From assembly GCA_030077755.1 (NCBI GenBank), contig JAQJZZ010000012.1, positions 62,001 to 126,000 of the forward strand: a stretch of 64,000 nt of DNA, in the 5' to 3' direction. Origin of the DNA: Filosporella fistucella. Its lineage: Eukaryota; Ascomycota; Leotiomycetes; Helotiales. Under the pieces are notes generated by a model. It worked only from the letters and a program-made list of their open reading frames with translations, had not been told where the DNA came from and made no database searches. The translations under genes and the position numbers were made by a program. Shown piece after piece: positions 1-64,000 of the stretch (the first letter of the stretch is position 1; every line of letters starts with the position of its first letter).

Positions 1-1590
1 TGGTGCTTGGTTTTGGTTTGGATTCTTTGGGCTGACGTTTGGTGGGGGCTTTTGAATTCCCCTTGGACTGTGCCGCACTCTGACTTGGGTCAACTGGATG
101 CCCGCTAGATGCCTCCATTCTGATCCCGACACCGACACAGTCGGTCCCCTTTGTCGCGATCCGTGGAAGGGTGGTGGACAGTCGATATTGCGATGGTGGA
201 GTGCAGTTGACGGAAAGCGGTGAGAAGTTGCAACAAGGTGTGGGACCTTGATAGACAGACGCTGTACAGGCTAGAATTTGAAATTGATCAGGTGACTGTA
301 CAAGTGCCACCCATTGTACAGTTCTGAAAACATGCAACCAGCCCGAAATAACATGCTATGATATGGGGTAATCATCATGTCTTCTAGTCTGGCCTATTCA
401 GAAGTATATCCTCCAACGTAATGCTTCGCAGATGGTGAAATGCTCGAGACACTCGTTCCTCTATCAATACTCACTACACCAGTTTCAGTTAAGCTTAATC
501 TCCGTCCCAGAAGCAATTCTCCCGGAAGGTGGACGACATCTGTCACATCCACTTTGCATGCATTAGATATCCGGCCATATAAGTGGAATAACTTGCTTTG
601 GCATCTTGAGATTGGGCAATCCCACTCTAGCAGCATTATGAGAACAGACAATTATGCTTGTGCACCGCGGTTGGCAGAATTGAGGCCCCTGGCTAGCGCT
701 CCATCATCCAAACCTGCGCTGCACGAGTGAAAAGCATGGTTTCTTTCGTACTCCTTCACTTGATCGCACATAATATCTTGGTCCCTTCGCTTGTATATTT
801 GTTTCCTTGTAATTTCGTAGGTGTCAAATTGATTCCACGTCCCAATGATGCCGAGGCTTTCATCGCATATACCCGTTCCAAGTTGACACCGGATAAGAAA
901 GTCTCACCTTATCAACATTAAGCTTTGTTGCAGCTATAGTAATTCATCGTCTCCTCTACCAGCTACAGGCCTACATGATATCTCCAGTGGCGTCGGTCAA
1001 GTGTATCTTCCTTATAACACTCCAACTCTCTTCGAACCACTGAACGGTGGAAATCTGATGGTGTCACTTGAAATCATCAACTCGAAAGGTCAGGGGCCTT
1101 GAAGTAAACAAAGAACACGAAACTCCCTGAGAGCGACTGGCAAAGCATTACTCAAATTATTTATAACAGGAAAAAGAAGACAATACATCTTGGAACCAAA
1201 CAATATGCCGTGCTCATCCTTCCGGTGATGGCATGATATAAGAGAGTGCCGGAGAGCAGGAACAGCATATTTCACGATCACCCAAGCCTTGATTCAGAAA
1301 TATTTTGAGTGGATAGATCTCTGAAAAAGCTTGTCTCCTTTCCACAGTCTACTAAGCAACTCGTGGAAGAACTTTGCGAGGAACCTGCCCGAGGATCGAC
1401 ACCCGTAGCCTAAAGAGATGGTTCGTCGCCCAAAATTCCCTATTCGGCATTCCGGATCAGCACTACTCAGCCCTGCACACCCTAAAAATACAGCGGATAA
1501 AGGTATCCGCCCCAGAGTATATACGTCAACGAGGGAAGGAGGTGAGCTTATTCTTTCTAGATTGCAAACGCGGATTTCCGTGTTGAGGCG
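1..1590. other. Gene-free stretch
   Basis: No reading frame here resembles a known family, has a plausible exon structure or shows a signal peptide. Short overlapping frames on both strands at 394-921 and 1090-1620 look like chance. It is probably the intergenic region upstream of the esterase gene, with the 5' flank of a gene lying off the left edge. Confidence 0.5.
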
Positions 1591-1600
1591 TATATAAAAT
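1591..1600 (+). promoter_or_regulatory. TATA box of the CE1 esterase gene
   Basis: The sequence TATATAAAAT lies 64 nt before the esterase ATG. That spacing suits a TATA-driven, probably regulated promoter with a short leader. The call rests on motif and position only. Confidence 0.5.
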
Positions 1601-1663
1601 AGAGTTCCTGAATGAAACAATTATCACTTCACTTTCGTCGCCTACTTCGTATATCTTGCCAAT

Positions 1664-2698
1664 ATGTTGACATCACTACTTTTTCTGCCGACTCTCGTAT
1701 CAGTTTCATTAGCAGCCTATGAAAATATCAGCATCACCAGCTCTGGTCTTCAACGATACTATCTCAAATCCCTCCCTCCAAATTTCTCTAAGGATACTCC
1801 AACAGCTCTCATCCTTTCCTACCACGGCGGAACGCGACAAGCAGAAGATCAATATAATCTTGATCGGCTATGGACAAAGTACTTCAATGATTTCGCCATT
1901 GTAGTGTATCCAAATGGAATTGATGTTTGTCTTTCTCTCATCTAAGGCAAATTCTCACAATTCTTAGGAAGTCTGGCAAGGTGTCCCGAATGTGACAACA
2001 AAAGATACCCAGCTCACCCTCGATATCATCTCCTCTCTCTCGTCCATCTACAAAATAGACGCTTCCCGTATTTACGCAACTGGTAAATCAGACGGGGGTG
2101 GATTCGTGGGTGTCCTCGCATGTGATGCGGTACTGTCTGCAAAAATAGCTGCCTTTGCCCCTGTGTCAGGAGCGTTCTATACGAAAAACGAAACGAAGTG
2201 TCAGCCAGCAACTATTGATGTACCATGTCACAATGCGCGAAAGAATATTCCGTTTTTAGAGTTCCATGGAGGGAATGATATAACGATAAAGTACCAAGGA
2301 GCGGGAAGAAAGCACGAGTGTGAACCAAGTATTCCAAATTATATTACGCAGTGGGCAGTGAGAGATGAGCTGGGCAGCACCAATCATACTGCTCCATTAA
2401 AAGGTAAGTCAACTTGAGAACGTCGAATGACATGAAAGCTGATGGAGATAGGCACTACTGATACGACAGTGTATACTTGGGGACAAGGAGAAGAAAAGGG
2501 ATTAGTGAGCCACATATATGACGAAAGTATTGGTCATGATTGGCCTGCCACAGTAAGCTCCTCTCTCTTTGTAGAGGACGCATCTGACAATTAAAGATCG
2601 CGAATGCAGATAATATTCGGAAAGACCATAAGCCTGCGGACTTCAATGCTTCGAGTATTATCATTGATTTCTTCAAGAAATACACGTTGAAGGAATAA
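1664..2698 (+). CDS. Secreted CE1-type feruloyl esterase / polyhydroxybutyrate depolymerase-like
   Basis: Four exons (1664-1924, 1968-2403, 2452-2552, 2597-2698) encode about 299 aa, with GT-AG introns of 43-48 nt. Residues 1-18 form a signal peptide (MLTSLLFLPTLVSVSLAA). The fold is an alpha/beta hydrolase of the esterase D / LpqC group, which includes fungal type C feruloyl esterases that release ferulic acid from plant arabinoxylan. The nucleophile lies in GKSDGGG; an HGG segment follows the first strands (SYHGGT); a candidate catalytic His is in IGHDWP near the C-terminus. Several Cys (CDA, KCQ, PCHN, HECEP) could form disulfides, as expected of an exported enzyme. The promoter has a good TATA box. 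The exact substrate cannot be told from sequence; acetyl xylan or feruloyl esters are the likeliest. Confidence 0.8.
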
Positions 2699-3021
2699 AT
2701 CACGAATTGGAGGTAACAATAGATTTTCTGCCCCCGACCCTGTCAAGTAACCAAATGCAGTTGCGTTATGCCGTGTACCTCCAATCTGTGCCTTTCAAAA
2801 ACGGAAAAAGAAATCTCAATTGAAGGACATGCGGACCATGCGAGAATTTGGAGATCCGACACAAACTAAAGTCTACAGCTGTTGTACATAGACAAAAGCC
2901 AAAACAAAGAGCTCGAGCACCAGCCGATTCAATAAGATGCTGGGCAATGCATCCTCTAATCCATCACCGTATTCTCGTTCTATCCCAAACTCCATGCACA
3001 ATGCATCATTCTATGTTATCA

Positions 3022-5223
3022 TTACTCAAATTCCTTGTCAACAGTCTCATAATGATCAAAGAAGCCCTTGAAGATCTTGACGCCCAAGCCAGGGTCCAAA
3101 GCACCAGTTGTTGCGCGTATAGAGTGCATGCTCAATTGAGCTATTCCAGCATCTACTGCTCTCACGCCCATAGCAGAACTCAACATTGGTCCAACAGTTC
3201 CACCACTTCTGGAATCATTTCGTATCTGAAATACTTGCAATTTGCAGTTACTCTTCTCGGCGATGCGGGTAAGAAGAGCAGTAGACACAGAATCAGTGGT
3301 CATATGTCCATTGCTATCAGCAGCAATCGTCAATCCCACATTCAGACGTGGTGCATGGTTCTCAAGATATGAACCCAGGAAGTTTGGATTGACAGCATGG
3401 GTGACATCTGCTGAAATAAGGAAGGAGTTGGCGTATGTTTGTTGTACGATATTTGCACTAGACCCCGACTGCGAAAATGATTCGGAGATTCTCTCGACGC
3501 TGCCAGGTAGGAAATTTCCCTTTGCACCCTGCCGAAGCAATGACCCTATCTCCTCGTCGTCAAATACGCCTACCAACTTGATGATTGAATCATCCTTCGA
3601 TTGATCTGCAGTGGATGCGAGAAGGCCTTCCATAGCTGCCCATGAGCAGATCTTATCATCGATTCGACCTCCAAATATGAATTCCTTTTCCAGTCCTCCA
3701 GTTTGGCAGGGTTGTGTATCGAAGAGCTCCAGTTCCCAATTCACGATCGAAGAGTAATCTTGAATACTGAGCTCTCCAGCGATAGCACGGAGAAGTTTGG
3801 GTGGTTGTGTCGCAGCAAAGGTTCCTTCCCCACCTAATGTCAGGTTCCTGAATTCCTCATCCACTACACCGATATCTGAGTTATCAAGCCCGATGATAGG
3901 AACGGCTTGAGTTTCGGCATTATTTGTCCCAAGCATGCCAACGCCAAAATGAGGGGCAAGTGTAGGAATTTTCGCAACTGCAAAATGTTAGAGCTTACTA
4001 TATCAAGAACATTGTACGTACTTGGCCACCCAAGCTTCACCAGTTTGGTCACAATCTTGCCAGTTGTTGCGTCCTTGACTAGAACCCGACCACCAATGCC
4101 AAGATCTCTATCCCACCAGGTTGTGTTTAGGCCCCCGGCGTATGGTGCAACACCAAGTTGGACATAACCAGCAGATGTCTTCTTATTGCTGATAGGCTTA
4201 AGTCGTGCAGTCAAAGCATCAACGTGGCCTGCTACCATTGCAATTCCATTCCCACTCTTGTATTTGTCTCCCACAGCAAATGCTATCAGTGAACTTCCAT
4301 TCCTTGTGACGTAGTATTTTCCCCCAGCCTCCAGAGACCAAGATTTACGTTCAGATAACTGTTTAGGTTAGTATATGCAGTAAACATTAGACAACGCTTA
4401 CCTTTTGAAATCCAGATGCCTCCAGCTTTCCCTCGAAATAGTCTACCGCATGGAAAACAGTAGGATTGTTCGTCAAGAAATCGCAGAAAGGTTGTGTGTA
4501 TGCCTCTGGAATTTTCAAGGCACTGCCTTCTTTGTTCAAACCCTTTGTGATCAAACTCTGCGGTGCAGAGTTCCATACTTTCACATTAGCAAAGCCAGGG
4601 ACGTTCTTGATATCCTCTTGATCTTGTCCTGTTGATTGTGATCTCAACTCTGCGAGCTTCTCCTGAAAATGGTCGTTGAGACTCTTAGGTACTTCCACTG
4701 GCTTCCCCATTCTGGTATGTAAACTTCCTTCTGCCCGTTTGTAACCCCAAATTTCAGGTCCATGGTTCACCTCATTCACTCGACTGCGGGGAGGCTGATT
4801 TGGTACATGGAGCATCGCAGGTTCTCTGGCATTCGTCTCCCCAACCGTCCGTCTGTAGACCATGGTAGGTGTCCCACTCTCTTCCTCGGCGCGACATCTC
4901 AGTTGCCGTTCAGTAGCAACTTGAGACTCGAGTTCTAATATACGTCGTCTCATTGCAGCTACATTTTCGTCGTCGGAGTTGTTTCTTGGGTCGGTTCTGA
5001 GTGATGAATTACTCACACTCCCTCGAAGAGAGTTGGTACCGTTGCGGACCATATTGATTATAGGGCGTCGCAGGACGAGAAAGTCGTATGTGGGAGATTC
5101 GTAAAGTAGCAGTATGCCAGAAGGGTTGTAGAGCTGGAAAGAAGGTCTGCAGTGCAGGTGATGTCGGTGGTAGCCGCGGTGTTTGTATTGACATTGAGAT
5201 AAGGTAGCGTTGGAGTGGGACAT
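3022..5223 (-). CDS. APE1: Vacuolar aminopeptidase I (peptidase family M18)
   Basis: Three exons on the minus strand (5223-4402, 4358-4022, 3977-3022) give 704 aa from the first ATG, or 647 aa from the ATG at 5052. The lower start is preferred, because the first 57 residues look non-conserved. M18 enzymes are dodecameric di-zinc aminopeptidases that trim neutral or acidic N-termini; yeast Ape1 reaches the vacuole by the Cvt/autophagy route. Metal and catalytic motifs are visible: VAGHVDA (His ligand), GGRIDDK (Asp), FDDEEIGS (Glu pair), SADVTHAVNPNF, and a late SMHSIR His. The N-terminal region before the catalytic domain is unusually long and holds a predicted coiled coil (AAMRRRILELESQVATERQL), possibly the assembly propeptide. 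Frames join cleanly at both introns. Family confidence is high; the start is uncertain. Confidence 0.85.
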
Positions 5224-5698
5224 GCTAGTGTAGCTCCCCTGTAACCATGTGGGCTCGGAGGCATGATTGCAGGGACTCGATACAGTAACGTACTCTGCCG
5301 GCGAAACATTTCGCTACGGAACTGCCTGGCGTCAAAGATTTCAGTCGAGTGACCTTCCTGCCACCTCCACGAAGCAAGATATCACTCCTCTTTGGCACAT
5401 TTTGGGAAATTTACAAATTTGGATTGCACGTTTCAAATGTTGGTTCTCTCATATGTTCATGCTTCTTCAAATTCCATACCAAAAATCAATTTTCCAGTGT
5501 CACCGTCGATCCAAATGCCTTAACCGCCATGAAGATTTCAGCAGCACAATGCAACGCGATGCAAACGAAAGCAAGTCCATTCTCAGCAGAGATATCTCCA
5601 ACTTCTAGTCATCTCGATCGTGTCGATGGAGGTGGTGAGGTCGCTCATATTCATTGCTTTCTCAAATTAACGAATATACTCACAGGCGGCCCAAGGAC

Positions 5699-6176
5699 TT
5701 ACGGGTCATATTTTTCAGCATGATGTTTCCGAACGTAATGATCATCATACATGTTCTCAACATTCTCCTTTGCGTGTCGCTTCGCCTTTTCTTTGTCAAT
5801 GTAATCTAAACCCTTGGTTTCAATTAACTTGTCGATTTCTGCTCCAGCGATGCCGACGAGGAGTTCCTTTGCAAATGCATGAGAGACTGGTTTGCCTTTG
5901 AACTGGTTAGTAAGGTATATATTTGAAATTCCCCATTGAGGAGAGTATAGCTTGCCCTTACCCTCCTTTCTTTGCTTGTCCTCAAACAGCTTGAAGGCTC
6001 CGAATGATGCTGCGCCAGCTAAAGCTTCGTGACTGAAGTGGGCTTCATGGTGGAACTTTTGATCTGGGTCTCGAGATTTCTTGTAGGCGTCTTCTGATTC
6101 TCCTGGCTTTTGTTTTAGTACCGATTTGGTCATTTAAGGCTACCGGTTGACAATGCTTACCCCAACCGAATGGCAT
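5699..6176 (-). CDS. CipC-like stress/antibiotic-response protein (DUF3759)
   Basis: Exon 1 (6176-6161) encodes only MPFGW plus one base. Exon 2 (6102-5699) carries the rest, 139 aa in total. The splice joins MPFGWG to ESEDAYKK, which restores the short N-terminus typical of CipC proteins. These are small, soluble, His/Lys-rich cytosolic proteins of filamentous fungi, named for induction by concanamycin in Aspergillus; the biochemical role is unknown. Typical features are HHEAHFSHEALAGAASFGAF, a Gly/Ala-rich helix (LLVGIAGAEIDKL) and a basic C-terminus (KRHAKENVENMYDDHY). The stop codon sits inside a perfect GTAAGT donor, so an alternative longer C-terminus is possible. The upstream 0.9 kb is shared with a divergent hydrolase-like gene. 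Confidence 0.75.
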
Positions 6177-7065
6177 TTTGATTAAGATTTGAGTTGCTTC
6201 AAGTTAGAGTGAGCTGGAAGATTGGGAGCGATGCTGGGTGTCGTGTTTTGTTATATGTATTTGGATTGTTAGTTGTTGAAGTTGGAGATTTAAGGGAGAG
6301 GGCGGTCTTTAATATACTCCAGGGTCATGATTATTGAGGTGGTGAATCTCTGTCATCACACCACTTACATTACACAATTTATTCAGTTGGGAGCTGCTAC
6401 CATTCACAGCAGCCCTGGCCATGCAGCCGAACCTTCCACTTGGAATTTCAAGCTCACACCACCCATCACACTGATGCTTGCAGCTGATCCATGTCTGATA
6501 AGTGTATTTACCGTAGCTTGTGGTACTTGAGTGATGAATAGGTAGTAGAACGTAACATAAGACTGCTCAAAATCATGAAAATCCGAGAGCATTCAGGATG
6601 AAGTGCCGTATCTCTATGAAATCAGGTCTCTGTCAAGCATGAGAGGAGATGCTTTTGGTAGCAGATCACGTGAAAATGATGCCTCTTCGACTCAACCGAT
6701 GACATTCAACATGGCGAACTCATGAAACAGCCGTCGAATGGCAGATGATTACAATGACAATTATCTGCTACGATCGCTTGGCTGTTATCTTGTTTTTCTG
6801 CTGGGTAGAATAGTGATAATACAACTCTCTATTGTGTCAACCTTATTCGCTTAACATTTTATCTCAGAACCAGCTTCCAGGAGAATAAATTCAACAACAA
6901 GAAGTTCATTCTCACCGACTCAATTCGAATAATCGTAGCACAGGTACCACCCACTAACCGGAATCCTTTGGACTTGACATCAGCGACCCATCTTGGAACT
7001 GGGCATTCTAACAATAAAGCTGCATAGCTGCAGATCAGAACATACAACCCACCGTACCATCTAAA
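6177..7065. other. Divergent intergenic region
   Basis: This 0.9 kb stretch separates the CipC-like gene (minus) from the hydrolase-like gene (plus). No convincing coding frame is present. It should hold both promoters; no specific element was identified. Confidence 0.5.
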
Positions 7066-7785
7066 ATGGGCCGCATCCCATTACTCTCAGAATTTCCACC
7101 GAATATTACTCTCTCGATAGTTTCGCCTTCCAAAGGTTCGCCCATTAACGTCCTCCTTCTACTTCATGGCCTCGGCGACACACACACCTCTTTCACAACT
7201 CTCGCCAAAAACCTTAACCTCCCAGAAACAGTCTGCCTCTCTCTTCGTGGGCCAAACCCCATCCCTCCCTTATTTACTGGCTCTGATACCCCTGCTTTCC
7301 ATTGGGGAGATGATGTGCTAGTCGATGAGAGCAGAGGAGAAATAGAAATGGATGCCGGATTCAACACAATAGAGAGAATGCTTGGCACTGTGAAAGAGGT
7401 GTTGTCAAAATGTGGGTTCAAGGAACGAGAAATCGTGTTCTTTGGTTTTGGTCAGGGAGGGATGGCAGCTTTGGATTTTGTCGCCCGAAACCCAGAAGTT
7501 GAGTACGGAGGGGTGGTATCGATTGGTGGTCGATTACCAAGTACTTCGACTGGAGAAAAAGGCAAGACTCCGGTTCTGGTTTGTGCTGGCAGCAAGAGTA
7601 CCCTAGTAACTAGAAGCGCTGTGGACAAGTTGAAAGAGCGATTTGGGGATTTTGAGTATGTGAAGTGGGCAAAAGCAGACGATTCCATGATGAAGAACAG
7701 AGATGAGATGATGCCAATCATGAAATTCTTTGCGAGGAGGTTAAGGAGTAGGGCAGGTGTACCAGAAGGCGCAGTGGAAGTTTAG
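7066..7785 (+). CDS. Acyl-protein-thioesterase-like alpha/beta hydrolase lacking catalytic residues
   Basis: A single-exon gene of 239 aa. The fold matches the phospholipase/carboxylesterase (acyl-protein thioesterase) family: VLLLLHGLGDT with the oxyanion-hole HGLGD at 34-38, a Trp-containing segment (FHWGDD), the nucleophile-elbow strand and the C-terminal PVLVCAGS strand. The elbow reads GFGQGG at 127-132, so Gly129 replaces the catalytic Ser of GxSxG. The usual catalytic Asp position (GSKSTLV, Ser178) is Ser, and the catalytic His position lies in ADDSMMK (205-210) with no His nearby. The frame is intact with no lesions, so this looks like a preserved pseudoenzyme or binding protein, not a decayed gene. 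It is convergent with TRM61. What it binds is unknown. Confidence 0.8.
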   Translation: MGRIPLLSEFPPNITLSIVSPSKGSPINVLLLLHGLGDTHTSFTTLAKNLNLPETVCLSLRGPNPIPPLFTGSDTPAFHWGDDVLVDESRGEIEMDAGFNTIERMLGTVKEVLSKCGFKEREIVFFGFGQGGMAALDFVARNPEVEYGGVVSIGGRLPSTSTGEKGKTPVLVCAGSKSTLVTRSAVDKLKERFGDFEYVKWAKADDSMMKNRDEMMPIMKFFARRLRSRAGVPEGAVEV

Positions 7786-7918
7786 ATGGACTGACGGGGG
7801 GAGTTTGGGATTGCATTTGTTGGCGTTAATATAGGTCGGTGTCACGGCAAGCATGAATGATATAGGCGGATGATAGATTTCATGTTTGAGGCAATGATTT
7901 GAAGTCCAAGCTAATACT

Positions 7919-9505
7919 CTACTCCAAATCCATGGTATCTTCTGCCCCGGCAATCCCATCTACCTCGTCTGTTTCTTTCACGGTTGATTCTTTCCTAGCA
8001 TCCTGTTGCGCTTGTCTCTCGGCTCTTTCTGCTCTCTTTCTAGCTTTCTTACCCATAGGAACAGCAGCTCCAGGCTCAGGCCTCTCATCTAGTCTAGGCT
8101 TGACCGCCCACTTCACAAGGGCTTGTCTCTCATCCTCCTCACTCCATTCTCTTGGTAGTATAGCAAAGACAAGATAACTCGTATGTGTCTTTACATCCGG
8201 CTCTGTTCTATGCACCAATCTGCCATCCTTGTACACCTTCCTCTCTACCAAGCTCTCAATTATTTTATCACGGTTGTTTGGATTGACTCTGTCCCGCTTT
8301 GGGATGCCCGAAGTCTCACCAGTCTCGTGGAATTGTTTGAAATTCCCCTCAACTTCTTTTAGTCGCGCAACGGCTTCATCTACAGAGGCAGGTGTCGTTT
8401 GCAACCCTCTCTGTGCACCATTATCAATCCCAATTCTCTCTCTGCGGATCTCAAATCTCTTCTGAGATACCTCAACCATCTCAATATCTACCCAGCCCAA
8501 TTGTCGCATGACGGACACCGTCTTTTGGACCTGCTCGATGCATGGAGAGAATGTACAAATATGTACTGGATGGGTTAAGCTCAGAGGCGAAATGAAAGGC
8601 TGCTCTTCACCCGCAGCATCATTGGATTGCTTTGTTAGGCGTGATCTCGACAGATGTGGTAACGCAATCCAGGGGGCAGGAAGATCCAGAAAAATAGCCT
8701 CAGCGCCTGGGCTTTGTCCATTGACCAGAAATCCATCCTCACAAACGTCCCGGTGTGTAATCTCAACTATTCCATCCAAACCATGATCTTGAATCTCTTT
8801 CTGCAACTTTTCGTGCCTCTGCTCATGGAATTCGAAACTCCAGACCTTTCCTAGCTTTCTTTTTTTACTCAGCGGTTCAGCGTTTGCGTCTGGATATCCA
8901 CTGTATACAGCTCTGGCAGACGCATGCGTGAAAGATCCACTTCCAGCTCCAGCCTCGATCAGACTCGTTCCAGGTCTTGCTCGTATTCTGTGCAAAATAT
9001 AGCTATAATCGGGTGTGTAGACAACTTGTGTTCGATGAGGTAGTGAACTCGTCCAGTTTTCTGGAGTAGGAGGTAGTAAATGTATGAATCCACTCGACGC
9101 AGCTACTGTCTCCTTTTCTTCTTTCGCACTGCTTGGTGTGGTGACTTCTTCTGGTCGAACCTTTCCAGCGTCCATCTCCAATTTTGGGGACTTGTTCTGG
9201 GTATCCTCTCGTCCATCATCTCGTTTTCTCTTCTTGTCCGCACCCTTTCCACGACGTCCTCTTGAACCAGTGTCGACAATTGAAGCTCTCACTTGGCTCC
9301 CCCATTTTAATCCAATCAAAGTAGTGTGTGGGAAGGACCCAAATCGAGTATTAACAACCTTCCCCTCCGAATAGCCTTCATCGTCCTCGTCATGGTCTTT
9401 GAGTATTGTGGGAATTTGTAGATCTCTTTTGAGGTGTATGATTGACAATTGATCTGCGGACGAGATATTCCCCGGATAGAGGAACGGCGACGTCTTAGTA
9501 GCCAT
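7919..9505 (-). CDS. TRM61: tRNA (adenine-58-N1)-methyltransferase catalytic subunit
   Basis: A single exon of 528 aa. TRM61 (GCD14), with TRM6, makes m1A58 in the T-loop of tRNAs, which is essential for initiator tRNA-Met stability in yeast. The Rossmann methyltransferase core starts with the SAM-binding motif EAGAGSGSFTHAS, preceded by VVYTPDYSYILHRIRARPG, typical of the TrmI/GCD14 family. The catalytic-region motif FLDLPAPW and the following VHICTFSPCIEQVQ are present. Residues about 80-140 are a charged, low-complexity insertion (RRGKGADKKRKRDD) that could carry nuclear localisation signals and that makes the protein longer than yeast Trm61. The gene is head-to-head with cysteinyl-tRNA synthetase across a 161-nt gap, so two tRNA genes share a bidirectional promoter. 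Confidence 0.93.
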   Translation of the reverse strand: MATKTSPFLYPGNISSADQLSIIHLKRDLQIPTILKDHDEDDEGYSEGKVVNTRFGSFPHTTLIGLKWGSQVRASIVDTGSRGRRGKGADKKRKRDDGREDTQNKSPKLEMDAGKVRPEEVTTPSSAKEEKETVAASSGFIHLLPPTPENWTSSLPHRTQVVYTPDYSYILHRIRARPGTSLIEAGAGSGSFTHASARAVYSGYPDANAEPLSKKRKLGKVWSFEFHEQRHEKLQKEIQDHGLDGIVEITHRDVCEDGFLVNGQSPGAEAIFLDLPAPWIALPHLSRSRLTKQSNDAAGEEQPFISPLSLTHPVHICTFSPCIEQVQKTVSVMRQLGWVDIEMVEVSQKRFEIRRERIGIDNGAQRGLQTTPASVDEAVARLKEVEGNFKQFHETGETSGIPKRDRVNPNNRDKIIESLVERKVYKDGRLVHRTEPDVKTHTSYLVFAILPREWSEEDERQALVKWAVKPRLDERPEPGAAVPMGKKARKRAERAERQAQQDARKESTVKETDEVDGIAGAEDTMDLE

Positions 9506-9666
9506 TGTTGCTGGTTGCGCAACAATGGCCGACTCCTAGAAATAATCTCGTTCAGACAAGGCTGAGATTTTCAAAATTTAGCGTGCTTCCTGCCGAATTG
9601 CGTTCCGCCTGATTGACTCAACCTTCCACAAAGAACAGTCACTCGAATATTATGCGCGACGGCTGA
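9506..9666. promoter_or_regulatory. Bidirectional promoter of TRM61 and cysteinyl-tRNA synthetase
   Basis: Only 161 nt separate the two divergent start codons, so both promoters must overlap here. No TATA box is obvious, which fits housekeeping genes. This is inferred from spacing. Confidence 0.5.
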
Positions 9667-12233
9667 ATGCTATTTCTTTCTCGATTCCTGCGCTTTCCTG
9701 CATTGAATTTGGCATATGCAAAATCCTCGCGAAAATTTACCAGTACATCGTTCATCATGGCGCAATTGAAAGTTCACAACTCTCTCAAGCCTGGAGGGGC
9801 AGTCCCGTTCATACCAAAAGAGGAGGGCAAGGTGTCATGGTATGCTTGCGGACCGACAGTATATGATCATTCGCATTTGGGTCATGCCAGGAATTATGTA
9901 TCTACAGATATTATTCGGAGAATCATGCGGGATTATTTTGGGTTCAGATTGAATTTCGTCATGAACATTACGGATGTCGATGACAAGGTGCGCCGAGTAC
10001 GACAGAAGGGCAGAAAAGAGGCTGATATGTTTGGCAGATCATTCTGAAAGCACGGAGACAAAGACTATTAGAAATCGAGAAAGCCAAAACATATACAGAG
10101 GCTGAGCTTGCAAAACTTGCTTCGGTAGCTTTCCAGTCCTATGCACAAGGAAATCTTCCCGAGCTCGTGAAGGACGGGGTGGATTTGAATGCCAAAAATT
10201 ATGCAGAAAGACGAGATTCCGCGTACGGAAAGGTATTGACAGGTGGAACTTTGACAGGAGAAGGCAAGCCAGGAGATGCTGAAGCCAAAATGAAAATGCA
10301 TCTCACAAATCTCACGGCGGCGTCGAAAGCTATACAGGAGAACAAAATATTTGGAGGAGCAGACGAAATACTGTTACCATACCTCGACTCTTTGTATAAG
10401 GAATCCATAGACGGCAGCGACCATACAATATTCACGAATGTCACCAAATATTGGGAGGACCAATTTATGGAGGACATGGACAATTTGAATGTCTTGAGGC
10501 CAGATGTTATTACTAGGGTCACCACATACGTTCCTCAAATCGCCATCTTCGTGGACAAAATAATCCAAAAAGGATTTGCGTACGAGGCGGATGGCTCAGT
10601 TTACTTTGACATCGGTGCGTTTGAAAAGGCTGGAAATCCATATGCTCGTTTACGACCCGAAAGTCGAAATGATAAAGCTTTGCAGGAAGAAGGAGAAGGA
10701 TCACTATCCAAGAATCTCGGGGGGAAACGAGGAGCCGGTGACTTTGCGCTATGGAAAAAGTCTAAAGCAGGTGAACCTGTATGGACAAGTCCTTGGGGTG
10801 AGGGTAGACCTGGATGGCACATTGAATGCTCTGTCATGGCGTCAGATGTTCTTGGGTCGCAGATGGATATCCATTCTGGTGGAGTCGATCTTGCTTTCCC
10901 TCATCATGATAACGAATTGGCGCAGAGCGAGGCATATTTCTGTGAGCATGGACATGTTCATAACTGGGTAAATTATTTTTTGCATATGGGACATTTGTCT
11001 ATTGCAGGTTCGAAGATGTCAAAATCTTTGAAGAACTTTCAGACTATCAAAGATGCTCTGGCAACAGATTACACTCCACGGGGTATGCGTGTGGTATTCT
11101 TGATGGGCCGATGGAATGACGGTGTCGAAATCTCCCCTGACATGAGGACCATGGCTGAATCGTGGGAAACTACTGTCAACGTGAGTAACGGTATCTGCTG
11201 TTGATATGCCCACTGACAGATGTAGAATTTCTTCGTTACCATCAAATCATTGCTTGCCGAACGAGGTGAAGCAAATCTGAAAGATCTCTCACTCAGCGAC
11301 GGGCAAGGAGTGCAAGCGACTTTAGAGAAGGCACAGAATGAGATGAACAATGCTCTCTCAGATTCTTTTGACACACCAAGAGCAATGAGAATTATCTCTG
11401 AGCTGATCAAGGAAGCAAATATTCATATCAGAGAGCACAACACGAATATGGATATCCGTGGATTAGAAGCTATGGCTCGCTGGGTGACGAAGATTGTTGG
11501 GATATTCGGTCTCGATTCAAACGCCTCGCCGCCTTATGAGGGACTAGGATGGGCGAGTAATGCATCAAATTCCAATTTGAGTCCAAAAGAACTAGTTGCA
11601 CCATACGCGAAGGTCTATCAACGGGTCAAGGGCGAACTTGAGAGACTCTCATTGCATTCCGAGATACTTGACAAGCTTCTTGCTACAGACGTGGACAATG
11701 AGTTCGAATCTCTGGAAAGTACAGGTACCCGGGACCCCGAAGCACTTGCCATGCCATATATTCGTGCAGTCACCAAGATCCGCGACGAATTAAGAAATAT
11801 CGCACCCACATCACCATCAAAGAAGGAAGTTCTGTCGTTGTCGGACCAGATTCGTGACAATGATCTTACAAATTTGGGTGTTTATCTCGATGACCGCAAT
11901 GATGGACGAGGGTCATTGATTAAATTTGTTCCGGCCACAGAGTTGATAGCCGCCAGGGAAGAGAAAGCCGCCAAGGAGCGTGAGAAAGAAGCTCAAAAGG
12001 AAAAGGCCAGATTAGATCGCGAGAAGGCGGAGCTCGAGAAAGCAGAAAAGGCGAAAGTGAGCCCGCTCGATATGTTCCGTGATGATCGATTCAGTGCTTG
12101 GGATGCCGATGGGATGCCAACAAAGACTAAGGATGGAGAAGATGTCACCAAGAATGCATTGAAGAAGCTGAAGAAAGAATGGGATAGACAAAAGAAAGCG
12201 CATGAGGATTGGAAGGCTAAGAACCAGGCTTGA
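9667..12233 (+). CDS. CRS1: Cysteinyl-tRNA synthetase, probably dual cytosolic/mitochondrial
   Basis: Three exons (9667-9987, 10038-11180, 11226-12233) encode about 823 aa. This class I synthetase charges tRNA-Cys. The HIGH signature appears as HLGH (70-73) within WYACGPTVYDHSHLGHARNY, followed by NITDVDDK. The zinc-binding WHIECSVM and HSGGVDLAFPHHDNE segments are intact, and the KMSKS loop reads GSKMSKSLKNF. The C-terminus has the Lys/Glu-rich helical extension of eukaryotic enzymes. Residues 1-30 (MLFLSRFLRFPALNLAYAKS...) are basic and acid-free like a mitochondrial presequence, and a second in-frame ATG at 9757 (MAQLKVHNS) would give the cytosolic form. The first intron uses a weaker GTGCGC donor but joins the frame exactly. 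The gene is divergent from TRM61. Confidence 0.93.
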
Positions 12234-12864
12234 GCATTGCATTTCTAGGCTGACGGGATAGATTATTGGCGTTTGATACCGAGGGAGGTAGAGGGATAAC
12301 TTGGTGGGATGTGCTGCATTTTGGGATACTGTTAGTTGCTCAATCCACGTTGATTTTGCTGCAGCCGTTTCCATCTATCTAGTGTGCTTTGGTCTTGTAC
12401 GTGAAATTGTGCTAGCTCGGGCATGATGTATTAGTTGAGGCAACTGAATCAACAGAAAGTGGTGAAGACTGCTGGAGAGTGGAAGGCGAAATATGTTACC
12501 TCGCTCGTCTACTGAGCAGCCGGAGTACCGGCAGTGCTGATCGACGCCAATCCTGGGGCAGTACGGGGTGGCACAGCACTAATACACAGGGCTGAGCCGC
12601 TGGAACCCAGGCTTCAAATTTAGTGTTCACAGCCTGAGCGAACATGAATGGCCAATGATTTACGTGATGCCACACCAGGATCTGCAATGCTCTCATAAGC
12701 TACCTCGCATTTATGATACGACGATTCAAGTCTACAAGGTACAGGTACATATTGTGACCTGGTTTCATTTCGTGTCTGAACGTTTTCTGTTTCTTTGAAA
12801 CCGATCCCCGAGTTGAATAAACCTATTCCACCTCTAGTTCGCCAATAGCCCCATTGCTACCAAC
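12234..12864. other. Intergenic stretch
   Basis: About 630 nt with no coding frame that could be supported. It holds the 3' flank of the synthetase gene and the promoter of the next gene. A CT-rich tract precedes the ATG at 12865. Confidence 0.5.
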
Positions 12865-13641
12865 ATGACCGAAACTCTCCCATCCTATACACCGCAAGGA
12901 GCGGACCCCAAAAACCCATACATACCATCTCAGCCAAACCAACCACAACTTCAACCTCAATTACCACCACAATCACAAGCCCAATTTCAACGCCAGCCCT
13001 CTCCAGGTCCTCAGATACAGTATCGCTTCCCGCAGACTTTCGGCTTTTACCATGCCTCAGGAACAACCAGTGACCTCGTCCTAGCCCTGCACAAAGATGA
13101 CCCAAATCCCATCTACTACGTCTCAACACACACATGGAGCTCGCAGCCCAGTGTAGTCCTTCATTCCTCGCCATTTGAGGCCTCACCTCCACTTGCCACA
13201 GCAGATTTCCATTCTTTTTCAAACGATATAAGCTGTGCTCTCTTCGTTCCGCCGCATCCACAGCCAACACAGCTAGTTGAAGCCGAGAGATCAGGAACGT
13301 TCAGTTCAGCGACTATGTATCAGGTAGCGGTTCCTGGCAACCAGCAAGAAGAATTGTTTGAATGGAAGAATAGTTCTGGGCCTGAGGTGCAGAGACTTCA
13401 GGGTAGAAGCCACGGGATGAAATGCGTAAGAGCCAGTACTGGAGAGGTTGTAGCTGTGTGGACGAGAGCGAATGACGGGTATAGCAAGAGAGGAAAGATG
13501 GCTTTCGTGGGAAATAGGGAAGCACTTGGGGAGAGGTTTGAGATCTTGTCAGTGGTCGTTATCCTAGGAATTATGGAGAAAACCAGGAGGAGGAGGGGAA
13601 ATAACAGGTCGAACGGGGTGAATAGTATGAATGGATTTTAG
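12865..13641 (+). CDS. Uncharacterised Pro/Gln-rich protein, possible tubby-like C-terminal fold
   Basis: A single exon of 258 aa. The first 50 residues are Pro/Gln-rich and disordered (QPQLQPQLPPQSQAQFQRQ). The rest alternates short beta-like segments: FGFYHASGTTSDLVLAL, IYYVSTHTW, PSVVLHSSPF, MYQVAVPG, VQRLQGRSHGMKCVRAS, EVVAVWTR, KRGKMAFVG, then a hydrophobic strand (FEILSVVVILGIMEKTRRRR) ending in a basic tail. This layout resembles tubby-C/LURP-one-like or DUF6593 proteins of fungi, which are lipid-binding barrels, but the match is by eye only. No signal peptide and no catalytic motif were seen. The reading frame and low-complexity start support a real gene. Confidence 0.65.
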   Translation: MTETLPSYTPQGADPKNPYIPSQPNQPQLQPQLPPQSQAQFQRQPSPGPQIQYRFPQTFGFYHASGTTSDLVLALHKDDPNPIYYVSTHTWSSQPSVVLHSSPFEASPPLATADFHSFSNDISCALFVPPHPQPTQLVEAERSGTFSSATMYQVAVPGNQQEELFEWKNSSGPEVQRLQGRSHGMKCVRASTGEVVAVWTRANDGYSKRGKMAFVGNREALGERFEILSVVVILGIMEKTRRRRGNNRSNGVNSMNGF

Positions 13642-13804
13642 GCGTTGATGGTTTCATGAGAGTGGCAACATTGTCCTTGAGAGGAAGGTTGGATATGCTG
13701 TAAACGTAGAAGCCGAACAACACACCAGTTCAAACATTACAATATTTTTTGAAATTCCTGACTCTTACCAAGTTCTACCGTAGATTCAGAGCCATCCTTC
13801 AAAA

Positions 13805-15349
13805 TCACGAACCGTGTCTGGAATCACGTCGTAAATTATGGATGTCTTCGACATGCGCTTCCTCTCCTTCCCATTTCAGATCCAACCTCCCAGACTCAAT
13901 GTGTACCAATTCGATGAAATTACTCCTGTTTGTACTAACTCTGCTCAATCTCCAGCTCCGGTGCGCTAAAGTTGCGCTCTGATCAGAGCTGCCTGATGCC
14001 GACAAAAGTGAAAATTTGGCTCCAGGGAAAAGCTGAAGGAGGAGTGTTCGAAGAGCTGGCAAGCTCGAGCATATCATCGCAACGCTCAATTCTAAACCTG
14101 TCCAAATTACAACTGGAACATAGTCCCAAGATGGATCAATCGAGTTGCCAAAGACGAGAAGGGATTGGAGTCGAATCATTGAGACGATGCAGCCACTGTT
14201 CCTGTAAGCCGCAGTCCATAACTAGGGCATCGTACTTACAAGCCCCCCAATGCAAACATAAATCCCACTGCGAACTTCTTCTTCTGATCCATATTCATAT
14301 TCCACACAACCGGTATAGGTAGGCCGATGATGAGTAGGTCTTGGATGATGCTCATTGCACTATTGGCATAGGCGAGAGCATTCAGATTGAGACAAACTCC
14401 ATGCAAATCTTTGTCCCAGAAATACGGTATCGGGCGACATTGAAATATGGTGAGAAGTGAGATTATAGCCGTACTCGTGACAGTGAGACAAATTGTTGCA
14501 TAAACTGAATAGCGAAACCAAATTTGGTGTTGAAATATTCGGAGGTAGAAGGCCAAGATCGAAATCTTGGTAGCACCCAGTACCGCAACGTAAATATTTT
14601 CGCCTACATAGACTTGCTCCTTATTAGATTCAGTATCAGAATGAAGAGGATACTGACAATATCTGAGGATTACCAAGAGATCCCCATCCTCGAGGCTATA
14701 ACCATGCTTCCCGAAGCCGGCGTACGAAACTGGAGGTGTTAGCTACGAGCATTTTCAAACATAAGCACTTACATTTGATTGCGAGCGTGTTGGAAACGAT
14801 GGAAGCGAGCTGAAACTGTGAGTGAAAGATTGATAGTGAATAGAGATACTGACAAAAGCGATGGTGATAATAGTATCCTCCAGAGCCAAAGTATTTCCCA
14901 CAGATTTAGCGACGAGACGCAACAATACCAGAACTCCAGTGACGATCAGTATTACAATATAAATGGCAATCGCCAGAGTCTGCTTGTTTTCCTGTGGCAA
15001 ATTGCATGATTGTGCGTTGACTTTTTCGAGAACTAGAAAATCAGATCAAAGGACTCGTTTGCATGCAGAGAATTACCTAAACTGTCATGCATCGTACAAT
15101 TGGCCAGCATGCAGGCCGCACTCAGTTGCGACAATGGTTTACTCTGACATTGGCACGGAATATCTGTCAAAGAGCAACCAACCATTGGGATCACCTGTGT
15201 GAGGCATCCAAGCTTTGGAAGAGTCAGCAAATAGTATAGACCAAAAGACCTCCACCTACCCCACAGGGTGTTGGCTCAGAGAAGGAGGATCGTCCTGAAA
15301 CAAAAGCAATGAAAAGAAGGAAGAACACGAGATTGCAAAGAGGCCGCAT
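13805..15349 (-). CDS. CFEM-domain seven-helix receptor (PTH11-like)
   Basis: Seven exons on the minus strand (15349-15260, 15212-15077, 15032-14854, 14815-14773, 14729-14658, 14612-14240, 14201-13805) give about 429 aa. Order: a signal peptide (MRPLCNLVFFLLFIAFVSG), a CFEM domain with eight Cys (TPCG, GCLTQ, VGCSLTDIPCQC, AACMLANC, QSC), then a rhodopsin-type membrane domain. Recognisable helices include IAIYIVILIVTGVLVLLRL, the YVGENIYVAVLGATKISILA segment with FYLRIF, and LLIIGLPIPVVWNM. The segment FQCRPIPYFWD is typical of the fungal integral-membrane/rhodopsin family. The C-terminal tail is cytosolic. The pathogenesis receptor Pth11 shares this layout; ligands are unknown. All exon phases agree, though the very short exons rest on splice signals only. 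Confidence 0.8.
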
Positions 15350-17004
15350 ATTGTTTCCACATTTTGGTCACTGATTTTGCCCCAGATTTGGGGGTGGGCG
15401 GCGATTTATTCTTGGAGGGGGTGATGCCCAACTCAGTAGTGAAGTATGTTTTGGGCATGGAACTCTAAGCAGTCCGAACCTCGTAGACTCACACTCCACG
15501 TCGTGTTCCCAGGCTTTGCATAGATGGAAGTCAAAGACGGACCACGCGTTTCTTGAGGCAATGGAAGAAAGTTTACTCCACGTTTCCATCATTATGGCAT
15601 GGGTTATAAGCTGTCCTTGAACAGGGCTCAAGCAGGGTTCAGCCTAGACGTTATTGCCATCCGTATGGGAGAGATTACGGCACCAAATTCCAAAGAATCC
15701 ATCCGGTTGGTGTTGAGGATATGGGTCCTGAAGAGATGGATGCATGAGTTCGTTTCAGAAAATAGACTTCTCCTCCGGTACATCATCCGTGCGACCAGGC
15801 CCATTGGTAGTCTCAACTTTGAGAAATTCTGCGGCCTTGGCGGAACAATCAAAACCTTCTTTTGAAGAGGCAGTTTTCGGACTATTAAATGCTGTGATGA
15901 TGCAGAATAGATATGAAGACAGGGGACGTCAATCCTTTAACTTCAGAGTTTTGTGCTGCAGCTGGTGATGAAGCCAATCCAAGATTATGCACGGGGCTGT
16001 GAGTTGTTCACCTCGAGCAAGACTCGGAGAATAGAATTTTGAGTTTCTCGGCCTGATCTGTACGAGGTTCATCAGCGCAAAGGCTTGAATATAGTATAAA
16101 CTCGGTTTCACGATCCAGAGCCGAGACTCGTGGCAGCGCGAACATTAGGCTACTGGCTCGCCCGCATAACGTTGGATGCAAAAAAGTGTTTCCTATCAAC
16201 TCAACTTTGAGGTAGGTTTTAGGTTTTATACGGTACAAAAGCGAAAGCATAGGCCATCCGATCCGAGATGTTGGAAGGAGGTTTCGAAGCAGAAAGGGCC
16301 TATACCTGAGAATCTATGTGCGATGACTCAGCAACATCAGTACCTTAAACCAGGACGTGAAAATGGGTGCGACAGCCTGCGAACAAGCTTATATGAACGG
16401 ACCATTCCAAGCTCCCTTTCGCCTCGACTAATGGCTCTGCTAGCCTCATGGCTGGATCACTGAGATCTCCTTGCATCATAGCACGCCTGGTGGCCACCTG
16501 AACAGCCCCTCTTGTACGAACTCTCGTCTCGATCAATATACCGATTCGCACGACACAAAGTAAAACATATCTCGCACACTCGGCCTGTGGTACTGACCAT
16601 GTCACGACTGGAGAATAAACAACGCAGACACTTAGGGCACTGATGATTGGACAAATGTAGTCTGAAATGATGATCTCACTTTTGGATACCACGGAGGAAC
16701 ATCCCACCACAAAGGATCTTGATATTTGCACACGGCAGGCTGAACAATCGCGCAAATTACAATCCCAGTGGACAAGTTAATCAATGTGGAACTTTTTGAT
16801 ACTGCAGGGAAGTTCAAGTGTACTGCTTGCAACTGCAAAGTCTTATTCTCGTATTATGTATCACAATCAATCTCAATTTTCGTCACTATGAAATATAACA
16901 GACCAGTCACCGTTCCAATACATTTAGATATTCCTCCTTTCTGCCTCGAAGGAATTCTCCCTTTCTCGTTCAGTCATCTCAGGATCTTTTTCTTTTCAAG
17001 ATGC
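15350..17004. other. Gene-poor stretch with possible decayed coding pieces
   Basis: About 1.65 kb. On the minus strand at 16345-16838 there are two out-of-frame Cys-rich fragments (CPKCLRCLF, RVCEICFTLC) and a DPLWWDVPPWYPK piece. They might be an unrecognised small gene or relic. No start-to-stop model could be built, so none is proposed. Confidence 0.35.
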
Positions 17005-17981
17005 TTAATGCGCCGTTTGATCAGAGCCAATTGAAGCACTGTCATGGACAATTTTCTCCATTGGCTTTCGATTGGCTTCTGCGTCCTTTGCAGCAGAGCG
17101 CTTGCGGCGGATAGCGAAAAAGGCGACAGCAAAGAGCAATGCTGCCCCAACGATGGTACCGACAGCAACACCAGCCTTTGCTCCGGCACTCAATCCACTA
17201 CTTGAGTGGCTGTCAGAAGGAGCAATTTCAGCTGAAGGTGCTGCGGTCTCTGGAGCGACAGTGGATGAAGTGGTAGCCGATGTAGTGTCGGGAGAAACAA
17301 AATCAGATACGGTAGCATTGAAACAAACGATCTTCTCCGAGAACGAGGCAGCTTCAACGAAAGTCTGTAGATGATTAGCGTTGCAAAGCATTGCCAAAAG
17401 GGAGGAGCACGTACAATATCTGCGCAAGCAAAGAAAGATTCATTCTTGTTACTATCACTCGCCCAATATTCAAGTTGAAGTGTTGCATTCGATCCAGCGA
17501 CAATAGTATTTGGTGGTGTTGGTACCGAGTAACACTGATGGCCCGGTTCCAGTTCTGAAACGTTGCCTTTGATAGCTTCGAAGTCATCTTGGGACGTGGG
17601 GTCTTTTTGAAGTCAGTTTAAAGTTCGAATTCTTGGAAAATGCTCACCATTCCCGTACGCCACTCTCACGGCAAGGTTGTACGCATCCTCCGCAATTGTG
17701 AGTTCGATCGATCCAAAAGCTATATCGATCAGTATTTACTATCTTCGGGGCCGTGCTGTCGACTCACAGCCTAAAGGAAACTGGGTTCGGTTCGATGGAG
17801 AAGCGGGACTTCCACATGGCCCGGAATTATCATGAACTTCATCCCAGATACGATCAGCTGGCCAAAGAAAGGCCACAGGACCCATTGTGCCTTCTGCTGA
17901 AGCACCGTGGACCTCGGCGGCATGAGCGAGGCTGGACAATCCTGAAAGGACCAACAGAGATGAAGCGATTTTGGAGAACAT
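17005..17981 (-). CDS. BIM1-like (LPMO-fold) cell-surface protein with C-terminal membrane helix
   Basis: Four exons (17981-17768, 17719-17648, 17602-17415, 17364-17005) encode about 277 aa. A signal peptide (MFSKIASSLLVLSGLSSLAHA) leads into a domain matching the copper acquisition factor BIM1-like family (X325): GTMGPVAFLWPADRIWDEV, NSGPCGSP, SNRTQFPLG, VAYGNDPTSQDDF, LEPGHQCYSVPTPP, LEYWASDSNKNESFFACADI, FNATVSDF. Several N-glycosylation sites are visible. A Ser/Thr-rich linker is followed by one membrane helix (AGVAVGTIVGAALLFAVAFF) and a basic cytosolic tail (IRRKRS). In BIM1 of Cryptococcus the mature N-terminal His helps bind copper; here the His lies a few residues inside the predicted mature start, so copper binding is not established. 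The start is chosen at the ATG directly before the signal peptide. Confidence 0.75.
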
Positions 17982-19066
17982 TTTGACTGACTGAAGGATT
18001 CTGGCCAGATGTCTGAGGGGTGAATGTAGGTGTGGTAGCACTTTAAGTCAGATCAAAGGCATACAATACGGCTATTTATGCAAGCTACCGAATCCTGTTT
18101 GCACGTTTTTGATTAACCACACCACTCTTACCTCCCTTGACTATTGGCATCTCTTGGATCCGCCCCTCTCGCCATTGAGAAGACCGAGCCATACACCAAT
18201 ATCTTCTCGATTTGGATAAACAACCTCGGACACTGGTCTTCTCTCAGCAGATCCCAACACATCATTGAGTCTAGTAATATCTTCGTTTCCTCGAAGCAAA
18301 GTTGTGACCTGTTGTCGCAACAAACACCCCTGACGGCTTCCTGAATCAGGAACGCACCTCCAGTCATGTATCTGGGACCAATCTGACTCTGAATATCGAA
18401 ACTCCAACTCATTGCCCTCCTTCGGTCCTGGGTGCAAATTTTTTACCTTGTCCAATCCCGAATTAGCCGTTCCCAAGGATTTCTTGTGAGAGGCGCCATA
18501 TCCCTCTTCTCTCTCCACCCTGCTATTCAATGCGACATCGCGCTCACCTCTCGAGGCATCTAATCTTATCAGATCAATCTGATAACCTTGTCAAGACCTC
18601 TGCCAAGCTACCAAGTGGAATTCTTCCTGATCTGATATGAAATGTCCAATCACTGCAATGGATTGAGCGGGGTTAGTCGTTGTGAATGGGCTTGGCTGGT
18701 CTGCCAAGCTGCGTGTTCGGAATGCATACAGGCGAGCTGTATATTGGCCTTCTTATCACGCCACAAAATCATTGGATTTGATGGATATGAATGAATTGAC
18801 TCATTCTACAGCGGTTTGCTCGGGCTGGACTGTACGATTTGGAGCTATTCTCCCGACAAAGGACGATTAATTCGCCAATGAGAGCGACACTTGTTTCAGA
18901 CTCCGCCGCGGTGCATGTAAGCTATCGATTGCTGGGTTTTACGGTTGGCAAACATTTGGGTCGGGAGAATTTGCACATTTTCAGGTTTGAATCGCTCAAT
19001 CTGCCATGGTTCCTCAGAGTTCCACAGCCACGTTGTGTTCCTAGCTGTCACTTCAAATGCTGCTGG
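17982..19066. other. Intergenic region, one doubtful minus-strand frame
   Basis: An open frame of 129 codons runs on the minus strand from 18530 to 18141 (MNSRVEREEGYGASHKK..., later EVVYPNREDIGVWLGLLNG). It has protein-like composition but no recognised family, signal peptide or obvious promoter. It may be a lineage-specific gene or chance. Nothing else in the stretch could be supported. Confidence 0.3.
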
Positions 19067-19073
19067 TATAAAG
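19067..19073 (+). promoter_or_regulatory. TATA box of the Ser/Thr-rich secreted protein gene
   Basis: TATAAAG lies 98 nt before the ATG at 19171, a normal distance for a fungal TATA promoter. The call rests on position and motif only. Confidence 0.45.
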
Positions 19074-19170
19074 GTCGGGCGAAGTCGCACTGTTGCCTTC
19101 CAATCGTATCATTCCATCTACCTGCAAGAACTTCCTATCGTCCTTTCATACCACACTCGTTGAACCCAAG

Positions 19171-20001
19171 ATGCTTGCACTTCAATCCTTTGCAGCCTTT
19201 GCTGCCATTACAGGTATCGCATATGCATCTGCCGTACCTGTCGAGGAAGAACACTGGACTCTGACCCTTCTGAAGAGGCAAGAGCCTGGAACAGCCGCGT
19301 ATGCGTGCCATGAAGCCTGCGGTATGTTTTTCATCTATTGAAGAGTCTATTCTCATGTGAAGTAGGAACTGCTATCACTATCGGTCGCGAGTCGGGAGCT
19401 GGTAGATGCACTGACTCTACCTTCCTAGAGGACTACGCCGCCTGTCTAGCATGTGCTGGTCCTGATGATGTTAACATCTGGCAATATTATGGACGTACCT
19501 TGACGACATATGGTACTTCATGCGGGCTCTCAACCACACCAGGTGCTGGCAGTCAATCAAGCTCTGCTGCCCCCGCGATTACATCAGCGGTTCCTATCTC
19601 CCTTACGACTGTGACACCGACTATAAGCACGTCTGCTCAGGCAGTCACTCAGGTCGACTCCAGCGAGGCCACTACTATTCCTGAGTCCACATCAGTTGTT
19701 GAGCAATCGAGCAGCAGCATTAAAGCCGCTCCTGTAGCATCAACATCAGAAATCTCTTCTACATCTCAAATCGCCTATAGCACAACTTCGTACACGACCT
19801 CTTGGTCAACCGGATCACCAAATTCGGCAGGCAATGGATCCACTTCGGTAAGTCTATAATTCATTCACAATTCGCACCTTATTTGCCTGACATCTATAGC
19901 CTACAAGCGTCTCTTTCACTGGATCTGGAACTGCTGCTCATGGGAAGACTGCTGGTATGTTCGCAATTTGTGCTGCTGTCGTTTTCGCTGGGCTAGTGTA
20001 G
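19171..20001 (+). CDS. Secreted Ser/Thr-rich, probably GPI-anchored surface protein
   Basis: Three exons (19171-19321, 19366-19847, 19900-20001) encode about 244 aa. Residues 1-20 are a signal peptide (MLALQSFAAFAAITGIAYAS), followed by a possible Kex2 site (LLKRQ). A compact N-terminal domain has six Cys (YACHEACG, GRCTDS, YAACLACAG, SCGL), probably disulfide bonded. A long Ser/Thr-rich stalk follows, suited to O-mannosylation. The last exon supplies a hydrophobic tail (MFAICAAVVFAGLV) after a small-residue stretch (GSGTAAHG), which looks like a GPI attachment signal. The architecture matches fungal cell-wall or adhesin-like proteins. The function of the Cys domain is unknown. The upstream TATA box supports the start. 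Confidence 0.75.
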
Positions 20002-21539
20002 GACAAAATACAGTGGATTAGGACTTAGTCAAAATGAGTACGAGCCTGCACGTAGCCTGCAAGTGATCAAAACGAAAAACAAAGTCGGGGTGTGGTGTAT
20101 TGTTGTACGTAGTGTATTATAATATAATTTGAATAACAATAAACCGTTCCTGGATGTACAGTGTCACTTTGGGGACTTTGTCAGGATAGAATGCAATATT
20201 CCCGCCCACACTTCTTCCTTTAAGTATACTAGTTGACTGCTTGACCATCCGTGAAGCCAGCCTTGATTTGCTTACTCTGTAGAGAAAAGAACTGGATGAT
20301 ATCACATTTTACTTACCAAGATCATCAATATTGGATTTCCCCTCAGAAATTCTCGACCGCATCTAAAGTGAAGTTGGTGGTCAAAAAAACCTAGGTATGG
20401 TAGGAAGGTACTTAAGGTAGTGCAGTCACATGATCATTGTCCTATTAACCCAGATGGCTCATCGCTCTTTTCGTCTCATCAACACCATCCGCAGCTACAC
20501 CACGCTCCTTGACATAAGCATTGGGATTGGTCAGTTTTACGACCCAGCAACTATTTCTTACCCATGGAAGCTTTCATGTAGGGGATACTAGCCTGAAAGC
20601 GATGCTGCTTGGAACCCGCGTTTCGTCGGCGGATCTTTGCCTGGGTCGCTCTTAGGAACGCCCATTTGAAGCGAATGGCATCGAATACCGTCCTCGACTA
20701 TGCAGGAATCAGTACATTCAAGATGCCAAGACCAATTGTAGGTCCTGTCGTAAATCTCCTCGTCTCGGCACTGCTGGCAATTCCAGGACTTCACACAAAT
20801 CGACATGTGGCTTCAAAACCACATGAATGCCGCCAGGCGACTGCCACTATCGACTGATCCTATCCAGTCATCTACAATCAAAGGGCTCACCCAAGCTGAA
20901 AATTGGGGTCGTAAAAGCCGGGATATGCCGTTGCGCAAGTGCTGTGGCTTTGAATGGCGAATCATAACTATTTTCAGCTTCATGGTCAGGCTGATTTTGT
21001 GTTACGCCGACACCTTGCATACTAACCCAAGACACTTCCAACCTTATCACACGCAAAGAAGGTACCTCCAAATCTTTCTCTCACTCGCAATTCGCGATTT
21101 CCAAGAATTCCTGTGAGCAACAACCTGGGTACTGGGAGAGACGCCACTTCAACCAACACGTCACAGACCACTATCAGCCTTATGGAGGATGGTCCAATAG
21201 CTCTGGAGAGCAGGGAATCGAAAATTTATGCCAGGAGTACCCATCTCTAGGTATCGCACGGTCTTGACTCAAACCTCCACATGGTCTAGGCTCCTATTGT
21301 CCAGGACTTGGGCTTTGAAAATCTTCAACAACTGACGACCGTTCACGATTCGTATCATGATAACAGAGTTGGTGCTTCTCCCAGAAAGAGGGGTTGGGGC
21401 CTTGTTGAAGCTTGAGATTCGCGGACATGCCTTACGATCCACGGCTGTTGATTCCAGCATCGGTTCTTAAATCACCAAGCAGAATAAACGAAACAGAATT
21501 CATCGAGCTAGGGTATGTTGATGGCGGACCTGATTCACA
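20002..21539. other. Gene-poor stretch with a possible minus-strand relic
   Basis: About 1.5 kb. On the minus strand between about 20830 and 20580 one frame reads TTGPTIGLGILNVLIPA, then a TAG stop, then VFDAIRFKWAFLRATQ and RNAGSKQHRFQASIPY up to a GTAAGA donor. It reads like coding sequence interrupted by a stop, but no family is recognised. The remainder shows nothing that could be supported. Confidence 0.3.
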
Positions 21540-23817
21540 ATGCTAATATTCGAAAGGCCCTGGGATTCCCGACCCGAGACTTTTGACCGTCCACCGCATA
21601 CATATCACAGCACTGACGAATTGCTTCCAGAAGAGGAACGTTTCTATCAACTATCACCGCATAACTCAGATGTCTCCTCAGGGCCCAAGTCCCGGCGGCT
21701 CGGCCGATTGAATGGATGGCAAATTGGAGCTGCTGGGTGTGTGTTTGTGGTTGGAGCCGTCCTAATTCTGAATGTGACAGTAACTATATGGGCATCTGTT
21801 GCTTTTGGTCTAGAGGGGGGGATTGGAACGATGGCAAAAGGTCCCTGCCCATCAGTGAAGAAATCCGGAATGTGGCTTCACATTGCGATCAACGTTCTCA
21901 GTACGGTATTGCTTGGAGCCAGCAATTATTGCATGCAGTGTTTATGTTCACCTACAAGGCGTGAAATCGACAAAGCCCATGCCAATCATACATGGCTTGA
22001 TATCGGAATCCAAAGTGTGAGGAATTTGTCACAGATTAAAAAGGGCAGAATGGTTCTCTGGGTACTACTTGCAACGAGCTCCATCCCACTTCATCTAATG
22101 TAATTAAATCTTCCCAGACACTGTCAAAAGACTAATAGCAACAGGTTCAACTCTGCAATATTTGTCAGTCTAACAGCGAACGAATATGTTGTAGCTGCAG
22201 TCAGTGAAGATTTCGTCATGGGCGCCAATTGGTCTATGGAAAGATTGGATCCCTTCCATCAAACTGTCCTCGCAGAAATGCAACAGGCTGCTTCGACTTA
22301 CGAAAGATTGGACAACACGACCTGTATCAGAGAGTACGGGGTGGATTATTTGTCCTCGAGGCGACATACGCTGGTTGTGGTTTTGAATAATTCCTCCGAT
22401 CCCCTCCTCGGCATCCTGGATTGGACATACAATGTTACCCAAAATAACTGGGTTTGTGGGACAACGCAAGGACCTGGCTTGACTTTGGAGACGATGGATA
22501 TCGATGACTTCGATTGTTCCATATCTGTCGCGTTATATGAGAATGAGGACTTTCTCATGGCTGGACAGCATGTTGAATATTGTCTCAGCCAAAAAGTTGA
22601 TGATGTGTGCCGATTACAATTCGCCATTCCGATCATGGTTGTTGTTTTATTCTGCAACCTTGTCAAATTCGTATGCATGTCGATCACCATCTGGTACTGC
22701 CGTGAACCAACATTTGTGACATTAGGCGATGCACTTTCCAGCCTTCTGGATAAGCCGGACAGCAATACTGTTGGGATGTGTACGGCGATGGCGAAGGATT
22801 TTGAGGATGGGAAATGGCCAGATGTGAAGCCGAAGAGGTGGGCACTTGAGAAGCATTTCCGTTTTCAGGCTGTAGGCATACGGCGATGGATTGTGTCTAA
22901 TGTGATGTGAGTTAACTTGTGTTATGCCCGACCATCTCTGACAATCGCAGATGTGGAATCGCGGTCATATCTATCACCATTCTTCTTCGTTTTGCTATAG
23001 GGCATACTACAACAGCGTAAGTGATTCCTTTTTTCCTTCGACACATGCTTATCCTGTCACAGAAGCGATCTGAAAACACTGTGGAATCTGGGTTTTGGCA
23101 CTGTAACATCAAGCTCTCTCATACGCTGGGGAACCCCTATTTTTGGCAGTCCAGGGCTTATGAAAAATGTGCTTCTTGCCAACTCTCCACAAATTATCTT
23201 ATCTTTGCTATGTGAGTAAGCTTTCCCAAATTTCATCACCTGCTGATTTCCAAGATATGGTCTACAATCGCATGTTCACCTGTATGTCGTTCTCGAAAGA
23301 ATGGCACGACCTTGCTCATCATCGTCGCCCGCTTCGCGTTACATCTCCAAAAGGATCTCAGCGATCTACTTACTTCTTGTCATTGCCATACCGATATCTC
23401 ATCCCAATCTTGATCGTCTCGGTTACAACTCATTGGATTCTGTCAGAAAGTCTATTTTTGGTCGCTATAGACGTCTTTGATGAAAATGGCAACCTTGACA
23501 GATCCGAATCTATACTTACTTGTGGATTCTCTTGTATCGCCCTAATATTTCTGATTGTGATAGGATGGCTGGTATTAATAGCTGGGGTGGGTGCAGGCTT
23601 GAGGAGGTATGAAGCTGGGATGCCGTTAGCTGGTAGCTGTAGCGCAGCACTCAGTGCAGCATGTCATCCGCCAGAAGATGAACCAGATGCGTCCTTGGTC
23701 CCTGTACAATGGGGAGTTGTGAGTATTGAAGGGGGCATAGGACATTGTGCTTTGAGTGGCAGGTATGTCAGTCCGCCTATCACATGGCGGCTGTATTGTG
23801 GAAGGATCGAGACATGA
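21540..23817 (+). CDS. DUF6536 multi-pass membrane protein
   Basis: Five exons (21540-22099, 22145-22906, 22951-23016, 23063-23211, 23255-23817) encode about 699 aa, with every phase agreeing. After about 50 cytosolic residues, GWQIGAAGCVFVVGAVLILN starts the DUF6536 region, a family restricted to filamentous fungi. The family pattern continues with CPSVKKSGMWLHIAINVLST, LLGASNYCMQCLCSPTR and HTWLDIGIQSVRNLSQI. Further membrane segments are MVLWVLLATSSIPLHLM, IPIMVVVLFCNLVKFVCMSI, CGIAVISITILLRFAIG, YLIPILIVSVTTHWILSESL and CIALIFLIVIGWLVLIAG. The loop after the third helix holds N-glycosylation sites (NTTC, NNSS, NVTQ), so it probably faces outside. Function is unknown. The C-terminus is rich in Gly, Ala and Cys. 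Confidence 0.8.
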
Positions 23818-24251
23818 ATTTCTTTATGTCCCCAAGCTGGTCTTGGTTCATGGAGGCAAAGTGTAAACTTTCTAAAGCGAACAAATTCATCTTCAAAATT
23901 ATGAAGTCTATAAAATGGTGTATCACGAGATCTCATCATCCCCTCCATCATCACCCTTGTCAAAGTTTCAGCGCCTCATGGGTTGCTCATTTGATCGTCA
24001 CGAGTGATCCACCTCATCCATTGGACGTCAAACGACTTTCCATTCAGCTTTGCCACGCGCTCTTTATCCACATCTTGCTTTTGTTGCTGCCAAGACGAAG
24101 CCTGAAACTCCACCACACCGTCGCACCATCGCGATCCCTATCTCGAACATCAACTTCATTTTCCACATAGCTGAACAACCCCGCCTTAATATTTTCTCTC
24201 GGACAACTTAAGAATATTCCACACGATTTTGACATACTTGGTACTGCCACC
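23818..24251. other. Intergenic region before phospholipase D
   Basis: About 430 nt with no supportable coding frame. It should contain the phospholipase D promoter. A TATAAAA lies near 23909, about 340 nt before the ATG, which is rather far for a TATA box. Confidence 0.45.
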
Positions 24252-27114
24252 ATGTCATTCTTTAGCGATGCCAAAAATGCTTTCGAGAGCTTCACTTCAG
24301 GTCTCAAGACAGAAATCGGCAGAGTAGAAGATGCTGTGGAGCCGGAACTTCATTCTCATACTACGGTAGGAGGTAGCTGCCATGATCTTCATATCCATAA
24401 TCGCGACAATCGATATCACAGCTTTGCACCTCCTCGTCATGGAAATGAAGCAAAGTGGTTCGTGGATGGATGTGGATACATGTGGGCTGTATCCGTTGCG
24501 ATAGAGGAAGCTCAACAAAGTATCTGGATTTTGGATTGGTGGCTGAGTCCAGGTAAGATCTCCCCGAAGAAGCCTGATCGCCGGGGTGACTGACATGAGA
24601 TAGAACTGTACTTGCGACGACCACCTTCTCAGAATGAGAATTATCGCATCGATCGTATGCTCCTTGCGGCTGCTGAAAGAGGAGTAAAAGTCAACGTAAT
24701 TGTGTACAAGGAGGTTGCTCAGATTTTGACACGTAAGTGTACGACAGCTCTAATCTGACACTGACTGACATCCACAGTGTGTTCAGAACATACTAAGAAA
24801 GCTCTGGAGCTGCATGAAAATATTGCGGTATTCCGTCATCCAGACCATGCACCAAGTGGTCAAGTCATTGAATCCGAGCTCCTGTCGGGCATTAAGAATT
24901 TTTCGCTCAAATCACTTCAACTAGCAGACATTCCATCAGACACTTTCAAGGCACTCTATGGAGTCAATAAGGATGTCATTCTCTACTGGGCCCATCACGA
25001 AAAACTATGTCTTGTTGATGGTAACATTGCCTTCATGGGTGGCCTTGACTTATGCTTCGGTCGTTGGGACACGAACAATCATCCACTGGCTGACGCGCAT
25101 CCTACTGATGTAAGTCAGGCGCTATTCCCAGGTCAAGACTTCAACAATGCTCGGGTCTTTGATTTTGAGGATGTCACAAATTGGGAGAACAATAAATTAG
25201 ATCGCACAAAGAATTCTCGCATGGGTTGGTCTGATGTGTCGATTTGCATCCGTGGTCCGGTCGTTGAAGATATAAAGGCTCATTTCGCTCAGAGATGGAA
25301 TTTCATTTTTGATGAGAAGTACAATGTCAGAAATGATCCCAGATATACCAGTCTTTCGCTGTCGGAAGATGACATCCCGGACGGGTATTACAAACTAGAT
25401 GGCAAGAATGTGAACTCGCTTTTGGGTGGTGGCGGAGATTCTGAAGATGCAGACCGACCAGCCGAAGAAACTCAAGAAGCCGAAGAGAGTGGCGTGCACC
25501 ATCATCGCTTTCATCTTCCAGGTGGAAATGGAAGTATCTTTGACAGAATGCGTTCAGGATTTGGAGAGCAAGGCCCTTCTGATTACCAGCAAGAACCTTC
25601 AGGAACTTCGATTCAGCTTGTGAGAAGCTGCACGAGATGGAGTAATGGCGTTTCAACAGAAGTAAGATATCTTGAATCGAGGATGAATGAAGCTAATCTC
25701 CCAGCACTCTATCGCAAATGCGTACATGGACATTATTCGAGACAGCCAACATTTTGTGTACATTGAAAATCAATTCTTCATCACAGCCACTGACGACGAG
25801 CAACATCCAGTTCGGAACAAGATTGGTGCGGCGCTTGTAGAACGCATCGTTCGAGCATACCAGAACGGCGAGCGATATAAAGTGATTGTTTGCATGCCAG
25901 CTGTCCCAGCTTTTGCAGGTGACTTACACGCTGACGACAGTCTTGGTACACGTGCCATCATGGAATATCAATACCAGAGCATTTGTCGAGGTGGCCATAG
26001 TATCATGGAGGCTATCGAGAGAGCGGGCGTACCCGATGCAAAACAGTACATTCGATTTTACAATCTTCGCAACTATGATCGCATTAATGCTGGTACGGCG
26101 ATGTCTCAGGTTGAGGAAGCAAGTGGGGTTGGTTACGAAGGCGCACGAAGAGAACATGATGATATGGTTGGAGCTGGGTATGATGGAGATGGTGAGGGAA
26201 CTGGAGCTCAGGCTGGACAGCCAAACGAAAACTACGATCGGTATCAGCAAGCTGGCTCTCAAGTAAATGATGGCAGCAAGTATGATTCTGTCAGTGAATG
26301 TTACATGGATGGTGGAGCTCCCATTAATGAGATTCCTTGGTCTGGAAGTGAGGAGGCAGAAATGAATGCATATGTCAGCGAAGGTAAGTTTGCACCTTTC
26401 TCACTGTGCTCTGCTAACAAAATAGAACTCTACATACACTCGAAGATCCTCATCGCAGACGATAAAGTCGTGATTTGTGGTTCCGCAAACCTCAATGATC
26501 GATCTCAACTCGGTTATCACGACTCAGAAATCGCAGTCGTGATCGAGGACCCCTCTTCTGTAGACTCGGAGATGAATCACGAACCCTATCAGGCTTCTGC
26601 ATTCGCTGCATCGCTTCGTCGACAGCTTTTCCGGAAGCATCTAGGTTTGCTACCATGGCAAGACCCAGCTAGGCCTGATGCGAATTTTATGCCTATTGAT
26701 AAGGATCCAAATGCCTACGATTGGGGCTCACCAGCTGATGCCCTTGTTCGAGATCCTCTATCTAATGAGTTCGATGAGTTATGGAACAGAACTGCCGCTG
26801 TCAACACAGAAGTATTTACCAAAGCCTTTCATTCCATTCCTGCGGATAACGTTCGCGATTGGTCGCAATACGAAGAATTTTTCCAGAAATTGTTTGTTCC
26901 TGAGGGGAAGGAAGGTGAGGAGCAGCAACCAGCAAAGTATGAGTATGGACATGTGGTTCAAGAAGAGTTCCCAGGAGGGGTTGGGGAGTTGAAAGAATGG
27001 CTTGGAAGAGTTAGAGGGACATTGGTGGAGATGCCATTGAAGTTTATGGAAGACGTGGATTTTGCGAAGGAAGGATTGAAGCTGAATGCGTTGACTGACG
27101 AGGTTTATACTTGA
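24252..27114 (+). CDS. Phospholipase D (two HKD motifs, no PX/PH domain)
   Basis: Five exons (24252-24552, 24604-24732, 24778-25661, 25705-26383, 26426-27114) encode about 893 aa. Phospholipase D hydrolyses phosphatidylcholine to phosphatidic acid and choline by a two-HKD mechanism. HKD1 reads HHEKLCLVD (near residue 217), followed by AFMGGLDLCFGRWD. HKD2 reads IHSKILIADDKVVICGSANLNDRS (near residue 669). Between them are the conserved FVYIENQFFI segment and a long acidic/Gly-rich insertion (about 380-430) that is probably disordered. Unlike yeast Spo14, there is no N-terminal PX or PH domain: the protein starts close to the catalytic region (MWAVSVAIEEAQQSIWILDW). It may therefore be the shorter, soluble class of fungal phospholipase D. 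The first residues form an amphipathic helix that could touch membranes. Confidence 0.9.
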
Positions 27115-27201
27115 GCTCACAGCCAAAAAGAAATCACTCATAAATAGTAAATAGTCCCTGTGAAGGTTTAATATCAGTAAAGGAAAGGGCAAAATGGTAA
27201 T

Positions 27202-27282
27202 TTCCGGTACGGGGAATCGAACCCCGAGCTCGGCCGATTTCATGATGAAAAGGCCATATGTTAACCATTACACTATACCGGA
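27202..27282 (-). tRNA. tRNA-Glu (UUC) with a 9-nt intron
   Basis: Read on the minus strand, the 81-nt gene folds into a full cloverleaf. The 7-bp acceptor pairs TCCGGTA with TACCGGA, with discriminator A. The D-stem is GTGT/ACAT, the anticodon stem TGGCC/GGCCG, and the T-arm CGGGG-TTCGATT-CCCCG. The anticodon loop region has 16 nt instead of 7. Taking TTTTCA as positions 32-37 puts UUC at 34-36 and leaves a 9-nt intron (TCATGAAAT) after position 37, the canonical site. Internal A and B boxes are present. The CCA tail is not encoded, as normal in eukaryotes. Confidence 0.9.
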
Positions 27283-28314
27283 GATGGTTGATGTCAGCAG
27301 ATGCTTATTCAAATTTATTAACAACATTGATTGGCACAGTAAACGAAATCAAATGCACAACCCTAGCTATGCAAACCTAGTAAACTATAATCGTTTAACA
27401 ACATAGGTCAGTGATTACTATTTCTCAAGATTCACAAAATCAATAAATGAAGCACTGTTTAAACCTCATCGCGATTTATACCCTGACTGCTTTTAGCTTG
27501 CTCTCGCTCAATATTTTGAAGTGACCGTTCAAGTCGCTTCTTGCACAACAGGTGGGGCGACAGTTTTGGCGATTCCTCGGCTAAGCCGATTGCTCGCTAA
27601 GTCGAGATCATAGAAGGGGCAGCTTGTGGGTACAGATCATATAGTGAATTTCGGAACCATCATCGACGCTTGGCAGTATGTTTGGTGAAATAAGGGACGA
27701 TAGAAAGAATGCACTTCTATTTTATTCAAGATTATTCTAGCAGAGTTCAAATCAAAGACGAAGTGTCAGAACACTTTTATGTCGTGATGGGTAGCGCAGT
27801 CATCGATGCAGAAGCGAGACGACCATTTAGTTAGGAATGACTTGAAAGGAATACAGAAAAACAATAGTTCACTTATTTGCTTGCTCCCTTCTCCGAGTTT
27901 TCTCTGATTTCGTTGCTTTAAGAAGCACGCCTTTTATCATCGGGGTTTGAAATTTGAATCCCACTATTCTATTCATTAATTGCGAGCAATCTGCTTTGAT
28001 AAATTGATCAGATTCTTTTATACGTCAATATCAATATCTTCTCGGCATAGCAACATTGTAGATTGTTCTGGTGAACTTCCATTGTGTAGTTCTTCAATGC
28101 ATACACTCTTTGACAATTGTCCAATCATCTGCAGGCCATCAAGACACATTGTTCTTTTCCTTTCACCCTCAAACCCCTTTCCTTTCACAGATTCACATCT
28201 AACAAAGAGCATACAAAGACTTTGTGGTCAAATTCACATTTAACCTAACCGCACTGCTTTTTTACAGACTCCAATCTACAACAATCTTTTCTATACCCCT
28301 CCATTTCCCTACAT
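27283..28314. other. Intergenic region
   Basis: About 1 kb of AT-rich sequence with no supportable coding frame. The last 300 nt before 28315 are pyrimidine-rich, as in many fungal promoters and 5' leaders. Confidence 0.45.
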
Positions 28315-28653
28315 ATGTCCCACTTCGCCCAGTCAATTCTCTCCTACCTCAAACACAAGTTCAACACCTTCCTCGACATGTGCCATAATACATATCATCA
28401 ATACATGTGCGGCCATGTAGCCCATGAGTCCCTGCAAGAATGTGCAGTGGCAACTCTAGGGGGCTGGTCGTTGGGAGGAGAGGGTTGTATCATTATATCT
28501 GCAACCGAGAATCGAGTCAAGCAGTGCACAGCTTGCGGTGACTGGGCGAAGAAGGAGGCAGCAGGGATAAGAGATGATCGTGACAGATTGAAGAGGGGTG
28601 AACAGCCAAGGGCTGCTACTTTCGTATCTTTCCCACGTTTTGAAGGAGCTTGA
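28315..28653 (+). CDS. Small Cys/His-containing protein of unknown function
   Basis: An open frame of 112 aa; an inner ATG at 28378 would give 91 aa. The core has a regular set of Cys and His: MCHNTYHQYMCGHV, HESLQECAV and KQCTACGDWAKKEA. The paired CxxC and the CGH segment suggest a small zinc-binding module. The C-terminus is basic and then hydrophobic (AATFVSFPRF). No signal peptide was found. The family is not recognised. Support comes from the Cys/His pattern and the pyrimidine-rich leader upstream. Confidence 0.5.
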   Translation: MSHFAQSILSYLKHKFNTFLDMCHNTYHQYMCGHVAHESLQECAVATLGGWSLGGEGCIIISATENRVKQCTACGDWAKKEAAGIRDDRDRLKRGEQPRAATFVSFPRFEGA

Positions 28654-29061
28654 GGTGAGAACCAAGGTAAGTACCACTTGTGTCGGGGTGTGGATGGTGT
28701 ACTGCCGCGTAGCAACATTGTCGCACCGTAGACTAATTCAACTTTCGGAGTAATTGTATGGTACAAGTTCAGTGATTATATTTTGTCTGACATTGAAAAT
28801 GTTCCCACATGCGTGAAGGCTCACCTGCCTCATTCCGCGTCAAATGGTTGTCGTCCCAACAGGAACACCTTCATGGCAAGGTTTTTCAACTGACGATTTC
28901 GTCGTTATGAGAACAACAATCTCTTCATCGTTGCACGTTTACCCACTCTTACCTGTATACGTTATGATCCATTTCACATATAGCCTAAATAATATCTATC
29001 GTCTCCAATTCCTTACCATCAAAGCGAGCATATAAACCAGATCTACTAAATCCTTTCGCAC

Positions 29062-30033
29062 CTACTTTGCGATGATTTCGTATGACGAGATACTTGCGCG
29101 CGTCACTTTCTCAAACAGGGACTGCTGGATCTGGAACAACAAGCCTGTGGAAATATCGATTTTAGGTGTGTTATATTCCTCTGCGAGACATGTCGTGGAG
29201 AATACTCCACCACCTGGACGCGCTTGGCTGAGACTAGACCGAAGGTTTTTCATCGGGAATCTTTTCTGTTTTCGAGAGAATCTCCTGGAAAAAGTCTGAC
29301 ACGCTCTTTTCCTTAGCTTTGCTGACATTGCGCTCGAATCTTGTCGATTGGCAGAAGTGTTAGATTCACTGGAAGTAATTCCTGATGCGGCGTTAATATC
29401 CTCATTTTTGTCAGCTTTCATACTTTCTTTCAGATGAGTTCTCTGCTTTCTGTCACTCTTATTCAAAATATCTTTGAAAAAGTTAGTTACATCCGATTCT
29501 TCATAGGCTCCCAGTGCCTCACCTACCTTCTCATCGGCTGCCGCATCAGTCTGTTCATCAGGAGGTGGCGGGTTCTTGCTCATTCTCAACATTCGTCTTC
29601 GAAAAGCTCGAAAGTCTGTCATGTTAATTGGATCGGCTTCTCGTTTTTCCAGCGGTTCTGGCTTATCTTTGCAGGTTTCGCAGATAGAAGAGATGGTGCA
29701 GTACCATTCTTCGGTATTCTCGTCTCCTTTGAAATTTGGTTTTGCGGGGAATTCTGTGTCCTTGTTGATAATGTTATACTTCCCCTCGCAGAGGGGGCAG
29801 ACATGACGTTCAACACACGTCCCTGGTTCAATCTTGAGCAAATCGAGCTTTTCAATGATAATATTTGTGGGAGAGGGCACGAAGTCCGTAATATCAGTCG
29901 CCGCAGAGTTATTAGAAGAGCGAGCACTCTCCGAATTGTCTGACCAGGTCGTCATGACCACCTCCAATTTTGGCCATGCCGGCATTTTGAGGGTTGCTGT
30001 TGTCCCGAATATTTTTGTCGTACTTGCAGACAT
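29062..30033 (-). CDS. Uncharacterised protein with a Cys-rich zinc-ribbon-like segment
   Basis: A single-exon frame of 323 aa. The N-terminal half contains HVCPLCEGKYNIINK and WYCTISSICETCKDK, that is, paired Cys motifs that could hold one zinc. The remainder is charged and probably disordered, with an acidic stretch (DEQTDAAADEKVGEALGAYEE), a Ser/Asn-rich segment and a basic, Arg/Lys-rich region (RKRACQTFSRRFSRKQKRF) that could bind nucleic acid or serve as a nuclear signal. No known family is recognised. It faces the alcohol dehydrogenase gene across a gap of about 950 nt. The length of the open frame and its composition argue against chance. Confidence 0.55.
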   Translation of the reverse strand: MSASTTKIFGTTATLKMPAWPKLEVVMTTWSDNSESARSSNNSAATDITDFVPSPTNIIIEKLDLLKIEPGTCVERHVCPLCEGKYNIINKDTEFPAKPNFKGDENTEEWYCTISSICETCKDKPEPLEKREADPINMTDFRAFRRRMLRMSKNPPPPDEQTDAAADEKVGEALGAYEESDVTNFFKDILNKSDRKQRTHLKESMKADKNEDINAASGITSSESNTSANRQDSSAMSAKLRKRACQTFSRRFSRKQKRFPMKNLRSSLSQARPGGGVFSTTCLAEEYNTPKIDISTGLLFQIQQSLFEKVTRASISSYEIIAK

Positions 30034-30980
30034 CTGGTTGATGTCTTCTGTTACTAATAAAAATCAAGCAGTCATGGCTTCGAAGAAATGCGCTGGGTCT
30101 TCTTGCTATACATCGTGTTTCTTTGTTCGTGTATACATGATACAATGTGCGGCACTTCGAAATGATCAAAGAGTGCTTCAGCGATTGCAAAGATAAAGGA
30201 CTGCAATCTCTATGCATTGTCTGCCAACTTGAAGCAATGAGTCATGATTGAACCTCCATGTGCCTGTGTTCATGAGGTAGCAGCTCACCTTTAACTTTAG
30301 AGATCACCGAGCTTTTGTGCTCCCCATCACTTGGAAATTATAGTACCATTGAAATTGGTACCAGGTAGTAAACTAGTGTATGACTACCTCCTAATCTTGA
30401 GTATTGAATGAACAGATACTTACATATTCTACGCTCAAGCTGACATTGAAATTTCAAAGTGTTGGCGTTGAGATGTGGCACCAGTCACGTCTACGTATGA
30501 CATTTGGTATCGTCTTTCGTCTTCCAGATTAAAACCTTGGCTTGGGGCTCACGGATCTATTCATAGAGAAGAATTCATAGCTGAAATACACTTCCTAAGA
30601 TGTTCCCACTCACTTGGCAACCTTCCCTCATTCAACTTCGTCCTGGGTAGCCAATAGCCTATCTGCAAGAACATAGACAAAAGTGTGGAGCAAGAGCGGC
30701 GAAAACAGTCACTTGCCTATTCTCCAAGTCAGATTCTCCCCTGCTTGCTGATTCGCTTATGATTACTCTTCCTCAATTTTGCCCTTCACGGTGAAAGCTG
30801 ATATGATCGCTTACTGCACAACATCTCATGTCATGTCAGCTTCATTTGCCGAGTCTAAGGGTTATAATTTCTCGTGTGAGATGATATATATGCTTCCAGC
30901 TTCCTATTCCTCGATTCAATCATTAACACTCGTGCCTATCCTCTTTCTCTTTACTTCAAGTTTACTTTTCGAAGTTCAAA
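30034..30980. other. Divergent intergenic region
   Basis: About 950 nt between the Cys-rich gene (minus) and the alcohol dehydrogenase (plus). Several short frames exist but none is supportable. It presumably holds both promoters; the 60 nt before the dehydrogenase ATG are pyrimidine-rich. Confidence 0.45.
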
Positions 30981-32277
30981 ATGTCCAAACGCAAACTCGC
31001 TCAAATGGAGGCTGTGGTCTGGGAAGGGAAGCCTAACAAAGTGGCTGTTAAGCATGTTTCCAAGCCCAGTATCCTACATGCTCTTGACGCCGTCGTTCGT
31101 CTTACCAGCGCAGGTATTTGTGGCACGGATCTCCACATTCTGCATGGGCGTATCACTTCTGCGAAGCCTGGCCTGATACTGGGCCACGAAATGGTAGGCA
31201 TAGTTGATCAAGTTGGAAAAGGTGTCACTACTCTCAAGGAAGGAGATAGAGTGTTGGTGTATGACGGTGCAAGTTGTGGGTTCTGCGATAATTGCGTCAA
31301 GAATCAGAGACAGTACTGTGAGACTGTGAACGAACCCTTTGAAGGAAACTTTCTTGGGATCCCACAGCAGGGAATGAAGTTAGATGGAGGCCAAGGTAAA
31401 TAATTCTTCCTACTGCTGAAGTGTGGCTGACATGGTTCAGCTGAATTTGTACGAGTTCCATTTGCCGAGCAAGGAACGGTCGTGCTCCCAAAGGGAACAG
31501 ATCACGAACTTGATTACCTATTGCTCTGCGATATCTGGCCTACAGCTTGGACTTGTCTCGACAACTCCGGCTTCGAAGTTGGCGACGCTGTTGCGGTGTT
31601 TGGAGCTGGTAAGGTCACCATATTGCTACTGATCTATTGACAGCTGACACTCTCAGGTCCCGTTGGTCTTCTCTGTGCATACTCAGCTCTCCTTCGTGGA
31701 GCAAGTAAGGTATACTGCATCGATAAAGTCTCGGCCCGTCTCGCAACTGCTCGAAGTATTGGTGCAATCCCAATTGATTTCTCAAGTGTTGACCCTGTCG
31801 CCGAGATCATGAAAAGAGAGACACTAGGTGTTGACAGGGCCTGTGACTGCATTGGCTATGAGTGCGAAAATGCAAAAGGAGAGAATGTACCCAATTTGGT
31901 CATTTCACAAGCAATCAACGTGGTTGGAACAGGAGGTGGAATTGGTGTCATTGGTGTTTATGTTCCCGATGACCCAGGTATTTGCTCTCATTCTTTTGGA
32001 GGTCGATTCTGACTTGGTAGTTGCACCCACCAACGAAACAAAGAAAGGCATTCTCGAGATACCCTTCGCTGCACTCTGGGGAAAGGGGATATCCATGAAA
32101 GGTGGTCCGGTTGCACCTCACGTACATCACCAAAAACTGCGACAATTGATCGAAAGTGGAAAGGCAAATCTTGATTTCGTATGGGGCAAGGAAATCAGTA
32201 TTCACGAGGCACCAAGAACATACCGTGAATTCTCTGATCGCGAGATCTTGAAACCTGTCATTCGCTTCAAGAATTAG
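30981..32277 (+). CDS. Zinc-dependent alcohol dehydrogenase (MDR; formaldehyde-dehydrogenase-like)
   Basis: Four exons (30981-31395, 31441-31608, 31657-31977, 32021-32277) encode about 386 aa. This is a medium-chain dehydrogenase/reductase. Catalytic zinc ligands sit in SAGICGTDLHILHG and LGHEMVG; the structural zinc has four Cys in CGFCDNCVKNQRQYC. The NAD(P)-binding fold begins FGAGPVGLLCAYSALLRGA, followed by YCIDKVSARLATARSIGA. The domain layout and the DCIGYE segment resemble glutathione-independent formaldehyde dehydrogenases, but the substrate cannot be fixed; many fungal members act on alcohols or polyols. Its stop lies 53 nt from the stop of the [15 protein letters not shown]/beta hydrolase. 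All exon phases agree. Confidence 0.85.
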
Positions 32278-32329
32278 ACAATCTGTCGAGGAGCTTGTCA
32301 TAGTGTAATTTATTTCAATCCGCCTCCAG

Positions 32330-33271
32330 TTATCCAATCCATGCTTTTGTGACACCTTTCAACCCATCTTTCATCCAAACGGTCTCTAAGGTGGCGTCCG
32401 TATCAAAACCATGATCCCCATCCTCAAATTTTCCAATAGCACTCTCGTTTCCGAACTTTTCCTTCCATGCAGCGAGAAACTTGGCAGAATCTGGGTAGGG
32501 AACAGCACTGTCTTGTTTTCCGTGTAGAATATATAGGTATGGTGCGTTTCGCCCCTCAAATTTCTCCAACACTTTTGGTGGGCTCACCGAATCGTCCGTT
32601 CCCATAAACTGAGGAAATAAACCTTGTTGTAGCATTACAAGAGCGAGTGGCATCCTATCAGGCGGGAAAGCGCCAGTAACGGTACTATTTGGCGTAACCG
32701 TGGCAAGATATTGATCCAATACTTCTTTGGGAATCTGCGGCGCTCCCATGGGTGATTTTGTGTCCGATGCAACTGAATACCAAGGGTCGTTCACATATGT
32801 CATTGGATATGCTGCAATGATAGCTTTGACAAGACCGGGTCGCATCAATCCAGAAAGCAGGGCCAAGTATCCACCAGCACTTTCTCCATACGTGATTACC
32901 TGTTCCAAGTCAGGGGTGACATCGCTGCCGATACTTCTCAGATATGCCTCAAGATCTTTCTCGACCCAGGAGAGGACGTCGCGAGCATCGGAGACAATAT
33001 CTAAACCGTTGGATTCGGGAAGGAGTCGATAGTTGGCTGATATGCGGATCGCGGAGTGCTGAACGGCGTAGTCAAGTGCCCATTGTGCCGCCCAATCGGG
33101 AAACATAGCGTGGCCACTGACAAGAAAACCACCATGAAAGTGAATGACAACCGGGTGCTTGCCGGTGTTGACGTCTTTGGGAATCATGACATGAAGAGGG
33201 ATTTCTTGGCCGTTGATGGTTTTATATGGTGTGGCCGTGACGTTGAATTGGGAGAATTTTGGTGAATCCAT
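32330..33271 (-). CDS. Alpha/beta hydrolase, esterase/lipase type
   Basis: A single exon of 313 aa from the ATG at 33271 (MDSPKFSQFNVTATPYK). The frame stays open upstream to 33388, but those 39 residues do not look conserved. The oxyanion-hole motif is VVIHFHGGFLVSG, the nucleophile motif GESAGGYLALLSG, and the catalytic Asp/His pair is in LHGKQDSAVPY and EDGDHGFD. The active site is therefore complete. The HGG-type motif puts it in the hormone-sensitive-lipase-like esterase group common in fungi; the substrate is unknown. No signal peptide is seen from the preferred start, so it is probably intracellular. It converges on the zinc alcohol dehydrogenase, and such pairs often process ester-to-alcohol-to-aldehyde steps, though here that is conjecture. 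Confidence 0.85.
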   Translation of the reverse strand: MDSPKFSQFNVTATPYKTINGQEIPLHVMIPKDVNTGKHPVVIHFHGGFLVSGHAMFPDWAAQWALDYAVQHSAIRISANYRLLPESNGLDIVSDARDVLSWVEKDLEAYLRSIGSDVTPDLEQVITYGESAGGYLALLSGLMRPGLVKAIIAAYPMTYVNDPWYSVASDTKSPMGAPQIPKEVLDQYLATVTPNSTVTGAFPPDRMPLALVMLQQGLFPQFMGTDDSVSPPKVLEKFEGRNAPYLYILHGKQDSAVPYPDSAKFLAAWKEKFGNESAIGKFEDGDHGFDTDATLETVWMKDGLKGVTKAWIG

Positions 33272-33388
33272 GGTGGCTGCTGGTTCAAACGGGTTGAATT
33301 GATGCTTCTGATTATTGGAATAGCGGAGAGAGTACTCTAGAGAGAAACAAAACTGAATTGTTGATGGTGCTCCTCTCAAGTGGCGCAA

Positions 33389-34309
33389 GGCTTCGATTTA
33401 TAGGAAGGTAGCCTTACGAATTGAGAAAGGTTAAGATACACCTATCGGCGTTAACCTGATCTTTGAGTCACCACCGTCACTAGACAGCAACGTGAAATGG
33501 CTCAAGTTGCTAGAATGCATTGAAAAGATCCACTGATTGCTAATCCCACGGACTTAGGACAGTCTAACTATCCGCCAATCGTGTTGAGAAACAAGCTGGG
33601 AAAATAAGATAGGGCTTCCCTCGCTTACAATTCATATTGGCCTCGGCCTTCGGTCTGCTGCTTATGCCAGCGAGAAACGCGAAAGACATCGTAACTGCGG
33701 TCAATGACTGAAAGTATGTTGGTGGGCGACAATGTATATTTGTAATAGAGGTATGCTTCTGCTCAAGATATAAACGATGAGGAAATCTGGGATTCGGCTT
33801 TTGACTCCAGCGAACGAGTATTCGGAGTTGAAGATACCCAAGTTTTGCCATTTTCCCACACGGCGCTTAAGAGGACATGCGATAGGTCTGCTCGTTGTGA
33901 ATCCATGCAATCTGGGGCACAACTGCTAACATCTTTGAGAAGAGAAAGAACTGACCTTGAATCTTTATTCCGAATGCAAGGTAAGAAACAATCAGGGTGG
34001 AGAATCGGAGATAACAGTCTGGTAGATTCTGGGTCTGCCGAAAAATTCGATTATAGTGAAGGTTTCTCGGGCTACAACGCCAAATTGTCAGGCCTCCGCT
34101 AGGCATTAAGAGCCTGGAACGTTCGGCTATAGCGCAGCAATTCTCTGGGTTTCAACACAACTCCGGGGCAGTGCACCTATCGACAGCAAAAACGTCAGGC
34201 CATCAAAGGTTTTTCACATATACTCTATTCATATCCTCGACCAAGATATCTGAGCTGCAGAAGAGCAGAACTTCTAGAATCTCAAGAAAATAGGAGACGA
34301 GTCTCAGAT
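33389..34309. other. Intergenic region
   Basis: About 900 nt. Short frames on both strands (33564-34106) have no recognised family and no exon logic. Nothing can be supported here. Confidence 0.45.
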
Positions 34310-35320
34310 CTATATTTTCAAAAAGTCGATTATCCTTCGAACAGCCTGTTGATCACCCTCCACTGTCTCCATGAGCTGTTCGTCAACCCAACCCTCTGTC
34401 CAGCTGCCTCCAAAATCAATAAGCCAAGCATCATCAGTATCTTGATGGATGAGAACATTGCGCGGTTTACCATCACCCCATACAACCCCGATTTCATGTA
34501 ACGCGTCAACCGTTTCTCGAATTTGACCTGCCCATTTTTGCCTCCTCTCCACAGCAATAGATACATCCACCTCTCGCAATGTGGGCAGACTCTCAAGGTC
34601 CGTAGGTATATACCCTTCCAGAATCCCGATCACTTCTTTCTCTCCTGGTAACGTGACAAGACCAGTCAGTTTGGGGGTGCGCAAAGAAGCGTGTTTCGAT
34701 CGCACAATTTTCCGTAGGCTTTCAAATTCCCTGTAGACAGCTTCCCAATTGTATGGTTCTCCACTCTTGCAACACTGCTCTCTCCTATCGACTAGTACTC
34801 GTGTGATTTCTCCTTCACCCTGTATCTTCTCTATGACCTGGATGTCTTTAGTTGAATAGACGGGTAATTGTAAATCGTTATTGAATATCATCGGAGGTGG
34901 GGGATGACGGCTTCCCGCTTGAGAGTCTTGCTGCACCAGCTGAGATTTCCCATGGGCCGTGGTAAAGACGAAAAAAAAGGTTTCCGGATAGAGAAGAGAG
35001 TGTAAGTTGGTATATAAGTGTCCTCCAGTGCTAACAGGGGGTGCCAATTGAGCAAAGATTGGCTTTCCCACCTCGAAAATCAGCTGCTCAATTTCTTGCT
35101 GAGCAGCCTCCTCTTCGTCCTCATCTTCATCAAGACAGGCAGCTTCGTAGCGTTCTATCAATGACCCTTCAATTGTGCCACTTAGAGATTCAAGCGGAAG
35201 GAAAGTGACGATAATTCGCTTTCCATTGCAGATCAAAGTTACAGAGACCCCATCTCCGCGCCCGCTATCCACCTGCACTATGCAATAATTCCACCTCGTC
35301 GAATCTTTGTCAGCGGTCAT
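34310..35320 (-). CDS. Fungal protein-kinase-like protein
   Basis: A single exon of 336 aa. The first 150 residues are a non-kinase region with an acidic stretch (CLDEDEDEEEAAQQEIEQL). The kinase-like domain follows: a candidate ATP-anchoring Lys at 185 (EQCCKSG), a helix-C Glu in REFESLRK, the catalytic loop HEIGVVWGDGKPRNVLI (Asp283, Lys285, Asn288 standing for HxD..K..N), and the magnesium-binding IDFGGSW (Asp302). The domain ends soon after DFG with GWVDEQLMETVEGD, as in the short, expanded family of filamentous-fungal kinase-like proteins. All key residues are present, so activity is possible. Substrate and pathway are unknown. No close functional partner is apparent next to it. Confidence 0.8.
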   Translation of the reverse strand: MTADKDSTRWNYCIVQVDSGRGDGVSVTLICNGKRIIVTFLPLESLSGTIEGSLIERYEAACLDEDEDEEEAAQQEIEQLIFEVGKPIFAQLAPPVSTGGHLYTNLHSLLYPETFFFVFTTAHGKSQLVQQDSQAGSRHPPPPMIFNNDLQLPVYSTKDIQVIEKIQGEGEITRVLVDRREQCCKSGEPYNWEAVYREFESLRKIVRSKHASLRTPKLTGLVTLPGEKEVIGILEGYIPTDLESLPTLREVDVSIAVERRQKWAGQIRETVDALHEIGVVWGDGKPRNVLIHQDTDDAWLIDFGGSWTEGWVDEQLMETVEGDQQAVRRIIDFLKI

Positions 35321-35764
35321 CGGTATTGCGCAGAATAGGAGTGACTGTAAGTGAAGTTCTTTTCGGAGGACGACAAAAAATGGACAGTAAAACGGTCACT
35401 GTTGGGATGTTCTCGCGCTCTGTAAGCAGGAGAATAGCAGCAGCGTTTTGGGCGAGAGGCCAAGCTAACCACCAGTGAAGGGTCCAACCACAACTCCACA
35501 TCGGTCTAAGTACCTGTAATGCTGCACCTTCAGGCTGATTTCAAGAGGCTCATCGATAATTGACTCTTGAAGGTCTTTGAAAGTTTTTCTGCGAGGTTCC
35601 ACTTTTCACGATATTATTCAATACAATGATAAAAGGAATTATCATTCATCGGAATTAAAGATTTAAGGCGCAGTGCTGGAAGTCTTTCCTCCCTTCCCTC
35701 AAAGCCATGGATTTCCTACCAGTGAAGGATATGCTTCAGCTGCTCTCCAAGCCTATCACAAACT
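35321..35764. other. Intergenic region
   Basis: About 440 nt between the kinase-like gene and the lectin relic. No supportable coding frame was found. Confidence 0.45.
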
Positions 35765-36062
35765 CTAAATACTGGTTCGAGACTGCCAAACTGCACTGGT
35801 ATTCCCATCCTTTGTCTCGTACAGCACCAAATTCCGATCATCCTAAAGGATGAGCCAGCAATTGGCGTATTGCCATGGCTTGCCAGTATGAGTCGCCCAC
35901 AGCGATTTATCCGTCCCATCATACAAAACAAGATTGCGATCCAGTCGCGCGTCGAGATGAAAAGGTGAAGCTCCCATGCCACCGGATGATTGTTTAGCGC
36001 GAATATAGTAAATTGTTCCACAGTCTGAGTAGTAGATGAACTAGAAGCTAATGATTTGAACG
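35765..36062 (-). pseudogene. Bulb-type (B-) lectin relic
   Basis: On the minus strand one frame shows two repeats of the mannose-binding bulb-lectin pattern: DARLDRNLVLYDGTDKSLWA and DDRNLVLYETKDGNTSAVWQ, each with the NLVLY core and a terminal Trp. Between them, after ANCWLIL, an in-frame TAG (35843-35845) stands where such lectins usually have Gln (LQxDxNLVLY). A second in-frame TAG (36041-36043) precedes IYYSDCGTIYYIRA, the expected first repeat. The frame ends with TAG at 35765. Both internal stops could each be a single C-to-T change from CAG. No splice sites remove them. It is therefore probably a dead lectin gene about 100 codons long. Live fungal members are small sugar-binding proteins. 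Confidence 0.65.
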
Positions 36063-36128
36063 ATTCGAACAATCCAAGCGACCGAATTCCATTCTTATTA
36101 CGCTTTCAACCCCATTTGAATTCTGACT

Positions 36129-39100
36129 TTATTGAACGTTCTTCCTAACCCTAAAACCGATGCCAGGGATACGACTCCTCAAAGCCAGGCTACTACAAAC
36201 CACAGATATGCTGCTGAGCGCCATCGCCAACGATGCCCAAACTGGATCAAGTCTGATATGCTTTCCGTTACCTGCAACAATTGGATACAATAGCCCTGCT
36301 GCAACAGGTAACGCAATCATGTTATATACAAGAGCCCATGCAAAATTAAGCTTGATGCGTCTGAAGACCATCTGGCTAAGGTCGAGGAGAGTGACGAGGG
36401 AGTTGAGGTTGGATTTGATCAGCACGAAATCGGCACTCGAAATCGCAATATCAGAGCCACTGCCAATTGCGATTCCAATATCTGCAACCGTTAAAGCTGG
36501 GGAGTCGTTGATTCCGTCACCAACCTACTGATATGTTAGCATAAGTTATAACGGCATGACTCGAAATCAAGAAAAGAGAATAAGATCTATGTATGAATCA
36601 GGAAGCATGGGTGGTCAAGGTTGGACTGTTGGAAGAATTAAGCATGATGCGTATCAAAATGCGACTCACCATGGCAATCAGCGCTCTCTGGGTCTCTAAT
36701 TTCCCACCTTTCGCTTTAAGTGATCGTTGCAAGTAACGTATGTGCTCCGACTTTTGATGGGGAAGGACATCTGCGATAATGTTCGTGGAAGGAATACCGG
36801 CCATTAACCCTACTGCATTTGCGGTGATTTGATTATCACCTGAAAGCATCCATACGGCTGTCCCACGGTCTTTCAACGTAGCAATAACACTATGGGCTTC
36901 AGGCCTGATTGGGTCGGAGATAGAGAACATGGCGCAAAGATAATATGTTGGTGGTAGCAAGTTGATGTTGGAAGCGATGGCCGCTAGTGCGACTGACTTT
37001 CCTTGCCTTTTCCAGGCACCGAGGGTAACTTGGGAAGCTGGTGGAATCCAGACATTGTTTTCGAGCATGAAATTTTCGTTGCCGATGATCGTAGTCATTT
37101 TTGGGCCTTGTACCAAAGATCCCTTCATTTCTTGGTATGTTCCTTTCATCCCCTTTCCTGGAATCTCCTCGACATCAATATCCTTTCCATCCAAAATGTG
37201 CGTTCCTGCTGTCCTGCAAAAGGAGACAATAGCTTTTGCAATCGTATGACTACTGTTTCCCTCGATATCATGGATCATCTCAAGAACCAATTTCTCGCTA
37301 ATGGTGTGTTGGGGGGCATTCGAAAAGAAGTCTTTGGAGAACTCGAAATCTGTGACGACTGGTTCTTCACCGACAGTGAGAGTACCTGTTTTATCAAAAA
37401 CCACGCAGTCTAACTTGCTAGCCAGTTCAAATGCCTCACCACCGCCCTTCACTAGGATACCGTATTTTGCCGCAAGACCACCTCCAACAAATAAGGCTGT
37501 TGGAGCAGCGAGCGCAAGACCGCAAGGGCAAGCCACAACAAAAACGGCAATTGCGAACTGCAGAGACCAAACTATCCAACCTGGGCTACCATCTAGGTAG
37601 CTAGCAGGAATAGAGTTCGAATACGCTAAGGTGAGCCAGGTAGCCCACGTGAAAATGGCAAGAGCAATAACAAAGGGAATAAAGTAGCTAGTCAAGCTAT
37701 CGGCAATCCTCTCTATCGGAGCTCTCCTTGTCTGACCTTCACGGACGATCCTGACAATTTGATCAAGCATAGAAGAGCCCGCGAGGCTAGTAATTTCTAC
37801 AGAAATCGGTGCTCCTTTGTTAATTGTTCCGGAGAAAACTTGGTCCCCAACGATTTTCTTGACACGTTTCGATTCTCCTGTTAAACTCGATTCGTCAAAC
37901 GCGGTTTCCCCTTGTACGATAGTCCCATCGCAAGCCGGTGACCCACCGGGTCGGACTTTGATAATGTCTCCAAATTCAAGGAGATTAACATTGATCACTT
38001 TCGTAATATCGCCTTGCTTTCCGTTGTCCAGTTCTCGATCGACGAGAAGTGCATCAGTGGGTCTCATGCTCCCTAGCATAGAGACAGCGTCATCAGTTTT
38101 CGACTTGCTATATGATTCAATAGAGCGTCCAAGGAGAAGGAAAAAGGTCAAAAAAACGACCGAGTCGAAATGAAAGCAGTGGTTATTGACCGCCTCTTTG
38201 GTGTGGTAAAGGTCATTGGCGACCAACTGAGCGACAGAAGCGGTATAAGCGATAGACGTTCCCAGAGACATAAGTAGACTCATGCTTCCAAATCGATAGA
38301 ATCTTTGGAAGAAAGGGGTAGCGCTGTCTTTTCTCCAGAGCGATTGAATTTCCTTTATAGCTCGTCTATGGAATAGATCGGCGCAGCAAAAGTACACTGG
38401 AGTGGACAAGATGAAAAGTGCCCATTGAGCGCGACTGACTCTATTCAGAAGAGGTTGGTCGAGGAATTGACGGCGAGGATCGTTGAGCGGAACAAATATC
38501 ATGTAAATTATTCCAATTACGAGGGTTGGGATGGATAAAATAAAGGTGATGAAGACTCGAATATACAGTCTTCGCTGTTCTTTCGCCTGTATCTGCCGAG
38601 AGTAGTCCTCGATAGACGGGGGTTGATATATTGACAGTTCCAAAGCTGGATTTTCATTCGAAATAATAGCGAGAATGTGGCGAATTGTGAAACTTGGAAG
38701 TACAGGTGTGTAAGTAAGTCGCAAAATGGGGCTTTCGATCGTCGGGGCGACCTCTAGGTGTATCCTGTCGCCGAAATAATTTTTCAGAGCAGCAAGGATC
38801 CGACTCGGACAGTCCTCAGACAAGATTCCTTTTATGAGGATCTCAACGGTTCTTGTCGCTCCTTGTAGCCCAGTAACGGACTTGGAATCGCTGAGATCGA
38901 TGACACTCTTGAGTATCGCATCATAGCCGAGATCCTCAATAGCTTCGACGAGATCATCTTTGTGTGCCTCGCCGATGAAGTCAATCACGGCGTTATGGGC
39001 AATAAGATTGATAGAGACATTCTTAACCCAGTCTTTCTTCAATAGGTTTTCAGTGATGATATTTACACAAGAAGCACAAGTTATCCCTCCTAATAGTTCT

Positions 39101-39335
39101 GTCAGTAAACTTCTTTAACAATTATATCAAGAACCAGGAAAGACTTGGACTTGGCATAAAAATAGTTAATATTTATAATCCAAATCTCAAAAGCGTTAAC
39201 TCTTTCCCCGATATTTATAGCATTGGGGGAAGTAAGCATCTACGTACCAATGGCAAGCGATGCTTGCCATGTGGTCATTGAATCTCCTGACGCGGTAGAA
39301 TCAATGACAACGGTCAGTGGAGCAGATGATTCCAT
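36129..39335 (-). CDS. P1B-type copper-transporting ATPase
   Basis: Three exons (39335-39248, 39089-36670, 36524-36129) encode about 967 aa. It is a heavy-metal P-type ATPase of the copper class (CCC2/ATP7/CrpA group), moving Cu(I) across membranes. The first metal-binding domain has GGITCASC (Cys34, Cys37). A second HMA-like domain has KGILSEDCP, where Ser replaces the first Cys of CxxC. A third HMA-like region ([17 protein letters not shown]) lacks Cys. Membrane metal site: [13 protein letters not shown] (Cys550-Pro-Cys552). Actuator: SLTGES. Phosphorylation: DKTGTLT. Hinge: [11 protein letters not shown]. The nucleotide-binding His-Pro motif reads [11 protein letters not shown], with Thr after His. 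The gene is divergent from an isocyanide synthase across about 630 nt, which suggests co-regulation. Golgi loading or efflux cannot be told apart here. Confidence 0.9.
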
Positions 39336-39965
39336 ATTCAGGTCTGTTGTAGATTTTCTCCTTGATACTCCGTTATCACAGGAGTGAGAAGTAACAGGTT
39401 GCAAACCTTGTTTATTACTTTGGTATCAATCACGAAACAGGTAGACTTGATTCTTCCTTCTTTCGTTAATTAAAGACTTAGATTAAAAAAAGATCGTTGT
39501 ATAGTAACGCAAGATGTGGAAAGAAATCAAAGAGAGTATAATCATGCTACGAGAAAAAAAACGCGAAAATAAAGCTGTTAATGCAGATAGCTTTGTTGTT
39601 AAATGTTCGCATAAGTGCGGCGAGGGAAGAGTGAAAAGCGTACGAAGGATACTGCCAAATGTCAAAAACTAGACTACAAGAGGCTAGGATACCAACAAAC
39701 AGTCTGACTGGCCATGATTCATTCCACTGGAAAGAGGTGGGGTGAAAATTCAGATTACACTGAATCCGGTATAAATCAGAGCTGAGTAGGCAAGTCAGCC
39801 TCGGAAGAGAGCACAAACTTGTTTCAAGCAACGAATTCGCGCGTTTGACCAACCCATCCAGTCAACTCAGCTGCGAATGGTTGTATTGATAACAACAAAC
39901 TTTCCCTAGAAGCTAGACAGGTGACATTTTCAAATATCCTAGACAAGACATTGAGTCTCAGATAG
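39336..39965. promoter_or_regulatory. Shared promoter of copper ATPase and isocyanide synthase A
   Basis: About 630 nt lie between the two divergent start codons with no coding frame. A TATAAAT at 39770-39776 could serve the plus-strand synthase, 190 nt upstream of its assumed ATG. One degenerate match to the Ace1/Amt1 copper element (ATAAAGCTGT, 39569-39578) occurs, but such a loose motif is expected by chance about once in a region this size. No exact Mac1-type TTTGCTC box was found. Confidence 0.5.
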
Positions 39966-41743
39966 GTGTCGGGGCAAGTTCCACAAAACATGTCTCTTCC
40001 ACGCTGTGTATTAAAGCGGCCGAGGAAAACGACGGGATTGTCTCGAGGCTACCTCGAATACTCCTGGTTGTCGATCCGATCTTTCACTCATAGCTTGAAG
40101 ATATTATACTACCCTGCTTCGAACATTGAATTTAACGGGGACCCTCTGTCTCCCTTTACTCATGTGGATTTCGCAATGATGTCGTATCAAAAATTCGATT
40201 TGCATACCCAATTTACGACTCGCATATTCCGAATCTTTTCTTCTTTGTTCAGCGCAGTTTATCATACTTTTGCTCTTTTCCAGGGCAGCGCTCAGGCAGC
40301 CCTTGAGGCTAACGGGGTGAAGGACAGTACTTTTGATGCCAGAAAGAAGATCTGCACAGAGATAGATCATGGTAGTGTCCAAGCTATCGACACCCTGAAA
40401 ATCTTTTCCCAGCATGATGGAACAGTGAAGGATATTATGGATGTGATCGAGAGTTTCAGTCTTCACAATCTAGGGGAGGGATTTCAAGGAAGAGCAGTGT
40501 TTTCACCTCGAGTCAGACGACATGTCTCCGCGGGACGCAAGATTCCCATGGTGCTTCCAGCATTCCCGGCGAAGAGCATCAACTGCGCGGAGAAAGTTTT
40601 GGGGCCGTTACCAGACTTAGGAGAAGAACTAGCTTTGGCCAGGCTGAACGACCTTTGCAAATGCATCCAGAAAGTCTATAGCCCGGGAGCAACGATTTTG
40701 CTTGCGACTGATGGCCCTTGCTACAATGGTATGTCAAATCTATTATATCTGAGAAACTATATTGACTCCTTTTTCAAGATCTTACTGGAGTCCTTGTGGA
40801 CGATTTATGGGAATATGGAGCGCAGGTCCGAGATATGGTCGCGACCAAGGGATACACGTGTATTGAATTTATAGATACCGTGGAACTCCTCGGTTTGCAC
40901 AACGATTCTGAGATAACCAAGGAAAAGTTCATTAGCCTCCTGGGACCTGCTAGAAAGGAGCTGGAGCGCAGATACGGAGATCCCAACTTCGATGCTTCTG
41001 CCTGTATCAAGAACGATCCCGATTACAAGATGACATATGATGGATATGCCAAGTTCTTGAAGAAGGACCTAGCTTATGGTGTGATCCGCTCATCGGTGCC
41101 AAGCGGGAAGAAGTATAAAGCTTATGTTCACGAGACTGCCAAAGCAATGATTGCGAGAGGTGTGGTAAGTCTGGAATCTTCCCTTTCTTGTTCGCGTTAC
41201 TAAACTTGAAAGGCGTTTTCGAAACTCATTCTTGAGAGGTATCCCGAGCACGTGCGACTTTCAATTCATCCATCTACAGGACGGACTAAAATTTCTATAC
41301 CTTTGATTCCGACTGATTCCTTCTCCATGACGCCGGTAAGTTATTATTTATTGAATACAATCCTCCTGTTTCAAGGAGCTGAGAAAATTATCCATGAATC
41401 TCACCATTCAGACTAGAGAAGCATTACTAACTGGGGAAATGTCCAGTGGCACTCCGTAGTGGTTGTAGATGAGCACGGCAACTTCACGACTACGCACAAG
41501 GCTGAACTTCACAAAACACACGATCTAGTCTACAAGCATGGCCGGCCTTACCACTTCAGAACACGTGCAAGTGTGTACCAGTTTGACGCGAAAGTGGAAT
41601 TTGAACATTTGTATGGCCGTGGCTTGATCATCAAGAATGCCGAAGAAGGACAGACCAGAAATTGTCTCGGTGATGCCGACAAAGAGAAAATTGCTTTGCT
41701 TGCCATCCTACAGGGAAATGTTCAGTTGAAGGGCTTCCTGTAA
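39966..41743 (+). CDS. Isocyanide synthase A (DIT1/PvcA family)
   Basis: Four exons (39966-40728, 40779-41164, 41213-41335, 41447-41743) encode up to 522 aa. The family installs an isocyanide on amino acids such as Tyr, Trp, Val or Leu (PvcA, IsnA, fungal xanthocillin and crm enzymes); yeast Dit1 belongs to it. The motifs run in family order: [12 protein letters not shown] (about 193-204), [38 protein letters not shown], the conserved [19 protein letters not shown] segment, then [13 protein letters not shown] and the C-terminal [11 protein letters not shown]. The N-terminal 115 residues are unlike the paralogue and may be mis-started; a tttgctcttttccag acceptor-like site near 40266-40280 hints at an extra intron. 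The gene is divergent from the copper ATPase, with the second synthase 0.7 kb downstream on the same strand. Confidence 0.82.
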
Positions 41744-42471
41744 TCAATTTGCTTGGTATCTAACATGTATTCATATTTGTCCAAAGTCTTTGAACAGTGC
41801 TTCTGTTTTTGAACTTTGGGCTCTGTCTACCACACTTTTTCGAATCTCTCGAGTCTACCTTACACTCAGTTATGATTCCAGGGCAATACCTAAACATAAT
41901 GTCATTTCTACCCGGAGGGCAAATCACTGTCGTGCGGTGGCTCTGGCAATAAACGGTGGTTTGTGGTTTGTGGTATTGGACTCCTGTTCCCTGGCGTAAA
42001 GAGAATCATGTAGGGCTTCAGATTGTAGTTGATGTTTCTCGTCGCTACAAAAATCACGAGAAAGGACTCATCTGACCTCGTACTTGTTGGGATTGAGGAA
42101 AAAGCAATGTCTCGGTGGTTATGTCTTTGAAGACGAGGTTACACTAGCAAAAACAAAGCCCACGTCAGTCAATTGAGTTCCCGAGAACAAACAAAAGTGA
42201 ACTAGTGAACCTATAAGCTATATTTGAGGCTGAAACCGGATCACCATTACTTTGCTCCACGCTATGTACAGTATCAGGCGCAGTAGCTATCTGGAGGTGT
42301 CCACTCCACTTTGTGTTGCACTTATGTGTAGCTGAGGTTCTGTTGTGGCAGTAATAATTCAATCTCAATTGTCCCATGACTTTAGAATCTGTGAGAAGCT
42401 GAGGTGTTTGGCCTTTGGACGCAAGTAAGCAAAAACTCTTCACCGAAATTGTCCCCCAATCTCAGAGCAAT
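41744..42471. other. Intergenic region between the two isocyanide synthases
   Basis: About 730 nt with no supportable frame. It should contain the terminator of synthase A and the promoter of synthase B. No repeat that would explain the tandem arrangement was seen. Confidence 0.45.
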
Positions 42472-43746
42472 ATGAACGCCATCACAGAGCCTGAAATTGG
42501 TAAAATCATAGGCATCTTTCGCCGATTCTCCCATTACAATGGTAATACTACTGCTACGGCGACAATTGAATATGAGGCCGCGATCTCGATGAAGATCAAA
42601 GCATTCCATGCCATCGCAAAACCGATATCCATGCTACTACCGGCCTTTCCATGGAAGAATCCAAATACAGACAAAGTTCTCAGTCGCTATCCAGATCTGG
42701 GGGAAGAGCTTGGGTTGGCAAGATTAAATCACCTCTGTGATGAGATCGAGAAGGTCTACCCGCACGGGGCATATGTCACTTTGGTTGCTGATGGGCCTGT
42801 TTACAACGGTACGTCATGAAAGGATGATTTATGATGAAGCAGAACAGAAGTTGACGCTTACATTTAGATCTTCTTGGTATCCCGGATGCAGACTTCTACG
42901 ATTATGGAGTCCAGGTGCGCGGTATGGCTAAAGAGAAGGGCTTCTCACGCATCAAGTTCTGCCGCTTGATGGACGTGTTGGATCTTGGAGACGGCGACAC
43001 CACTTCAAGAGATGAATATCTAGCTATGTCAGAGAAGTGTCGAACTGAGATGGAATCGAGATTCCTTGGGCCGACTTCTAACCTCTGGCTCGAGATCGAG
43101 AAAAACAAAGATACTGGTGCGACATTCCAGAAGTACGTCAAGTCTTCTCAAGAAGATCTCTGCTGGGGTCCCGATACTCCATTGGCTGTCGTCCAGGATC
43201 CTGAATTGTATACTGCGGAAAGCAAAAGAATTGCAAGGCGCATGACGGAAAGATTGCTCGTACGAGCTCATTCTAATCTCTGGGGAGCTATTTCTAACAG
43301 TTTGACAGGCTTATGAGAGACTTCTGGAGTTCAAGTACCCCTACTTCATCAGACTTTCCATCCATGCCGGTACAGGTAAAACCAAGATTTCGATACCGCT
43401 TATTCCACAACCAAATTCATTCGGGCTCATGCCCTGGCATTCTTGTGTCGTGGTTACGGCGAACGGGGAGTACCGCACCGGCTACTCGAAGGATTTTCGT
43501 GATAGAGATCTCTACGAAATTGTTCTAAAAGATGGAAAGCCTTATTGTTTGCGTGAGAAACATCCTGTTTTTGACTGGCCCGCACATATCCAAATATATC
43601 ATGAATATGGGTCCCAAGTTAGTGTAGTCAATACTTCAACAGAAGAGAGTCAAATGGTTTTGAGCAAGGATGACAGAGTTAGGCTTGCAAATCTAGCCAT
43701 CATTTTTAGGGGGTTACGGGTTCGTGGGTGCATTCTGCAAGCCTAA
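42472..43746 (+). CDS. Isocyanide synthase B (DIT1/PvcA family)
   Basis: Three exons (42472-42808, 42868-43259, 43309-43746) encode about 388 aa. The family motifs match synthase A but are clearly diverged: [12 protein letters not shown] (53-63), [73 protein letters not shown] and [15 protein letters not shown]. An intron ending in DGPxYN-G occurs at the same place as in A, showing common descent. It starts directly at [16 protein letters not shown], close to where family similarity begins, so it is about 130 residues shorter than A. No stop or frameshift was found, so both copies look functional. It converges on the amidase gene. The amino-acid substrate cannot be read from sequence. Confidence 0.85.
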
Positions 43747-44057
43747 ACCCTTTTACAGGTGTTGATTTACTATACCAAACAAGCCGAAAGCATTCTCATA
43801 GTATTGTTGTTAATGTATACTATTGGTGAACTCATTTTTCCTAAATTTTCTATTTTAGGATCTCACCACCATAGATTGAGGAAGCTCCCGTCTTTACATT
43901 TCGTAAAATACCAGCATCTACTAAGTCTACCACTAGGTTCAACAGCATTAAATCGCACCCTTTAGCAACCATAAGATTCAAGGTCACAGGTAGATACTCC
44001 TCGTGGTTTGTAATATCTGAATGATAACTCGTCTCGCCGACTAAAATTACTCCATTA
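43747..44057. other. Short convergent intergenic region
   Basis: About 310 nt separate the stops of isocyanide synthase B and the amidase. It is AT-rich with no supportable frame; both terminators must lie here. Confidence 0.5.
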
Positions 44058-46001
44058 TTATATTGACGAGAACATTCTCGCAGATAAGAGCAGCGTACCT
44101 GTAATAACTAAATCTGGTGTTTCGCTCATGACGCTCCAGTACCTCGGCGCAAAGCCAAATGGGACTCTTGGTGGGCTCCTATATGTATTTCGATATACAA
44201 CCACCGGCGGAGCACAATATACAAGAATTGAGGAAGAACATGCCCTATCGTCGGTGGTGAGGACATGCTGCTTGAACCAATCCATGAAAATAGTCTTCTC
44301 TTTGATCGCTTCGACAGCCGCGTTTTCCGGGAGACGTTCTCCATAGGCCCAGCGTGCCAGTGGAACTGGATTAACGAAAGGGCGTCTCCCGTTATACTTA
44401 CTAGCATAATCATTGTAAAATCGATCTCGTACTAGGTGGACCTGGCGCTGGGTTATCAAGTTTGTATACGTAGTATTCAGGAGAGTGGTCAGACTTTCAG
44501 GCGCAGTTTTGGGCCTTGAGTTCTGCCATACCGAATCAATGTTATATGTTGTCTGGTTTTGAATCCCCAGAAAATTGATTAATCCTCCCATAAATTTGTT
44601 CACCGCGGCTGTACTCTCAATGCTTAGATTTGGTGGGAGATCTACTGCCAGGATTTGACGAGGATATCCACGCGAGATGTTGTTGCAGGATTGTCCAGAG
44701 ATAATAGCAGCAGCATCACGCAAGAGAGCGGGCTCTCGTACGATCAAGGCAGGTGTATCAAACTCCGGGGCTAAGGGTGTAGTATGTGTCATGGCAACCA
44801 GTCCATGAGACGGTCGAAGAGCATAGAGTCCCTGCACTCGAGCTGGTCCTCGAATGCTTCCCCCCGTGTCCGTTCCAATAGCGATATCTAACCACGGATA
44901 TGCAGCGATCCCAGCACCGGGGCCAGCAGAAGAAGAATTTGGGTCTTGCTGACCATCACCGCGTGGGTTGAATGGACAGTGATAATCGATCCAGTCTGAA
45001 GTACCATACTCCATATTAGCAAATTGTGTTGTCTTCATCTTACCCACCACAATCGCTCCTGCATCAATGAGCCTCTGAACCGGTAATGCTGTAAAGTTTG
45101 CATTTGGGTATAGATTATACCATTGACGATTGCCGTTACCAGTTTTCACTCCCGAGATATCGAAAATGTCCTTCACACCCAAACGGGTACCTGCCAATGG
45201 TTTCTCTGCTGTTTTCTTGAAGTACAAACGTGACGGGACTGCGATTGCAAGAGATTGACCAGCTAAACCGGCTGGTAGAACTGAGTGTATGCCTACGGGA
45301 TTCGTGTATGTGGACTCGCTGAATGCCATTTGGTGATCTCTGTATAGTCGGTATGCTCGGTGTAGTCCTACCGCGGAGAAGAAATAAGGACCTTCAGAAA
45401 TTTCTTGACCAAAAATATTTCTGACATCTTCGAATAGGAAACAACTGCTTCTCGATTCTTCGCAGGATGAGGTAGGAAATATCTTGGAACTTTCGCCTGC
45501 CCTAATTGGTGCAAAGATGACTAGAACAAAAACATATTAACTGACAACTATCTGAGAACACGAGCTCTGCACACACCTTTTGTGAACTCATCTTGCCAAA
45601 CATCGTCTTGATTTTGGTAGCGAGCAAACGTCCAAGACGCGGCTTTAACGGGGTCGCTCCCAAAGTCGCTGTCAACAACGGTGAGAGGCAAGAAGCCTCC
45701 AGCAGCTGCAGCAAAGTCCTGTAGCTTCTGAATAACAGGGCTGTTGCCTATAGGTTCAACGAAATCCGGGGGGATCCACTTTAGTATATTATTAGCATGT
45801 TATGAGCAGTTGAGCCGTATTTGGGGAGAAGAACAGGTTGGCAGAACTTTCACATATTCGGCAAAAATATTTGGACGGAAAAAAGACGGGATTCATTACA
45901 TATGGGATGCCATTGATAGTAGCTGTTGAACCAGTGATGTTCATAGCCTGATTTGTCCCCAAGCCTGCCAGTACAGCCAGAATCACTTGCTGTATCGCCA
46001 T
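44058..46001 (-). CDS. Secreted amidase-signature hydrolase
   Basis: Three exons (46001-45900, 45778-45577, 45520-44058) encode about 588 aa. Residues 1-19 form a signal peptide ([19 protein letters not shown]). An N-terminal region of about 140 residues precedes the amidase domain, as in many fungal paralogues. The Ser-cisSer-Lys machinery is visible: catalytic Lys in [14 protein letters not shown], the bridging Ser in [12 protein letters not shown], and the nucleophile Ser in [17 protein letters not shown]. The mid and C-terminal parts ([26 protein letters not shown]) match the family. Amidase-signature enzymes cleave amides, including small or acyl amides. Next to isocyanide synthases and a putative isonitrile hydratase, it could act on the formamide made from an isocyanide, but that is conjecture. 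It is divergent from the MFS gene. Confidence 0.82.
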
Positions 46002-46798
46002 TGCGACTTTCTGTCGAGAAGAACTTGATGAGTAAAGTTGAAGTTCGTCATGCTTAAAATTATGCAAGGTAAATTGGCTTGTGTGCTGAACTCTTCGAAA
46101 ATCACGGATTCTCCTGGTCACAATATCTCGGATATCTAACTCTAGAACATATTTTACATTCCCTGCTTGTGGATCTTCTGTATCTTAGATGTTGACTTAC
46201 TCCGTAAGACAGTCATCCGCTAATTCTGGAAGAAGGAAAACTGTGGATCTTGATCAGAGGCAAGTTGACGACGAACGGTGGTCAAAGCTTCGGTACGGTT
46301 GGAGAGATATGTGAAACTTAAAAGATTGCCAAGCAGACTTTCCGATCGCAATCGATCAAACCTTCATTTCTCTGTGTGCGTCAAGAGAAATTGTGCACTT
46401 ACATGACGTTGGAATTACAAGGGCGCCACTCGGAATGCTCCTGAACGGTCCAAGTATCCATCAGTCCGAACTCGTATCTTCTTTGTTTCTGTCACGCGGT
46501 AGGATGTGACAATTGAGTCCACGGAACCTTCAACGTCTCACTTCAGCTCTCCTGCAAGGAAATGAATAGTGGTTTCGGTGACCACCTTGAGATCCGGTTG
46601 GAATGGAGGACTTTTCTGTGACATGGCGAAGAGCGTCATGCTTCACCATTTTCTTCCAATCACTTCAGATTTCACCTACTTCATCGAATGAGCGTCGTTG
46701 GGTGTAATCCCAGCCGATTAATCGCTTTTATTTTCTCAATTTATTCTAACTTTCAAGTTCCCTCCCTTCGATTCTTCAATACAACAGCTGGTTGAGCG
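46002..46798. other. Shared promoter region of amidase and MFS transporter
   Basis: About 800 nt between divergent start codons with no supportable frame. Pyrimidine-rich sequence lies upstream of 46799. No known regulatory motif could be named with confidence. Confidence 0.45.
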
Positions 46799-48197
46799 AT
46801 GCGCGAGGCAACAGTCACACGAGAGGCGACAGAGCAAACGTCGCTGTTGCAAAACAATGCGAACGACGAGGAGAAAGTCCCAGAGGGAGGCGTTATAGCA
46901 TGGACACAGGTTTTCATGGGCCATCTGGTCATTTTCAACTGCTGGGGATATATAACTTCGTCAGTTAACTTCACCAAAATCTAAATCCATAAACCCTTTG
47001 AACTAACAGCTTTCGAGATTTGGCTTCTTCCAACAGTATTATCTGCAGCACCTAGAAAAGTCAGCTGCTGCCATTTCTTGGATAGGAGGGATGCAAATGT
47101 TTCTTCTTAACTTTGTAGGTATTTTCTCTGGCAGGGCTGTTGATCTGGGCTACTTCAAACACTCTTTGGTTCTCGGTTGTGCACTGCAGATTGTGGGAAT
47201 TTTCTCGACAGCCATTGCTACGGAGTACTGGGAAATACTCCTTGCACAGGGTATCGTTACTGGACTTGGACACGGATTTCTCTTTGCGCCTATCATTTCT
47301 ATCCTTCCAACTTATTTCAAGAAGAATCGAGCTCTGGCGGTATCCTTGGCAACCTGTGGGGCAGCGACGGGTGGGATGGTATTTCCCATCATAGCATATA
47401 CATCTATGGACCGACTGGGCTTTGAGAGGACTGTTGCGATTATGGGTCTCGTTGTTACTTTCAATGCAGGAATGATACTCACTTTTACGAGAACTCGTAT
47501 TCAGCCAAGAAAATCGAGGTCCCTTCTTGATATCAGTGCCTTCGAAGAGTTACCGTTCAATTTGTTCGCCATAGGATCCTTTTTCATTCTTTGGGGTGTC
47601 TATTTTGCGTATTTCTATGTAAGTCTGGGCGTTATCGACTTCCACAAACAACACTAATATACATATATACAGATTGGGGCATTTGCTCGCGCAGTTCTAG
47701 ATTTCAACTCGAGTCAATCCTTGACCATCATCATTACAATGAACGGCGTAGGGGTATTTGGGCGGATTTTCGGGGCGCTGCTCGCAGACAAATATTTCGG
47801 GATATTGAATACCTTGATTCCAGCTGTTGGGATCACGGGTATTCTTCTGATCGGGTGGATCCGTGTGACAGCCGTTAAAGATTTGTTTTGTTGGGCAGTG
47901 GTTTATGGCATTGCTGCAAACACCACGCAGAGTTTGTTCCCCGCAGCCGTTGGTTCTCTCAGCAAAGATGCTACCAGAGTTGGAACGCGAGTAGGCATGA
48001 TTCTTGGCGTAGTGAGCATTTCCTGCTTGACAGGTCCCTCCATTGGTGGCGCATTAATCTCTTTGAATAATGGCGATTTCTTGTACGCACAGCTGTTTGG
48101 AGGATTCACACTTCTGGGTGGTGGACTGTTCTATCTCGCAGTAGCCTTGATAAACCGCTCGAGGAATCCACGAGCAGGTACACCCTTACAAGCATAG
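46799..48197 (+). CDS. MFS transporter, monocarboxylate-transporter-like
   Basis: Three exons (46799-46959, 47018-47618, 47673-48197) encode about 428 aa. After a short cytosolic N-terminus with a TSLLQNNANDEEKVPEGGVI segment, the first helix reads AWTQVFMGHLVIFNCWGYIT, joined across intron 1 to SFGFFQQYYLQH, a hallmark of fungal monocarboxylate-type (MCT/SLC16-like) carriers. The conserved SWIGGMQMFLL, GHGFLFAPIISILPTYF, KKNRALAVSLATCGAATGGM and TGPSIGGALI segments follow. Twelve membrane helices are expected. In fungi these carriers move organic acids, riboflavin or secondary metabolites. Its place between the amidase and the DJ-1-type gene makes it a candidate exporter or importer for the nearby isocyanide pathway; the substrate is unknown. 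Confidence 0.85.
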
Positions 48198-48603
48198 GTA
48201 ATTAAGAAAGGCGTAGGTAGGTTTGCTGAGGAAGGGTACCTAGGCAAGGATTCTCGCACGGTGAAATATGTCAATATATCTGTACTACCTATAGAGCGAC
48301 TTTTATTGCCCAGGGAAAAGTGGCCTAACAATGTGGTTTTCATAGCCTCGCTTTCTCTGTGAACTGTAAGTGTAAGGTACTTACCTAGGTATTGTACAAT
48401 TATGCACCGCGGTAGGTTGCGAGTAGGTAGATAGCGCGTAGCTACCGCAGGGAAAAGCAAATACAACTCGAGGTGACAGTAGTTTGAGTCACATGAGCAA
48501 CTGCAAAATGAAAGGAATGGAGATTACTAGTCCCTTACAGTCCCGGAGAATATATATATGGCGCCCATCTACCCATCTCCCCACATTTACCTCCTACATA
48601 CCT

Positions 48604-48610
48604 TATATAA
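48604..48610 (+). promoter_or_regulatory. TATA box of the DJ-1/PfpI gene
   Basis: TATATAA lies 60 nt before the ATG at 48670. That spacing makes 48670 the likely first start codon in the mRNA, and so favours the longer, presequence-bearing protein. The call rests on motif and position. Confidence 0.45.
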
Positions 48611-48669
48611 GAGTCCTTCCCACCCTCCGAAATACAGTCCTTACCCAAACCTTGCGACGTGAAGTCGGG

Positions 48670-49468
48670 ATGATAAGGAGCAAACTGCACGCGATACCTG
48701 CCTTCCGAAACATTCTAACTTTGCCATCTCGCTCGCAATTGAGCATGTCTCTCTCAACCACTCGTGAGCGTCTCTGCTTTCATACTCACCCATCACTATT
48801 TCTGACGAGCAGAGACAGCGAAGCCCAAGCCCGTCAATTTTGGCATCGTTCTCTTCCCTGCCTTCCAAGCACTTGATGCCTTTGGCCCCCTGGATGCGCT
48901 CAACATCTTGGCTCGCTCGTACAGAATGAATTTATATCTTATTGCAGAAACCTTGGAGCCTGTATCGACCAAACTACTCGGAGAACAGCCAATGGGTTCC
49001 AACTTCGGGCAGAGCATTGTACCAACACATACGTTCCAGACTGCGCCACCGCTAGATGTGCTGCTCGTGCCAGGCGGCCAAGGAACTCGTGCTGAAGGCA
49101 TCACTACTACCATCGATTATATCCAGCGCGTCTTTCCTACGCTGCAATATCTGATCACCATCTGCACTGGATCGGGTCTTGCAGCGCGTGCGGGCATATT
49201 GGATACAAAGAACGCGACAACAAACAAGATGTCCTGGAAGGCAACAGCAGCGCTGAGGTCCGAAGTGCGATGGGTGCCGCATGCTCGCTGGGTGGTCGAT
49301 GGGAATATCTGGACATCATCGGGGATTAGCGCAGGCATTGATGTCACGTTTGCATGGATAGAAGCCGTGTATGGTAAAGATGTTGCCGAAAGCATCGCGA
49401 ATAGAATGGAATATCGGCGCCAAACGGATGCAAGTTCAGATCCTTTCGCTGAACTCCATGGTCTGTAA
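48670..49468 (+). CDS. DJ-1/PfpI-family protein, candidate isonitrile hydratase
   Basis: Two exons (48670-48763, 48813-49468) encode about 249 aa, or 224 aa from the inner ATG at 48745. The fold is class I glutamine-amidotransferase-like (DJ-1/ThiJ/PfpI): VNFGIVLFPAFQALDAFGP, DVLLVPGGQGT, and the nucleophile elbow LITICTGSGLAARAGIL. Cys149 is followed by Thr150, and an Asp lies in QALDAFGP (Asp53). Bacterial isonitrile hydratase InhA, of this family, uses an Asp and a Cys-Thr pair at matching places to turn isonitriles into N-formamides. Many fungal DJ-1 proteins share these residues, so the assignment leans on the isocyanide synthases 5-9 kb away. The first 25 residues (MIRSKLHAIPAFRNILTLPS) are basic and acid-free, like a mitochondrial presequence. 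Confidence 0.75.
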
Positions 49469-49664
49469 AATGATAGTAGTTCCACTTTTTCTGAGGAAAT
49501 GCATGAGAGCCTCGTAAATAATGAATAAGAAGATGCAAGATTGAATTATATCAAATCACATATAATTGACAATTTTTATATGCTAGGATTATTCAACATC
49601 AGGCGGGTATATCTCTTGATAATCTGCTTCACATCAGCCTCTAGAAGGTGCTCAGAAGGTTGAT

Positions 49665-51060
49665 CTAGCGCGTGGTTTGTGTAACAGACGCAAAAAATTG
49701 GGCCAAGATCGGCCAATTCGCGAATTCTGAGCAAAGTGTTGATGATAGCTTGAACAAAGCGATCTGCTGAGCATCATCTAGTGTTGATCCTGGGCTCAAC
49801 GTCTCGAAATAGAAAGGCTCGCCGGGACTTAGGGTTAGTGGAGTGCCAGCCAGACCTTCCAAATTGAAGCCAAACCAGCGTTATGTAGCGTAGGCCGGAG
49901 GTTTGACAATCTGCTCATCGTCATTCAAATTTTCTGGGCAGATGATGCTAGAGAAGGGGAGATCCAAAGTTCGACTCATGCTCTGCAATGCTCGGAGAGT
50001 TGGGTTGAATGACTGGAGAAGAATTCCCGGAAATTCTGTGAGGCACTGCCTTGAATTTTGACGTTCTACCAGCTGTATCGAGATACACCTCACATCATCT
50101 GGATTACACTCTGCGAAACTCAACAGTACGCTTGCTCTCGTGGGTTGCTTGGATAATCTGGGCCTTTCTTCCTCCTCGTGCGAATCGTCGGTGGCATATA
50201 TGTCAAGTTTTCCCGGGAAAGATTCATCACCCTCTGATCTCTCTTGGTTTCGTGGTAGAACCGGTTCATGAGCAGACAGGAAGACGAGGACGTCTGGGTG
50301 CGAAATGATTCGATAGAATGGCAAGACACAATGCCTGAAGCTTGCGATTAAGCCGTTGTGCCCAAAATCCTCACTAACCAAGCCTTCCAAAGCTTTGACA
50401 AGTGTCAGTCCTCCTTCTTCCGCCAGTTTGATGATTATTTTTTATGGCGCGTTCCAACATACTCCTTGTTTATGATATCCCATCCAAGTTGGAAGAATGT
50501 TCTGACATCGAGGCTACCTTGAAAGCGTCGCGTAGTTGAGGAGCTGGATCTTGGTATCAATCGTTGCCACGTTCAGAAATTCGCCTTCAACTTTGGTTTC
50601 TTCGCGGGGCTGAACAATAGTAGGAGTACGTCCGGTAGCAGGGTCTACATCTCGATCGTGTGAGAAACCACAGCGGCCACATTTTGAGCATTCTCTGGGA
50701 GAAAACAAGTAAGGGCACGACAGGTCTAAATCATGGCTAAAATTGCAGCTGGATCCACGCCTGCAATAGCCGCGTTTGAAATGAAAGCGTATGGGTCTAT
50801 GCATACACAAAGGTCAATAATTGAGCTACGATGAGTGAGATTCGGGAGTCCAGCACTTACGCCACCTCGAGAATGCCTCGTCTCTTGCTATCGATCAAGA
50901 AGCATGAGTCTACCTGGCTTGGATTGATCAGTCTACTTGCTTCTGCTGACAGTTGTGAGAATTCAAATGCGTAGAAGCGCTCAACATATGAAGGTGAGGA
51001 CTGTTCAATCCAACTGTGATAATGGAAGTGGGGCGACGCGTGCCATATATCTTGATGACC
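49665..51060 (-). pseudogene. Decayed CCCH zinc-finger gene (NFX1-type N-terminal region?)
   Basis: Read on the minus strand, coherent protein segments occur in the order expected of one gene but in different frames. An early exon holds FHYHSWIEQSSPSYVERFYA and a splice-like GTAAGT after ILEVA. The CCCH finger exon follows (HFKRGYCRRGSSCNFSHD). The frame then breaks: FQGSLDVRTFFQLGWDIINK continues in another frame, ends at a TAA near an A6 run (50437-50442 on the plus strand as T6), and IIIKLAEEGGLTLVKALEGL resumes one base off. That frame ends with YAT and a TAA at 49881, beyond which RWFGFNLEGLAGTPLTLSPG goes on in frame to 49665. Three breaks make a dead gene likelier than sequencing errors. 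The order recalls the region before the helicase in NFX1-type zinc-finger proteins; the helicase is absent. Confidence 0.5.
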
Positions 51061-54000
51061 TTACAGAATGTGATTCGTCATGGAAGGTTCCATGCCTGGA
51101 GTAGACTTTGAAGCAAACCGATTCTTTTGCCATGGCGGGCAGGTGGTACATGCTACCAAGCTGTGACGATATTGTAATGGATGAGAATTCAATTTAGTGC
51201 CTGACTCCGTTGCGCTCAGGTTTATCCCCAACGGGAATCTGTAGCAGGTCCAAATGATATTGGAAACATGGTTAACCTCAAGTTTCTTCAACCACTTACA
51301 TCAGTGAGCTGCCATTTCAATCTGATGCAAACGGGACGAAATGAATAAGTGCATCACTGGCGTGGACTCGACGATAGCGACGGGTGATGGCTATCGACAA
51401 ATCGTTTCTACTGTGGGCTAGAAGTAAATGAATAAAGTTCAATCCTTAGATTGACGAAGGCCGAAGTTGTGATGTTGATTACGAAATGAAACATCTGCAC
51501 CTTCCCAGCTTATGTTCACGTGATGTATGCTTGCAACACGGCCAATCAGCAACTTTAAGTCGACGATCCTCTCTTCAGTCTCTGAATGTGTATGTCTACG
51601 TTTCAAGTGCAGAAGGTAACGTTATTATGGTCCTCCACAACTCGTGGTTCGCTATTTCGCTATTCTCGTTGTGATCCTCGCCGGAGAGGCAACTCTAGCT
51701 AAGGTATACCACATCCCATTAGCTGCATTTGGAACGAGAATCTGGTGGAATGCATCTTTGAAATAGTATTATACTAGAAAACATTCCATTGAAGAGCAAA
51801 GCAATAATTTCTCTCGTCATCGGGAATATATCACATGACATCTCCCGTCCAGCCTGAAAATTTCGTATTGTCTGGATCTCGAAGTAGGTATCCACATATA
51901 CCTCTATCCCCCACGCCGGCCCCAAAGATTGACACGGGAAGAAAATAACAGAAATATAAATCAGACAGAGGTGAAAATTCAATTCTTCAACGCGCGGCTG
52001 TTCCTGTGCCAGGCTGTCAGACACTGATCTGGACCTGACTACAACACGTAGCAGGGCTGAAAGGGGCCGCCCAGCGCCGCCCAATAAATCTTATCAATCG
52101 CATCTCTGTTCTGCCGGCCCTGTGGAAACCGACCTTAGATCTGATCAGCATTGTAATAACTATTCGGGATTCTCAACAGCCTGAAATGGAATCTGCTCAG
52201 ACAACAAATGTGAGACTGGCAGGAAGTCGGTGAAGATGCAGTCTCTGAAAAGCTGAAAAACCGGTTACACAATCATCTTGCATATGCGAAGAGAAAGACA
52301 TGCTGACAGAGAAGTAGGAAATCGCATGATGTGATTCTTTGTGCATGTTTATTCCGGATCGTGCATGATGAGAAATGACATTTGCTCGATATGGTGACGG
52401 CGTGGAGGGAAAGATAGCGAGAATAGGATGGTGGGTTGAACATCGTGCAGCTTGCAGGACTTTGGAGCCCTGTGGGATTCGATTCCTTGAGGGTTCCCCT
52501 CAATTAGCCAGACGTGTTATCGTTCGGCGCATGTTGTGGAAGGTGGGAATTCTTGGGACGGAGGTTGTCCCTATCAGTTGCTCGGGCTATCACTTAGTCA
52601 CTTTACAAGTAACTTATCTCTGCGAGTTGGCTTGACGCTTAACAAAGAACGATCGTACGGAGCTTGACCAGGAGATGGAATGTGACTTCGTGATAAATTT
52701 CTCGTACCATGTGGCGGTGCGATGCCAAGCTCATTGAACCTTCGGTATTCCGCGCCAGTGTTTGTTACGAGGTCTTGAAGCGCCGGCGGCTGTAACATTA
52801 CAATGCTAAAAATACGGGGTCCCCAAGTGACGTATTGATCATCAAGAAATTTCTCGGGAGCAGCGTCATATTTCTCAATTGTGAACTCCATTATGTGAAA
52901 TCTATTATGATGAAATCATAGGCAAATTGTCAACGTGAGTGTTTGAAGTTTTGGTGTAAGTTTGGTAGCGAGCATTCGCCTGATAGAAACTTGGAACAGG
53001 CCATACAAAGCCGGTAGTATTGCATAATCGCTGTGCCTGGGAACAAGAGTGGGAGATATCAAAATGCTGTGGTATGATAGTGTTGGAGAGGTCGGGTGTG
53101 TTGGATTGAATGGGGGGCACTTAACTTGACAGTAGTCAGGACATGGTAGAAATGCACTACAAGACTGAGTGGAGGGGAATGTTTCTGAGCGCATAATCGG
53201 GGTCTGAACAAGCGGATCATGACTATCCAGTCGGCGGTTTATCGATGAGATAATGCTCTTTTTGGCGATTTTCAACAATATGCTTTTGTAGCTTATCTCG
53301 ATGTGAAGCTATGAGTGGTGTAGAAGGCTCGGATGACTGCTGAAATTGGGAGCATCCTACGCCACAACTCACACGAAATTGGGAGAAAGGCCGGATTTGC
53401 AGGGTGAGGGATGCTTGCCAGGGAGCATTTGAAGGCCCTACGTCAGTACTGTAGAGGCAAGTGACTGTACTGCGAACAGACCAGCGACCTCACTACTGCA
53501 GGCAATAATAGTTTAATGATCCACTCTTGCTTACAGTAGCAGGACAGTCGAGTCTGGTAGGTTGGAAACGTCAGGGAAGCTTATTGAGCGGTGCGAAGCA
53601 TATCCTGCATTGAGCATCAACAAGAGCCGCCAGCTCAAAGTCAAAAGCAATGGCAGGCTGCCAGCCAGTGGTGTGGGTAAGACTGTCAGCGTGCTGTTTG
53701 TTGTTCACGATCTGGGTCAACTGTCAGTGTTGATGTTGATTGCGGCGTTGCAATGCATTTCTGCAGCTGGAAGATGGCTGCCAGCAATGCAGCCTTGGAA
53801 TATCCCCAGTTCATCCACGTTGAGGGGATTTTTATCTTGAACTGACTTGGAACATTCCCCACCAAAAGCCCAGTATATGAACAGACTTGGAAGACCCCTA
53901 GTAAATCAACCATATATTATCCAAAATATATCTTCGCTTCCACTTCTTTGCTCTCGCTTCTCGTAGACAAGGAGATCAAATGGAGATGATTCCGTTCCAC

Positions 54001-55496
54001 AAGGATCTCTCGCTGTGACGTCTAATCTAATCGGAACGTCAAGAAAGCATGAATCCGTGAATAGGACCGCAATTGACCTTGCGAAAAGCCGAATGACCTT
54101 GGTATGAAACTTACGTCAATTTCTCAAAAACCACCTGCAGAATATGAATAAAACATCCTCCTAAAAACTGTAAACCTCATCAACCTCATACTGCACGCTG
54201 TCGGTCAATACTTGTTGTGATTATTTTGAGACATTCGCTGCAAGCACGCAACGCACGTACGCCTTATCGCGCTTTATTGATCCACGTTGTTGCTGCCCAC
54301 CATCACGGCCACCACCATCTGGGCTGTCTCGAGATACGCGATTCGACTCCTCACTCAGCTGGAGCTGACTGCAGACCGCCCACAGCAAAACATACAAGGG
54401 AGACGAGGAAAACATCAAGGATCAAAGGAGCGTGCCCGAGAGGAACAGAACACGGTGGAGTGTGAGGCTTGAGCATCTACCTGAGCAACAGCTGATTTGA
54501 TTTGTGGTGGTTGAAAAGATACTTTTCCTGGTGAGACCTTCCTTTTTTTGTAATATTTAAGTTTGGGCACGAGTATCGAGAGAAAAAAGATTATTTTTTA
54601 TATACATTATATTGTCTGGAACATCGTCAAATATAATTGATTTGGATTGAGATATTGGCCGTATGTACCCTTGCCGCTTGGCAGCGACAGATTCAGTACA
54701 AGAATAACTGAACCCCCCCGTCGCATTTCCAATTTCTCTCCTTTTCCCTGGTTTACGAGGTCGATCTCGTACTTCAGATACTTTGAACACTCGAAGATTC
54801 ATATCTTCCATTCTCATCTTTCTGTTCCGCTCCACTAGAAGCGCGTAGATGTTCTCAAGAAGTGTGTGGATTCTGAACTATCGCTGATTCCGACGCTTGT
54901 TTAGATCGCAATTCGCTAAAACTCCAAAACCCAGCACTGTTCTGCACCTCAGCGCGCACCTCAACCTAGGAGAATCGGCTTGCCATCTCGCATCTCCACC
55001 TTCTTCAGTCCTGTTCGGCCCGCTGAGGCAACACGAGTAAAACCATAAAACAGGTCATCCTCATATACTCATCATCTTCCCCTCGATCGCAGCCTTCAAA
55101 GTCCTTGAATTATTCACGCCACCCCCTCAATTGCTCAGCTCCCTTCTCCTTGACCTTTGCTGTCCCACCTTCGAACCTTCGAACCTTCACCACCACCTCG
55201 ACTACCTCCCTAGCTTTACATGGTCCCCTCTCTCTCAACCCTCCCCACGGCAGATTTACAAGACGCACGCATGCAATAATAATCTATCTATCACAGACGC
55301 CTCACCCTAAGAGATCTCCTATCGACGAGCTACGACTTGTAGCTACCCACTCGGAAACCCTCTAAAACCCACCTTGCAGTAAAGCTACGCAGAGCTACCT
55401 AGCGTTTGGCGATAGCAAGTTTCTTGTACCCAGTCCCACCAATAAAACGACTCAATCTCACCACCTTGCTGGTCAACGCCGCAAGTATCTGCAGTT
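51061..55496. other. Long gene-free stretch
   Basis: About 4.4 kb. A 97-codon frame at 52891-52598 (minus; MEFTIEKYDAAPEKFLDDQY...) has protein-like composition but no recognised family. The other frames look like chance. The last kilobase (54500-55496) is pyrimidine-rich and probably holds the promoter and a long 5' leader of the next gene, with upstream ATGs such as 55105. No transposon ends, repeats or tRNAs were recognised. Confidence 0.4.
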
Positions 55497-56645
55497 ATGA
55501 TGGCCGACCTACCCAGGAGAAAACCGATGCCAGCTTCATATCAGGCCCAGCAACCTCAATCCCAAAATCTTAACGTCTACTCCCACAGTCGGAGTAGGAC
55601 GACTTCTTCAAACATCTTTCCTACGCCTGTGTACCCTCAACAACCCCAACAAGGCTACCCAAACAACATGCAGGTTCATTCATACACTTCTCGGCGAACC
55701 CCCTCAAATGCGACGTTTTCTACCACTGCCAGCAGTGGCAATGGGCCCGTACCCTTCCGACAGACGTCTCAAGACCTTCGCCGTTCCACATCGTCAAGAT
55801 CCGGAGGGCTTTCACAGCCGACAAGTTACGTTGCTCTCATGAGAAAACAGAAAGCCACAGTCTGGTGCGACCGAGCGCAACATGAAGATCCTCGATTACT
55901 GGCTCAACAGAAGGCTGCGAAAATAAGAGCTACGATGGAAGTCATCGGGGGTCCTGGAACTGGGCGGGTGTCAACAAGCGGTTCAGGAAGTTTAGCTGGC
56001 AGCAATCGAGTCACAGCGAAGATTAGGCATCATGGCAAAGCAGGTCTGGTTGGATACAGTCCGGGCGATCTAGTCGGAGGTGTCGGTGGGGTTCCTATGC
56101 GGTTAAGTGCTAGTGAGGTTGAAGGAGGCGATAGTGATGATGATGCAGATAGCGGTCATGTTGGCGGATATCACCGACGCACTGGCAGTGGGAGAAGCAG
56201 TGTGGGAAGTGGCAGAAGCGGGAGAAGGGGCCTCACATATTCACGACAATCTGGGGCCAGCTCGATGCAAGGCAGATGGAGCTCTGGAAATACCCCACCT
56301 GGGGAACGAAAAGACTCAATGGAGGATTTGGCAGAAGCTGGAGAGACTCCTGTCCCAGGAACACATCAGCGAGCCAATGACTACTTCACTGCAGATGGCA
56401 ATGGTGATGGAACCCAGAGCGTTGGAAGTGGAAGTAGTGGAGAACGTGCAGACAATGTTACTGAATTGGGCAATTCTGCTGCCGCGAGACTTGCGGCCAA
56501 TAGTCTGATGCAGGCCACTGTTACACGAGAAAAGAGTGTAAAGAATCCAGAGGAGCTGCGGAGGAGAGGAAGTGTTGATGAGCGAACGATGACGATGAGT
56601 GCTGGTCGATTGTATATTGCAAATCCAGACGCAGATAGTGATTAG
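55497..56645 (+). CDS. Low-complexity conserved fungal protein of unknown function
   Basis: A single exon of 382 aa. It is mostly disordered: Pro/Gln/Ser-rich at first (YPQQPQQGYPNNMQVHSYTS), then Gly/Ser-rich (RRTGSGRSSVGSGRSGRRG). One ordered block stands out, SYVALMRKQKATVWCDRAQH followed by EDPRLLAQQKAAKIRATMEV (about residues 119-160), helical and probably the conserved core. Another block near the C-terminus (AAARLAANSLMQATVTREKS) also looks helical. There are no membrane segments, signal peptide or enzymatic motif. Many Ser/Thr-Pro and RxxS sites suggest phosphorylation. The family is not recognised by name. The long pyrimidine-rich region before the ATG suggests a regulated leader. 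Confidence 0.7.
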   Translation: MMADLPRRKPMPASYQAQQPQSQNLNVYSHSRSRTTSSNIFPTPVYPQQPQQGYPNNMQVHSYTSRRTPSNATFSTTASSGNGPVPFRQTSQDLRRSTSSRSGGLSQPTSYVALMRKQKATVWCDRAQHEDPRLLAQQKAAKIRATMEVIGGPGTGRVSTSGSGSLAGSNRVTAKIRHHGKAGLVGYSPGDLVGGVGGVPMRLSASEVEGGDSDDDADSGHVGGYHRRTGSGRSSVGSGRSGRRGLTYSRQSGASSMQGRWSSGNTPPGERKDSMEDLAEAGETPVPGTHQRANDYFTADGNGDGTQSVGSGSSGERADNVTELGNSAAARLAANSLMQATVTREKSVKNPEELRRRGSVDERTMTMSAGRLYIANPDADSD

Positions 56646-57395
56646 GTGGGGTTTACGTGGGGATGATGAGCTTGATGCTCTACGGTTTAAACATGCATTT
56701 TCGGAGTTTGGGGTTTAGGATACCGATACTACAGGAATCTTGGATGGCATGGCAGGTTTTCACCTGGTTTATTTTTACATTACGAGACTGGTGGATTCAG
56801 TATACGAGCGGCAATGGCCCTCCCTCCCTCAGCAGCATTGCATACAAGAGGCCTACAAAGGCAGATTGGAGAACAGTAATGAAAACTGGATTTGATCCAG
56901 ATTTGAATACAAAGTCTTGGTGGCGAAGAACTACTATCTGATTGAATTTCTCCTTTCGTGACGGAATTAGTGAATATGATTCATGCGTGGCCAAAACTAT
57001 TTCAATTTGGCTTTCCCATTTAGAATGGATTTGAGGAAGGCAGATCAATCCTATCCACAGCTATTTAATTGGACTTCTGTACTGTGTAAATGCACATTTT
57101 GATACTCCACTTTGATTCGGATAAGAAGCCTGGCTCTGCAGCACATCCCGGTCGGTATTTGCCGTGACACGAAACCACTTCAGAAAGCGCGACAAAGTCG
57201 CGTCTTCATTCACACCCACAGCTCACCTCAACTCCACATTCGAAGAGCCGCAACTACAATAGGGCATTCAATGGTTCCGAACGAAGAAGAATACAGTCTC
57301 TGGTCACAATTTCGCTTTTGTTTCTGCTTTGATCTACCAGTACAAATTTTATAAGTCCACTGACCCGGGAGGACTCATATCAACGCGTCCTCAAG
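56646..57395. other. Intergenic region
   Basis: About 750 nt with no supportable coding frame. It holds the 3' flank of the low-complexity gene and the promoter of the CAF-1 subunit gene. Confidence 0.5.
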
Positions 57396-59417
57396 ATGTC
57401 TGTCGAAGGTTCTCCTCGGCCATTAAAGAGAGATCACGACAGTTTCGAAGAGCTCGCAGATCTTGAACAACCTTTCTCGGTACCTGCTGATTTCCTAGAG
57501 CGTCTGAAAGAACAGGAACATAATGATGGCGACACGGATTCGCTCCCCACCCCTCCTATATCTGTCGATAACAAAAGAGATCAAAGCCCGGCAAGAAGCT
57601 CGACAGGATCCTTGTCCGATGCTGCATCTCACACTCCATCTTTGAGTATCAGAGGCAACTCACCAGGGATTGAAGCGGCACCGATTCCAATGCCTTCAGC
57701 ATTTGCAGCTCTGAACGGAGCCGCTCCTCCACCACCGAAGAAAGTCAAGCTCAGCTTCGCAGAGAAAGAATTGGAACGAATAAATAAGGAGATCAGGGAT
57801 AAGGAGAAAGCGGAAGATAAGGCCCGCAAGGAAGCTGAACGACAGGCAAAGGCTGCAGAGAAAGCCAAGAAGGATGCCGAGAAGGCAGAAGATAAAGCAC
57901 GTAAGGATGCCGAAAAGGAAGCCGACAGGAAGAAGAAAGAAGCCGAGAAGGAGGAGAAGCGTGCTGCCATAGAAGCTGATAAGGCTGCAAAGGAAGAAAA
58001 GCGACGCAAGAAGGAGGAGGAGAAACAGAAGGCAGAGGATGAGAAGCGAAAAAAGGAGAAAGGACAGATGAAGTTGGGCAATTTCTTCAATATTCCTACG
58101 CCCACCAAAGTACGAGCAAGCAGTGCAGATAGCAGAGGCAGGAATTCAATGAGTCCTGCTCCTGCAATATTCGCTTTCACAAGTCCAGCGGTATCAACGC
58201 CCAGCAAGCCTCAGCAAAGCTATTACGACAAGCTATTCCCGGCATTCTTCATCCAGAATGGCGTCACATTGGCTCCCATGAATCGGTTTGAAAGAGACGA
58301 GGAAGCATCACTTGTCATACAAAACACAATCGACCAGTACCTTACTCCTGAGACCAGTAACCGTCCATATGCTGTTTCGTTCGATGCACAATCATTATTC
58401 CATTTACACAATCCGTATACACGAGGCAAGGAGACTCTATCTGTCCGCGAGATAATGGCGGATTTCTTTTCTGGAAATGCCTCGAAACCTATCGATTTGA
58501 CAACAGACTCGCAAAATTCACAAATCAAGCGGACTCGAGGGAGCTTAGAAAAGGTCCCGATGAAGTTTTTGAAGTTTCAGGAAGATGTGAGACCACCGTA
58601 TTGGGGTACATACACAAGTAGGCCAGTAACGAGCATGGCCAAACTGGCTAGAAATCCTTTACGTCGAGATCTCCCAGACACGAATTACGATTATGACAGT
58701 GAAGCCGAGTGGATTGAAGATGAAGACGCAGAGGATTTGAAGAGTGAGGGAGACGAAGAGGAGGAAATAGATGATGATGAAGATATGGATGAGTTTTTGG
58801 ATGACGAAAATGACGAGACAGCAAACTCAAGACGCCTGGTGATTCAGGGTGACCTGGAACCTGTTTCCACCGGATTATGTTGGGAAGATCGAAAAAAGAG
58901 GAATTCGAATGTGAAAATGATCGCATACAGGATGGAAGTAATATTAGGTATGATTCTTGCCCTCAGATAACCACTCAATTCTGACTATCTAGCTCCTGAA
59001 ATCAAATCAATCGACCCATTCTCGACTGCATACTGGGAGTCTGTACCCTCTAATGCTATGGATCCGCCCCGCATTCCTCTTCATGCTATGAAGACCACAT
59101 CAGTAAATGTCAATGGCAACACAAAACTTATGAAACCATTCTTCGTAAATGGCCCAGAATCATCGAAGCCTGCTCCACAGGTACCAACAAAAGACACAAA
59201 GGGGAAGAAAATGATCTCAGAATCTGATATGGAAGCTTTTAAACAAGCAATACAAGGAAGCAATCTAACAAAGGTTGGATTGATTGAAGTATTGAAGAAG
59301 CAATTTCCTGGCAGGCCAGCCGCAGCTATCAAAGGAACCCTCGAGACAATAGCTAGGAGAGTCGGAACCAAGGAAGTCGACAAGCGGTGGGTGGTGATTG
59401 ATCCGAGCGTTTCGTGA
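57396..59417 (+). CDS. RLF2: Chromatin assembly factor 1 large subunit (p150/Cac1)
   Basis: Two exons (57396-58947, 58993-59417) encode about 658 aa. CAF-1 deposits H3-H4 behind replication forks. Domain order fits the large subunit: a disordered N-terminus; a long Lys/Glu/Arg/Ala-rich coiled coil (about 125-225, KER region, e.g. KEKAEDKARKEAERQAKAAE); a PIP-box for PCNA, QMKLGNFF, right after it; the CAF1A block with MKFLKFQEDVRPPYWGTYT and LARNPLRRDLPDTNYDYDSE; a strongly acidic ED region (EDEDAEDLKSEGDEEEEIDD); and a C-terminal winged-helix-like domain (MEAFKQAIQGSNLTKVGLIE, VDKRWVVID). Nuclear function is expected. The single intron restores frame at ILAPEIKSIDPFSTAYW. The very high Lys/Glu content also explains long shadow frames on the other strand. 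Confidence 0.92.
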
Positions 59418-60509
59418 GAGAGACATGTAAATGTGGCACAGCCGTTTATATCATTTGCGCCGGTAAAGCGAGGCTGGCTGGTGTTTGGAGTTGGTGGTAA
59501 AAGGAGTAAAATGTTATGCTGGGTGGCAGCTGTTCTTGCAAGTACATGAGTATGGGAATGGCGTAGCGATGAGACGCCATAAAATGAGATCTGTATGATA
59601 TTGCTGGTGGTTGCTATAGATAGATGAATTGAAGTGCACCTTAAGGTGTTTGCCTCATAAACCTAGGTTTACTTTGGTGGTGGTCTTGTGCTCTAGTCTG
59701 CAGGATGAAGTGATGCTCTCATACTTTCTTCTGGTTCGAGAGACACCCTGGCAAGTGGTTATTTGGAGAGCAAATTTACTTTGTGATGCTACTTAAGGTT
59801 CGTACTGATGCGCTCGTCAGTTTGTCGATGCCAATGTGTAATGATATAGAAGACTTAGCGGCTCCTCAACTTGGAAGAGTAAAGGATTCCAAATCGAGAG
59901 AGTGGGAGGAAAGTGAGATTGAATTTGGAGGTCACATTACTGACCCATGCTGAGAGTCATTGACATGCAGGGACACACAAGTCAATATTTACAAATGGAA
60001 GAGAGAAGAGACTGATACCCACTGGAAGGAAGGGGAATCACATGACGCCCTACTACACTGCACATCAATGACACCATGCCCCGAAACTCTTCGCGGCAAC
60101 GATATAGTCCCTGACTGAGCCCGCAATCCATCTTCATGAGACAAATCACTTTGATCACCTAGAAAATTCGAGTCTGTATTTGGGAATCACCATTTCAGCG
60201 TAGGAGGTCCGCCAAGCAGCTGTACATCTCGGGACTAGCACTTCGCCCTGTTGAGTCTCCCAATGTAGGTATTATAGCACAAAGAGTTTTTTATTTCTGC
60301 TGATCAAAAGTAACTAATAGCTCATAGGAAGCGCTTGCTAAGCTTGGTCGTGGAGATAAATTCCCCAATGGAATGAGGCATATGAAAAAAGCGGTATTGA
60401 GCAGTGAGGACACAAGGTATCTACCACGAATAAATAAGATTAGGAATTAGAATTAAATGGCCGTTCCCCTTTTCATACCGTCCCAACCCGTTCAAGACCA
60501 TGATCCATC
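59418..60509. other. Intergenic region
   Basis: About 1.1 kb between convergent genes (the CAF-1 subunit and the WSC protein). No supportable frame, tRNA or repeat was found. Confidence 0.45.
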
Positions 60510-62483
60510 TTAATTCATCAATACCATAAGAACCATCATCATTCCGGCCAACAAAAGAACATTTGCTCCACCCTTTGGAGCAGCACTTGCTGGAACATAA
60601 GATGGGGTTGAGGTCGCGCTGGTTGTGGCTATTACGACCTTGGAGGTGGCAAATGTTTGAGTAGGCGTTACGACTGGTGCTGGGGAGGTAACGACAGCTA
60701 CTGGGGTAGAAACCACAGGTACAACCGTGGTAACGGGCTTTTTCACTTCAGCTGAGCTGACTGGCGTTGGAATAACAGTCACGGTTGCCTTTTCATGTTC
60801 CTTCTCGGTTGGTGGAGGAGGCGCATAAGTCTCCTCAGACTTGGGAGGATATGTTTTTGTAACCGGTGTGTAACTCTTCTCTGTGGAAGGAGGATAAGAC
60901 TTCTCCGTAGTTGGTGGCACAGGAGGATAAGATGTGGTCACAGGGCAGACAGTTGTATAAAGGGACTTGGTAGTCGTCGTTGTAGATCCGACATGACATG
61001 AGGTATGGGTTGGGTGGCAAGACGTAATTGTGTAGGTAATAGTCGTGCACACTGTAGAAGTTGTGTAAATGGTCGTTGGAGGAACGCTGGTTTCGGTACA
61101 CGTGGTTGAGCTGACCGGTGGTAGTGTGGTGTGTGGAGTAGTTGTTGGTGGGGGAGAATGGGTATATGTTTTAGAACTGGAAGGTGGAGGAGAATGGGTG
61201 TAGTGCTTTGAACTGGAAGAACTTTCGGTCTCCGTGCAGCTGGTCGAGCTTTCAGGAGGTGGCGAATGTGTATACGTCTTCGAGCTTGTTGGTGGAGGCG
61301 AGTGGGTATACGTTTTAGAGCTTGATGGAGGAGGAGAGTGAGTGTGATGTTTCGAAGACGAAGAACTCTCTGTCTCTGTACAAGTTGTGGACGTAGTAGG
61401 TGGTTTTGTGTGTGAGTGCTGTTTAGATGTTGATGATTCAGATTCAGTACAAGTTGTAGAACTCACAGGCGGTGGTGTATGCGTGTGGTGTTTTGAGGAA
61501 GATGTAGTCTCCGAATCAGTGCATGTTGTCGAATCTGGAGGTGGCTTCGTGTGAGACTTTGAGGTGTGGGAAGCTGTGCTAGTTGGTGTGTAGCTTGTGC
61601 TCTCAGACGATGATGATGGGGAATGGGTTGGCTGTGTTGTTGATGAGGTAGGCTTTGTGACAGTTCCAGATGAGCTAGAGGAGACTGATGACTCCGATGT
61701 TGAGCTGCTATGACTGGAGCTTTGACTTGTACTCGACACTGAGGTTGAAGAACTCTGGGATGCACTTGAAGTGGAAGTGTATGACGAGCTAGAGATTGAC
61801 GAAGTTGATGAAACTGATGAGCTACTCGAAGGAGTTACGCTGTTGGACGTTGAACTACTACTTCCTTGTGTACTGGAGCTAGAGCTTTCTGATGTTGATG
61901 AGGTTACGCTGGCCGACGAGCTGATTGAGACCGAACTGGACGTTGAGGATACGGACGATGAGCTGGAACTCTCTGATTGGGATGAGCTGACGCTTGTCGA
62001 CGATGTGATCGAAACCGAATTAGATGTCGAGGATACTGACGACGACGTTGGTGTAGGTGTCGAAGACGGGAAAGTGATTGTGGTGATGCAAGTGTCGTCG
62101 TACACACTCAAGGCAGCAAACCCTCCGCAGATCTGTGAAGAGTTCCCAAAGCAAGGCTCGTTACACAGTGCATCCATTCCAGGAGGGAGTGGTGTCCCGC
62201 CATTCTGGATTGTATTTCCGCACCAACATTGATATCCAAGTGCTGCTCCAGCAATTGCATATCCATTAGCCAGACAGACAGCTTGACAATTCTCGAGTGT
62301 AGTATCTTGAGTTGTGGAGGGAACAAGCGTGACGGCCAGTGGATTTGGATCGTTTGAGAAGCAGCCCAAATAAGTCCATCCGCAACCGGGAGTCACGTCG
62401 ACTTGAGGCCTTGCAGACACGGATACCGACAGAAAACTAGCAATAACGAAGGTGATGAGCTTCCATGATATAGGCGAAGCCAT
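60510..62483 (-). CDS. WSC-domain GPI-anchored cell-wall protein with Ser/Thr/Pro repeats
   Basis: A single exon of 657 aa. A signal peptide (MASPISWKLITFVIASFLSV...) is followed by one WSC domain (about 33-130) with its eight Cys: PGCGWTYLGCFSND, LENCQAVCLANGY, YQCWCGNTI, LCNEPCFGNSSQICGG. WSC domains bind glycans and occur in wall-stress sensors and fungal surface enzymes. A Ser-rich stalk follows. Then, at roughly residues 310-450, come imperfect tandem repeats built on TCTETESSSSSKHHTHSPPP and SSKTYTHSPPP, and a Pro/Thr-rich region (CHPTHTSCHVGSTTTTTKSL). The C-terminus (GGANVLLLAGMMMVLMVLMN) fits GPI attachment; no cytosolic tail follows, unlike true Wsc sensors. It is probably a heavily O-glycosylated wall protein or adhesin-like spacer. 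Confidence 0.85.
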   Translation of the reverse strand: MASPISWKLITFVIASFLSVSVSARPQVDVTPGCGWTYLGCFSNDPNPLAVTLVPSTTQDTTLENCQAVCLANGYAIAGAALGYQCWCGNTIQNGGTPLPPGMDALCNEPCFGNSSQICGGFAALSVYDDTCITTITFPSSTPTPTSSSVSSTSNSVSITSSTSVSSSQSESSSSSSVSSTSSSVSISSSASVTSSTSESSSSSTQGSSSSTSNSVTPSSSSSVSSTSSISSSSYTSTSSASQSSSTSVSSTSQSSSHSSSTSESSVSSSSSGTVTKPTSSTTQPTHSPSSSSESTSYTPTSTASHTSKSHTKPPPDSTTCTDSETTSSSKHHTHTPPPVSSTTCTESESSTSKQHSHTKPPTTSTTCTETESSSSSKHHTHSPPPSSSKTYTHSPPPTSSKTYTHSPPPESSTSCTETESSSSSKHYTHSPPPSSSKTYTHSPPPTTTPHTTLPPVSSTTCTETSVPPTTIYTTSTVCTTITYTITSCHPTHTSCHVGSTTTTTKSLYTTVCPVTTSYPPVPPTTEKSYPPSTEKSYTPVTKTYPPKSEETYAPPPPTEKEHEKATVTVIPTPVSSAEVKKPVTTVVPVVSTPVAVVTSPAPVVTPTQTFATSKVVIATTSATSTPSYVPASAAPKGGANVLLLAGMMMVLMVLMN

Positions 62484-63580
62484 ACTTGCTGGTCGAACGA
62501 GTGATCAAGACGAAACGAGAGAATAAACAGCCGTCGGCAACAACAACTTTAAAGTTGGAATGAGTGAACTATATCAACCTGAAGAAAATTTGGGAAGGAA
62601 ATGAATGTGCCCATGCTGACCCGGTACAATACCCCGAAGGAGTTTATAGCCGATGATCGTAAAGCAGCAACTTTGTCAACGATACTACAACAAATCCAGC
62701 CTCCTTACCCAGCTAATATAAGGCTACATAACAAGAAGTGGAGCCCTGACACGATAAATGATTTGTTGTCGAGACTTCTCGGCTTCCCATGTCCATCCAG
62801 GTTTGGATATTGAAAGTTGCTGGGGATAAGGTTAACTGGATCCACCTGTGCGGAACAAAATATATTCCAGGGTTGAACAGCTAAATTAATTCTGTACGAG
62901 GGTGCTTTGATCGTTTAGGGCCATGGCGCAATTGGCGAGCAAGGAGAACATGGCAGATTGGCTCTCTGCCATGCCATTTATATGCGGTAAAAATCATCCT
63001 GTATTGTACTGTGATGGTGTGGTGTGGTGTGAGTGACTTTGTAGGTGGCTTAGTCCTTCCCTGTGCAACTCAGTGCCTTGCAGGAGGTCGCTGCTTGTTC
63101 CGACCCCTGACCCCACGAAATGGCACAACATTTTCTCAGGGGTGCAACAGGATGCTACAGGGTGTTCGATCTTTGGAGCCTCTGAATGGCAACACGTTGT
63201 TCTACCCCGCTTTCATCCAATATTTGGCTCTAGGCAAGCCACAGAGCGTTTCCAAATCTGGAAATCTCAACTTGCGCAGGGCAGGCCTCGCATTGACCGT
63301 GTAAAGACACCTCCATTGGATGTCATATAAGCCATTGCGTGATAGAAATGCTGACTTGAACTCTCCCACCATGATCCCATGTGCCAAGTCCTGCAACGGC
63401 TGGAAATACGAGGTATCTAGGGCGAGGCATAAATGCCATTGTCCGTAATTCAAGGCTCTTGTTCTCCGAGGATCCGAAATGTCAGGAGACAGGAAGGGTG
63501 CGGGATGGATGGAATCCAAAAATATCGGTGACTGTTGTTTTCATGTCATTTCTCCAAGGGGTCGGGTCGGTACTGTCCTT
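62484..63580. other. Intergenic region
   Basis: About 1.1 kb with no supportable frame. The region upstream of 62483 should hold the promoter of the WSC protein gene. Confidence 0.45.
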
Positions 63581-64000
63581 TTATTTCGATGCCGCTTTTC
63601 TGGCTCTGACCACGAACAGAGGGTCTTCGTATCCTCCTAGAAAACTTCCTCCTCCTTCCTTCAATACCACTTCTTCGACATCTTCCCATCCTCCACTGGC
63701 CCAGAAGTAACTCCCAACCCACTTCCTCCTTTCAGCATCACTCATGCCCATCCATTTGCCAATGACCTTTGTTGGAAAGCAGCGGTTGCTGAATGCCATG
63801 TGTGCCGTCCCTCCTGTCTTCAATACTCTATGCATTTCCTTGAATACGGAAATAGGTTGCGTAAGGTAATCGACTGAGACATTGCATATGGCAACATCAA
63901 TGCTGTTGTCTGCCACTTCTTTGAAGCTTGGATTCGTATTCTGGTCTCTGATGTAGAATTTCGTGAGGTGTCCATTCTTTTCCAGCTCCTGCTGATTCAT
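63581..64000 (-). CDS. SAM-dependent methyltransferase, C-terminal part (cut by window edge)
   Basis: The last 139 codons of a minus-strand gene; the rest lies beyond the right edge, so the ATG at 64000 is probably internal. The segment carries the second half of a class I methyltransferase fold: ADNSIDVAICNVSVDYLTQP (the acidic-loop strand and following helix) and VFKEMHRVLKTGGTAHMAFS (typical of the UbiE/Methyltransf_11 group), then NRCFPTKVIGKW and WASGGWEDVEEVVLKEGGG. The SAM-binding GxGxG motif would be upstream, outside the window. Small-molecule or quinone methylation is typical of the group; the substrate is unknown. Confidence 0.8.
   Translation of the reverse strand: MNQQELEKNGHLTKFYIRDQNTNPSFKEVADNSIDVAICNVSVDYLTQPISVFKEMHRVLKTGGTAHMAFSNRCFPTKVIGKWMGMSDAERRKWVGSYFWASGGWEDVEEVVLKEGGGSFLGGYEDPLFVVRARKAASK

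Follow-up and report, generated by a model that had tools for sequence, protein, structure and literature searches.

The 64,000-nucleotide stretch of DNA analysed here (the window) probably contains a secondary-metabolite gene cluster with a core of two isocyanide synthases, ICS1 and ICS2, and an amidase, most likely together with an MFS carrier and a DJ-1/PfpI hydratase, all acting as proposed below. At least three of the genes, those of both synthases and the amidase, are part of a type of cluster that is old and conserved. The locus adds to a cluster family that is already known and uncharacterised, and the copper pump at its edge is an intriguing, unproven element.

Gene content of the locus

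Six genes could be confirmed at positions 36129-49468, in the order and orientation first given by a sequence-only reading of this DNA, each as an open spliced model (Table 1). These models are predictions, their splice sites being read from the sequence. The cluster lies about 100 kb from the contig end, and a telomere-type repeat is found near the contig start. The absence of an adjacent 2OG-oxygenase or P450, also stated in that reading, was borne out: the window holds no TauD match (46 of 46 genome candidates scored) and no P450 among the 92 of 211 genome candidates scored. There is likewise no Ctr match inside it (8 of 8 candidates scored), nor a Zn2Cys6 match among 150 scored of 369.

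Table 1. Predicted features of the locus, in window coordinates
Feature	Position	Strand	Exons
P1B-1 Cu(I)-type ATPase, 967 aa	36129..39335	-	39335-39248, 39089-36670, 36524-36129
Divergent promoter common to ATPase and ICS1, 840 bp	39336..40175		
ICS1, single-domain isocyanide synthase (DIT1/PvcA), 452 aa	40176..41743	+	40176-40728, 40779-41164, 41213-41335, 41447-41743
ICS2, second single-domain isocyanide synthase, 388 aa	42472..43746	+	42472-42808, 42868-43259, 43309-43746
Amidase-signature enzyme, 638 aa	43850..46001	-	46001-45900, 45778-45577, 45520-44099, 44040-43850
MFS carrier, monocarboxylate-transporter type, 428 aa	46799..48197	+	46799-46959, 47018-47618, 47673-48197
DJ-1/PfpI protein, isonitrile-hydratase-like, 224 aa	48745..49468	+	48745-48763, 48813-49468

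Two synthases from sister clades

ICS1 and ICS2 are predicted isocyanide synthases by their membership of the Pfam family DIT1_PvcA, the profile being covered at full length (1-271 and 1-268 of 273, respectively) with E-values of 9.3e-83 and 2.5e-81 and scores of 278.3 and 273.6 bits, against a curated cut-off of 26.4; the ICS1 score and homologue list were obtained with a 462-aa version of the model, which uses another last acceptor than the final one. ICS2 also matches the PvcA structure 3e59 (E 3e-25). A genome search retrieved three DIT1/PvcA genes, two of them in the window. In the synthase tree, ICS1 and ICS2 fall one in each of two clades, of 41 (support 0.951) and 27 sequences (1.0), which are direct sisters joined at 0.971.

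This pairing is found in other fungi as well. Of the 13 listed species having both types, 10 carry the two synthases on contigs of the same length and three on contigs of different size, the equal size of the longest contig being only a proxy for placement on the same contig. In three of these 10 species, the ICS1-type/ICS2-type pair has consecutive locus tags. The ICS2 homologue list gave no ICS2-type match for some species with named ICS1 relatives, among them Alternaria panax, Bipolaris sorokiniana and Hyaloscypha finlandica. Besides the present fungus, paired genes of both clades occur in Sordariomycetes, Dothideomycetes and Eurotiomycetes.

The amidase, the carrier and the DJ-1 protein

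The amidase-signature enzyme (Pfam Amidase, 4.1e-25) has an N-terminus that looks, by eye, hydrophobic and signal-peptide-like. In two Colletotrichum gene models, an amidase of this kind, 60% and 63% identical to that of the window, is fused to ICS2. For the MFS carrier (Pfam MFS_1, 1.6e-22), all nine solved sequences matched are monocarboxylate transporters.

The DJ-1 protein (Pfam DJ-1_PfpI, 1.5e-11) is isonitrile-hydratase-like, and hydration of an isocyanide is predicted from its catalytic residues. It shares the DJ-1 family with Pseudomonas InhA, and its D28 and C124 align with the catalytic D17 and C101 of that enzyme (the solved InhA chain is numbered three higher), the overall similarity to InhA structures being modest (E about 2e-18, about 70 bits). 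Its nearest solved relative is 3mgk (132 bits), which belongs to the ThiJ family and has no mention of isonitrile activity in its molecule name, and none of the NCBIfam models scored above its cut-off on this protein. The genome contains 13 DJ-1/PfpI matches, four of which, including that of the window, form one subfamily (tblastn). Two members of this subfamily are situated less than 10 kb from the two ICS loci of the genome, the crm-like locus (C11:786-799 kb) also carrying a similar DJ-1 gene. Judged after the fact, random placement would give this with a probability of 6e-6 for the four genes, or 8e-5 for all 13.

The copper ATPase

The ATPase matches Pfam E1-E2_ATPase (2.9e-44) and HMA (4.5e-10), and scores 470.1 bits on the copper-translocating model TIGR01511 (cut-off 397). 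The signature of P1B-1 pumps consists of CPC in TM6, NX6YNX4P in TM7 and MX2SSX5S in TM8. All three are present, together with DKTGT and GDGxND, and the protein is apparently an intact, predicted copper exporter of the P1B-1 Cu(I) type. Its N-terminal metal sites differ from those of close relatives: the second N-terminal CxxC is lost in this ATPase alone among 122 aligned sequences. Its N-terminus has a single such pair where the C10 paralogue has four, and nothing corresponding to the outermost domain of that paralogue was found upstream.

A recent local duplication was considered and rejected, since the window and C10 copies are 58% identical and group apart in the tree. The window copy pairs with P0127 (support 1.0), then with Phlyctema vagabunda and Coleophoma crateriformis (0.996), and the proteins placed next to the C10 copy are from Mollisiaceae sp. 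and Mollisia scopiformis; for 16 of the 120 listed ATPases, the window copy is by identity the nearer of the two. By these comparisons, the gene at the cluster edge is best read as an old, diverged duplicate.

Whether this pump is a regular partner of the synthases was judged on 120 relatives listed out of 1,987 matches, with a readable locus tag on 19 of them. No ICS-linked copy was seen in that set, and the ATPase as a conserved partner was rejected provisionally on this basis, since so few of the 120 can be placed by tag and a less similar linked copy could rank below those listed. The sequence-only reading had joined all six genes into one pathway and had named synteny in relatives as a check. 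Linkage of ICS1 with ICS2, and of the amidase with ICS2, holds in other fungi and supports that part of the claim; the ATPase would be a possible further member. What connects the pump with the pathway is its position, and it may be a recruited part or a mere neighbour.

Copper as a possible part of the pathway

One alternative treats the six genes as a copper module, in which Cu(I) would be bound by the isocyanides and handled for the pathway by the divergent ATPase, expressed together with ICS1, either as a protection from copper brought in or for the loading of a cuproenzyme. Several points speak for it, namely the divergent promoter, the complete set of Cu(I) ATPase motifs, and the placement of one of five strong ATPase matches (P1B by score alone) less than 10 kb from an ICS locus, which would be expected by chance about 0.5% of the time (about 0.005, reckoned after the fact). 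A precedent is also given by the known clusters, since, according to Lim et al. 2018 (PMC5974471) and Won et al. 2022, crm and xan respond to copper and crm carries a copper importer. However, the nearest ATPase relatives among the 120 listed of 1,987 are general copper ATPases, and in Colletotrichum sublineola and C. somersetense, which occur in the ATPase list and have an ICS1- or ICS2-type protein, the contigs of the two genes differ in length.

The promoters were compared over four intergenic stretches totalling 2,912 bp (ATPase/ICS1, upstream of ICS2, amidase/MFS and MFS/DJ-1). The Mac1 core TGCTCA is absent from the first three and occurs once in the fourth (0.2-0.5 expected in each; these small counts make a weak test), whereas the NRPS/ICS3 stretch of the crm-like locus has three in 750 bp (0.74 expected, P 0.03, again on small counts). 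Upstream of four Ctr matches, nine were counted in 4,800 bp, about four being expected (single-gene P 0.05-0.66). The looser word TTTGCTC, which would favour copper control, has a single occurrence in the stretch upstream of ICS2 (P 0.14) and another in the MFS/DJ-1 stretch (P 0.06). Mac1 sites were rejected as proof of copper control, TGCTCA not being in excess in the window stretches. Ace1-type sites follow the pattern HTHNNGCTGD, which was uninformative in six of six stretches, and they were rejected likewise. No promoter word common to the four intergenic stretches was found beyond chance. Of the first proposal, the biosynthetic cluster that combines a pair of synthases with an isonitrile-hydratase-like enzyme is supported; the copper response attached to it is not, the ATPase/ICS1 promoter having no Mac1 core. 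On balance, the copper module looks possible but doubtful.

A narrower and rather unlikely version is that the old two-synthase cluster has taken up a Cu(I)-exporting ATPase of its own, which would shield the producer from copper that its isocyanide carries or releases. With one N-terminal CxxC pair where its paralogue has four, this ATPase may pump without the usual autoregulation. If true, the isocyanide pathway would here include copper efflux in place of import, an arrangement of which we found no description. Were the ATPase a member of the cluster, isocyanide production would be tied to copper efflux, and the idea of copper protection would become directly testable.

Proposed pathway and remaining alternatives

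In the preferred reading, centred on the two synthases and the amidase, each synthase would make an isocyanide from the amino group of its amino-acid substrate, so that one or two small isocyano-carboxylic acids would result. Such monocarboxylates would be moved by the MCT-like carrier, presumably out of the cell, and the DJ-1 enzyme would hydrate stray intracellular isocyanide to its N-formyl form, as a self-protection. The amidase, perhaps secreted, may trim the product at an amide or formamide group. What was observed is the gene content, the kept motifs, the hydratase residues and, in other fungi, the linkage of ICS1 with ICS2 and of the amidase with ICS2. Two synthases, an amidase, a carrier and a hydratase make a small ordered set, expressible and readable.

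A pathway like that of yeast Dit1 would use the same enzymes differently: the isocyanide would be an intermediate, hydrated by the DJ-1 protein to N-formyl amino acids that would go into a polymer of the wall or surface, and no metal would take part. The single-domain synthases resemble Dit1 in this respect, a hydratase-like gene adjoins them, and the yeast route leads to bisformyl dityrosine according to Lim et al. 2018 (PMC5974471). With its second synthase and its amidase, the locus is however unlike dit, and the 92 of 211 P450 candidates scored included no Dit2-type enzyme in the window, which makes this pathway improbable. That ICS1 and ICS2 alone belong together among mostly unrelated neighbours near a chromosome end, as the telomere-type repeat and the lack of a common promoter word might suggest, is very improbable, given the amidase joined to ICS2 in Colletotrichum and the DJ-1 gene at both ICS loci of the genome.

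Comparison with known systems

The crm cluster, known in Aspergillus fumigatus and Fusarium oxysporum, resembles the window locus in that, in A. fumigatus, an isocyanide synthase is linked to a copper transporter gene. This gene, crmD, encodes a copper transporter of the CtrA1 type (Won et al. 2022), of an importer family, in contrast with the predicted exporting P1B ATPase of the window; CrmA is moreover ICS-NRPS-like. The pairing with copper, first thought undescribed, has a counterpart in crm; as for a P1B pump in an ICS cluster, none was found in the literature searched. The xanthocillin cluster xan shares an ICS and the isocyanide hydratase homologue XanA, but XanB is an ICS-dioxygenase, a domain with no equivalent in the window.

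The other two novelties first suggested, the two synthases and the hydratase partner, are already in print. Lim et al. 2018 (PMC5974471) present the A. fumigatus icsA/icsB cluster (ICS4G), and a figure legend indicates ThiJ/PfpI hydratase homologues drawn in A. fumigatus ICS clusters, so that both two ICS genes in one cluster and such homologues are found there. As IcsB carries a dioxygenase, unlike the two single-domain synthases of the window, icsA/icsB was rejected as the same cluster, not being an exact match.

The closest likeness is with GCF 1 of the Nickles et al. 2023 preprint (PMC10153163). Its main text has no word beginning ATPase or amidase, and no product of a two-ICS cluster was found described in the literature searched. 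A small clade is placed there between the two ICS clades, which are direct sisters in our smaller tree. The same source reports hydratases in 21.1% of ICS clusters, and describes GCF 1 as having two single-domain ICSs of two distinct clades with one common ancestor, spread discontinuously over ascomycetes. With two single-domain ICS genes in one cluster, from two sister clades of one ancestor, the window locus is, by its sequence, a predicted member of GCF 1.

Locus and Paired Synthases

The window locus is a real isocyanide cluster with two synthases, conserved and of a type known from earlier reports. It lies in a 45.8-Mb genome assembled as 19 contigs, and the contig end at about 100 kb from it looks like a chromosome end, since it carries 16 CCCTAA units in a row (see table). 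The six genes proposed by the sequence-only reading are all confirmed: spliced models could be built for the copper ATPase, the DIT1/PvcA isocyanide synthases ICS1 and ICS2, the amidase, the MFS carrier and the DJ-1/PfpI protein, each of them open and with Pfam support. In the gap that separates the ATPase from a kinase-like gene, a short stretch with an in-frame stop resembles a putative bulb-type lectin repeat and is possibly a gene remnant.

Coordinates of the window and of the features discussed (C11 and C12, contigs; L008, a stretch at the second isocyanide locus)
Feature	Position	Strand
Window	C11:62001-126000	
CCCTAA run	C11:212-307	
Copper ATPase	window 36129-39335	-
Possible gene remnant	window 35716-36072	-
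Closest paralogue of the amidase	C12:28939-30228	
Second isocyanide locus	C11:786000-799100	
Apparent ICS3 frame into ABC-transporter-like sequence	L008:7284-8299	+
ORF with Pfam ABC_tran	L008:7736-8299	

Three DIT1/PvcA genes were found in the genome search, ICS1 and ICS2 in the window and a third one, ICS3, about 690 kb away. With 36% identity across 349 aligned residues, ICS1 and ICS2 are old paralogues. Among the best 120 of 159 matches, relatives of ICS1 at 61–69% are found in Colletotrichum, Fusarium, Alternaria, Bipolaris and Hyaloscypha, those of grass Colletotrichum dropping to about 50%. The ICS2 relatives at 50–61% (all 108 matches listed) come from Dactylonectria, Fusarium decemcellulare, Colletotrichum, Diaporthe, Lecanicillium, Pestalotiopsis and Boeremia. 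In a FastTree phylogeny (194 rows by 379 columns, with ICS1–3 and 191 of 209 listed proteins, those under 300 aa being left out), ICS1 falls within a clade of 41 (support 0.951) and ICS2 within a clade of 27 (1.0), these two clades being sisters (0.971). The ICS1-type protein P0006 of Colletotrichum sojae is annotated at source as a glutamyl-tRNA(Gln) amidotransferase, perhaps an echo of an amidase gene next to it.

Both synthase types were recognized in 13 species when the names of listed matches were compared by eye, the type being assigned by the tree in 12 of them and by BLAST in Penicillium olsonii, the ICS2 of which is too short for the tree. Using equal length of the longest contig, which is only a proxy for the same contig, the two types match in 10 of these 13 species: Fusarium decemcellulare, Lecanicillium saksenae, Pestalotiopsis fici, Boeremia exigua, Stachybotrys elegans, Colletotrichum spinosum, C. 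graminicola, Penicillium brevicompactum, P. antarcticum and Talaromyces stipitatus. Locus tags of the pair are consecutive in three species (NM208_g5974/5975, NLG97_g5215/5216, PFICI_08075/08076) and three apart in one (N7541_010673/010676). The contigs are unequal in Dactylonectria macrodidyma, C. siamense and P. olsonii (3/13).

Amidase, Hydratase Candidate and Carrier

Membership of the amidase in the cluster is well supported. An amidase piece is joined to an ICS2 piece in two Colletotrichum proteins, P0261 and P0280, with respectively 60% and 63% identity to the window amidase (281 and 421 residues) and 53% and 60% to ICS2 (286 and 157 residues). Their join points coincide, by eye, with the last splice donor of the window amidase, so that both look like gene models merged along one strand; they are probably just that, and possibly a real fusion transcript. 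Unlike this one-strand arrangement, ICS2 and the amidase are convergent in the window, tail to tail. The two genes have thus stayed linked in spite of a different order, a pattern that speaks for selection to keep them grouped. The amidase has its closest paralogue (51%) likewise close to a contig end, at a distance of 29 kb.

The MFS carrier and the hydratase candidate likely belong to the cluster as well. The DJ-1 protein matches the Pseudomonas isonitrile hydratase InhA (E about 2e-18), a better match being the ThiJ-family structure 3mgk (2e-37), the molecule name of which mentions no isonitrile activity, and no NCBIfam model exceeded its own cut-off. Its C124 and D28 align with the nucleophile Cys101 and the general acid/base Asp17 of InhA, as numbered in the available part of PMC10971408 (three lower than in the solved chain). 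Among the 13 DJ-1/PfpI matches in the genome, three others are 48–61% like that of the window over their pieces, the remainder being at ≤38% or unmatched. Two of these four similar genes adjoin the two ICS loci of the genome, a placement expected by chance at 6e-6 for the four genes, or 8e-5 for all 13, under a random-placement model. The MFS protein matches nine solved sequences, every one of them a monocarboxylate transporter, a carrier type that would fit transport of an isocyano-carboxylic acid.

Copper ATPase and Promoters

The copper pump is real, old and modified. Its catalytic set is complete, with the Cu(I) P1B-1 signature, and it scores over the threshold of the copper-translocating subfamily model. 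It is 58% identical to the paralogous copy on contig C10. A tree of 122 rows (these two and 120 listed of 1,987 matches) pairs it with the listed relative P0127 (1.0), then with Phlyctema vagabunda and Coleophoma crateriformis (0.996), the C10 copy being placed apart with Mollisiaceae sp. and Mollisia scopiformis proteins (0.997). This position of the C10 copy points to a fungus probably of Helotiales. It has one N-terminal CxxC pair versus four in the C10 copy, with catalytic motifs kept; alone among the 122 rows (120 of 1,987 matches listed), it shows SEDC instead of CxxC at the second N-terminal site. A tblastn search upstream of the window ATPase turned up no equivalent of the outermost N-terminal domain of the C10 copy.

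Of the six genes, linkage in relatives was found for ICS1–ICS2 and amidase–ICS2, but no ATPase tag was seen near an ICS1 or ICS2 relative among the 120 of 1,987 matches listed, 19 of these 120 having readable tags. Colletotrichum sublineola and C. somersetense occur in both the ATPase and synthase lists, on contigs of unequal length.

The ATPase/ICS1 promoter (840 bp), the sequence upstream of ICS2 and that between amidase and MFS all lack the Mac1 core TGCTCA, as given for F. oxysporum ChIP-seq in the available part of PMC11563359; the MFS/DJ-1 stretch has a single copy of it. The looser TTTGCTC is found once upstream of ICS2 (P 0.14) and once in the MFS/DJ-1 stretch (P 0.06), and no promoter word is common to the four intergenic stretches beyond chance. 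In the same genome, TGCTCA occurs three times in the 750-bp NRPS-like/ICS3 promoter (expected 0.74, P 0.03), and 3, 3, 1 and 2 times in the 1,200 bp 5' of four Ctr matches (expected about 1 each; P 0.11, 0.05, 0.66 and 0.25). Since these counts are small, the scarcity of Mac1 cores argues only weakly against regulation of the window genes by Mac1. Of the copper-linked cluster first proposed, the P1B ATPase stands, but Mac1 cores show no excess in the window promoters; the tie of the pump to the isocyanide pathway is so far positional alone, and its membership in the cluster is unproven.

Second Isocyanide Locus

The second locus is the crm-like cluster of this genome, and a better candidate for copper regulation than the window cluster. 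Besides ICS3, it comprises an NRPS-like gene with AMP-binding, carrier and transferase domains, genes for an alpha/beta-hydrolase and an alcohol-acetyltransferase-like protein, and a DJ-1 gene. The DJ-1 exon taken by itself scores 25.4 (cut-off 26.6), and 33.4 with its neighbours. ABC-transporter sequence follows ICS3. The ICS3 frame seems, by eye, continuous into it, which suggests an ICS–ABC fusion; Pfam ABC_tran is seen only in the ORF after ICS3. One ICS3 intron, as read, has no canonical acceptor.

Comparison with Published Clusters

No P1B ATPase was found in any ICS cluster in the literature searched, and the word "ATPase" is absent from the main texts of Nickles (PMC10153163), Lim (PMC5974471) and Won (PMC9381783), a mention in the supplements being possible. 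According to the available part of Won et al. (2022, PMC9381783), crmD is a CtrA1 copper transporter, and crmB, C and D are little conserved in more distant species.

Of the pairing initially thought undescribed, a copper pump and a hydratase with two synthases, both two-synthase clusters and hydratase partners are already in print in the available parts of PMC5974471 and PMC10153163. Lim et al. (2018, PMC5974471) describe the A. fumigatus two-ICS cluster, with icsA and icsB, as well as ICS clusters with ThiJ/PfpI hydratase homologues. Expression of icsA and icsB was not detected under their conditions; in a separate study, available in part, atorvastatin raised IcsA protein 8.5-fold (PMC7344724). 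As far as found in the literature, this cluster kind comes without a described product. In the available part of the preprint of Nickles et al. (2023, PMC10153163), about 60% of ICS clusters have an MFS and 21.1% have hydratases, and the two ICSs of the gene cluster family GCF 1 originate from an ancestral duplication.
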